A stretch of DNA of 40,923 nt from Blastocatellia bacterium. Its GTDB lineage: Bacteria > Acidobacteriota > Blastocatellia > HR10. The notes beneath the pieces are model-generated. The model ran no database searches. It had not been told where the DNA came from and worked only from the letters and a program-made list of their open reading frames with translations. The position numbers and the translations under genes were made by a program. Where the stretch lies: assembly GCA_035573895.1 (NCBI GenBank), contig DATLZR010000162.1, positions 1 through 40,923 of the forward strand, given 5' to 3'. How positions within the stretch are numbered: position 1 is the stretch's first letter; each line of letters opens with the position of its first letter. Below, in pieces: positions 1 through 40,923 of the stretch.

Positions 1-1
1 G

Positions 2-1384
2 ACGATTTGGGTTGATCTGTTTGCCTATCAAACGGTCGAGCCGCTCATCGTGCGCGTGGGCTGGACGCCCGACAGCCAGAAAGTCGTCTACGAGATTCAG
101 GATCGAGAGCAAACCTGGCTCGATCTCAACCTGGCCGATCCAGCGACCGGCGCCAGCCAGAGGCTCTTTCGGGAAACGAGCCCCGCCTGGGTGGAAGTCA
201 TTGATCTCCCCTTCTGGCTTCGCGATGGGTCCTTTCTCTGGCAGAGCGAGCGTAGCGGCTGGCAGCACCTCTATCACTATCGGCGCGACGGGACGCTCAT
301 CCGGGCCGTGACATCAGGAGCGTGGGAAGTCCGCACCTTGCACGGTGTGGATGAGACCAACGGCTGGGTCTATTTCTCCGGGACCGAGCGCAGTCACATT
401 GGCAGCGATGCCTATCGCATTCGCCTGGATGGGACCGGTCTGGAACGCCTCACCGAAGCTCCCGGAACGCACCAGGTGTCGTTCAATCCGACGTTCACCC
501 ACTTCGTTGATACCTGGAGTGATGTTCAAACGCCGCCGCAGGTTCGCCTCTTCACCGTCCAGGGCACGCTCGTGCGCGTCATTGATGAAAATAAAGTGGA
601 GGCCCTCGGACAATATAAGCTGAGCAAACCGGAATTCGTGCAGGTGAAAACGCGGGACGGCTTCGTCTTGGAGGCGATGATGATTCGCCCTCCTGACTTC
701 GATCCGAAGAAGAAATATCCCGTCTGGAGCTACACCTACAGCGGACCGCATGCGCCGCAGGTGCGCAACAGTTGGGGTGGGACAACCTATATGTGGCATC
801 AGATGCTGGCGCAGAAAGGCTACATCATCTGGGTGTGCGACAATCGTACGGCCAGCGGCAAAGGGGCGCAGTCCACCTGGCCGGTCTACAAAAACTTCGG
901 CGAGTTGGAGTTGAGGGATTTGGAAGAATGTCTGGCCTGGTTGAAGCAGCAACCTTATGTTGACGGCTCACGGATCGGGCTCACCGGCTGGAGCTTCGGC
1001 GGCTTCATGACGCTCTATGCCATGACCCATTCGACGAGCTTCAAGATCGGAATTGCCGGAGGTTCGGTTACCGACTGGCGCGACTACGATACGATCTACA
1101 CCGAGCGGTACATGCGGACCCCACAGAACAATCCCGAGGGCTATGAGAAAAGCTCCCCCCGGAATGCCGCCAAAAATCTTCACGGCAAGTTGCTCCTCAT
1201 TCATGGGACAATGGATGACAACGTTCACCTGCAAAACACTATCCAGTTCCTCTATGAGCTGCAAAAGGCAGGCAAGCAGGTGGAGCTGATGCTCTATCCG
1301 AAGTCGCGTCACGGAGTGACCGATCCTGCTCTGGTCAAGCACATGCGGGAGACGATGCTGCGCTTCATCGTGGAGAATCTGTGA
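2..1384 (+). CDS. S9 family peptidase (dipeptidyl peptidase IV type), C-terminal part
   Basis: This is the 3' part of a prolyl oligopeptidase-family serine peptidase. The frame is open from base 2, so the start lies outside the window. The first half resembles the end of the DPP IV beta-propeller (for example WLRDGSFLWQSERSGWQHLY). The second half is the alpha/beta hydrolase. The nucleophile Ser sits in GWSFGG (codon 992-994), the charge-relay Asp in GTMDDNVH (about 1214-1219) and the His in SRHGV (codon 1310-1312), in the usual order and spacing. Family members release dipeptides from peptides, often after proline, and usually act outside the cytoplasm; whether this one is exported cannot be seen because the N-terminus is missing. 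The next gene, 247 bp downstream on the same strand, encodes a secreted Asp-box protein. Confidence 0.93.
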   Translation, partial: TIWVDLFAYQTVEPLIVRVGWTPDSQKVVYEIQDREQTWLDLNLADPATGASQRLFRETSPAWVEVIDLPFWLRDGSFLWQSERSGWQHLYHYRRDGTLIRAVTSGAWEVRTLHGVDETNGWVYFSGTERSHIGSDAYRIRLDGTGLERLTEAPGTHQVSFNPTFTHFVDTWSDVQTPPQVRLFTVQGTLVRVIDENKVEALGQYKLSKPEFVQVKTRDGFVLEAMMIRPPDFDPKKKYPVWSYTYSGPHAPQVRNSWGGTTYMWHQMLAQKGYIIWVCDNRTASGKGAQSTWPVYKNFGELELRDLEECLAWLKQQPYVDGSRIGLTGWSFGGFMTLYAMTHSTSFKIGIAGGSVTDWRDYDTIYTERYMRTPQNNPEGYEKSSPRNAAKNLHGKLLLIHGTMDDNVHLQNTIQFLYELQKAGKQVELMLYPKSRHGVTDPALVKHMRETMLRFIVENL

Positions 1385-1631
1385 GGAGGTGCAGAGCGAA
1401 GACCGCACCCCCGAAGCCATGAAAATCCTACTACAGATGAACGCGGATGGATACGGAAGAGTGAGACGATTCCCGTCCATCCGTGGTGATTTATCGGAGG
1501 AGGTTTTCGTGGGGCGGGAGTTCCGCCCGGAAAGGACGAAAAAAGAGGCCGCCGAGTACACCGATTCTCGCAGGGGGAACCATCGGGCGTGAATCGGTGA
1601 CATCTCTGGCCATTTTCCGAGGAGGTCGTCT

Positions 1632-4600
1632 ATGAGGGAACACATTCAGCGGATCATTTTCATCGTTCTCGTTGTCGCCCTGTGTTTGTCGGGCTGGGCG
1701 TCCGTTTGGGCCGGGCAGCAGGGGCGCTTGAGTGAGCGCGCGACGCAGGCCGAACCGTCGCGGGATCCAATGACACCGGCGACCTTTGCCGGGTTGAGGC
1801 TCCGCTCCATCGGTCCGGCTCTCACCTCCGGACGGGTGGCCGCGCTGGCAGTTGATCCCACCAACCGCAAGCGGTATTACGTGGCAGCGGCCTCCGGAGG
1901 CGTATGGAAAACCGTCAATGCCGGAACGACGTTCACGCCCGTGTTCGATAACGAAGGCTCTTACTCGATCGGTGCCATCGCTCTCGATCCCAAAAATCCA
2001 GCGACGGTCTGGGTCGGCACCGGGGAGAATAACAGCCAGCGGAGCGTCTCCTATGGTGATGGCGTCTATCGCTCGGACGACGGCGGGCGCAGTTGGCGCA
2101 ACATGGGCTTGAAGAAATCCGAACACATCGGTCGGATCGTGATTGATCCCCGCGATTCTCAAGTGGTCTATGTGGCAGCTCAGGGACCGCTGTGGTCGCC
2201 GGGCGGCGATCGCGGTCTGTTCAAAACGACCGATGGGGGGAAGACGTGGAAGAACATCCTCTCGATCAGCGAGAACACCGGCGTGACCGATGTCGTGCTG
2301 GATCCGAGGGACCCCGACGTGATCTATGCCGCCGCCTATCAACGCCGCCGTCACGTCTGGACGATGATCAATGGCGGACCCGAAAGCGCCCTTTACAAAT
2401 CCACCGACGGCGGGGCCACCTGGACGAAACTGCGCGCCGGTCTCCCCACCGTTGATCTGGGGCGCATCGGGCTGGCGATCTCGCCGGTCAATCCCGATGT
2501 GATCTACGCCACGATTGAAGCCGCCAACCGACAGGGCGGGATCTTCCGCTCAACGGATCGGGGCGCGACCTGGCAGCGGATGAATTCCTACGACAACCAG
2601 GCGTTCTACTACGGGCAGATCATCGCCGACCCCAAGGACGTTGATCGCATCTACGTCATGGGCGTTCAAATTCAGGTCTCCGATGACGGGGGACGAACGC
2701 TGCGGCCGCTCAACAGCCGGTTCAAGCACGTGGATAATCACGCCATGTGGATTGATCCCAATGATCCGGAGTACTATCTCGTCGGCTGCGATGGCGGTAT
2801 TTATGAGAGTTTTGATCGCGGCGAGACCTGGCATTTCAAAGCTAATCTGCCGATCACGCAGTTTTATGCCGTAGCCGTTGATAACTCGTCGCCCTTTTAC
2901 TACGTTTACGGGGGCACGCAGGATAATTTCAGCCTCGGCGGTCCATCGCGCACCCGCAGCCTGTCGGGCATCACCAATGCCGACTGGTTCGTCACCAATG
3001 GAGGCGATGGCTTTCGCTCGCATATTGATCCGGTTGATCCCAATATCGTCTACGCCGAGAGTCAAAATGGCGGACTCGTGCGGTTTGATCGGCGCACGGG
3101 TGAGCGAGTGAGCATCCGCCCGCTGGTCGGTAAAGGTCAACCGGCGCTGCGAACCAACTGGGACACGCCGTTTCTCATCAGCGCCCATTCGCACACGCGG
3201 CTCTACTATGCCGCCAATATTCTCTTTCGCAGCGACAATCAAGGCGACGACTGGAAAGCCATCAGCGGTGATCTCACCCGGCAACTGGATCGGGATCAAC
3301 TGCCCGTGATGGGGCGCATCTGGGGACCGGAGGCGGTGGCCAAGCACATGGGAACCGCACCGTACGGCAATGCCTCGGCTCTCGCCGAGTCGCCGAAAAA
3401 GGACGGATTGATCTACGTCGGCACGGACGACGGCTTGATTCAGGTCACTGAAAATGGCGGTCAGACGTGGCGTCGGATCGAGAAGTTTCCCGGCGTGCCC
3501 GAGATGACCTACGTCAGCCGATTGCTCGCCTCGCAGCACGACACCAATACGGTCTACGCTGCTTTCGACAACCACTGGAACGGCGATTTCTCCCCCTACC
3601 TGCTCAAGAGCACCGATGCCGGTCGCACCTGGACCTCGATCACCGGCAATTTGCCGGCGAACGGTCCGGTCCTGGCCATCGCCGAGGACCACGTGAACCC
3701 GAATCTCCTGTTTGTCGGCACCGAGTTCGGCCTCTTTTTCACCATTGATGGTGGCCAGAAATGGGTCCAGCTCAAAGGAGGAATGCCCACGATCGCCGTG
3801 CGCGACCTGGCCATTCAGAAGCGCGAGAATGATCTCGTCGTGGCCACTTTTGGTCGGGGCATCTACATCCTCGATGATTACACGCCGCTGCGTCATCTGA
3901 AGCCGGAGATGCTGGCCGAGGAAGCCGTGCTCTTTCCCGTTAAGGACGCGCTCATGTACGTGCAATCGCAGCCGCTCGGAGGTCGCGGGAAGGCATTTCA
4001 AGGCGATTCGTTCTTCACTGCCGAGAACCCGCCCTATGGTGCGGTCTTCACCTATTATCTGAGGGACACGCTAAAGACCCGGCGGCAGCGACGTCAGGAA
4101 GCCGAACGCGAAGCGATTCGCCGGGGCGAGTCCATTCGCTATCCCAGCCGCGAGGAACTCAAGCAAGAGGAGGAGGAAGAACCTCCGGCCATCATCCTGA
4201 CGATCACCGATAGCGAAGGACGAGTTGTGCGGCGATTGACGGGACCGACGACCAGTGGATTTCACCGCGTGAGCTGGGATTTGCGGTATCCTCCGCCGAC
4301 GCTCGCCGCACCTCCGGCAGGAGAAGAGGCGGCCTTTGCGCCGACTCCCTCCGGTCCTCTGGTCATGCCGGGGCGATACACTGTTTCACTGGCCAAGCGC
4401 GTCGAAGGCGTGCTGACGCCTCTGTCCAAACCTCAGACGTTCACCGTGACCGTCGAGGGAGCCGAGAACATGACGGCGGCGGATCGTGCAGCACTGGCGG
4501 AGTTTCAACAAAAACTCGTGCGACTCCAGCGCGCCGTGACCGGAGCGAGTGAAACGGCAGCGAGCTTGCGCACACGCCTGGAACAGCTCAAGCGGGCTCT

Positions 4601-4949
4601 TCTGGAGGCACCTGCCGATACGCGGCGGCTCGTGGACGAGGTTACCGCAGCACTCAAGCGCACTGACGAGGTTCTCACGGCCTTGCGGGGAGACCGTCTG
4701 GCCGGCGAGACAGCTCCTCCCTCGATCACGGCGCGGGTCACCAGCATCGTCAATCGCCACCGCATGGCAGCCGCGCGCCCGACGCAAACGCAACTAGAAC
4801 AGTATCGCATCCTCGTCGAAGAATTCACACCCGTGCTGGCGAAACTTCGGACTTTAGTCGAGACCGATCTCCAGCGACTGGAGCGGGCCGCCGAAGAAGC
4901 CGGTGCGCCCTGGACGCCCGGTCGCCTCCCGCTGTGGGAGGATCGCTGA
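1632..4949 (+). CDS. Secreted VPS10/sortilin-like Asp-box (BNR) repeat protein
   Basis: The 1105-residue protein starts with a signal peptide (hydrophobic residues about 8-27, cleavage likely after SVWA). A strong Shine-Dalgarno (cgaggagg, about 1618-1625) precedes the ATG. Residues about 50-750 carry at least ten Asp-box motifs of the type S-x-DGG-x-TW, such as YRSDDGGRSWRNM, FKTTDGGKTWKNI and LKSTDAGRTWTSI, which fold as sortilin-like beta-propeller blades. A linker rich in Arg and Glu (about 810-850) leads to a beta-sandwich-like segment (RLTGPTTSGFHRVSWDLRY) and a helical, probably coiled-coil C-terminus (about 950-1090). Such proteins are often annotated as glycosyl hydrolases, but no catalytic residues identify an enzyme here. 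They are common and multicopy in acidobacteria. The true role is unknown; binding or scaffolding outside the cell is the likeliest inference. Confidence 0.88.
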   Translation: MREHIQRIIFIVLVVALCLSGWASVWAGQQGRLSERATQAEPSRDPMTPATFAGLRLRSIGPALTSGRVAALAVDPTNRKRYYVAAASGGVWKTVNAGTTFTPVFDNEGSYSIGAIALDPKNPATVWVGTGENNSQRSVSYGDGVYRSDDGGRSWRNMGLKKSEHIGRIVIDPRDSQVVYVAAQGPLWSPGGDRGLFKTTDGGKTWKNILSISENTGVTDVVLDPRDPDVIYAAAYQRRRHVWTMINGGPESALYKSTDGGATWTKLRAGLPTVDLGRIGLAISPVNPDVIYATIEAANRQGGIFRSTDRGATWQRMNSYDNQAFYYGQIIADPKDVDRIYVMGVQIQVSDDGGRTLRPLNSRFKHVDNHAMWIDPNDPEYYLVGCDGGIYESFDRGETWHFKANLPITQFYAVAVDNSSPFYYVYGGTQDNFSLGGPSRTRSLSGITNADWFVTNGGDGFRSHIDPVDPNIVYAESQNGGLVRFDRRTGERVSIRPLVGKGQPALRTNWDTPFLISAHSHTRLYYAANILFRSDNQGDDWKAISGDLTRQLDRDQLPVMGRIWGPEAVAKHMGTAPYGNASALAESPKKDGLIYVGTDDGLIQVTENGGQTWRRIEKFPGVPEMTYVSRLLASQHDTNTVYAAFDNHWNGDFSPYLLKSTDAGRTWTSITGNLPANGPVLAIAEDHVNPNLLFVGTEFGLFFTIDGGQKWVQLKGGMPTIAVRDLAIQKRENDLVVATFGRGIYILDDYTPLRHLKPEMLAEEAVLFPVKDALMYVQSQPLGGRGKAFQGDSFFTAENPPYGAVFTYYLRDTLKTRRQRRQEAEREAIRRGESIRYPSREELKQEEEEEPPAIILTITDSEGRVVRRLTGPTTSGFHRVSWDLRYPPPTLAAPPAGEEAAFAPTPSGPLVMPGRYTVSLAKRVEGVLTPLSKPQTFTVTVEGAENMTAADRAALAEFQQKLVRLQRAVTGASETAASLRTRLEQLKRALLEAPADTRRLVDEVTAALKRTDEVLTALRGDRLAGETAPPSITARVTSIVNRHRMAAARPTQTQLEQYRILVEEFTPVLAKLRTLVETDLQRLERAAEEAGAPWTPGRLPLWEDR

Positions 4950-5012
4950 TCGGGTGTGACCCGGCAAGGGAAGGGGATCGCCGAACGGATTCCCGTTCTT
5001 CCCATCTACAAT

Positions 5013-5038
5013 GCGGGAGCCTCCGGGCGGGCTCCCGC
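5013..5038 (+). terminator. Hairpin downstream of the Asp-box gene
   Basis: A perfect 9-bp stem (GCGGGAGCC, 5013-5021, with GGCTCCCGC, 5030-5038) closes an 8-nt loop 64 bp after the stop codon. Only a weak T-containing tract follows (tggtctttcc), so intrinsic termination is plausible but not certain. Confidence 0.45.
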
Positions 5039-5127
5039 TGGTCTTTCCTGCGATAGGAGGACGGGACAAAAGCTCCAGCAAAGAGTTCTCGCAATTTCCG
5101 CCCTCTTTCCACCTGGAGCATTTTGGA

Positions 5128-5558
5128 TCCAGTTGCTCTTTTTAAAGCCCATCTGATAGAGGAGCCAAGGAATGGGGGTCAAGGAGGAAGCCAGCGAGAG
5201 GACGACGATTGCCGACCACGTGGCAAGAAGATCAAGCCCCGCTCTACAAGTTGTACAAACAAGAGAAGGACGATCAAAACCGAAGGCGGGGAGCATTGTG
5301 TCAGGGGTAATTGGTCAAAGAGGTGGCCGAGGTCGTGGAGGTCCACTTTGGCACGGTGCAGGAGAGGGGCAGGTGTAATGGGCAGGCTGAGGTGAAGGGA
5401 GTGCGGGAGCACCGTCGCGGAGGGATTATGTTTAGATTCCAAAGCAGGGCGCATTGTGAAGGGAGTGTGGGAGCGCCGTCCGGAGGTTATGGAGGGCGGA
5501 AATCGAGGTTGACGCCGGAGCCGAAAGGTGCCGCCGGAGAGAACGGGCCAGCCAAGGG
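5128..5558 (+). mobile_element. IS630-family remnant: terminal repeat and transposase N-terminal part
   Basis: This segment aligns, base by base with scattered changes, to the reverse complement of the end-to-end IS630 element at 23236-24371, beginning at that element's 5' end. Shared landmarks are the tract tttttaaagccc, GAGAGGACGACGA, AAGAAGATCAAGCC, CAAGAGAAGGACGATCAA, GGTCCACTTTGGCACGGTGC and GGGAGTGCGGGAGCACCGTC. The coding content matches the helix-turn-helix N-terminus of an IS630 transposase (VKEVAEVVEVHFGTV) but is broken by frameshifts and stops. Homology ends abruptly near 5558, where an integrase fragment on the other strand begins. The missing C-terminal part reappears at about 6525-6708 in the same orientation, so both pieces may come from one IS copy. 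Confidence 0.8.
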
Positions 5559-5840
5559 CCAGGGCAGCACATGCCTCCTCGTGGGTGAAGGTGACTGGTA
5601 AGCGGGAGGGCTTCTTCGCCCGCTCGACCATCATCAATTCAGTCCCGTGGTTGGTTGAGAACCTCGCGGTAGAGAAACGGAAGTGCACTGAGTGCTTAGT
5701 GGGTGGGAGTCGCCACATTTCGATTGACGGCCAAATTGGGAAAAATATACTTTTTGATCCAACGCACATAAGCTTCTTTGGTCCTGATGCTGTAGTGCTT
5801 GAGGCGGATCAACTCGCGCACTTGATCGAGTAACCTGGGC
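5559..5840 (-). pseudogene. Integron-integrase-like tyrosine recombinase remnant (N-terminal part)
   Basis: Read on the minus strand from about 5840, the translation gives LLDQVRELIRLKHYSIRTKE and continues AYVRWIKKYI. This is the SAM-like core-binding start typical of IntI/XerC-type recombinases. A few bases on it resumes as LAVNRNVATPT, a stop codon, then ALSALPFLYREVLNQP and finally RAKKPSRLPVTFTHEE in another frame. These are successive conserved blocks of integron integrases, with an internal deletion of roughly 25 residues, a nonsense codon and a frameshift. The catalytic C-terminal domain (R-H-R-Y) is absent, so the gene is dead. Without that domain the diagnostic IntI insertion cannot be checked, and another XerC-like recombinase is possible. 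It points away from hicBA, the usual geometry of an integrase and its first cassette. Confidence 0.7.
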
Positions 5841-6020
5841 CTGCTCAGTATATAATCCGTCATCCTGAGAAGCGGTAGCTAGGAATTTGGTGATGTCAAC
5901 CGGATTATCTGTGCTAATTGGTGTAAAACTTCATGCCTTTTAGAGTTGGATGGGCATGCCCCAGCAGCACAATTGTCACCGGCCATAGCTTTTGAGAGAC
6001 ACCTATCAGGAGAGAACACC
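5841..6020. other. Spacer between integrase remnant and hicB, possible former attI region
   Basis: No ORF is evident. One match to the integron core site pattern GTTRRRY (GTTGGAT, 5945-5951) is present, but such a 7-mer is expected by chance about once in three such spacers when both strands are counted. The hicB promoter should lie here, although no convincing -35/-10 pair was found. Confidence 0.3.
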
Positions 6021-6224
6021 ATGCGTGTTAAGGTTGTACTTGAAGCCAGCGATGAAGGCGGATACACCGTTTACGTCCCATCTTTGCCTGGCTGTGTTAG
6101 CGAAGGAGAGACGGTAGAAGAAGCCCTGAGAAACATCCGGGAAGCGATCGAACTGTACCTTGAACCTGTGGAAGATGATCTAGTGATGGAGGAAACTGCC
6201 CTGGTACACGAGATTGAAATGTGA
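6021..6224 (+). CDS. hicB: HicB-family antitoxin
   Basis: This 67-residue protein is the antitoxin of a type II HicBA pair. It has the short HicB/UPF0150 fold: a strand (MRVKVVLEASDEGGYTVYVP), the hallmark SLPGCVSEGETVEEAL, and a helix (NIREAIELYLEP). The ATG at 6021 was chosen over the longer frame from 5946 because AGGAGAG (6009-6015) is correctly spaced in front of it and the family begins at this residue. The protein appears complete, but it lacks the C-terminal DNA-binding domain of long HicB proteins, which is normal for the short form. Its stop codon overlaps the GTG start of hicA (ATGTGA), as expected for translational coupling. The locus lies between two halves of an IS630 element. 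Confidence 0.88.
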   Translation: MRVKVVLEASDEGGYTVYVPSLPGCVSEGETVEEALRNIREAIELYLEPVEDDLVMEETALVHEIEM

Positions 6225-6490
6225 ACAAGGTACCCAGTCTGCCATACCAGCAAATTATTCGCGCCCTGCAGAGAGATGGCTTGTGGTACGTCAGCGCGGC
6301 AGTCACATTCGGTTACAGAAACGTGTAGGAAGCGAAATACTCAAAATTACTGTCCCCGCTCATCGTCCAGTCAAACGGTCTACGTTGGCACATATCTTGA
6401 AACAAGCACGGTTGAGCGTAGATGATTTTCTTGAAATTGCTTTGAGCAGGCCAGAACGCCTGCCTAAACAGGAACCTGACGCCGCTCCGC
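6221..6490 (+). pseudogene. hicA: HicA-family mRNA interferase toxin, frameshifted
   Basis: The toxin starts at GTG 6221 (VNKVPSLPYQQIIRALQRDG), overlapping the hicB stop. Near 6275 the frame shifts by one base and the rest, VVRQRGSHIRLQK then LKITVPAHRP and STLAHILKQARLSVDDFLE, continues in another frame. The second part holds the HicA hallmark with the catalytic His (RQRGSH) of the double-stranded-RNA-binding-like fold. Read as given, the first frame stops after about 35 residues (GYRNV, stop near 6328), so no active toxin is made unless the ribosome slips. The normal stop is also lost: the second frame runs on into IS sequence. A one-base sequencing or assembly error is the main alternative to true inactivation. 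Confidence 0.82.
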
Positions 6491-6524
6491 TGCGTGGCGC
6501 GTGCGGCCGACGCGCAGGCCGTTA

Positions 6525-6708
6525 CGCCACTCCGAGAAGGCCGAGTGTACGGCCATCTGAAGCGGAAGAAAGCTGCCATTGAGGAGCAACGGCACCAACG
6601 GACCGCCGATCCGGAGCGGGTCAACAGTCTGGCCGGGTGGGTCTGGATACAGGAGGCTGTCACCAGCCTTTTTCCAGAAGATATAGCCTTTCCTTAGGCA
6701 ATTGGTAT
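6525..6708 (+). mobile_element. IS630-family remnant: transposase C-terminus and terminal repeat
   Basis: The translation EGRVYGHLKRKKAAIEEQRH, continuing ADPERVNSLAGWVWIQEAVTSL, is the conserved C-terminal end of IS630 transposases. It matches the end of the copy at 23236-24371 closely in DNA. It terminates in aggcaattggtat (to 6708), the same terminal repeat as that copy. The orientation equals that of the N-terminal remnant at 5128-5558. Confidence 0.8.
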
Positions 6709-6759
6709 TAGATCCTCTTGAAAGCGCACCGTCCGGTCACGCGGTGAATATGCCGACGT

Positions 6760-9018
6760 TCATCCTGTGTCGGAGCGAGTCGTTTGCTTCCGGTGGGACG
6801 TTTTTGCCTCCTGGCCGGTGATCTGTTCAGAGACACCTGACCGGGAGCCAGCCCAGGATGTAACCCGCAGCAAGACATCAGAGGCGAAGCGATTGTGCGC
6901 CGGTGAGTCCTGTTGGCGATAGACCTTGGCCCGATAGCGAAAGACGTTGCCATGCCGATCTTGATGACGAGATTCTCGATAGTCGAGTGAAATCCGCGCC
7001 ACCTGCATCCCGGACAAGGTGAATAATTCGTTCGCCTCTGAAATCCCGTTATGGTTGAAATCCTGCCACAGCCTGACGGACGAGTAGATTCCATCCTGAG
7101 CATCAATGAATCCATCTCCATTGCCGCCCTGCGCCGGCCGATCATATTCGGCAAGGGCTTCAAATCCATGCTCCGCATAGCTCCCATTGGCCAGAGGCGT
7201 AGCATTCCCAAAGAGTTCTCTTCCATTGTCAATCTGACCGTTGCCGTTGCGGTCTAACACGAGCCAAGCGTCATCAGAACCTGGCGCAGTCCAGGCGACC
7301 TGGTCCAGACGGCCATCCCCTCCAATGTCGAAGCGCACGCCGCCAAGGGCATCGGTCAGATCAAAATTGTTACCCTCGAGGTCCACGAGGATGGGCGAGG
7401 GGAGGCAGCAGCAACCCGGAACCTGCTCGGTTAAGCCGCTGGCGCACCCGTCGTCCGGATAGAGACAATAATCCACAGGTTCAGGGCAAACTCCCCCAAT
7501 ACTGCAAGACTCAGGGCAGCCGTTCGATCGGGAAATATTAATTGACCCACTTTGTCCGTTCACACCGGGATTTCCTGCATTACCACTGTCACCGGGAGAA
7601 CCATTGTTACCGCTACTTCCGTCCTGGCCGTCATTGCCTCGCGTCGAAGGGCAATGAAAACCGGTTGCTCCTTTGCCCCCTCTTCCTCCAGGTCCCCCCA
7701 GTCCACCTTGTCCACCGGAACCTCCCTGACCGCCTCCTCCCGCCGTTCCCCCGGCGGCGTCGGCTGAGATTCTCGCCGGATCATAGTCAGCAGGATAGGT
7801 TACGATGATATTGCCACCGTTTCCACCATTGCCTCCATTGCCCCCATCACCTCCTCTGCCTCCTTGGCCACCCCACCCTCCATTGCCGCCTCTACCGCCG
7901 TTCCCGGATCCTCCCTGACTACACGGACAATCAGCTCCATTGCCGCCCTCTCCGCCTGCTCCACCATTTCCACCTTGACCCCCAATTCCACCATCGCCGC
8001 CGCGTCCACCATTGCCACCGCGAGAAATGAACGTATAGCTCGCCGTAGAACCTGGGGGGATCTCATACGAAATATCCTGTCCATTTCCACCAGGATACCC
8101 GTTCCCACCGGTGCCGCCGTCCGCTCCGGGCCGACCATCTCCGCCTGGCGCACCGTCACCGCCGTGAATATTACCTCCGCATACCCCATCTGACCCTCTC
8201 GGACCAGGGTTGGGCCACCCATCCGCCCCCCGTTCTCCTGCAGTCCCGGGCGCACCGTCAGCTCCAGGCTGGCCGCTCCGATCTATGTCCTCAATCGAGG
8301 AAACGTGACGGCTGATCAGACGTAGGTTCGTTCTTAACCTCTTCATCCGCTCCAGCCACTCTTTCCTTCCAGGCCCACTCGTGTCTATGGTGATGTGCCC
8401 TCCTTGGATGACCGGAAGTGCAGAAGGAAGAACCGATGGCTCTACCCAATGTGGGCCTCCAAAATTGACAGGCATCAATTGCCCTTGCTGCTTCTTTATC
8501 GCCCTTCGCAGAGATGTGCCCATCAATCCTGCCGTCTCGATGGGGAAGACGTGTATCTTGTGGTTCCCTTTGATTAGGGCATTGCTGCCTTCAAAGATCA
8601 GGTGCTTCACCAGGATCACCGTTTCCCCGGCCAGTTCAACCCGTTCGGGCAGGTAAAGAGTATCAGCCATGTATACGCCCGCGAGCGGCTCTGCTTCGTA
8701 TCGAACCATCTGCATCTGCGGCATCTGAGCAAAAACGGGAGCCAACTTCTCCCGCCAGTTCCAGACAAGCAAGGTGTCGGGATCAAAAGGGACTTTCTCC
8801 TTCAGGAGCAATGCGCGCGCGGACTTGAAAGTCTCGCGTCTCAAGGCAAGCTGCTTCTGCCGTATCTCGTGGTATGACAGAGCAGCTTTCTGCTGCGACT
8901 TCATCTGATTGCTGCCCGTCAATTGAGCGGTTGGGACCCTCTCTGGAGTTTTGCTCCCTACCGAGACAACCAAGAGGGATACTGTGATAAGGGTCAACAA
9001 AAGGCACACCCTTCTCAT
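6760..9018 (-). CDS. Secreted collagen-like Gly-rich protein with calcium-binding-type repeats
   Basis: The 752-residue protein has a signal peptide (MRRVCLLLTLITVSLLVVSV) and a strong Shine-Dalgarno (gaggagggg) seven bases before the ATG. Residues about 45-240 form an N-terminal domain of unknown type. Residues about 245-495 are a Gly-rich, partly collagen-type region of G-x-y and GGxGG triplets (GQPGADGAPGTAGERGADG, later GGNGGRGGDGGIGGQGG), interrupted by a short TASYTF segment and a CPCSQ motif. A Cys-rich patch follows (about 500-545). The C-terminal part (about 550-720) holds Asp-rich loops DRNGNGQIDNGRELFG and DFNHNGISEANELF, like Ca-binding EF-hand/dockerin loops of surface proteins. 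No anchor or sorting signal is visible. An extracellular structural or adhesive role is inferred. It stands alone in its operon. Confidence 0.85.
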   Translation of the reverse strand: MRRVCLLLTLITVSLLVVSVGSKTPERVPTAQLTGSNQMKSQQKAALSYHEIRQKQLALRRETFKSARALLLKEKVPFDPDTLLVWNWREKLAPVFAQMPQMQMVRYEAEPLAGVYMADTLYLPERVELAGETVILVKHLIFEGSNALIKGNHKIHVFPIETAGLMGTSLRRAIKKQQGQLMPVNFGGPHWVEPSVLPSALPVIQGGHITIDTSGPGRKEWLERMKRLRTNLRLISRHVSSIEDIDRSGQPGADGAPGTAGERGADGWPNPGPRGSDGVCGGNIHGGDGAPGGDGRPGADGGTGGNGYPGGNGQDISYEIPPGSTASYTFISRGGNGGRGGDGGIGGQGGNGGAGGEGGNGADCPCSQGGSGNGGRGGNGGWGGQGGRGGDGGNGGNGGNGGNIIVTYPADYDPARISADAAGGTAGGGGQGGSGGQGGLGGPGGRGGKGATGFHCPSTRGNDGQDGSSGNNGSPGDSGNAGNPGVNGQSGSINISRSNGCPESCSIGGVCPEPVDYCLYPDDGCASGLTEQVPGCCCLPSPILVDLEGNNFDLTDALGGVRFDIGGDGRLDQVAWTAPGSDDAWLVLDRNGNGQIDNGRELFGNATPLANGSYAEHGFEALAEYDRPAQGGNGDGFIDAQDGIYSSVRLWQDFNHNGISEANELFTLSGMQVARISLDYRESRHQDRHGNVFRYRAKVYRQQDSPAHNRFASDVLLRVTSWAGSRSGVSEQITGQEAKTSHRKQTTRSDTG

Positions 9019-9032
9019 AATCCCCTCCTCAA

Positions 9033-9044
9033 ATGACGCGTCAT
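9033..9044. promoter_or_regulatory. Perfect 12-bp palindrome upstream of the collagen-like gene
   Basis: ATGACGCGTCAT is a perfect palindrome lying immediately upstream of the Shine-Dalgarno of the leftward gene starting at 9018. Its position in the 5' leader suits an operator or an mRNA structure. No known regulator is assigned. Confidence 0.3.
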
Positions 9045-9667
9045 GCAGACAGGCCTACTTTACTGCTCAGGGGTGCTGTGACATGGCAAAAATTATCATT
9101 TTTCTGGCACATGGTTCTCATTTTCTCGAATTCTGTCTTTTTGAGCTTCTGAGACGCCTCTTTTGATACGCTTTCGGCAGGGAGGTGTGACTCTCGACAA
9201 GGAGAGAAGTCTGCAAGGAGGTTCGCCCAAGACACATCCAACCGGAGCACCAGTCGTTGAGCAACACAAACCTTATTGCCCGGAGAATCAGTCCCTACGA
9301 CCAAGAACAAGCCTCTGAACAGCTAAAGGACCGGAGATCAGCGCATCTGCCCCATCTGTGACAACACTTTATCAAAGAACTCTCCGGTAGCTCCCGCCGT
9401 TTCGCTTCTGCCGGCCAGTGTAGTACTGCTCAAAAAAAAGGTCAAGAAAATTCTTTGCCGAAATGAAACCTGCGATCTGTGAGCGGCATCGGCTCCGGTC
9501 TCCGATCAGACTCAGTCCCAACCAGACCGGGGATAGGAGTCCACTAGATCAGGCAGATCCCAAGGCGCCGGCAATGACGAGCGGCGGGCGCGCTCAGACT
9601 CCATCCCCTGCCCGAAGTCGCCGTCTCCTCTTGGGCAGGATAGAAGAATTGTCTTGCCCTCGCGTTG
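9045..9667. other. Non-coding stretch, no gene recognised
   Basis: Short frames on both strands show no conserved motif, no good ribosome binding site and no resemblance to known families. The promoter of the collagen-like gene should lie at the left end, but no convincing boxes were found. The right end borders IS debris. Confidence 0.5.
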
Positions 9668-9852
9668 AGATGGCGTTGTTGCACGAATAGGCGGCGATGG
9701 TAAGCTGGGGGCATGACTCGAAAACCTCACAAGCGTTGCCAAGCTTCTGCGCTTCATCGTGTCGCTTCTGGCACCCCCACCGTGGCGCCAAGGCCCCGTA
9801 TCGGGTGCGAAATTGGGCGGCGTACAACGAGAGTGTAGTCCACCGCGGTTCC
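9668..9852 (+). mobile_element. IS5/IS4-type DDE transposase remnant (N-terminus)
   Basis: From ATG 9713 the translation MTRKPHKRCQASALHRVASG, then TPTVAPRPR, followed after a frameshift by YRVRNWAAYNESVVHRGSIT, resembles the N-terminus of IS5-group transposases (RNWxxYNxxLVxRGSLT). The tract GATGGCGTTGTTGCACGAATAG just upstream (about 9669-9690) looks like the left end of such elements. The homology stops at about 9852, where IS630 sequence begins, so only the first quarter of the gene is left. Confidence 0.6.
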
Positions 9853-10040
9853 ATTACGCCGCTCCGTGGAGGGCAAAGTGCACGGGGATCTGAAGCGGGA
9901 GAAAGCAGCCATTGAGGAGCAACGGCACGGGGGGCGGGTGGCCGATCCGGGCGGGCGAAAAGTCTAGCTGGGTAGGATTGAATACAGGAGGCCGTCACCA
10001 GCGTTTTTCGAGAAAATACGGCTTTTCATCGGCCGATTGG
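9853..10040 (+). mobile_element. IS630-family remnant: transposase C-terminus and degraded end
   Basis: The DNA aligns with 6525-6708 and with the reverse complement of the left part of the element at 23236-24371: GGATCTGAAGCGGGAGAAAG, GCCATTGAGGAGCAACGGCA, and the tail tacaggaggccgtcaccagcgtttttcgagaaaatacggcttttcatcggccgattgg is a diverged copy of the IS end. Stops and frameshifts abolish coding. It is joined directly to an IS5-like fragment on its left. Confidence 0.7.
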
Positions 10041-10169
10041 AAGGAGGAGAAGCGGAAGCCCTGGGGGTTGCGGAGCGATGCTTCGTGAGTTGACGGCAGG
10101 GGAGCCGTTGGCGCTAGTGCGAGCCAAAGAAGCAGAAGTGCTGAAGGAACGGATGGCGTGTCGCTCCTT

Positions 10170-10262
10170 GGCGGCATGCGTTGCCATTTGTTGATCCATC
10201 GGAGCGTCTCTTTGCCCATCCTTACCATTGGGCGGCTTTCCAGTGCGTCGGGGTGTTGTGAG
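10170..10262 (+). pseudogene. Possible CHAT-domain protein remnant
   Basis: One frame reads ERLFAHPYHWAAFQCVG, which resembles the C-terminal HPxYWAxFxLxG block that ends CHAT (caspase-like) domains. Upstream sequence gives only short open stretches in several frames, so if this was a CHAT gene only its last block survives. The match is short and may be coincidental. Confidence 0.3.
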
Positions 10263-10305
10263 GAATGCCTTTGGGGAAGGAGACAACACCTGCACCGAAG
10301 GCGTT

Positions 10306-10404
10306 ATACCAATCGCAGGTTGTGGACGAGGGGGATTCCGGCTTTACAAGTTCTGATCCCCTGACCAGTTATCTCCAATTCGCGAGGGTTTTTCAGATTG
10401 GTAT
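10306..10404 (-). repeat. MITE-like element, copy A
   Basis: This 99-bp non-coding element is bounded by the inverted repeat ATACCAAT/ATTGGTAT. Its reverse complement aligns over the whole length with the elements at 22988-23091 and 40269-40371 (shared blocks GAAAAACCCTC, GATAACTGGTCA, CAGAACTT, GTCCACAACC). The ends match those of the IS630 element at 23236-24371, suggesting mobilisation in trans by that transposase. Confidence 0.75.
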
Positions 10405-10508
10405 GAGTTTACCCCGGGAGGGCAACTTCTACCGTGCCTATGCCCGCACGATGCGGGCGCTCCCGGAGGTACCGGGCAATTGAAAACCGCTCTAAGAGGA
10501 ACCCCCTC

Positions 10509-11483
10509 TCACCGACCGGCACTCAGGGCGGCCAGATCCGCATCCACCATCATACGGATAAGTTCGGCAAAGGTCGTCGTTGGCTCCCAGCCGAGTTTCT
10601 TCTTCGCTTTACTGTAATCCCCTCGCAACTCGTAGATCTCGGCGGGGCGATAGAGCCGTTCGTCAATTTTCACGTAGGGCTGCCAGTCCAGACCCACATG
10701 GCTGAAGGCCACCTCGACCAGCTCTCTCACCGAGTGAGTCTCTCCGGTGGCGATGACGTAGTCTTCGGGTTCGTCCTGTTGCAGCATGAGCCACATGGCC
10801 TTGACATAATCTCCGGCGTATCCCCAGTCGCGTCGCGCCTCCAGATTCCCCAGTCGCAGCTCCTGAGCTAACCCCAGTTTGATCTTGGCCACCGTATTGG
10901 TGACCTTGCGGGTGACAAACTCAAATCCCCGTCGCGGTGATTCGTGATTGAAGAGGATGCCGCTGATGGCATAGAGGCGATAGGCTTCTCGATAATTCCT
11001 CGTCAGGTGAAAGCCCGCCAGCTTGGAGACGCCGTAGGGCGATCGCGGATAGAAGGGGGATTGTTCGTTCTGGGGAGCGGCGACGTTACCGAACATCTCG
11101 CTCGACGCGGCAAAGTAGAAGCGACAGTGCGGAGCCCGATGCCGCAGCGCCGAGAGCACGTAGTGCGTCCCGTTGATGTTGGTGCTGATGGTGGAGAATT
11201 CGTCCTCGAACGAATAACTGACGAAGCTCTGCGCGGCCAGATGGTAACACTCATCCGGTTGGACTTCGTCCACAACGGCGAAGACGCTGGCATAGCTATC
11301 GAGCGAAGCAGCATGAAGAATCACTTTGTCGAGAATATGACGAATCCGCCAGAGCCGGTGCTCCGGGTCTTCGATGGCGACGCGCCGCACCAGACCGTGA
11401 ACTTCGTAGCCCTTTTCCAGAAGAAACTCCGCCAGGTAGGACCCATCCTGGCCGGTAATGCCGGTGATCAACGCTCTTTTCAT
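10509..11483 (-). CDS. gmd: GDP-mannose 4,6-dehydratase
   Basis: This 324-residue short-chain dehydrogenase/reductase converts GDP-D-mannose to GDP-4-keto-6-deoxymannose, the precursor of GDP-fucose, GDP-rhamnose and related sugars of lipopolysaccharide or exopolysaccharide. The NAD(P)-binding motif GITGQDGSYLAEFL is at residues 8-21. The catalytic Ser/Glu pair lies in SSEMFG (about 128-129) and the YxxxK pair is Y150/K154 (SPYGVSK). The family signature NHESPRRGFEFVTRKVT follows at 179-195. The ATG at 11483 was chosen because AGGAG sits seven bases before it and the family starts exactly at MKRALITG; an in-frame GTG at 11537 would add 18 residues without similarity. It stands alone, with no fcl or rmd beside it. 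Confidence 0.95.
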   Translation of the reverse strand: MKRALITGITGQDGSYLAEFLLEKGYEVHGLVRRVAIEDPEHRLWRIRHILDKVILHAASLDSYASVFAVVDEVQPDECYHLAAQSFVSYSFEDEFSTISTNINGTHYVLSALRHRAPHCRFYFAASSEMFGNVAAPQNEQSPFYPRSPYGVSKLAGFHLTRNYREAYRLYAISGILFNHESPRRGFEFVTRKVTNTVAKIKLGLAQELRLGNLEARRDWGYAGDYVKAMWLMLQQDEPEDYVIATGETHSVRELVEVAFSHVGLDWQPYVKIDERLYRPAEIYELRGDYSKAKKKLGWEPTTTFAELIRMMVDADLAALSAGR

Positions 11484-11838
11484 CGTCACTTCTCCTGTAG
11501 GCGGGGAAGTATACGGTATCTTCCTTCGACATTCCACGACAGGAAGAGGGTGAACCGTTAAGGTTCGCGCCGGTTCTGCTGAGCGGCAAAGCCCTGCCGT
11601 CGCCGGTGAGCGACATCATTATTGAAAAGCGGCATCTCGGCGCTCAGTACAAGAGAGCAGGGAAGTGGCCTCAAGGAAGTGAGCGCTCAGGGAGGTGATG
11701 TTGATGATGCGGCAACTCCCCGCGAACCGATGAAAAGAGCCGGACCGGGAGAGTTTCGCGCCGCATTTTCGAGGAAGTATCCTCAGCCCCGTTGTTTGAC
11801 AGGCTGCCGGAGGACGTGTCATTCTCATCCTCCGTGTT
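11484..11838. other. Divergent intergenic region between gmd and the PerM-like gene
   Basis: This region must hold two outward promoters. On the minus strand a -10-like TATACT lies about 25 bp upstream of the gmd Shine-Dalgarno without a good -35 box. Nothing else, including no conserved ORF, was recognised. Confidence 0.4.
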
Positions 11839-12984
11839 ATGAAACGGGAGACCGTGGCAACGGCTTTCCTGGTCGCCGTCATTCTCGGCGTCCTTTACCT
11901 GTGCTTCCTGATGGTGAGTCCTTTTCTTTCGGTTCTGGCCTGGGCGATTGTTCTGGCCATTGTGTTTTATCCGTTGCACCGTCGGATGCTCAGATTCATT
12001 CGCCGTCCCGGCATCGGAGCCCTGGTGTCGTGTCTTGTGGTCAGCGGGATCGTCATCGCTCCGACGGTCCTCATGGTAATGGCGCTCGTCGGTGAACTCG
12101 CGGATGCGTATCAGCTCATCGAGAAAAGGGTTCTCAGCGGAGTCTGGCGCTTTTCGCTCGAGCCGGGACAGAGTACGTTCCTCAGCCGCTCGATTGGTTG
12201 GCTCAATCGCTACGTGGATCTGTCGGAGGTCAATCTGCCCTCGCTCATTCTCACCAACCTGCAGCGGCTTTCGACGCTGCTTGTGAATAAATCCACGCAG
12301 ATCATTCAGCAGTTCTCGACGTTTGTCTTCAAGGGAGCCCTCGTCCTTTTCACGTTGTACTTTCTCTTCCGGGATGCCGACGCCTTGCTCTCGAAGATCA
12401 AAGAGCTTATTCCGCTTCCTCCGTCGGAGACCGATCAGGTCCTCCATCGCATGAGGGAGACGATCAATGCGACGATCTATGGCGGGGTGGCTGTTGCACT
12501 GGCTCAAGGTTTTCTCGGAGGGATCGCTTTCGGATTCCTGGGACTCCCCTCGCCGGTGATCTGGGGTGTGGTAATGTTTTTCTTTTCGTTCCTGCCGGTG
12601 GTTGGGGCCTCAATAATCTGGGTTCCGGCGGTGATCGTGTTGCTGGCTCAGGGGCATGTGGGAAAGGGTCTCTTTTTGCTCGTTTGGGGAGTGGCCGTCA
12701 TCAGCATGGCGGATAATCTCATCCGGCCTCTGGTGATCAAGAGTCGCATCCGGTTACACACGCTGCTCATTTTCTTCAGCATTCTCGGCGGCGTGCAGGT
12801 TTTTGGCGTCATCGGGTTGATCATGGGACCGGTGGTGTTGAGCGTCGCCCTGGCGCTGGTCGAGATCTTTCGGAGAAAGATAACCCCCTCGGCCGAGGGG
12901 GTCTCTCCCCACGAGGAAGTCGCTTCGCCGCCGGGTCCGGCCGTAGCTGGAGGACAGGGCGAAAACCCGCCGCCGTCACAGTGA
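11839..12984 (+). CDS. AI-2E family transporter / PerM-like membrane protein
   Basis: The 381-residue protein has the hydrophobicity pattern of the AI-2E exporter (UPF0118, PerM) family. There are two or three N-terminal membrane segments (about 8-30, 35-50 and 58-85), a soluble middle region (about 90-150), and a C-terminal cluster of segments (about 160-345) with the conserved glycine- and proline-rich stretch GVAVALAQGFLGGIAFGFLG and the block ADNLIRPLVIKSRIRLHTLL. Members export autoinducer-2 or act as ion antiporters; the substrate here cannot be told. The hydrophilic tail (about 350-381) carries a 20-bp DNA palindrome in its coding sequence. No clear Shine-Dalgarno is seen before the ATG. 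The 3' end overlaps the end of convergent sdhB by 9 bp. Confidence 0.88.
   Translation: MKRETVATAFLVAVILGVLYLCFLMVSPFLSVLAWAIVLAIVFYPLHRRMLRFIRRPGIGALVSCLVVSGIVIAPTVLMVMALVGELADAYQLIEKRVLSGVWRFSLEPGQSTFLSRSIGWLNRYVDLSEVNLPSLILTNLQRLSTLLVNKSTQIIQQFSTFVFKGALVLFTLYFLFRDADALLSKIKELIPLPPSETDQVLHRMRETINATIYGGVAVALAQGFLGGIAFGFLGLPSPVIWGVVMFFFSFLPVVGASIIWVPAVIVLLAQGHVGKGLFLLVWGVAVISMADNLIRPLVIKSRIRLHTLLIFFSILGGVQVFGVIGLIMGPVVLSVALALVEIFRRKITPSAEGVSPHEEVASPPGPAVAGGQGENPPPSQ
12883..12902 (-). terminator. Putative sdh operon terminator inside the PerM-like gene
   Basis: A perfect 20-bp palindrome (ACCCCCTCGG and its complement) lies 74 bp past the sdhB stop, within the coding sequence of the opposing gene. 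On the minus strand it is followed by TATCTTTC, a modest T-rich tract. Its location suits termination of the leftward sdhCDAB transcript, but it could equally be a chance G+C-rich palindrome or a block to convergent transcription. Confidence 0.4.
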
Positions 12985-13674
12985 GCGAAGCAGAAGCGCC
13001 CGTTTGACCTCGGCGATCGCGCGGGTGACGTCAATGCCTCGCGGACAGGCTTCGACGCAGTTGAAGATGGTGCGGCAGCGCCAGACGCCCGTTTTCTCCG
13101 TCAGGATATCCAGCCGCTGGAGCCCGCCCCGATCCCGACTGTCGAAGATGAAGCGATGAGCATTGACGATGGCCGCTGGGCCGATGTACTCGCTGTTGGC
13201 CCAAAACGACGGGCAGGACGTCGTACAGGCGGCGCAGAGAATACACTTGGTCGTATCGTCGAACCGCGCGCGCTCCTCCGGTGATTGGAGACGCTCTTTC
13301 TCCGGCGCGGGCTCGTCGTTGATGAGGTAGGGTTTGATCGCTCGATATTTGGCGAAGAACGCCTCCATATCAACGACCAGGTCTTTGATGACGCGGAATC
13401 CCCGGAGCGGTTCAACCGTGATGTGCTGGCCGAGATCCTTCACCAGCACCTTGCAGGCCAGCCGATTCCGCCCGTTGATGATCATCGCATCCGATCCGCA
13501 GATGCCGTGCGCGCACGACCGACGGAACGTCAGCGTCCCATCCTGATACCACTTGATGTATTCCAGTGCATCCAGGACGCGATCCACCGGCTCGACCTCA
13601 ACCTCATACTCGGCCCAGTAGGGCGCTGCATCCTTCTCCGGCTGAAATCGTTTGACTCGGACATGCACTTTCAT
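12976..13674 (-). CDS. sdhB: Succinate dehydrogenase iron-sulfur subunit
   Basis: The 232-residue subunit carries electrons from the flavoprotein to the membrane anchor. The [2Fe-2S] site is CAHGICGSD followed by Cys74 (C54, C59, D62, C74), with Asp in place of the third Cys as in E. coli SdhB. The [4Fe-4S] site is CILCAACTTSCP, and the third cluster uses CRTIFNCVEACPRG. Length and order of motifs are normal. A Shine-Dalgarno (AAGGAGAG) precedes the ATG, which lies 32 bp after the sdhA stop. It is the last gene of the sdhCDAB operon, and its last nine bases overlap the convergent PerM-like gene. Confidence 0.96.
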   Translation of the reverse strand: MKVHVRVKRFQPEKDAAPYWAEYEVEVEPVDRVLDALEYIKWYQDGTLTFRRSCAHGICGSDAMIINGRNRLACKVLVKDLGQHITVEPLRGFRVIKDLVVDMEAFFAKYRAIKPYLINDEPAPEKERLQSPEERARFDDTTKCILCAACTTSCPSFWANSEYIGPAAIVNAHRFIFDSRDRGGLQRLDILTEKTGVWRCRTIFNCVEACPRGIDVTRAIAEVKRALLLRSL

Positions 13675-13706
13675 AAATCCCTCTCCTTCGCCTCCTGAGC
13701 AGCCGA

Positions 13707-15440
13707 TCAGTACTTACGTTCCACCGGTTGGAATCGGGTGATCACGACCGGCTTGTATCTCAGTTCGAATTCCCGATCCGTGCGAAAGGCGAGCGTGTGT
13801 TTCAACCAGTTGGCGTCGTCCCGGCGAGGGAAATCTTCCCGCCAGTGGGCTCCCCGACTTTCTTGCCGGGCCAGGGCGCTCACGGTGGTCACTTCGGCCA
13901 GATCGAGGAGATAGCCCAGCTCAAGAGCCTCTTGCAGATCGGTGTTGAAGACCTTGCCCCGATCCTGGAGCCGAATCCGCTGATAGCGATCGCGCAGTTC
14001 TTTGAGCTGGACGAGCATGGCTTCGAGGGTCTCGCGGGTGCGGAAGACCGAGACCTTCTCCATCATTTCCGCCTGAAGCGTGGCGCGAATTCGGGCGACC
14101 GATTCCGATCCGTTGGCGGTGAGCAGCCGCGAGATCTCCTCTCGCGCGCGTTCTTCCGGTGACGGCGGCAAGGGCGGCCTCTCCGCCTGTCGGAGGTACT
14201 CGATCATGTCCCGGCCCGCGAGCTTGCCAAAAACGAGAATATCCACCAACGAATTCGTCCCCAGCCGATTGGCCCCATGCACCGATACGCATGCGCATTC
14301 CCCCGCCGCATAGAGACCTAAAACCGGCGTGTTGTTCTCATCGCGGATGACGCGCCCCCGCACATCGGTGGGAATACCGCCCATAGCGTAGTGAGCCGTC
14401 GGCTGCACCGGAATCGGTTCCCGCACCGGATCAATCCCCAGATAGGTCCTGACGAAATCCGAAATGTCGGGGAGCTTCTCCTCGATGACCTTCGCTCCCA
14501 GGTGGGTGAGATCGAGCAGCAGGTAATCTTTCCCATCAATTCCTCGACCTTCCCGAATTTCCTGATACATGCAACGGGAGATGATGTCGCGGGGAGCCAG
14601 GTCGAGCAGCGTCGGCGCATATCGCTCCATGAATCGTTCGCCCATCCGATTGCGCAGGATGCCCCCTTCGCCTCGCGCTCCTTCGGTGATGAGAATGCCC
14701 AGCTTGTAAATTCCCGTCGGGTGAAACTGGAAAAACTCCATGTCCTCCAGGGGAATGCCCCGACGAAAAGCGATGGCCACACCATCGCCGGTGAGCGCGC
14801 GGGCATTACTGGTGATCTTGTACATGCGCCCGAATCCACCTGTGGCCAGCAGCACCGCCGTGCTGTGAAAGACATGAATCTCTCCATCGGCCAGCGACAG
14901 CGCCACCGCTCCTCGACACACGTTGTCTTCCAGCAGGATGTCGAGCAGATGGAACTCGTTGAAGAACTGAACATTGTGTTTGACGCACTGCTGATAGAGC
15001 GTCTGCAAGATCATGTGGCCCGTTCGATCCGCAGCGTAACAGGAACGACGCACGGGCGCTTCGCCGAAATTCCGGGTGTGGCCTCCGAATCGGCGCTGAG
15101 CGATACGCCCGTCGGGCGTGCGATCGAAGGGCAATCCCCAATGTTCCAGTTCGTAGACGCAGGTGATGGCTTCCCGGCACATGATCTCGACGGCATCCTG
15201 ATCGGCCAGATAGTCGCTCCCTTTGACCGTATCGAACATGTGCCACTCGGGGTGATCCTCTTCGAGGTTGCCCAATGCTGCGCCGATGCCCCCTTGAGCC
15301 GTCCCCGTGTGGGAACGAATCGGATAGAGCTTGCTGATGACGGCGACGGAGCGTCCCGCTTGTGAGACCTCCAGCGCCGCTCGCAGGCCGGCTCCTCCGG
15401 CTCCAACAATGACGGCATCATATCGGTGAGTTACAGCCAT
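13707..15440 (-). CDS. sdhA: Succinate dehydrogenase flavoprotein subunit
   Basis: The 577-residue flavoprotein oxidises succinate to fumarate with covalently bound FAD. The dinucleotide-binding motif [14 protein letters not shown] lies at residues about 10-23. The FAD-linking His is in [17 protein letters not shown]. Substrate-site blocks are [22 protein letters not shown] and the C-terminal [19 protein letters not shown]. The length is that of a full SdhA/FrdA. It is followed closely by sdhB and preceded by the two membrane subunits after a 226-bp gap. Succinate dehydrogenase rather than fumarate reductase is inferred from the SdhC/SdhD-type anchors. Confidence 0.97.
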
Positions 15441-15666
15441 AGTTCTTTGTCCTCCCCCTCTACGACCGAGTGCTGGCCCTCGGCCAGCTTTTTATTTCCC
15501 GACGCTCCCACGGAGCGCAATGGTATTCGCTGGCCCGAATCACTGCCGATCCGTGCCCGCTTGTCCTCTCAACCTCTCAGGCGGAAGGAGGCTTCTCCTC
15601 GCTCACGGCCAACGGAGATCGCGAACGGTTCTTTTTCTCTCTCGTGCTCTCTCCCACCTTCAGGCG
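15441..15666. other. Gap of 226 bp inside the sdh operon
   Basis: This stretch is unusually long for an operon whose other junctions are 15-32 bp. Frames in it show no conserved protein and no strong hairpin plus T-tract, so a processing site or an internal promoter for sdhAB is possible but not demonstrated. Confidence 0.35.
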
Positions 15667-16041
15667 CTAGCCCTGGGGTTGAAACGTCAGAATAACCAGC
15701 GATCCCAGGACGAGAAAGATGAAGCCCACCACATAGAGGCAGGAGAGGGAAATCAGCCGCCAGTTCTTCGCTTGAACGTAATCGTCAATGACCGTTCGGA
15801 GTCCGTTCAATCCATGAAGCAGGGCCAGCCAGAGCATGACCAGATCGTAGGTTCGCCAGAACGGAGTCGCGTAGCGGGTCGCAACGAACTGATAATCAAT
15901 GTTGTCAACACTGTTGAGGATGTGCATGATGACAAGATGTCCGAGGGCCAGTCCGATGAGGACAATCCCGGACACTCGCATGAAAAACCAGGCGTACAGC
16001 TCAAATCCTCCCGCCGGACGCTCTCGACCGAGATAATTCAT
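15667..16041 (-). CDS. sdhD: Succinate dehydrogenase membrane anchor subunit (SdhD-like)
   Basis: The 124-residue protein has three membrane segments (about 17-39, 60-82 and 96-119). His residues in the first (GLALGHLVIMHI) and second segments (WLALLHGLNGLRTVIDDY) are positioned like the haem and quinone residues of SdhD/SdhC anchors. GAGGAGGTG precedes the ATG, and the gene begins 15 bp after the sdhC stop. Together with SdhC it holds the complex in the cytoplasmic membrane and passes electrons to quinone. Assignment to SdhD rather than a second SdhC rests on gene order. Confidence 0.88.
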   Translation of the reverse strand: MNYLGRERPAGGFELYAWFFMRVSGIVLIGLALGHLVIMHILNSVDNIDYQFVATRYATPFWRTYDLVMLWLALLHGLNGLRTVIDDYVQAKNWRLISLSCLYVVGFIFLVLGSLVILTFQPQG

Positions 16042-16056
16042 GAGTGCACCTCCTCG

Positions 16057-16413
16057 CTAGCGCCCCAGGACGACCGGGCTCAGCATCAACAGCGACGCGG
16101 GTATCCAGAGAATCAAAAAGATGACAATTTCGACCCAGAACATCTGTCGCTGAAAGCGTGTGCCCAGAGGCCAGAAATCAACCACAATAATGCGAATGCC
16201 ATTGAGCGCGTGATAAACCACAGCCCCTACCAGCAGAACTTCACCCACGCGAAAGACCGGGTGGCGATAAAGGGCCATGGCCGCGTTGTAGACGTCAGGT
16301 CCCCATCCGATCAAGGCCGTATCTACGATGTGAGCAAAAAGGAAGAGAAGAACCGCTAGCCCGGAGATCCGATGGAAGATCCACGACCACATCCCCTCAT
16401 GCCCTTTGTACAT
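16057..16413 (-). CDS. sdhC: Succinate dehydrogenase cytochrome b556 subunit (SdhC-like)
   Basis: This 118-residue anchor subunit has three membrane helices (about 15-35, 52-75 and 90-113). It shows the SdhC signature WIFHRISGLAVLLFLFAHI near the start, containing the conserved HRxSG, and VYHALNGIRIIVVDF in the second helix, where the His is the likely haem ligand. It is the first gene of sdhCDAB. The ATG is preceded by GAGGAGA (16421-16427) and, 33 bp further, by a good promoter. Confidence 0.92.
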   Translation of the reverse strand: MYKGHEGMWSWIFHRISGLAVLLFLFAHIVDTALIGWGPDVYNAAMALYRHPVFRVGEVLLVGAVVYHALNGIRIIVVDFWPLGTRFQRQMFWVEIVIFLILWIPASLLMLSPVVLGR

Positions 16414-16445
16414 ACTGCGCTCTCCTCAGAATGATCAAGAGGCTA

Positions 16446-16474
16446 ATTGTCCGGCTTCACTCCTGTGAAGTCAA
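16446..16474 (-). promoter_or_regulatory. Promoter of the sdhCDAB operon with an inverted repeat in its spacer
   Basis: On the minus strand a -35 box TTGACT (16469-16474, 5/6 match) and a -10 box GACAAT (16446-16451, 4/6) are separated by exactly 17 bp, with the -10 box 33 bp upstream of the sdhC ATG. The spacer contains the inverted repeat CTTCAC-tcct-GTGAAG (16455-16470), which abuts the -35 box and is well placed to act as a repressor operator. The regulator is unknown. Confidence 0.55.
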
Positions 16475-16797
16475 GCGGCTCCCGATGCCGACTTTTTCTG
16501 CCGGTGCGAGTGGAGAAATGCAATCGAGCCGGATTCGGGAAGATCCCGAGATGAACGGAGGGTCAGGCGCCCTCACATCCCGGAAGGCAATCAGGCGACA
16601 ACAAACAGCCGAAGGACCGTCCGAACGCAATCCCGGGAAAGAGCATCCCTGCACACTCTCTCGAGATAAGGTGGCACACACCGCTGGAGGAAGATCATGT
16701 CACCCTCACCCTGAATGTGATATGGAAGCCTGCTTTTTCATGGACATCGGGTGAGTGGGAGGATCTCACGGTTTTCGCTCCCGTCGTGCGACATAAG
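16475..16797. other. Intergenic region between the glycosyltransferase gene and sdhC
   Basis: Apart from the sdh promoter at its left edge, no ORF with recognisable similarity and no strong terminator for the glycosyltransferase gene was found here. Confidence 0.4.
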
Positions 16798-17907
16798 TCA
16801 GCGGCCCTGAGCGAGCACTTCACCGTAAAGAGCCTCGATGCGGGCGATGACCGATTCTCGTTCAAAATGCAGCCGAACGATTTCCCGACCGGTTTGTCCA
16901 TAACGGGCTCGCCGTTCGGCATCGGCCATGAGTTCAAGGATTGCCGCAGCCAGGCCAGGAATGTCGCCGACAGCAACGAGGCGTCCGGCTTCGCCCCGGC
17001 TCAGAATCTCCGCCGGACCACCGGTCCGATAGGCGATAGTCGCAATCCCGGCAGCCATCGCTTGAAGGAGCACAAGCGAAAAAGCTTCCGCGTGCGAGGG
17101 CACGACCACCAGATCCGTCACCGCCCATACATCTCGAAGGTCGGGCTGATAGCCGAGAAACCGCACGCGGTCTTCGAGTCCAAGACGCCGGACCAGCTCA
17201 CGCAATTTCTTCTCATAGCGATTGTCCGGATGAGGATCATCGCCCACCAGGAGAAATTCACCGTCCTCCGAATGGCCGGCCACGATCTCGGCAGCCCGAA
17301 TCACATCCTCCTGTCCTTTAGCGGGAGATAACTGACCAATCGTGGCGATGACCAAACCGCGCCGAAGACCCAGTCGCGCACGAGCCGCTGCCCGGTCCGG
17401 TAGCACCGCGAAGTCTTCCAGGCGCACCCAGTTGGGAATCGTCACAACCTGTCCGGGATCGAGACCTGCTCCTGTGATGAGTCCCCACCGCACCGATTCC
17501 GAAACGGCGATCACACGGGCGACGCGCCCCCAGGCGCGGCGATAGAAAAAATTCCTCCTGAGCGGCAGATAGTGATGCCGGGTGAGAACCACTCTGACAC
17601 AACCCGCCAGCGAGGCCGCCAGAATGCTCGGAAGATAATCGCGCCCCAGATGCGCATGAAGGATTTCGATCCGGTGCTCTCGAATGAGACGAGCCAGACG
17701 AGTTGCCGAAAGCACATCGAGGGAGTTCCTCAACGGAACGTGATGAATGGCGACGCGCGACGATGCCGCCTTTTCCTCCAGAGGACTCTGCGGCCGCACG
17801 GCCAGATGCACCTCGTGGCCCCGTTCGTCCAGAGCCCGGACCAGATCGGCAAGATGAGCTTCCCCGCCGCCGAACGTCATGGCCGATGACACTTGAAGAA
17901 TCCTCAT
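16798..17907 (-). CDS. Glycosyltransferase family 4 (GT-B fold)
   Basis: The 369-residue enzyme has the two Rossmann domains of GT4 retaining glycosyltransferases. The N-terminal acceptor domain starts MRILQVSSAMTFGGGEAHLADL, with the glycine-rich GGGE loop and later HAHLGRDYLP. The C-terminal nucleotide-sugar domain contains IGQLSPAKGQEDVIRAAEIV, FLLVGDDP, VRFLGYQPDLRDVW and the final VVVPSHAEAFSLVLLQAMA. The EX7E motif of the family reads EAFSLVLLQ here, with Gln in place of the second Glu. It probably acts in the cytoplasm on a lipid-linked or cell-envelope glycan; donor and acceptor cannot be told. The gene is monocistronic, and no partner polysaccharide cluster is nearby apart from gmd 6 kb away. 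Confidence 0.92.
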   Translation of the reverse strand: MRILQVSSAMTFGGGEAHLADLVRALDERGHEVHLAVRPQSPLEEKAASSRVAIHHVPLRNSLDVLSATRLARLIREHRIEILHAHLGRDYLPSILAASLAGCVRVVLTRHHYLPLRRNFFYRRAWGRVARVIAVSESVRWGLITGAGLDPGQVVTIPNWVRLEDFAVLPDRAAARARLGLRRGLVIATIGQLSPAKGQEDVIRAAEIVAGHSEDGEFLLVGDDPHPDNRYEKKLRELVRRLGLEDRVRFLGYQPDLRDVWAVTDLVVVPSHAEAFSLVLLQAMAAGIATIAYRTGGPAEILSRGEAGRLVAVGDIPGLAAAILELMADAERRARYGQTGREIVRLHFERESVIARIEALYGEVLAQGR

Positions 17908-17951
17908 CTTCCATCCCCCGACACCGACCCCTTCCTATCTCCGCCGAAAAT

Positions 17952-18010
17952 CCCTGGGAGCGCAGGCAGCGTGCCTGCCAAACGAGCACGCTGGAAGCGT
18001 GCGCTTCCAG
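17952..18010. repeat. Interspersed GGGAGCGC/GCGCTTCC repeat, copy 1
   Basis: CCTGGGAGCGC at the left is loosely complementary to GTGCGCTTCCAG at the right, around a G+C-rich core with GCACGCTGGAAGCGTGC. Related copies lie at 32242-32312 and 38351-38423. It is non-coding and sits beside the palindromic element at 18033-18122. Confidence 0.6.
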
Positions 18011-18032
18011 ATCTTCATCGTGCGGGCGCAAG

Positions 18033-18122
18033 CACATGGGTGATTCCCTTGAAAATCATCTCCCAACGGATGAAAGGTTCCAACGGATCACACATCGGTT
18101 GGCCCTTTTCATCCGCTGGCAA
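18033..18122. repeat. REP-like nested palindrome, copy 1
   Basis: The outer arms CCAACGGATGAAA and TTTTCATCCGCTGG enclose an inner stem CCAACGGAT (18080-18088) / ATCGGTTGG (18094-18102) with a 5-nt loop. The whole block, together with the flanking CACATGGGTGATTCCCTTGA, is the reverse complement, with some divergence, of 38236-38325. A partial direct repeat of the flank (AGCACATGGGCGATCCCTGA) recurs from about 18150. Confidence 0.65.
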
Positions 18123-18179
18123 ACGCATTTTCTTCGTGGCGCGCGATAGCACATGGGCGATCCCTGAAAAATGATCCCT

Positions 18180-18534
18180 CGATCGCCCAGACAACACGCC
18201 CCTTCTCGGCCAGACCAAGAAGTAACAGCCGTTTCCTCAATCGTCAATCCATCGAGGAATCGCATTCGACAATCTGACTTTGCCCCGGATCAATGGCTGC
18301 CAGACTCACAAACGCCTCACCTACAGCGGTCAGTTCCGCTGTTGATTGTGACGACACCGTTGGTGCTTTCTCCAGAAAGACCTGTTGCCGTTGGCCCCCC
18401 ATCGGGCTGGCTCCACACGATGAGCCATTGGGTCACTTCCCCTGGCGATGGCCTCATCGTTCTCATCCCTTCATTAACCGCGGGAAAAAGATCGCCTCCT
18501 CGTTGGTGAACCTACCGACGGGGGGCCGTGTTCA
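18180..18534. other. Non-coding stretch beyond the repeats
   Basis: No conserved ORF, RNA gene or clear regulatory signal was recognised between the repeats and the coiled-coil gene. Confidence 0.4.
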
Positions 18535-18837
18535 TCATCCCGAAGGCTCGAACCCGATCTTCTCGCGAATGGCTTCCGGCAGGCCCTGCAGAATCTGCTC
18601 GTGGCGAAGCAGAATCGCCTTAATAGCCGCCAACTCCTCCTCGATCCGTCTGAATCGTTCATCCGTTTGACGTCGGAGCTGCGCGAGTTCTCGATCCGTC
18701 TCCGACAGCCGCTCCAGGAACGCCGTCTGTTGTTGCATCAAGGCCGTCTGTTGCTGCATGAGTGCCGCTTGACTCTCGACAAGCAATGCCATCGCTTCTT
18801 CCAGGTGATTGGTCCGCCCCGCCTTTTTCCCGGCCAT
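18535..18837 (-). CDS. Small coiled-coil protein of unknown function
   Basis: The 100-residue hydrophilic protein is almost entirely heptad-patterned helix (about residues 12-85). It includes a near-perfect internal repeat ALMQQQTALMQQQTAFLERL and the stretch RRQTDERFRRIEEELAAIKA. There is no signal peptide, membrane segment or enzyme motif. A strong GGAGGAG lies four bases before the ATG, and a -10-like TACAAT is about 25 bp further upstream on the minus strand, supporting expression. Similar short coiled-coil proteins with the RxxDERFxxIE pattern occur in bacteria near restriction or toxin genes, but no function is assigned, and nothing nearby suggests a partner. Confidence 0.75.
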   Translation of the reverse strand: MAGKKAGRTNHLEEAMALLVESQAALMQQQTALMQQQTAFLERLSETDRELAQLRRQTDERFRRIEEELAAIKAILLRHEQILQGLPEAIREKIGFEPSG

Positions 18838-18998
18838 TAGCTCCTCCGGTTAGGTTCGCCCTCATTGTACCACGTCCCCGGTAAAGAGGGGCAGGCCAGG
18901 AGCCGGCGTGGTCACGATCGGGAGGTCATTGAAGGGGGGCTCATCGGCTCTGGCGGCACGAACCGCGCGGCGCAGAACCGGGAGCCACCAACAGGGGT

Positions 18999-19089
18999 TC
19001 AAAGCCAGCGCAATCGCTCTCCAGCTTGGTAAGGGACTTGTAGACGATCTTGGTGCGGGTGAGTCAAAGCCAGTGCAATCGCTCTCCAG
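18999..19089 (+). repeat. Pair of 26-bp direct repeats
   Basis: TCAAAGCCAGCGCAATCGCT plus CTCCAG occurs at 18999-19024 and again, with a single C/T change, at 19064-19089, a spacing of 65 bp. The intervening DNA is not conserved between the two units. The function is unknown. Confidence 0.7.
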
Positions 19090-19182
19090 TTCGTCGCCTA
19101 AAAATCAACCGCGCAGGTCGAAAAAAATTCGAGGGCGTGGCCCCGTTGGCGCCGAAATTGCACATTACTCAATGGAGGCAAG

Positions 19183-19317
19183 GTGGTGGCGAAGCCGTTG
19201 GTCAGCAAGACCAATGCCACCGATGGGAAAACTTGGCGGCCGGTCGGCTTCGACCGGCGCTATAGACCCGAAGCAGGTCAGAAATTTCAGATAGAAGGCA
19301 AGAGACAATGCACGTGA
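19183..19317 (+). CDS. Possible 44-residue ORF
   Basis: A GTG-initiated frame (VVAKPLVSKTNATDGKTWRP) is preceded by GGAGG at a suitable distance and ends overlapping the start of the next small ORF. A perfect hairpin, CCGGTCG/CGACCGG, lies within it at about 19241-19258. It may instead be an untranslated leader. No family is recognised. Confidence 0.25.
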   Translation: MVAKPLVSKTNATDGKTWRPVGFDRRYRPEAGQKFQIEGKRQCT

Positions 19318-19499
19318 TCAAAACGACGATGAGAAAGCCGTGGCGACCGGTCATCGTGGCGCCGGTCGCGTTTACTCTCATGGTGAGTGCTACGCTGTTG
19401 ACCCCGACAGAGATGTTTGCCAACACGTCCACTGACTTCCCCGATGCTACCTTCACCAATGCCTATGATATCACTCAGGCGGCGATATCGTTGGTCTGA
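19308..19499 (+). CDS. Small putative secreted protein
   Basis: The 63-residue ORF looks like a signal peptide (VIVAPVAFTLMVSATLLTP, with possible cleavage near MFANT) followed by a mature part of only about 25 residues. It could be a real exported peptide or the truncated 5' end of a larger secreted protein, since the stop comes abruptly after a β-strand-like stretch. The ribosome binding site (AAGGCAAGAG) is moderate. It ends 22 bp before the first possible start of the metzincin gene, so the two may share a transcript. Confidence 0.4.
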   Translation: MHVIKTTMRKPWRPVIVAPVAFTLMVSATLLTPTEMFANTSTDFPDATFTNAYDITQAAISLV

Positions 19500-19580
19500 C
19501 GGAAATAGGAGCAAAGCAGTATGACGAGTTTTTCCTCTTGGGGGTGCGGCAAGCTTCGGCTGATGAGGAGGAATCTGATC

Positions 19581-22500
19581 ATGAAACGCTGGCGTCTCTT
19601 ACTACGAACTGACCTCCATCCGGGCCAGTTGCATCGTTGGCTTTCGCCGGACAAGGACAATTCTGCAACTTCAGGCCGGAAACGGCGGTCCTCGATTGTC
19701 TTCAGATTTTTTCATTTTTCAGCGGCCTTCAACGGCCTCCTGGCCGTATTGCTTGCTGGTGTTATCTTGATGCCGGCTGTTCCGCCCCCTCCAATCTCCA
19801 AGCCGCTGAAGGGAGGGTCAACATCGGTGGTGACGGCAACAGTCATTGATTTCGAGGATCTACCCGTCGGGACATTTGTCACGAGCCAGTATCGGTCGCG
19901 AGGAGTAACATTTGCCGCCGGGACCATCCTCGAACCCAGTCGAGGGACACGTTCGGGGAAACAAGCCTTGGGGAACGTATGGCTCAATTCTGAATCCCTC
20001 GAATCCATCACTCAAGGATCCCCGCCATTACAGAGCTTTTTTGGTCTGCCGCAGAGCCGGGTGAAAGTGTATGTGGGTTTAGACTCCTCGACCTCGGACG
20101 CGACCGTCACCCTGAAAGCCTTTGATACAGCCAACCGACTGCTTCAAAGCACCAATGTTACCATCGGGGGACCGAGCGCGGTAACTATACCGCTTGAGAT
20201 CAGAAGATCCGGCAGTGACATAAAATCGTGCGAAGTGGATTTCAACGGTCAATTTGGCTACATTGATGATCTCGAGTTCGAAGGAACCGCGCGTGACCAA
20301 CAGCCTCCCGTCGTATCCATTAGTTCACCAGTCAACGACTCGCGCGTGACGTCGGCATTGGTGACACTTCAAGGAGCGATCCGGGAGGACATAGACCTGA
20401 AAGATGTGAGAGTGATCATTGCGGGTCCGGGTGGCAGTTCTCGAGAGTTTCCTATCCTTGACACTCTCGTTCGGGGAACAGCACCTCAGTTCACCATTGG
20501 GCCCAATCTTGTTGGCAAGCTTTTTGAAGGGTCGAACAAGATAACTGTGCGAGCGACCGACTTTTCAGATAACATGGGTGAGGCGAGTGTCTTCGTTCAA
20601 CTCCAGCGCCCTGATTTGTTCGGCATGGCCATTGAGGTCACGCAAGCAATTCAGGACCTCAACAACAGTGTTCCGCTCGTTGCCGGCAAATCTACTTACG
20701 TGCGGTTCCACGTGCGGGCCACGGGACCTTCCGATGTGCCCAGTGTATCGGCTACCTTGATCGGTTATCGTGGGAGCACAAAACTCGGCGAGTTGTCCTC
20801 GCTCAATCCATCCAGTCAGATTACAGTTAAGAGGGCGCCCGATAGAGGACAGATCAACGACAGCTTTCTTTTCGGCTTGCCGAATTCGTGGACAACAGAC
20901 GGTTGGCTCACACTTCATGCCTGGATTGATCCTGGGAACGCGGTGGAGGAATCGGACGAGACGAACAACCGGCTTTCGGTCACGGTCTTGTTCAGTCCCG
21001 TGCCGCCGTTGCGATTAAAGGTTTATGGTGTGCAGTATTCCCACGAGGGCAGAACCGTTGAGCCCAACTATGTTGATCTCGACAATTTGGCCTCATGGCT
21101 TGTGCGTGCTTATCCTATTCCTGACCTCTACATGGGATATGCTCGTGTGCGCTTCTCCTTCATACCCAGTTGCACCACGCTCAATGGATGGCTGTGGGTT
21201 ACTCGTGGCCTTGACGTGCTGTTTGGGGGAGAGGATTCGAGGACCCGTTACTACGGAATGGTCCGCGACGACGGAGGGTTCATGCGGGGCTGCGCCGCAG
21301 GTATCCCCGGAATTGTTGCGTCAGGTCCTACGGGCGCGACCATGTATGCTTGGGATACGGATGGTTCTTACGGCGATTGGTACGGCGGCCATGAGTTGGG
21401 GCATACTCTCGGTCGTGAGCACGCCAATTTCTGCGGGGCCACTGGTGGCGGTCCCTATCCCTATCCTGAAGGCAGAATCAGCTCAGCCGACAACGCTTTC
21501 TATGGCTTCGATTCGCAGTTCAGACGAATCTATCCCCCAACCTGGCGTGATGTCATGACTTACTGCAACAACCAGTGGATTTCAGATTTCACCTACAGGG
21601 GCATTCGTAATAAGCTCCTCGATGATTACTCATCGCTTGCGACGACGACAAGTCAGCCTCAGCGTCGTAACCTGATCATGATCGAAGGCCGGGTCAATCT
21701 TGACAGGCCCAGCGCGACGCTGGGAAGGATTTATGTGTTGCGGGAGCGCCCGCAGCCTCCGCTGCCTCTGCCAGGCGATTACTCGATTCTCTTCATGGAC
21801 CGGAGCGGCAATCTGCTCATGGAGTTCCCCTTTAGTCCAATCCCTGATGTGATCGAATCGCATCTGCCAAGCCAGTTGAGTTTCGATCAGGTGGTTGAAC
21901 CGCCGCCCGATCCAATGGCGACTATCTTTGAGATCTTGCCCTTTGATGAGCGGGTCGCCCGAATAGCCGTCTCGTATAAGGGTGTAGAACTGGTCTCGCG
22001 CTCGGTCAGTGCCAATCCGCCCGAGGTGAAGATCCTCTCTCCCAATGGTGGCGAGGTGCTGCAAGAGTCCGCTACTGTAGCTTGGACTATGAGCGACAAA
22101 GACGGCGACCCGCTGACAGGATCGTTGCTCTACAGTGCCGATGCGGGGACCACCTGGATCACCGTTGCTGCCGCGATTGAGGGCTTAAGTCATGAAGTGG
22201 ACTTGACTGGTCTTCCAGGCGGAGACCACTCGCTCTTCCGTATCCTTGTGAGCGATGGCGTCAATACCGCCGAAGATACATCGGATAATACGTTCCGGGT
22301 TCCGAATAAGAGACCGACCGTTAAGATCGTCAATCCGATCGAGGGAGCGTTCTTCAACCCCGGTCAGATGGTGAGATTTCAAGCCAACGGGCAAGACCTA
22401 GAAGATGAACGTTTAGACGATGAAGCCTTCTCCTGGAGTTCGAGTCTTCAGGGGGCGCTCGGGAAAGGCCGTGTCTTGGAAGCAGCCAACCTGAAGGTTG

Positions 22501-22970
22501 GCAAGCACGCCATTACCGTTGAGGTTCGGGACAAGAGCGGTAACGTTGGTGCTGATCATATCAACATCGAGGTCACTCCAACGGTTCCCGTCAACGATAG
22601 GTGCGACTTTGCCAGGCCGATTGAGGGAACGAGCTTCACCGAAGATCTCGACACGACAGGCGCCACCTCTGGCCCCGAAGATCCCGTGCATAGTTGCACG
22701 AACAGGCGGGACAATAATTCGGTTTGGTACAGTTTCACGCCGACCCGAGATGGGACCGTGACGCTGAGGACCTCTGATGGCACGTTTCGGGCCGTCATTT
22801 CCGTCTACACAGGCGCTTGCACGAGCCTGACGGAAGTAGCTTGTTTTGCCTCTCGTTCGACAACCGCACGCCTCATTTTCGGAGTAAAAGCGGGTATAAC
22901 CTATTTAATCCAGGTGACCAGTTCAACACCGGGTGGAGGACAGCTTCAATTAAGCTTCAGCTTCCGCTAG
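19581..22970 (+). CDS. Large secreted metzincin-type zinc metalloprotease, multidomain
   Basis: The 1129-residue protein has a membrane segment at about 50-67, preceded by an unusually long charged N-region, so it is either a long signal peptide or a signal anchor. Domains in order are a lectin-like beta-sandwich (about 85-235), an Ig-like segment (PPVVSISSPVNDSRV), and a CARDB-type domain (about 340-470, LHAWIDPGNAVEESDETNN). A metalloprotease region follows with the zinc site HELGHTLGREH (604-614) and a candidate Met-turn DVMTYC (M659). Then come Ig-like domains (VKILSPNGGEV and VKIVNPIEG) and a C-terminal domain with CDFARPIEG and NNSVWYSFTPTRDGTVTL, like a pre-peptidase C-terminal domain. 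ATG 19581 has GAGGAGGA at good spacing; ATG 19521 would add 20 residues and also has AGGAG. An extracellular protease is inferred. Confidence 0.85.
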   Translation: MKRWRLLLRTDLHPGQLHRWLSPDKDNSATSGRKRRSSIVFRFFHFSAAFNGLLAVLLAGVILMPAVPPPPISKPLKGGSTSVVTATVIDFEDLPVGTFVTSQYRSRGVTFAAGTILEPSRGTRSGKQALGNVWLNSESLESITQGSPPLQSFFGLPQSRVKVYVGLDSSTSDATVTLKAFDTANRLLQSTNVTIGGPSAVTIPLEIRRSGSDIKSCEVDFNGQFGYIDDLEFEGTARDQQPPVVSISSPVNDSRVTSALVTLQGAIREDIDLKDVRVIIAGPGGSSREFPILDTLVRGTAPQFTIGPNLVGKLFEGSNKITVRATDFSDNMGEASVFVQLQRPDLFGMAIEVTQAIQDLNNSVPLVAGKSTYVRFHVRATGPSDVPSVSATLIGYRGSTKLGELSSLNPSSQITVKRAPDRGQINDSFLFGLPNSWTTDGWLTLHAWIDPGNAVEESDETNNRLSVTVLFSPVPPLRLKVYGVQYSHEGRTVEPNYVDLDNLASWLVRAYPIPDLYMGYARVRFSFIPSCTTLNGWLWVTRGLDVLFGGEDSRTRYYGMVRDDGGFMRGCAAGIPGIVASGPTGATMYAWDTDGSYGDWYGGHELGHTLGREHANFCGATGGGPYPYPEGRISSADNAFYGFDSQFRRIYPPTWRDVMTYCNNQWISDFTYRGIRNKLLDDYSSLATTTSQPQRRNLIMIEGRVNLDRPSATLGRIYVLRERPQPPLPLPGDYSILFMDRSGNLLMEFPFSPIPDVIESHLPSQLSFDQVVEPPPDPMATIFEILPFDERVARIAVSYKGVELVSRSVSANPPEVKILSPNGGEVLQESATVAWTMSDKDGDPLTGSLLYSADAGTTWITVAAAIEGLSHEVDLTGLPGGDHSLFRILVSDGVNTAEDTSDNTFRVPNKRPTVKIVNPIEGAFFNPGQMVRFQANGQDLEDERLDDEAFSWSSSLQGALGKGRVLEAANLKVGKHAITVEVRDKSGNVGADHINIEVTPTVPVNDRCDFARPIEGTSFTEDLDTTGATSGPEDPVHSCTNRRDNNSVWYSFTPTRDGTVTLRTSDGTFRAVISVYTGACTSLTEVACFASRSTTARLIFGVKAGITYLIQVTSSTPGGGQLQLSFSFR

Positions 22971-22987
22971 TCTTTGGGAGGATCCTG

Positions 22988-23091
22988 ATACCAATTGCCT
23001 TTTGAAAAACCCTCATGAATTGCGGATAACTGGTCACGATGTCAGAACTTATAAACCCGAAATCCGCCCGTCCACAACCCGCAATTGGTAT
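22988..23091 (+). repeat. MITE-like element, copy B
   Basis: This 104-bp element has the terminal inverted repeats ATACCAATTGC and GCAATTGGTAT (ten of eleven positions pair). It carries no ORF. It aligns end to end with copies A and C and lies 145 bp from the IS630 element, whose left terminus begins with the same ATACCAATTGCCT. The TA at each end fits the TA target of IS630/Tc1-type transposition. Confidence 0.8.
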
Positions 23092-23235
23092 GAGGATCTT
23101 GTCGCCTCTCTCCCAAAACCCATTTGCCCATCAGGGACGACGGAAGGCATGATGGCCTTTTAGGAGATTCGGCAGAATGTCCTCTACGCCTCCCATCACT
23201 TGCGGTGAGGGCAAGTGCTGGCGAGAGCAGAGGTT

Positions 23236-24371
23236 ATACCAATTGCCTAATGAAAGGCCATATCTTCTCAGAAAAGGCTGGTGACAGCCTCCTGTATCCA
23301 AGCTCACCCGGCCAGACTTTTGACCCGCTCCGGATCGGCGGCCCATCGGTGCCGTTCCTGCTCAATGGCGGCTTTCTTCCGCTCCAGATCGTCGTACACT
23401 CGGCCTTCCACGCGAGCAGCAGAATTGCTCGATGACTCGTTCGACCGGGTTGAGTTCGGGTGAGTAGGCCGGTTGCTCAATCATCTTCACCCCCACGGCC
23501 TTGACCTTTTGCGCCCGATGGCTGGGGGCTCGGTCCCAGACCATCACCTCCACCCCGTGCGCTTCCCATCTCTGCACCACCCCGACCAGCGAGTCCTGCT
23601 TCATATCTGGCGTTCACGCCCAATACAACCGGCCATCCAAGCCGTTATGGCCAGGTGCAAATAGGCCCATCGGGAGGTCCGCTCCACCACCTGGCGCACC
23701 TTCACCCCTCTGGCAACCCCCACGCGCCGAATCTGGCTGATCCGTCTCAGCCGCATTTCATCACCCCGAAACAGAGCCAAGCGGTGGCTCAACCCGACCG
23801 CCTTCACCTGGGCCGCCAAGCCCCCTTTTTCCAGACCTCCTGCACCGGAGCCGAAGCTTGAGTCGCCATCGGTCGCAGCACCTTTTTATCCCAAGGCGGG
23901 CAAAGACCCCTTCATCCCCCAATAACTGTAGGTCACATCAAACGTCTGCTTCACCCACATCACGGCTTCCCTCTGGGCCGCCAACATCCCCTGGCTGGCC
24001 TGTTCTCTCCAGCGTCGCCTTCGGCTCCGGCGTCAACCTCGATTTCCCGCCTCCATGAGCCCCCGTGACGGTGCTCCCGCACTCCCTTCACCTCTGCCTG
24101 CCGATACCACGTTCCCCCACTCCCGCACCGTGCCAAAGTGGACCCCGACGATCTCGGCCACCTCCTTCACCAGACGCCCTTGACGCAATAGCCACAGCGC
24201 CTGCAGCCGCTTCCGGTCTTGATCGTCCTTCTCTTGTTTGTACAGCGTGTAGAGCGTGGCTTGATCTTCTTACCGCGGGATCGCCATTCGTCGTCCTCTC
24301 ATATCGGCCTCCTCCTTGCCGGTGATTGCTCGTCTACTCCATCACTGGGTCTTTAAAACGGCAATGGGTAT
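23236..24371 (-). mobile_element. End-to-end IS630-family element with decayed transposase
   Basis: The element is 1136 bp and is bounded by ATACCAATTGCC (23236-23247) and, inverted, GGCAATGGGTAT (24360-24371), with TA at the borders. The transposase is read on the minus strand from about 24290 to 23282 in several frames. Fragments in order are a helix-turn-helix part, GDEMRLRRISQIRR and WAYLHLAITAWMAG with VKVRQVVERTSRW, VMVWDRAPSHRAQKV, and YSPELNPVERVIEQ, then the C-terminal ADPERVKSLAG. The D...D...E catalytic residues can still be recognised (GDE, WDRAPSH, NPVERVIE), but frameshifts and stops mean no functional enzyme is made from this copy. The size and motif order are those of IS630. 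Confidence 0.85.
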
Positions 24372-24510
24372 AAGGGAGCGGGGACGACACTCCTCACCAG
24401 CGAGTGAGCGGAGGATGGTCACGTGTTGTCCAGGCTCAGAAATCGTGTAGCAGCTTGGCTTTGTTTCGGCTGCCTGAGGCTTCACTTTTTAAGGTGCAAA
24501 GGTCGAGTAA

Positions 24511-27500
24511 TCACGATGCATCGGGGGAAGATGGTGCGGATGGGGATACGTTGCCGGTAGGTTCAACCGCCGGCAATAAGCTCTCCTCTTCTTCGATGCT
24601 CTCGGATTCGGTGGTCAGAGAGCGTGAAGCGGAAACGCCTTCGGCCCGAGCGATACGCGGCGCGTGCCGCAGTCGCCGTTGCCATTGCGCAGAGAGCCCA
24701 CCGGTGAGAAGCTCAACGTCATGGGGTGGAGGGTGAAGGGCCGGGCTGGCTGTCCCGCGTTGTTGAATGGCTTTGCGATAGGCAGCATTGGCGGCTTCCA
24801 GATCGCCCTTCATGTAGAGCACGCGCCCCAGATCGTTGTACGCTTCGGCAAAAATGCCCTGCCGCTGCTCGATGGCGATTTTGAACTCCTCGATGGCCGA
24901 GGCCAGCTCGCCGCGACGGGCATGAAGGCGACCTTTCTGATAGTGTGCTTCGGGAAAGAATCCCCGGCTCTGGCGAATGGCCTGAATCATCTGCTCAATC
25001 GCGGCGTCGAGCTGTCCTTTGCGGGCCAGCAGCAATCCCGCTTCATAGTGAGCGTCGGGATAGCCGCCGGGTTGAGCCGCACAGGCAGCGCGGAGGACCG
25101 AGATCGCTTGATCGAGGTCGCCATGAGCGGCCAGGGCGCGGCCGAGCCAGTATTGCGCTTCGGGATAGTGACTTTGCTGCTCCAGAGCCGTGGTGAATTC
25201 GGTGATGGCACCAACGTAGTCGTTCTTTTCGTAGAGCGTTCGTCCCAGTTCAAAATGAGCTTCGGGATAGATGCCCGCCCGTTGATCAATGGCTGTACGA
25301 AAGGCCTGGATGGCCGCTTCAAACTGGCCCTGACGCGAGGAGACCACGCCCAGATAATAATGCGCCTCGGGGTCAACCGGTTGAAGAGCGATGACCTGGC
25401 GGAACGCTGCTTCGGCCTGTGCCAGATCCCCGGCATCGAGCAAAGCCAAGCCGAGATTGAGATAGGCGTGGGGATCGGTCCCGTGACTCTGATCGGCGGC
25501 GCGGCGGTACATCTCAATGGCCGTCGTCAGATCCCCTTTGCGAATGTAAGCGTTGCCGAGATTGCGAAGGGCTTCGGGGAAGATGCCACCGCTGTCTTCG
25601 ATCGCTTTTTGATAGGCGGCGATCGCATCGTCGAAAAGCCCCTTGGTGTAGAGAGCATTCCCCAGATTGTAATAGGCCAGCGGAAACGTCTCGCACTGAG
25701 CGATGGCCTGACGAAAGGCATCGAGAGCCTGATCCACCTCGCCCAGATCCGCCAGCACAATGCCCAGACGACACCAGGCGTGGGGAAAGATGTTTTTCTG
25801 CGTCTCGATGGCTCGGCGAAAGGCGGCCACAGCTTCGCTCAGCTCGCCCTTCTCATAATGAGCCACGCCGAGTTGATAGTAGGCATCGCTGAAATCGTTC
25901 CGCTCTTCGATAGCCTTTGTATAGGCTGCGATAGCTTGTGCCAAATCGCCGCGCGCGAAGTGTGCGTTCCCCAGATCGTAAAACGCTTCGGGGTACACCT
26001 CGCCGGCGTAGCGAATGGCTGCGGTGAAGGCGGCGATGGCTCCTTCCAGGTCTCCTCCGTCGGCCAGGGCCAGTCCGAGATCGTGATGGGCTCGAGCGAA
26101 ATCTTCTTTCAGCCGGATAGCCTCTTGAAATTCTTTGACGGCCTCCGTCACGTTCCCATCCAGATAGAGCGCTACGCCCAGAGCGTGATGAGCCTTGGCG
26201 AAGTGAGGGTTGAACGTCAGAGCCTGGCGGTAGGCCGCGATCGCTTCTTCCAGCTTACCCACGCGGGTCAGGGCGCGACCGAGGTGATAATACGCGCCGG
26301 GAAATTCCGGGCATTGCTCAATGGCCAGATGAAATTCCTGGATTGCTTCGTTGACGTCGCCGGCGTCCAGAAGAGCGCGACCGAGATGATAATGCGCTTC
26401 GGGGAACTCGTAGCGCCAGGCGATGGCCTGACGAAACGAGGCGATGGCGTCGGGGAGGGCCTCCGGGCCTTTTCGCGCCAGAGCACGTCCGAGGTCGAGA
26501 GCCGCTTCGGGCCAGGGGTCGGGATGTTGCGCCAGCGCCGTGCGCAACGCGGCAACGGCATCATCAATGCGATCGTCGGCATAGTAGGCGGTCGCCAGAT
26601 CACGATAGGCTTCGGGATAGTGGCCCGCCCGCTGCTCGATGGCGCGCTGGAAGGCGCGCACGGCCAGATGCAACTCGTCCGTCGAAAAATGAATGCGCCC
26701 GAGCAGATGATAGGCTTCGGGAAACTGATCCCCGCGTTGCTCGATGGCCGTGAGGAGCGTGCGCCGCGCTTCCTCCATCTGACCTTGTTCAAACAGCACG
26801 CGCGCGAGATTGAAATACGCATGGGGGAAGTGAGGATGGGCTGCGATGGCTTGACGGAAGGCCGTAGCGGCTTCGGCCAGTTCTCTCCGGGCATGAAGCA
26901 CGCGCCCGAGGTTATAAAGCGCGCGGGCATGCGTTCCTCCCGACGATGCGATGGCCGCGCGGAAGGCGTCGGCGGCAGGCTCTAACTGACCCGCGCGAGC
27001 CAGCAGATGTCCCAGTTCGTAGTGAGCATCGGTCACCTCGTATCCTTGAGCGATCACGCGACGATACCGCTCGGCTGCTTCCTCGAGCTGGCCATCGGCG
27101 GCCAGAGCGCGAGCCAGCTCCAGTTCGGCTTCGGGGAACTTTCCCTGGCGTTGCTCCACGGCTTTGCGGAAGGCCTCAATCGCGCCGGTCGTGTCACCGC
27201 TGGTGATCAGCAATCGTCCCAGATCATAATACGCTTTGGGGAAGAAGGGATTCTGCTCGATGGCGCGACGACAGGCAACAAGGGCTTTTTCCAGTTCGCC
27301 CTTCTGTGCCAGAGCCAAAGCCAGATGATGATAGGCCGCCGGGAACGTGCCCTCCTGTTGACGGATGGCTGTCTCCAGCGCTTCGATGGCTCGATCGCTA
27401 TCGCCCCGACGCAGGTAGGCGCGACCGAGATTAAAATAAGCGGCAGCGTTGTTGGGCTCGGCGGCGATACACTGGGTGAAGGCGGTGATCGCCTCATCAA

Positions 27501-28197
27501 CCTGCCCGCGTGCCAGCAGCGCGCGTCCCAGTTCAAACTGCGCTTCGGGATATTCTCCTGCGCGTTGCTCGATGGCGGTGCGAAAAGATTCGATGGCTCC
27601 CTCCAGATCGCCCTTGCCCATGAGCAGCCAGCCGAGCTGGAAATGCACGGCGGGACTGTTTCCGCCCGATTGCTCGAGCGCTGTGCGATAAGCGGCGATG
27701 GCCTCATCAATCTCGCCTTTATGCGCCAGTGCCCATCCGAGGTTGAAATAAGCACGAGGGAAAACTCCGCCGCGTTGAGCGATGGCCTGACGAAAGGCGG
27801 CGATGGCCCGATCAATCTCGCCTTTGCTCAAGAGCGCCAGGCCAAGACTGTGGTACGCGCCCGGATGGTTGCCCGATTGCTGTTCGATGGCACGCTCATA
27901 AGCGGCGATAGCGCGATCGGTATCGCCGCGTCGGGACAGAGCCAGACCCAGGTGGTAATAGGCATCGGGATAATGCGGTTGTTGTTCGATGGCCGTCGTG
28001 AAGGCGGCGATCGCTTGATCAAGCTGGCCGGCATCGGCGAGTGATTTCCCCAGAAGGAGATAGGCCTTGGGGAATCGTCCATGCTGCTGCTTGATGGCCG
28101 TGCGCAGCGCGGCGATGGCGGCTTCCAGGTCACCTCGCTGATAGTGGGCCTGAGCTTGTTCGTAGTGCTGTTGCGCGATGTTGCCGTATGCGTCCAT
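24511..28197 (-). CDS. Giant TPR protein (33 tandem repeats)
   Basis: The protein (1228 residues from the ATG at 28197) is almost wholly tandem tetratricopeptide repeats. I count 33 units of 34 or 35 residues with the pattern A-Y-x-x-LG-x-AL-x-x-x-G-x-x-x-x-AI-x-x-F-x-x-AI, many ending in Q-R-x-G-x-F/Y-PE. There is no signal peptide or membrane segment. The last 90 residues are a low-complexity tail (ESIEEEESLLPAVEPTGN). TPR superhelices bind peptides or proteins, so a cytoplasmic scaffold or partner of the adjacent kinase is inferred. No Shine-Dalgarno precedes ATG 28197 or the alternative GTG at 28245. The start lies inside the end of the kinase gene in another frame, an overlap of 68-116 bp. 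Some of the TPR units match those of the kinase in style, suggesting a shared origin. Confidence 0.88.
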   Translation of the reverse strand: MDAYGNIAQQHYEQAQAHYQRGDLEAAIAALRTAIKQQHGRFPKAYLLLGKSLADAGQLDQAIAAFTTAIEQQPHYPDAYYHLGLALSRRGDTDRAIAAYERAIEQQSGNHPGAYHSLGLALLSKGEIDRAIAAFRQAIAQRGGVFPRAYFNLGWALAHKGEIDEAIAAYRTALEQSGGNSPAVHFQLGWLLMGKGDLEGAIESFRTAIEQRAGEYPEAQFELGRALLARGQVDEAITAFTQCIAAEPNNAAAYFNLGRAYLRRGDSDRAIEALETAIRQQEGTFPAAYHHLALALAQKGELEKALVACRRAIEQNPFFPKAYYDLGRLLITSGDTTGAIEAFRKAVEQRQGKFPEAELELARALAADGQLEEAAERYRRVIAQGYEVTDAHYELGHLLARAGQLEPAADAFRAAIASSGGTHARALYNLGRVLHARRELAEAATAFRQAIAAHPHFPHAYFNLARVLFEQGQMEEARRTLLTAIEQRGDQFPEAYHLLGRIHFSTDELHLAVRAFQRAIEQRAGHYPEAYRDLATAYYADDRIDDAVAALRTALAQHPDPWPEAALDLGRALARKGPEALPDAIASFRQAIAWRYEFPEAHYHLGRALLDAGDVNEAIQEFHLAIEQCPEFPGAYYHLGRALTRVGKLEEAIAAYRQALTFNPHFAKAHHALGVALYLDGNVTEAVKEFQEAIRLKEDFARAHHDLGLALADGGDLEGAIAAFTAAIRYAGEVYPEAFYDLGNAHFARGDLAQAIAAYTKAIEERNDFSDAYYQLGVAHYEKGELSEAVAAFRRAIETQKNIFPHAWCRLGIVLADLGEVDQALDAFRQAIAQCETFPLAYYNLGNALYTKGLFDDAIAAYQKAIEDSGGIFPEALRNLGNAYIRKGDLTTAIEMYRRAADQSHGTDPHAYLNLGLALLDAGDLAQAEAAFRQVIALQPVDPEAHYYLGVVSSRQGQFEAAIQAFRTAIDQRAGIYPEAHFELGRTLYEKNDYVGAITEFTTALEQQSHYPEAQYWLGRALAAHGDLDQAISVLRAACAAQPGGYPDAHYEAGLLLARKGQLDAAIEQMIQAIRQSRGFFPEAHYQKGRLHARRGELASAIEEFKIAIEQRQGIFAEAYNDLGRVLYMKGDLEAANAAYRKAIQQRGTASPALHPPPHDVELLTGGLSAQWQRRLRHAPRIARAEGVSASRSLTTESESIEEEESLLPAVEPTGNVSPSAPSSPDAS

Positions 28198-30901
28198 TGC
28201 TGCTGTCACGCCCGCGAGTCCCGCGCCGATTGGCCTGCCCCGCACCGGCAGGTTGTGTGATGGCCTGTGCTACACCGTAGCGCGAATGTTCGAGTCTCCG
28301 ATGATGCTGAGCCGAGCCTGAGCCTCTCTCCAGGCCAGCGAAATTATACACGACGGCCCGTCCTCCCGTGAGAGTGATGGTGAGAGAGGCGCCCGGCAAC
28401 GGCTTCAGGCGCACGATGTCGCTTCCGTTGAGAGTGAGAACGATAGCCGACGGCCCCAGGGTCACCCCCAGACGTCCGGCGAAAGCGTCGGTCAGGCGGC
28501 CCGTGAAGGGAACGAGATCGAGCGGTTCCTCCTTGCGCCCGCTCAGGCGGACGGCGCGAATGGTCAAGGAAGGGCGATCCGCCGGTCGCCCGTCCTCTGC
28601 GGCTCGTTCCACCTTGACCGCAACTCCGGAATCACCTATCCGAAAAGCTATCGTCGCGCGATCGTCAAGTGGCGTCAGCGCGAACTGAAACGAAACGGTT
28701 CCACCGTCAGGAAGCGATGCCAGAAGCGGACGACTGACAGGCGTCGTTCGGGCCAGCAACGTGATGGCATCCTGGCTGGCCGCCAGCATCTGGTGGGCAT
28801 CGGCCACAGTCCAGACCTTGCGAGCGGCCTCGAGCCGCCCGAGACGAAGGAAATAGAGTAGACCGAGCGCGTGCTCCGCCTGTGGGAAGCGACCGCCACG
28901 ACTCGTAATGGCCGCCTGCAATTCTCTCTCGGCCCCGTCGTAGTCGGCAACGGCAAGATCGGCCAGCACCGTTCCCAGTGCGGCTTGCGCCTGGGGATAG
29001 AATCCTCCGCGCAAGCGCAGTGCCGTGCGGAGTTCCGTCAGGGCTCCCGCCTCATCTCCCTGGCGATAGAGGGCCAGGCCGAGAGCATATCGAGCGGCAG
29101 GATAATTGCCACCGCGCTGAGCCACAGCCGTGCGCAGCACCTCAACGGCAGCCGGGAGATCACCGGCTTCAAGCAGGGTCAGACCCAGGTGCAAATAGGC
29201 TTCGGGGAAAAATCCCTTCTTCAGCGCCACGGCTCGCCGCAGTTCGCGCACGGCCAGCTCATACTGGCGGCGCAGCAGCAACACCTTTCCCACCTCCAGC
29301 ACATCGTCGGCGGTATCGCCGGCCTGACGGATGACTGCGGAAAACGCTCGTTCGGCGTCCTCGGTTTTTCCCCGCTGCAGCAGGAGGCGACCCAGTGCCA
29401 CCTGTGCCCGAAGGAGCGTCCCCTGACTGTGTTCGATGGCGGCGTGAAATTCCTTGAGCGCGCCGTCCTCATCGCCGCGTTCAGCGAGCAGCTCGCCCAA
29501 ACCGAGGTGGGCTTCGGGTTGCGTCCCTCCGGTTTGCTCCAGCGCCAGCAGGAACTCGCTCTCTGCTCCGGCCAGCTCTCCCTGATCGAGATAGATCGTA
29601 CCGAGCAGACAATGGGCCTTGGGTTGAGTGAAGGCGCTTTGCTGGATGACCGTACGCAGTTGGTGAACGGCTCCTTCCCGATTCCCTTCGTCGAAGAGCT
29701 TGAGGGCAGCGTCCACCGGGTCAACGAGAGATAGAGGAGGGGGATCAACGCGCACGACCGGAGGGGATGGCAGCGGAGGGATCATCCGATACCAGCGATA
29801 AAACCGATGAGCGGCAACGCCACCTCCGATCACCAGAGCGAGTGCGCCGAGCGACAGTGCGCCCGCCACGACCCGCCGATACGCCGGACGGGATAATCGA
29901 ATCCGCCCCTGAGTGTGATCCGCACGGGCCACCGGTTCTGTTGGAGCGGCTCGCCGTTGCAGGCGTGTTTCCGGAGCCTGACCGGCGACTGTGGGAGTGC
30001 TCTCGACGGCCTGTGTCGGATGGGAGCCACTCAGCCGCACGGCATCCTCGAACTGACGCGCAAAATCCAGCGCGCTCGGCGGGCGCTCACCCGGATCCTT
30101 TCTCAGAGCGCGAAGCACAACGGTTTCGATCTCCGGGCTCAGATCAGGACGATACCGTCGCAACGGAGGCGGTTCAACACTCGCGTGCTTGAGCATCACC
30201 TCCAGGGGATCACCCTCAAACGGAGGATGACCGGTGAGCATCTCGTAAGCGATCACACCCAGACTGTAAATGTCCGACAGGGCCGTGGGACTTTTGGAAT
30301 TGCACTGCTCGGGCGAAGCATACTCCGGCGTGCCGATGAAGAGATTGCGCGACGCGGGAAGTCGTCCGCGCTTCTGCTCATCGAGGACTTTGGCGATGCC
30401 GAAGTCGAGGACCTTGACATAGTCCCGTTCACCGGCGACGCGCTGAAGAATAATGTTGTCGGGTTTGAGGTCCCGATGGACAATCGAATGGGCGTGCGCA
30501 TCGGCCAGAGCCGCGCAAATCTGGCTGAGAATCCAGGCCACTCGTGGGGGCGGAAGCGGACCTTCCTGCTGCATCAGTTCGGTGAGGGTTCGCCCCTCGA
30601 TATACTCCATCAACAGATAGACGACATCGCCATCGCGCCCGCAGTCAATGATGTTGATGGCGTGGGGATGGGTGATGTAGGCGGCCGCGCGAGCTTCGTG
30701 AAGGAAGCGTTCGACAAAGCTGGGATAAGCGGCCAGGTCCTCCAGGAGCACCTTGATGGCGACGACCTTGTCCGTGACGATGTGACGGGCGCGATAGACG
30801 CGCCCCATGCCGCCCTGTCCGATTTTGGCTTCAATGCGGTATTTTCCGGCGATGGTCCGCCCGATCAGAGGGTCCTGCGCCACCTCCTTCATCATGGTCA
30901 T
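28130..30901 (-). CDS. Transmembrane Ser/Thr protein kinase with TPR sensor region
   Basis: The 923-residue protein starts with a Hanks-type kinase domain (about 22-290): glycine loop GQGGMGRVY (28-36), Lys50, Glu69, HRDLKPDN (142-149), DFG (167-169) and GTPEYASPEQ. All catalytic residues are present. A juxtamembrane linker leads to one membrane segment (about 344-366). The part beyond, predicted outside the cytoplasm, has a Pro-rich stretch, about nine TPR units (about 395-690), and a beta-rich domain (about 700-860, FQFALTPLDDRATIAFRIGD) like a lectin-type sandwich. The final 60 residues are basic and look non-native, as if read after a frameshift. ATG 30901 was preferred to GTG 30946 because similarity begins near DPLIGRTIAGKYRIE. 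It probably senses an extracytoplasmic signal and phosphorylates cytoplasmic targets. Confidence 0.92.
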   Translation of the reverse strand: MTMMKEVAQDPLIGRTIAGKYRIEAKIGQGGMGRVYRARHIVTDKVVAIKVLLEDLAAYPSFVERFLHEARAAAYITHPHAINIIDCGRDGDVVYLLMEYIEGRTLTELMQQEGPLPPPRVAWILSQICAALADAHAHSIVHRDLKPDNIILQRVAGERDYVKVLDFGIAKVLDEQKRGRLPASRNLFIGTPEYASPEQCNSKSPTALSDIYSLGVIAYEMLTGHPPFEGDPLEVMLKHASVEPPPLRRYRPDLSPEIETVVLRALRKDPGERPPSALDFARQFEDAVRLSGSHPTQAVESTPTVAGQAPETRLQRRAAPTEPVARADHTQGRIRLSRPAYRRVVAGALSLGALALVIGGGVAAHRFYRWYRMIPPLPSPPVVRVDPPPLSLVDPVDAALKLFDEGNREGAVHQLRTVIQQSAFTQPKAHCLLGTIYLDQGELAGAESEFLLALEQTGGTQPEAHLGLGELLAERGDEDGALKEFHAAIEHSQGTLLRAQVALGRLLLQRGKTEDAERAFSAVIRQAGDTADDVLEVGKVLLLRRQYELAVRELRRAVALKKGFFPEAYLHLGLTLLEAGDLPAAVEVLRTAVAQRGGNYPAARYALGLALYRQGDEAGALTELRTALRLRGGFYPQAQAALGTVLADLAVADYDGAERELQAAITSRGGRFPQAEHALGLLYFLRLGRLEAARKVWTVADAHQMLAASQDAITLLARTTPVSRPLLASLPDGGTVSFQFALTPLDDRATIAFRIGDSGVAVKVERAAEDGRPADRPSLTIRAVRLSGRKEEPLDLVPFTGRLTDAFAGRLGVTLGPSAIVLTLNGSDIVRLKPLPGASLTITLTGGRAVVYNFAGLERGSGSAQHHRRLEHSRYGVAQAITQPAGAGQANRRGTRGRDSSNGRIRQHRATALRTSSGPLSAR

Positions 30902-31026
30902 CCCAGAGGATCCTGACGCGGAGCCTGCCTGTGCCCTGCCCGGCACGGTCGGCCAATGCGGAGAGTCTGTGCTACAACGGAACCGGGATATCGTTTCTGC
31001 TCCATCGCATGATGATGACCTGCCCG

Positions 31027-31055
31027 TTGCAAGATCACCGCCTCCCCTTTATCCT
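31027..31055 (+). promoter_or_regulatory. Candidate promoter of the asparaginase gene
   Basis: TTGCAA (31027-31032) and TATCCT (31050-31055) are separated by 17 bp, each matching four of six consensus bases. The gene's ATG lies 69 bp downstream. The match is moderate and the call tentative. Confidence 0.3.
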
Positions 31056-31123
31056 AGTACGCTCTATCTTATTTGCAATCCATGTTAAATGCAAACACTT
31101 TGTCGAGTGAAGGAGGCTCATCC

Positions 31124-32206
31124 ATGAGATTTCGCCCAACACGTCGTCGTTTTCTTCTCACGGGTCTCACGGTGGCCGTTTCGCCGACCCTGTGGGGACG
31201 GTCGGACGGATTCGGCCAGCAAGGTTCACGGCGACCGGTCGCCATCTCCAGTGCGAATCGTGTCACAGCTCCCGATGGCACGGTCTATTACGGTGGTCTC
31301 CGAGCCACTCAGAAAGCCTACGAGTTAATGCGCGCGGGAAGTGATCCGCTCGATGCCGTGATCGCCGGTGTCAATCTCGTCGAAGATGATCCCAACGATA
31401 TGTCCGTGGGCTATGGCGGGTTGCCCAATGAGGAAGGCGAGGTTGAACTGGATGCTCAAGTCATGCATGGGCCGACGGGCCGCTGCGGTGCCGTCGCCGC
31501 TCTGAAGTACATCAAAAACCCTTCCCTGGTCGCTCGATTGGTCATGGAGAAGACTGATCATGTGTTGCTGGTCGGTGAGGGGGCACTCCGCTTTGCTCTC
31601 GCCTACGGCTTCAAGAAAGAAAATCTGCTCACTGACCGGGCTCGCGAGATGTGGCTCCAGTGGCGCGCGCAGCGGAGCCAAATTGATCACTGGACCGACA
31701 ACAAGATTTCCTCTCGAAGGGATTCATCGCCGACATCGGCTTATAGTTTTGACCGGGATCGGTATACGGGCTCCATCAGTTGTCTGGCCGTAGATGCAGC
31801 GGGCAATCTCGCCGGTGTGAGCACGACCAGTGGCCTCGCCTATAAGGTGCCGGGCCGCGTCGGAGATTTAGCCATCATCGGAGCCGGATTGTTCGTGGAT
31901 AACGAGGTCGGTGCGGCGGGTTCCACCGGCTGGGGAGAGGACAATATCCGTGTGGCCGGCGCTCATACCATCGTCGAATGCCTCCGCCGGGGCATGTCGC
32001 CGACCGACGCCTGCCTGGAAGCCCTCAAGCGGGTGGCCAAACTCTACAACGGTAAGCCCGAACATCAACTGAAGTACTATGCCCTGACCAAAGACGGTCA
32101 GGTCGGAAGCGCCTCCATGTGGAAGGGAGAAGAATTCGCCATCACCGACAGTCAGGGGAGTCGAGTGGAGCCCGCTGCCTACCTCTTTGAGAAGCGACCC
32201 GGGTGA
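31124..32206 (+). CDS. Tat-exported glycosylasparaginase-type Ntn hydrolase
   Basis: The 360-residue protein belongs to the asparaginase-2 (glycosylasparaginase/isoaspartyl peptidase) family, Ntn hydrolases that self-cleave to expose a catalytic Thr. The expected site is in RYTGSISCLAVDAAGNLAG, where Thr215 would become the new N-terminus. The substrate-pocket block YKVPGRVGDLAIIGAGLFVD follows. The N-terminus carries a twin-arginine signal (TRRRFLLTGLTVAV), so export in folded form is expected. ATG 31124 was chosen for the AGGAGG at 31111-31116 and because the Tat motif begins there; ATG 31073 would add 17 residues. It likely hydrolyses GlcNAc-Asn or beta-aspartyl bonds. Usual family residues HDTIG before the Thr read DRYTG here. 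Confidence 0.88.
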   Translation: MRFRPTRRRFLLTGLTVAVSPTLWGRSDGFGQQGSRRPVAISSANRVTAPDGTVYYGGLRATQKAYELMRAGSDPLDAVIAGVNLVEDDPNDMSVGYGGLPNEEGEVELDAQVMHGPTGRCGAVAALKYIKNPSLVARLVMEKTDHVLLVGEGALRFALAYGFKKENLLTDRAREMWLQWRAQRSQIDHWTDNKISSRRDSSPTSAYSFDRDRYTGSISCLAVDAAGNLAGVSTTSGLAYKVPGRVGDLAIIGAGLFVDNEVGAAGSTGWGEDNIRVAGAHTIVECLRRGMSPTDACLEALKRVAKLYNGKPEHQLKYYALTKDGQVGSASMWKGEEFAITDSQGSRVEPAAYLFEKRPG

Positions 32207-32241
32207 GCATCTCCCCAGAGTGAGAGTGCGATGAAAAAACG

Positions 32242-32312
32242 GGGAGCGCTCGCTTCTCGCGTGCTTGTGGTCGAAGGCAGAACAAGCAGGCCGGAAGCCC
32301 GCGCTCCCAGGG
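32242..32312. repeat. Interspersed GGGAGCGC repeat, copy 3, with T-tract
   Basis: GGGGAGCGC at the left end pairs with GCGCTCCCAGG at the right, with a 50-bp core. It is followed by GGTTTTTC, so it could also terminate transcription of the asparaginase gene, whose stop is 36 bp upstream. Related copies lie at 17952-18010 and 38351-38423. Confidence 0.5.
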
Positions 32313-32415
32313 GTTTTTCACGAGCAGCCATTCATGGAGAACGGGCGGTTGCGGTGAGGATCATGAAAATCCTTTGGTATTTTGCGTGTTTCGCAGGCTC
32401 TTTTTGGAGCGGATA

Positions 32416-34050
32416 ATGCGGATGAAGATTCTTCCAGCGAGTTTGATGATGGGGTTGCTGGCGGTATCACCGGTTCCGGTCTGGACGGCGAAAGTCGGTG
32501 CTGCTTCTGACGTCCTCTACGTCTCAGCCACCGATTCGACCTGTGGCGGACGGTCTCCTTGCTTCAGGACGATTCAAGCCGCCGTGGATGCGGCCCGCGA
32601 CGACGACGAGATCCGCGTGGCGGCGGGGACCTACAGCGGACTTACCTCCGCGATGGTGGGGGGCAACACCTATACGCAGGTGGTGCTCATCATCAAGAGC
32701 GTGACCTTGCAAGGCGGCTACACGACGATGGATTGGGAGACGCCAGACCCGGCGATGAATCGCACGGTGATTGACGCCGAGCGCCGGGGACGCGGCATCT
32801 CGATTGTCGGCGATGGGACGCAGACGGTGACGGTGGCCGGATTCACCATCACCAATGGCGACTATACCGGACTGGGCAACCCGCCAGGCGTCGCCAACCA
32901 GGTCTGCGCGCGCACCGGCAGCGATTGTGGGGGCGGGGTGTTTGCCTATCGGGTGACCTTGAACCTGCGCGACTGCACGATCAGCAATAACATCGCCAGT
33001 CGCACGCGAAACTTCAGCGACGGTGGCGGGGTCTACCTGTGGCAGCTCAACACCGGCAGTCGAGTGGAAAACACGACTTTCATCGGCAATCAGGCGCAAG
33101 CCTTCGGTGGAGAAGGGGGCGGCATGAAGATTACTTTCGGTGGCAGCGTCGCCGTCGCAAACAGTCGCTTCGAGGGCAATCAGGCTGTCGGTAATGGAGG
33201 TGGAGTGTTTATCTTCCAGCCGCGCGGCCCGGTGTCCTTCGAGAACTCGACGTTCATCGGTAACATAGCTGGCGAGGATGGCGGAGCGCTGGAAGCTCGA
33301 CTCACATTTGAAGGAACGGCTCTGAGCCTTAATCGAGTGATCATGCGGGAGAACCGGGCCAGAAGCCAGGGAGCCGCCATCAGCCTGATCAAGCAGGGGT
33401 CTGCCGACACGACGACCGTGGAGATGACCAACGTGGTGCTGGCGGCCCATACTGTGGATTCGTCAGGAAATTTCAACTCAGTGGTCAATGTCAGCGGCGG
33501 CTCAGGCGGAGACTTCGATCTGCGCCTGGCTCATCTGACGTGGGCCAACCATTCCACATTGGTGGCTCTTCGTGTAAGCGCCTCACTGGGCAAACGGGTC
33601 ACGGCGACTCTGACCAACACCTTGATTGATTCGGCAGTTGCTGCCTATGTTGGCCACCAGCTCGATGGCGAGGTGCATCTCCGGCACACCCGCACGTTAA
33701 CCTATCGCGTGGGACAATTGCATGCTGCCGAAGCCGGAAGGCCCATCTTCGAGGCCATCAATCCACTGCTTGGCAATCCCCGACTTGATGAGACCGCGCA
33801 TCTGCAGCCGGGCTCAGCAGCGATTGATAGCGGAGCCGCATCCGGTGTGCGGGAGGACGTGGATGGCGATGCCCGACCCGTCGGCGCGGGCTTTGACATT
33901 GGAGCGGATGAGTTCACTCCGCCCTCTACACTGTCCCATCCGGGGAAGCCTCAGGCTCAACCGACAATCCAACGACCTCTGGATTCGCTCATTCATGCCC
34001 GTTTAGGATGCTTGCGCCCTTGCCCTCGAGAAGGAATACTCGGAGGGTAA
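32416..34050 (+). CDS. Secreted right-handed beta-helix protein with choice-of-anchor Q region
   Basis: The 544-residue protein has a signal peptide (MKILPASLMMGLLAVSPVPV). Its N-terminal part, SPCFRTIQAAVDAARDDDEI, is typical of right-handed beta-helix proteins of the pectate-lyase-like type. A ladder of short beta-rich turns runs to about residue 360 (NTTFIGNQAQAFGGEGGGMK, NSRFEGNQAVGNGGGVFIFQ). Near the C-terminus, GSAAIDSGAASGVREDVDG and FDIGADE form the choice-of-anchor Q signature. The final 45 residues, rich in Pro and ending HARLGCLRPCPREGILGG, look unlike a usual end and may reflect a 3' truncation or frameshift. ATG 32416 follows GGAGCGGA; an upstream ATG at 32374 lacks a site. It lies outside the cell or on the surface; substrate unknown, no catalytic residues assigned. 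Confidence 0.85.
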   Translation: MRMKILPASLMMGLLAVSPVPVWTAKVGAASDVLYVSATDSTCGGRSPCFRTIQAAVDAARDDDEIRVAAGTYSGLTSAMVGGNTYTQVVLIIKSVTLQGGYTTMDWETPDPAMNRTVIDAERRGRGISIVGDGTQTVTVAGFTITNGDYTGLGNPPGVANQVCARTGSDCGGGVFAYRVTLNLRDCTISNNIASRTRNFSDGGGVYLWQLNTGSRVENTTFIGNQAQAFGGEGGGMKITFGGSVAVANSRFEGNQAVGNGGGVFIFQPRGPVSFENSTFIGNIAGEDGGALEARLTFEGTALSLNRVIMRENRARSQGAAISLIKQGSADTTTVEMTNVVLAAHTVDSSGNFNSVVNVSGGSGGDFDLRLAHLTWANHSTLVALRVSASLGKRVTATLTNTLIDSAVAAYVGHQLDGEVHLRHTRTLTYRVGQLHAAEAGRPIFEAINPLLGNPRLDETAHLQPGSAAIDSGAASGVREDVDGDARPVGAGFDIGADEFTPPSTLSHPGKPQAQPTIQRPLDSLIHARLGCLRPCPREGILGG

Positions 34051-34296
34051 CCCGGTCTATCGAGAAGCTGGTCGTGCTCTCATGCGACAGAAGGAGTCCT
34101 CTCCTTGAACACCTTAGCATCAAAGTGGAGCCCCTTTACGTTTCGCGTGCACCGATCGGGGATTGCCAGCCCATGACATGACCCTCTGCCATACTTCAAA
34201 GCCAGAGCCATCCTGCGGTATCCCGTTTTCCTGCGAGCCACGGTCACACATTTCGGGAACGCCTGATGGCGGGACGGTTTGACGAGAGAGGGTAGC
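34051..34296. other. Intergenic stretch, no gene recognised
   Basis: Only short overlapping frames on the minus strand are present, with no recognisable family. The stretch may hold further decayed accessory sequence. Confidence 0.35.
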
Positions 34297-34809
34297 ATGC
34301 AGGAACACCGATTGGAGGCAAACGCGCGAGAGCTTTCAGCGTTTCCGACAGACTTATACGCAAGAAGATGTGCGTCGTGACCTTCATTTGAATGGACTTG
34401 GCAATACGGCTTTGCTGGAAGAGGTTCGCAGTGTGATTGACGATGGCTGCCATGTTGTGGGGGAGGAAGAATCTGGGGATACTCGCTAGCTGCGCCGAGT
34501 GTGGGGTTCTACGGCGCCGGATATTTGAATGAAGATCTGGCCGAAGCCCTCTCACGCATGGTGAAGTGGCGGAATATCTTCGTGCATGAGGCGGTTGATC
34601 CCGAGCGATTATACGAGATCCTGAATCAGCTCGATGACCTCCGGCGATTTGCCGGGCAGATCCAACGCCTCTCCTCTGAGGGAACAGAGCATGACCGGCA
34701 TCTCTCCCTGATGTGCGGGGGCCGCTCGCCCAGTACAGTCGTTGAGCCGTTAACCGATCCCAGACATGCAACGGTGAAAGGATTATCCTCAGCGAACATC
34801 TTGCCGTGA
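34297..34809 (+). pseudogene. HepT-like (DUF86, HEPN) toxin remnant
   Basis: An ATG-started frame MQEHRLEANARELSAF continues, after a one-base shift near 34325, as FQRFRQTYTQEDVRRDLH and later VIDDGCHVVGEEE. After another shift and an apparent internal deletion near 34480, the original frame resumes as LNEDLAEALSRMVKWRNIFV with HEAVDPERLYEILNQLDDLR. The RNxxxH motif (RNIFVH) and the DPERLYEIL segment are those of HEPN-family HepT proteins, which pair with an MNT nucleotidyltransferase. No MNT gene is present. At least two frameshifts make it non-functional. Confidence 0.65.
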
Positions 34810-34828
34810 GCTGAGGGCCGAGTATAAT
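34801..34828 (+). promoter_or_regulatory. Promoter of sat-cysC
   Basis: A perfect -10 box TATAAT (34823-34828) lies 16 bp after a -35-like TTGCCG (34801-34806). The sat ATG follows 51 bp downstream, behind AAGGAG. Confidence 0.6.
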
Positions 34829-34879
34829 TGGCTGCTCCGTCGGTTGTGGCTTGGGAGGGGCGTTTTGTGAAGGAGTACG

Positions 34880-36058
34880 ATGACACAGATAACGATGACA
34901 CGGACGACAGCACTTCTTCCTCCTCACGGAGGTGTTCTCATCAATCGCTTTTTGCCGGAGCCGGAACGTCGAGCGCAGCAACAACGTGCCCATACCCTCA
35001 AACGCCTCACGCTCGATCAGTGGAATGTCTCCGATGTGGAGATGATCGCCGTTGGCGCGTTCAGTCCGTTGGAGGGGTTCATGGGCCGGGACGATTACGA
35101 ATCGGTGTTGGAGCGCGGGCGTCTTGCCAGTGGTCTCCCCTGGACGATCCCCATCACGCTGGCGGTCGGGCGGGAGGAGGCGGTTCGCCTCGATAGAGGA
35201 GAAGACGTTGCTCTGGCTGATGCCAGTGGGCGGATTCTCGCTCTGCTGCACCTGGAAGAAAAATACGCCGCGGACAAAACGCGCGAGGCGCTTCGCGTCT
35301 TCGGCACAACGGATCAAGCGCATCCGGGCGTTGCCCGGCTATTTCGCATCGGGGAGATTTACCTGGCGGGGAAGATCAGCCTGCTTGACCGACCGCCCCA
35401 TCGCTATCAGAAATATCTGCTCGATCCCGCCGATGCGCGCCGACTCTTTCAGGAGAAAGGGTGGAAGCGCATCGTCGGCTTCCAGACGAGGAATCCGATC
35501 CATCGGGCTCACGAATACCTCCAGAAGTGCGCTCTGGAGATCGCCGATGGACTCTTCCTCCATCCGCTGGTGGGAGAAACCAAAAGCGATGATATTCCCA
35601 CCGAGGTGCGGATGAGGTGTTACGAAGTGCTGCTGGAGCGCTACTATCCCCGTGATCGCGTGGTGCTGGCCATTTATCCGGCAGCGATGCGCTATGCCGG
35701 TCCCCGCGAAGCGATTTTTCACGCTCTCGTGCGCAAGAACTACGGGTGCACTCATTTTATCGTTGGACGCGATCACGCGGGGGTGGGCCGGTACTATGGC
35801 AGTTTCGATGCTCATCGCATCTTCGATGACTTCGATCCATCGGAGATCGGCATTACGCCTCTGTTTTTCGACAATGCGTTTTACTGCCGCCGCTGTGATG
35901 GCATGGCCACCAGTAAAACGTGCCCCCATGCCGAGAGCGATCGCCTGACGCTGTCAGGAACCGATGTGCGAAACCTGCTGCGTCAGGGGAAACCGCTGCC
36001 TCCCGAATTCACGCGGCCCGAGGTCGCGGAAGTTCTCGCTCAGGCGTTTCGAGGATGA
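34880..36058 (+). CDS. sat: Sulfate adenylyltransferase (ATP sulfurylase)
   Basis: The 392-residue enzyme forms adenosine 5'-phosphosulfate (APS) and pyrophosphate from sulfate and ATP in the cytoplasm. The nucleotide-binding motif QTRNPIHRAH is at residues 202-211 and the second signature GRDHAGVG at 296-303. A C-terminal Cys-rich patch (FYCRRCDGMATSKTCPHAES) is present, as in many homo-oligomeric Sat proteins. The length is that of the single-subunit Sat family, not CysD/CysN. AAGGAG (34869-34874) precedes the ATG. It is followed after 3 bp by cysC, so the two are surely co-transcribed and act in sequence to make PAPS. Direction (assimilation rather than sulfur oxidation) is inferred from the cysC partner. 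Confidence 0.96.
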   Translation: MTQITMTRTTALLPPHGGVLINRFLPEPERRAQQQRAHTLKRLTLDQWNVSDVEMIAVGAFSPLEGFMGRDDYESVLERGRLASGLPWTIPITLAVGREEAVRLDRGEDVALADASGRILALLHLEEKYAADKTREALRVFGTTDQAHPGVARLFRIGEIYLAGKISLLDRPPHRYQKYLLDPADARRLFQEKGWKRIVGFQTRNPIHRAHEYLQKCALEIADGLFLHPLVGETKSDDIPTEVRMRCYEVLLERYYPRDRVVLAIYPAAMRYAGPREAIFHALVRKNYGCTHFIVGRDHAGVGRYYGSFDAHRIFDDFDPSEIGITPLFFDNAFYCRRCDGMATSKTCPHAESDRLTLSGTDVRNLLRQGKPLPPEFTRPEVAEVLAQAFRG

Positions 36059-36061
36059 GAG

Positions 36062-36628
36062 ATGCGAGAGGAACGTTCTGACGAAGGATTTGCTCTGTGG
36101 TTCACCGGATTGCCGAGTTCGGGGAAGACGACTCTTTCTCGACAGGTCGAAGCCCTTCTTCGGGCCCGGGGATTGAAGGTCGAAGTTCTCGATGGTGACG
36201 AGGTGAGGGAGAACCTCAGTCCCACGCTCGGATTCACCAAGGAAGATCGGGACCTGCACATTCGGCGGATCGCCTATGTGGCCAAGCTGCTTGTGCGTAA
36301 TGGCGTGATCGTGATCGTCGCGGCCATTTCGCCTTACCGGGCGGCGCGCGATCAGGCACGCGCCACCATTGGCCGATTCGTCGAGGTCTACGTTCACTGT
36401 CCCGTCGAGGTGTGCATCGAGCGCGATGTCAAGGGACTTTATCGAAAAGCACTGGCCGGTATGATTCCTCATTTCACCGGCATCTCCGATCCCTACGAAG
36501 AACCGCTCCAGCCGGAACTCATCATTCACAGCCATCAGGAGACGCCGGAAGAAAGCGCCCGGCGCGTGATCGCTCGGCTGGAAGAGTTGGGCTATCTGAC
36601 ACATCGGTCATCTGCCGGGTTCCGTTGA
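36062..36628 (+). CDS. cysC: Adenylylsulfate kinase (APS kinase)
   Basis: The 188-residue kinase phosphorylates APS at the 3'-OH to PAPS. The P-loop GLPSSGKT is at residues 16-23. The APS-binding block DGDEVRENLSPTLGFTKEDR follows, then RNGVIVIVAAISPYRAARDQ and the lid region VEVCIERDVKGLYRKA. Length and order are those of a stand-alone CysC. It begins 3 bp after the sat stop, indicating translational coupling. PAPS serves sulfate reduction or sulfotransferases; no reductase lies in the window. Confidence 0.96.
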   Translation: MREERSDEGFALWFTGLPSSGKTTLSRQVEALLRARGLKVEVLDGDEVRENLSPTLGFTKEDRDLHIRRIAYVAKLLVRNGVIVIVAAISPYRAARDQARATIGRFVEVYVHCPVEVCIERDVKGLYRKALAGMIPHFTGISDPYEEPLQPELIIHSHQETPEESARRVIARLEELGYLTHRSSAGFR

Positions 36629-36707
36629 GGGAGCGCCGGATTTTCCGGCCTGCGCGGTCGGCAGGCAGGTCCGCGACGGTGCGCCACAGTTTCCGAGAGA
36701 CGCGCCC

Positions 36708-38048
36708 ATGACGACGCTGCTCCGCACGCTGACGTTGCGCGATGTGACGTTACTGGTGATCGGCTCGGTCATCGGGTCGGGAATTTTTCTCGTGCCGGGG
36801 ACGGTGTTGCGGCAGGTTGAAGGCCACGTGGGATGGGCGTTACTGGCCTGGGTGGTGGCGGGCCTTCTGTCGCTTGTGGGAGCGTTGACGTATGGTGAGT
36901 TGAGCGCCCGGGACCCCAAGGCGGGAGGACTTTATGTCTTCCTTCGTGAAGCCTTCGGCCCGCTGCCCGCCTTCCTCTATGGCTGGACGTTGTTTTTCGC
37001 TATCGCCAGCGGTGCGGTGGCAACCCTGGCCGTGGCCTTCAGCGGATACGCGCATGAGATCTTTTCGTTCAGTCCCGCGCTCAGCAAAGCGGTCGCGTTA
37101 GCGATGATCGTCGTCCTCGCCGCCGTGAACGTTCGGGGGACTCGCTCGAGCGCCGATGTCCAGAACTGGACGACGGCGCTCAAGGTGGGAGCGCTCGTGC
37201 TCATGAGCGGAATCCTCTTCCGGTTCGGGTCAGGATGGGCCGAACTGAAGATGAACTTCTGGTCATCGTCTTCGTCGGTGTCGCTGGCCTCGGGCTTTGG
37301 ATTAGCGATGATTGGCGTGCTCTGGGCCTATGAGGGATGGCAGTTTTGTACCTTCAGTGCCGGTGAAACGCATGATCCCCAGCGCACGTTCCCGCGGGCA
37401 TTCCTCATCGGCTCGACGGCTTTGATCGCCATCTATGTCGTGGCCAATCTCGCCTATCTCGTCGCTCTCGGCCCGCTTCGGATGGCTCGTTCCCAGAGCA
37501 TTGCCACCGATGCCGTGTCGGCCGTCATCGGTCCAACGGCTGCCGTCCTTGTCACGCTGGCCATCCTCGTTTCGATCTTCAGTGCCGCCAACAGCGTCAT
37601 TCTCACGGCGTCTCGGGTCTTTTACGCCATGGCCCGGGATGGACTTTTCTTTCGTCGGCTGGCTGAAGTTCATCCCCGATTCCACACGCCCGCGGCCAGC
37701 GTCCTGGCCCTGTCCGGGTGGGCTGCCCTGCTGGCCCTGAGCGGAACGTTTGAGCAGTTGCTGACCTACGTCATCTTCTCGGGCTGGATTTTTTATGGCC
37801 TGGGAGCGGCCAGCCTGTTCATCTATCGCAAGCGGCGGTCTGACGCTTCCTGCCCGTATCGTGTACCGGGCTATCCCTGGACGCCGCTGATCTTCATCCT
37901 GGCCGCAGCCCTTCTGGTGGGAAACACGATTGCCACCCAACCGGTTCGTGCCGCCATGGGACTGGGCATCGTTTTCCTGGGAACCCCTGCCTATCTCCTG
38001 TGGCGACGACGCACAGCGCCCGTTTCGGCAGACGCCCCTTCCTCGTGA
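36708..38048 (+). CDS. APC-family amino acid permease
   Basis: The 446-residue membrane protein has about 12 hydrophobic segments. The first contains the glycine-rich signature LLVIGSVIGSGIFLVPG of the amino acid-polyamine-organocation superfamily, and the sixth region has GLAMIGVLWAYEGWQFCTFS with the conserved block AGETHDPQRTFPRA. It imports or exchanges an amino acid; the substrate cannot be told. It starts 79 bp after cysC on the same strand, so it may be transcribed with sat-cysC, though no functional link is apparent. Confidence 0.93.
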   Translation: MTTLLRTLTLRDVTLLVIGSVIGSGIFLVPGTVLRQVEGHVGWALLAWVVAGLLSLVGALTYGELSARDPKAGGLYVFLREAFGPLPAFLYGWTLFFAIASGAVATLAVAFSGYAHEIFSFSPALSKAVALAMIVVLAAVNVRGTRSSADVQNWTTALKVGALVLMSGILFRFGSGWAELKMNFWSSSSSVSLASGFGLAMIGVLWAYEGWQFCTFSAGETHDPQRTFPRAFLIGSTALIAIYVVANLAYLVALGPLRMARSQSIATDAVSAVIGPTAAVLVTLAILVSIFSAANSVILTASRVFYAMARDGLFFRRLAEVHPRFHTPAASVLALSGWAALLALSGTFEQLLTYVIFSGWIFYGLGAASLFIYRKRRSDASCPYRVPGYPWTPLIFILAAALLVGNTIATQPVRAAMGLGIVFLGTPAYLLWRRRTAPVSADAPSS

Positions 38049-38235
38049 TGGTCGCTGCGAGCAACGGATTCGCACCCTTTTCAATGAGCGATCAAGCGGA
38101 CCTTTCATGATCGGTCGAGATCACGATGCGCACACTCGCTCATGATCCTGCGCCCCCCTCCGAGAATTTCTTCCACTGTCAGGCCCGGAAATCGTCCATG
38201 GGCTTATGCACGCCACGACGGAGGAACATGGGTTC

Positions 38236-38325
38236 GCCAACGGATAAAAAGTGCCAACGGATGGTTGATCCGTTGGAACCTTTCATCCGTTGGGAAATTA
38301 TTTTCAAGGGAATCGCTCATGGGCG
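38236..38325. repeat. REP-like nested palindrome, copy 2
   Basis: The inner stem CCAACGGAT (38254-38262) / ATCCGTTGG (38268-38276) is perfect, with a 5-nt loop. Outer arms CCAACGGATAAAA and TTTCATCCGTTGG flank it. Together with AAGGGAATCGCTCATGGG it forms the reverse complement of 18033-18122. It can fold as a long hairpin downstream of the permease gene. Confidence 0.7.
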
Positions 38326-38350
38326 GATTGCCCACCACGAAGGATGAAAA

Positions 38351-38423
38351 CCTGGGAGCGCCCGCTTCCAGCGGGCTTGGCCTTCAGCTCCACCGCGCAT
38401 GCTGGAGGCGTGCGCTCCCAGGG
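38351..38423. repeat. Interspersed GGGAGCGC repeat, copy 2
   Basis: CCTGGGAGCGCCCGC and TGCGCTCCCAGG form inverted ends, the outer 10 bp being perfect. The core carries CTTCCAGCGGGC and GCATGCTGGAGGCG. It is related to 17952-18010 and 32242-32312. It lies next to the REP-like palindrome in the mirror arrangement of the first locus. Confidence 0.65.
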
Positions 38424-38537
38424 TATCTTCAAGGGAGAGGACGCCTGCGGTGACCGCATGCTTGAGCCATCCTGTGCCGCAGTGATATTCTTGATGCTCG
38501 AGTCAACGTCATCACACACGCAGCGAGAGCAAGGACG

Positions 38538-39470
38538 ATGACACGCCGGAAGCTGTGGCGAGCGACGAAAGCGATGGGGCTTGTTTTCCTGCTCGTCGGT
38601 GTGGTTCCCGCCGAGTCCTGGACGGTGCGAAATCTCAGTGTGAATCAGAACCTGAATGCCATCTCGTTTGGAAATAAAGAGCACGGCTGGATCGTGGGCG
38701 ACCGGGGGCTCATCCTGCATACCTCAAACCGGGGTGCCTCGTGGGAAATCCAGACCTCTCATGTGCGGACCAACCTCAACGACGTGTTCTTCGTGAATAA
38801 ACGACGGGGGTGGATCGTCGGCGATGCCGGAGTCATTCTGACGACGACCGATGGAGGAGCCCACTGGCTGTCGGTCAACAGCACGGTCGAAACCGATCTG
38901 TTCAGCACCTGGTTTGTCAACGACAAAAAGGGATGGATCGTGGGGGCGGATGGTCTCATCCTCTATACCGAGGATGGAGGGCGCCAGTGGATTCGTCAGA
39001 TCACCGGAACGGACGAATATCTTTACCACCTCCATTTCCGCAATGACAAAAAGGGCTGGGTCGTCGGCTCCACCGGAACGATCCTCTATACCGACAATGG
39101 CGGGCGGAACTGGACGAAGCAATCGAGCGGAACTAAAGATGATCTTTTTCGCGTCTATTTCCGCAATGACAAGGAAGGATGGATCACCGGTGCACGCGGA
39201 TTGATCCTGCATACGCGAGACGGAGGGAAAACCTGGACGCCGCAACCAAGCGGTGTGGATCATACCCTCTTGGGGATTGCTTTCAGCGACAAGAAGACGG
39301 GGTGGATCGTGGGGTGGAACGGAACCATCCTTCATACACGAGATCAGGGGAAGACGTGGGCGCTCGTTCCTTCTCCCACCCGCGAGCGCATCTATGCCCT
39401 CTATGTCACGGATGAAGGTGAGGGCATCGCCATTGGGCGAAACGGGCTCCTGTTGGTTTATAAGCGATGA
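38538..39470 (+). CDS. Ycf48-like secreted Asp-box propeller protein
   Basis: The 310-residue protein has a signal peptide (about residues 12-28, MGLVFLLVGVVPAES) and then seven repeats of about 41 residues of the form F-x-N-x-x-x-GW-I-V-G-x-x-G-x-I-L-x-T-x-DGG-x-x-W, for example GWVVGSTGTILYTDNGGRNW. These build a seven-bladed propeller of the Ycf48/HCF136 type (photosystem II assembly factor family). In non-phototrophs such proteins are extracytoplasmic with unknown binding partners, so the photosynthesis label should not be transferred. No other domain is present. It appears monocistronic, downstream of repeat DNA. Confidence 0.9.
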   Translation: MTRRKLWRATKAMGLVFLLVGVVPAESWTVRNLSVNQNLNAISFGNKEHGWIVGDRGLILHTSNRGASWEIQTSHVRTNLNDVFFVNKRRGWIVGDAGVILTTTDGGAHWLSVNSTVETDLFSTWFVNDKKGWIVGADGLILYTEDGGRQWIRQITGTDEYLYHLHFRNDKKGWVVGSTGTILYTDNGGRNWTKQSSGTKDDLFRVYFRNDKEGWITGARGLILHTRDGGKTWTPQPSGVDHTLLGIAFSDKKTGWIVGWNGTILHTRDQGKTWALVPSPTRERIYALYVTDEGEGIAIGRNGLLLVYKR

Positions 39471-39574
39471 CTGAAACGGGAGACGCCAGCCGGACGGACT
39501 CCCATCAATCGGTGAAGGTGGGACGACGTAAAACCCATCGCCGTTAAAAAAATCAGCGAAGTTTCCAGCGTGCG

Positions 39575-40243
39575 GTGGCGGTGACGAGAATGGATGGCAG
39601 AGAAGTAGTGCAAGTGAATCCCGGTGGAATTCCCGATAATCCCTTCGGCGTGAGTTTGCCTGTTGATGCGACGCTCATTCCTTTCCTGATCCTCTTCCTG
39701 GCCACCGGCATTGCTTCGGCCATCGCCGAGAAAGTCATCGGTCGCATTTCGCTCGGGCCGAAGGGGCGATGGGATCGCTTCTCGTTGTTGCTTCTCAACC
39801 TCGTTCAAAGTAGCGGTTCGACGTTTCTCGTGGTGACGACTCTTTTCTGGTCGCCACAGTTTTGCCACGTCGTGGCCGGCGGGCTTGTCAATCTGCTCGG
39901 CATTGTGATTGCCTGGACTGGAATTCTCATCCGACTGCGAGCCAAGCGCGTGCTCGGTCGCTTTTTCACGGCCCGCGTGGCGATTCTTCCCGATCACCGC
40001 CTGGTCGAGGAGGGACCTTATCGTCTGATCCGTCATCCGGGGTACCTGGGCGCGCTGCTCATTTATCTCGGTCTCCCCCTCAGTGTCGGGCACTTCTGGG
40101 CTATTCTGTGGCTTTGGCTTCCGACGCTGGCAGCAATGATCTACCGTATCGTGGTGGAAGAGCGGGCGCTCATCGAAGGGTTGGGCGATGTCTATCGGCA
40201 GTATCAGGCCCGCACCGCTCGACTGATCCCTCATCTGTGGTGA
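39575..40243 (+). CDS. ICMT-like membrane methyltransferase
   Basis: The protein of up to 222 residues has about five membrane segments and ends with the isoprenylcysteine carboxyl methyltransferase/PEMT-type signature GPYRLIRHPGYLGALLIYLG and EERALIEGLGDVYRQYQART, which binds S-adenosylmethionine at the membrane surface. The start is uncertain: GTG 39575 and ATG 39590 are both in frame, and neither has a strong Shine-Dalgarno. The substrate of bacterial members is mostly unknown (lipids, or small amines). It converges with the bamA fragment across a MITE copy. Confidence 0.85.
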   Translation: MAVTRMDGREVVQVNPGGIPDNPFGVSLPVDATLIPFLILFLATGIASAIAEKVIGRISLGPKGRWDRFSLLLLNLVQSSGSTFLVVTTLFWSPQFCHVVAGGLVNLLGIVIAWTGILIRLRAKRVLGRFFTARVAILPDHRLVEEGPYRLIRHPGYLGALLIYLGLPLSVGHFWAILWLWLPTLAAMIYRIVVEERALIEGLGDVYRQYQARTARLIPHLW

Positions 40244-40268
40244 GGCGCTCCTTCACGGGTGGAATCGT

Positions 40269-40371
40269 TACTCCATTGCCTTTTGAAAAACCCTCATGAA
40301 TGCCCATAACTGGTTGCGAAATCGGAGCCTGTGAATCCGAAATCCGCTCCTCCGCGATCCGCCATCGGTAT
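40269..40371 (+). repeat. MITE-like element, copy C
   Basis: The 103-bp sequence aligns with copy B end to end: CCATTGCCTTTTGAAAAACC, CTCATGAAT, ATAACTGGT, AATCCGAAATCCGC. The left terminus has diverged (TACTCCATTGCC), whereas the right end CATCGGTAT is closer to the family. It lies between the two convergent genes. Confidence 0.75.
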
Positions 40372-40437
40372 TGGAAAAACCATGCCCGCTGGAGGGAGAA
40401 GTCTCTCCCGCTCATCGGGAAAGATTCGTGCCGCTGA

Positions 40438-40923
40438 CTAAAATGTTCGCCCGATGCCGAAGCGAAAGGCCGTTCGTCGCTCAAAGAAAATCTGGTTGGG
40501 GCCGATCTCCGTTTTGGCATTGGGGTTATAGGCGAAGATCAGGCGGATGGGGAGATTGATGACCGGCATCTGGAAGCGAAATTCAATGCCGGTCGAAGCG
40601 CGATAATCCTGAAGCCCGCGAAGTCCCGACCGCCCCTGTGAGAGGAGGACATTACTTTTGGTCTGACCGAGTCCCCGAATGAAGACGGGAGTGAATCCGT
40701 CGGGAACCTCCGAGGGCGTCTTCCCCTGTGACAGTTGAGCGATTCGCACTTCTTCGGGCGTGGCGAGGAATCCGTTGGGATTGATCAGGACCTGTTGTGC
40801 CGCCGCCAGAGTGGACAGCAGTGTATTGCCCAGGGGGATGACGCGCCGACTGGCCACGAACACGGGGTTGAGGAATTGTTCCAGCGGCTCGGCGATGATC
40901 AGTTGATCCTCGTAGCGTCGGAG
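40438..40923 (-). CDS. bamA: BamA-type outer membrane assembly protein, C-terminal fragment
   Basis: The frame is open to the right edge, so only the last 161 residues of the gene are present. The sequence PLEQFLNPVFVASRRVIPLG, later FIRGLGQTKSNVLLSQGRSG and TGIEFRFQMPVINLPIRLIF, is the end of the 16-strand barrel of BamA (Omp85 family). BamA inserts beta-barrel proteins into the outer membrane. The protein ends in Phe (FRFGIGRTF), the outer-membrane signature of barrel proteins. Its presence shows that the organism has a typical Gram-negative outer membrane. Only the barrel end is visible, so a TamA or other Omp85 paralogue cannot be fully excluded. Confidence 0.82.
   Translation of the reverse strand, partial: LRRYEDQLIIAEPLEQFLNPVFVASRRVIPLGNTLLSTLAAAQQVLINPNGFLATPEEVRIAQLSQGKTPSEVPDGFTPVFIRGLGQTKSNVLLSQGRSGLRGLQDYRASTGIEFRFQMPVINLPIRLIFAYNPNAKTEIGPNQIFFERRTAFRFGIGRTF

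Follow-up and report, generated by a model that had tools for sequence, protein, structure and literature searches.

On the reverse strand of a 40,923-nucleotide stretch of a Blastocatellia bacterium genome (contig DATLZR010000162.1; the window), a gene for a receptor-type Ser/Thr kinase runs, in another frame, into the beginning of a gene for a giant TPR protein. Is this one broken gene, a pair whose translation depends on the overlap, or two genes whose ends happen to collide? A preliminary description of the window favored the first two possibilities, proposing either a single gene of about 2100 residues split by a frameshift or coupled translation of the second gene. Based on the comparisons below, we think it likely that the locus is a conserved unit of two separate, co-directional genes found in one order of the Blastocatellia, and that the overlap in the window is a local loss or shift of the kinase stop codon.

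The two genes and their products

The upstream gene encodes a Hanks kinase with a predicted extracytoplasmic sensor. The open reading frame extends over 28130-30946 (-) and opens at GTG 30946. ATG 30901, internal to this frame, matches the starts of relatives better, most orthologues beginning near the equivalent position, and from there the gene (28130..30901, (-)) has 923 codons as assembled. The cytoplasmic kinase domain (30080..30841, (-)) matched PF00069 (E of 4e-50 in one search and 2.7e-51 in another), and its alignment contains GQGGMG, VAIK, HRDLKPDN, and DFG, motifs that we take to have their catalytic roles here. A single transmembrane helix follows (29816..29872, (-); residues 359-377; best 19-residue hydropathy of 2.15). 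The hydropathy peak is in a similar position in all ten kinases of the order and the TPRs are C-terminal to it. Kinases of this kind usually have their C-terminal part outside the cytoplasm, and from that orientation we infer the same placement for this one.

Structure prediction indicated a TPR solenoid capped by a beta-sandwich. The predicted helices of the solenoid cover ectodomain residues 33-348 (28772..29719, (-)), with about seven TPR-like units by profile, and the C-terminal galectin/ConA-like beta-sandwich (28340..28795, (-)) has its last conserved strand ending at 28340. The mean pLDDT was 87.6 for the ectodomain and 85.0 for the sandwich alone, modeled from ten sequences. Galectins ranked first in a Foldseek search with the sandwich (E down to 2.8e-7). 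A second aligner (VIA) matched it to a levanase chain (Z of 11.5, rmsd of 2.8, 122 aligned), and levanase and xylosidase sandwiches, CBM66, SPRY domains, and galectins were all at Z 9.4-11.5. As modeled, the sandwich is a ConA-like fold, which often, but not always, binds sugars; only three of its columns are invariant among the ten sequences. The Pfam scan of the window's sandwich gave no family, and single-member matches to DUF4703 and DUF6484 (E of 0.02 and 0.2) were dropped as chance. The top Foldseek match to the whole ectodomain (E of 2.7e-12, TM-scores of 0.29-0.36) is a resemblance of the repeat only, and PF20308 (TPR-S), at 22.1 versus a cut-off of 27.6, was not used. These results bear out the earlier reading of a Hanks kinase joined to a TPR plus beta-sandwich sensor.

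The downstream gene encodes a protein made of TPR units along its whole length. Its open reading frame, 24511-28245 (-), has two possible starts, GTG 28245 and ATG 28197. We rejected the GTG because the starts of the relatives align with the ATG instead, and the gene (24511..28197, (-)) therefore encodes 1228 residues. TPRs were found along the entire protein with Pfam, and a profile that we built from the protein itself recovered 32 units and one 71-residue gap fitting one more, giving the 33 units described earlier. NCBIfam names above cut-off (MamA, PrsT, and others) and PF20308 (79.1, also above cut-off) were not used, as their scores sum over the repeats. The 19-residue hydropathy never rose above 1.13 in any of the ten TPR proteins of the order, so the protein is probably cytoplasmic and, judging from sequence, presumably soluble. 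After the array there is an LRxA motif (24661..24672, (-); LRHA in the window) that was at one aligned place in 19 of 19 homologues (the window, L011-L019, and L028-L036), many with LRQAP. The C-terminal tails flanking the motif are variable among these homologues. We also noted an open frame of 773 codons on the strand opposite the TPR gene (24664-26985, (+)), which is probably a shadow of the codon usage of the repeat.

The pair is conserved in one order

The two genes are linked in every genome of the order. We compared 58 genomes, ten of which, including that of the window, make up the order and represent three families. The C-terminal region of the kinase was matched in all ten and in none of the remaining 48. 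We examined 15-18 kb around the kinase match in the nine relatives, and in each of them the TPR orthologue lies directly after the kinase gene on the same strand, separated by 7-135 bp (in G007 the TPR start is uncertain and the gap is 72 or 135 bp). The relatives' TPR proteins have 1217-1240 residues and are 48-62% identical to that of the window in an almost gapless alignment. The linkage proposed in the preliminary description is thus found in 10 of 10 genomes, window included, and the survey turned up no relative in which the genes are unlinked and the kinase ends with the same tail.

The kinase and the TPR protein are encoded by separate open reading frames in all nine relatives. The TPR gene is in frame 0 relative to the kinase in three of them, frame 1 in one, and frame 2 in five; in the three with frame 0, the two genes share a frame yet are separated by a stop. 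Such variation in relative frame is hard to reconcile with a split gene or with a conserved programmed frameshift.

Across the three families, the TPR array has a nearly constant length, an unusual property, it seems, for an array of repeats.

Genes downstream of the pair in the relatives hint weakly at envelope biogenesis. All nine relatives have, a few kilobases downstream, an open reading frame with RRYGG or RRFGG near its end. Where checked, in two relatives, this frame is an undecaprenyl diphosphate synthase gene between genes for a pseudouridine synthase (before) and a cytidylyltransferase (after). In L011-L019, the pair is upstream of genes for pseudouridine synthase, undecaprenyl diphosphate synthase, cytidylyltransferase, and DXP reductoisomerase (checked with Pfam in L016 and partly in L019). 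None of the 10 window proteins scanned belonged to the families encoded by these truA-uppS-cdsA-dxr-like genes, a difference in surroundings that counts against a conserved unit.

The overlap is peculiar to the window

The overlap is due to an unusual position of the kinase stop codon. As had been described, the two open reading frames and their out-of-frame overlap are real in this assembly: the overlap is 68 bp from ATG 28197 or 116 bp from GTG 28245, with the TPR frame at +1 relative to the kinase. Beyond its last conserved strand, the kinase continues for 69 residues (28130..28339, (-)) that read through the spacer and then 68 bp inside the TPR gene, to TGA 28132-28130. The relatives have only 2-37 residues after that strand (2 in five of them, then 8, 9, 33, and 37), and the window's tail is absent from all nine. 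Between the last strand and the TPR start, the window has a spacer of 142 nt and the relatives have one of 35-162 nt; because its length is normal, only the position of the kinase stop is unusual.

By codon usage, the part of the tail inside the TPR gene does not look like kinase coding sequence. We scored true coding windows (5% point of -0.028, median of 0.200, lowest of -0.219, n = 131) and wrong frames (95% point of 0.010, n = 262). Read in the kinase frame, the overlap part scored -0.603 per codon, less than any of these coding windows; read in the TPR frame, it scored 0.204. The spacer part scored -0.027 in the kinase frame, next to the 5% point of true coding windows. Based on these scores, the overlap part looks non-coding and the spacer part is ambiguous; that the spacer part is not clearly non-coding is a point against our preferred reading. 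The foreign C-terminus suspected earlier is nonetheless real, with relatives that have no such extension and with low codon scores.

The 3' end of the kinase gene drifts. G008 and G009 (two species of one genus; L013 and L018) have spacers that align apart from a 2-nt indel; beyond it, the tails differ and the stops shift. The available text of one study reports that unidirectional overlaps arise more often by 3' extension of the upstream gene (PMC3887535).

We considered whether the stop was lost in the cell or in the assembly. A sequencing or assembly indel in the spacer (28340-28198), with the kinase really ending before the TPR start, is a special case of the reading that we prefer. A stop precedes ATG 28197 in each of the two other spacer frames, so a single indel would suffice; there is no overlap in any of the nine relatives, and the assembly is a draft of 184 contigs. 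In the accessible part of a survey of gene overlaps, none of 715 co-directional overlaps longer than 60 bp was genuine, all being judged erroneous, and 3'-end extension was one of five classes of error (PMC2478687). However, the kinase frame is unbroken and shows homology as far as its last strand, and the natural drift of the stop in G008 and G009 means that no error is needed. We regard an assembly error as a substantial possibility, at rather less than even chances.

Homologues of the TPR protein beyond the order

The TPR protein reaches beyond the genomes in which it is paired with this kinase. With E <= 1e-80 as the limit, a profile made from the ten TPR proteins matched 19 of the 58 genomes: all ten of the order plus nine more from the same class. 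Seven of the nine outside homologues have 1196-1329 residues (one is cut by a contig end) and 41-43% identity over the aligned length; the other two have 722-745 residues and 32% identity. Outside the order, the length of the protein thus varies from 722 to 1329 residues. A scan of named genomes gave seven full-length loci, apparently those of seven of the nine relatives in the order, and one partial match of 27% (L027). Among 149 genomes sampled from the phylum, five matched, all inside the class.

A kinase gene adjoins the TPR gene at none of the seven outside loci that are readable on both sides (families f4, f9, and f6). We examined all nine outside loci, but the contigs of L030 and L034 begin at or just before the TPR gene. 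In L029, a kinase is encoded about 3 kb from the TPR gene on the opposite strand. In three loci of family f4 (L028, L031, and L033), the gene before the kinase-free TPR gene presumably encodes a LysR-type regulator.

These loci raise the possibility that the kinase and the TPR protein are merely neighbors, the giant protein keeping an older, kinase-free function. Its occurrence alone in f4, f9, and f6 is what this would lead one to expect, and neighbors in an operon need not interact, which counts against a functional link within the pair. Against this, the adjacency is kept in all ten genomes and three families although the wider surroundings of the window differ. On balance, we consider it unlikely, though worth bearing in mind, that the two proteins act independently.

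Coupled translation and a split gene

It is improbable that the overlap itself is under selection. According to this explanation, the TPR gene is translated only with the help of ribosomes that have passed through the kinase 3' end, and the two proteins are thereby made in a set ratio. We found no Shine-Dalgarno-like stretch in the 20 nt preceding ATG 28197, in agreement with the earlier statement that the TPR gene has no ribosome binding site, and the very short gaps in G009 (7 bp) and G008 (17 bp) are likewise followed by TPR starts without one. Both observations would suit reliance on upstream ribosomes. A clear GGAGG precedes the TPR start in only five of the nine relatives, all of one genus, so the missing Shine-Dalgarno of the window is not special. 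Folding of the RNA around the start regions revealed nothing distinctive. A scan of 28000-31100 for sigma-70 promoters found no promoter-like sites (0.3 expected), and a TATAAT near 28348, a candidate TPR promoter, was rejected as it has no partner hexamer. Only the window, among the 10 genomes, has the overlap, and codon usage in it follows the TPR frame only. The kinase stop is 65 nt downstream of the TPR start. In the sections available of work on termination-reinitiation, such coupling is restricted to very short overlaps or gaps and is almost abolished by an intergenic distance of about 20 nt, a value measured on gaps and not on long overlaps (PMC10666635). The coupled translation proposed in the preliminary description is therefore doubtful.

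Both proteins have TPR units with a similar 34-35-residue period, and the ectodomain TPRs match the neighboring TPR protein (115 bits) better than the rest of the genome's proteins (65 bits for the next), but a single gene of about 2100 residues, whether broken by a frameshift or joined by programmed frameshifting, can be set aside as very improbable because none of the nine relatives is fused and three relative frames occur, because the TPR gene begins at an aligned start of its own, with a separate Shine-Dalgarno in five relatives, because the TPR protein is found alone outside the order, and because a fusion would place the TPR array outside the membrane. We do not press common descent of the two sets of TPRs, as a 33-unit array offers more chances to match.

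A model for the pair

We propose that the kinase is a receptor and that the TPR protein is probably its scaffold, adaptor, or substrate. The receptor would consist of the N-terminal Hanks kinase domain, one membrane helix, and an extracytoplasmic TPR solenoid capped by the lectin-like beta-sandwich; its partner would be a soluble cytoplasmic TPR superhelix of 33 units ending in LRxA. Binding of an envelope ligand to the ectodomain would change dimerization and autophosphorylation of the kinase, and the TPR protein, in the same compartment as the kinase domain, would gather substrates or be one. We hold this account of a ligand-switched kinase acting with the TPR protein tentatively, at somewhat less than even chances. 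A more specific version is speculative and considerably less probable: that the lectin-capped receptor signals to a dedicated superhelix recruited by the ancestor of the order from a kinase-free protein, with LRxA serving as a docking or regulatory peptide. In the window, either a natural change or an assembly error would have removed or shifted the kinase stop within a short spacer under weak constraint, extending the frame 68 bp into the TPR gene.

With the split gene and the functional long overlap removed as a false lead, a testable module takes their place: an overlapping or split giant gene would be ordinary or an artefact, and what remains is a conserved, uncharacterized kinase-TPR unit. 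The fixed length of the array suggests that the overall shape of the superhelix is important. In addition, an older TPR protein that became paired with a kinase offers a natural before-and-after comparison of how bacterial kinases acquire partners.

Comparison with known systems

A search of titles and abstracts found no description of a relay of kinase plus giant scaffold in bacteria, and several known kinases share parts of the arrangement. The best NCBIfam match over the kinase domain was the family of PknB/Stk1 PASTA kinases (NF033483), at 317.6 bits. The cut-off of 450 was not reached and there was no PASTA family among the 17 Pfam matches, and we rejected this identity. Chains that combine a kinase with TPRs, as the window kinase does, have been reported since 2005 from several phyla; the cases in the available part of that report are domain fusions, whereas the window has a separate giant TPR partner (PMC1262709). 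In PknG, as far as the accessible text describes it, TPRs couple signal detection to substrate phosphorylation, a likeness to what we propose, but in PknG the TPR domain is the C-terminal part of a single chain and the proposed scaffold in the window is a separate protein (PMC8546545).

In its predicted layout, the window kinase resembles the receptor kinase PknS. PknS of Xanthomonas citri, in the portion of its description available, likewise has an N-terminal cytoplasmic Hanks kinase, one membrane helix, and periplasmic TPRs, and its periplasmic part seems to restrain autophosphorylation when there is no stimulus (PMC13147305). An ECF43 sigma factor, the PknS-type partner, was absent from the 10 window proteins scanned. 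By the same partial account, PknS carries three TPRs and its target is the sigma factor EcfK, whereas the window kinase has about seven TPR units, a lectin-like sandwich, and, as its constant neighbor, the 33-unit TPR protein (PMC13147305).
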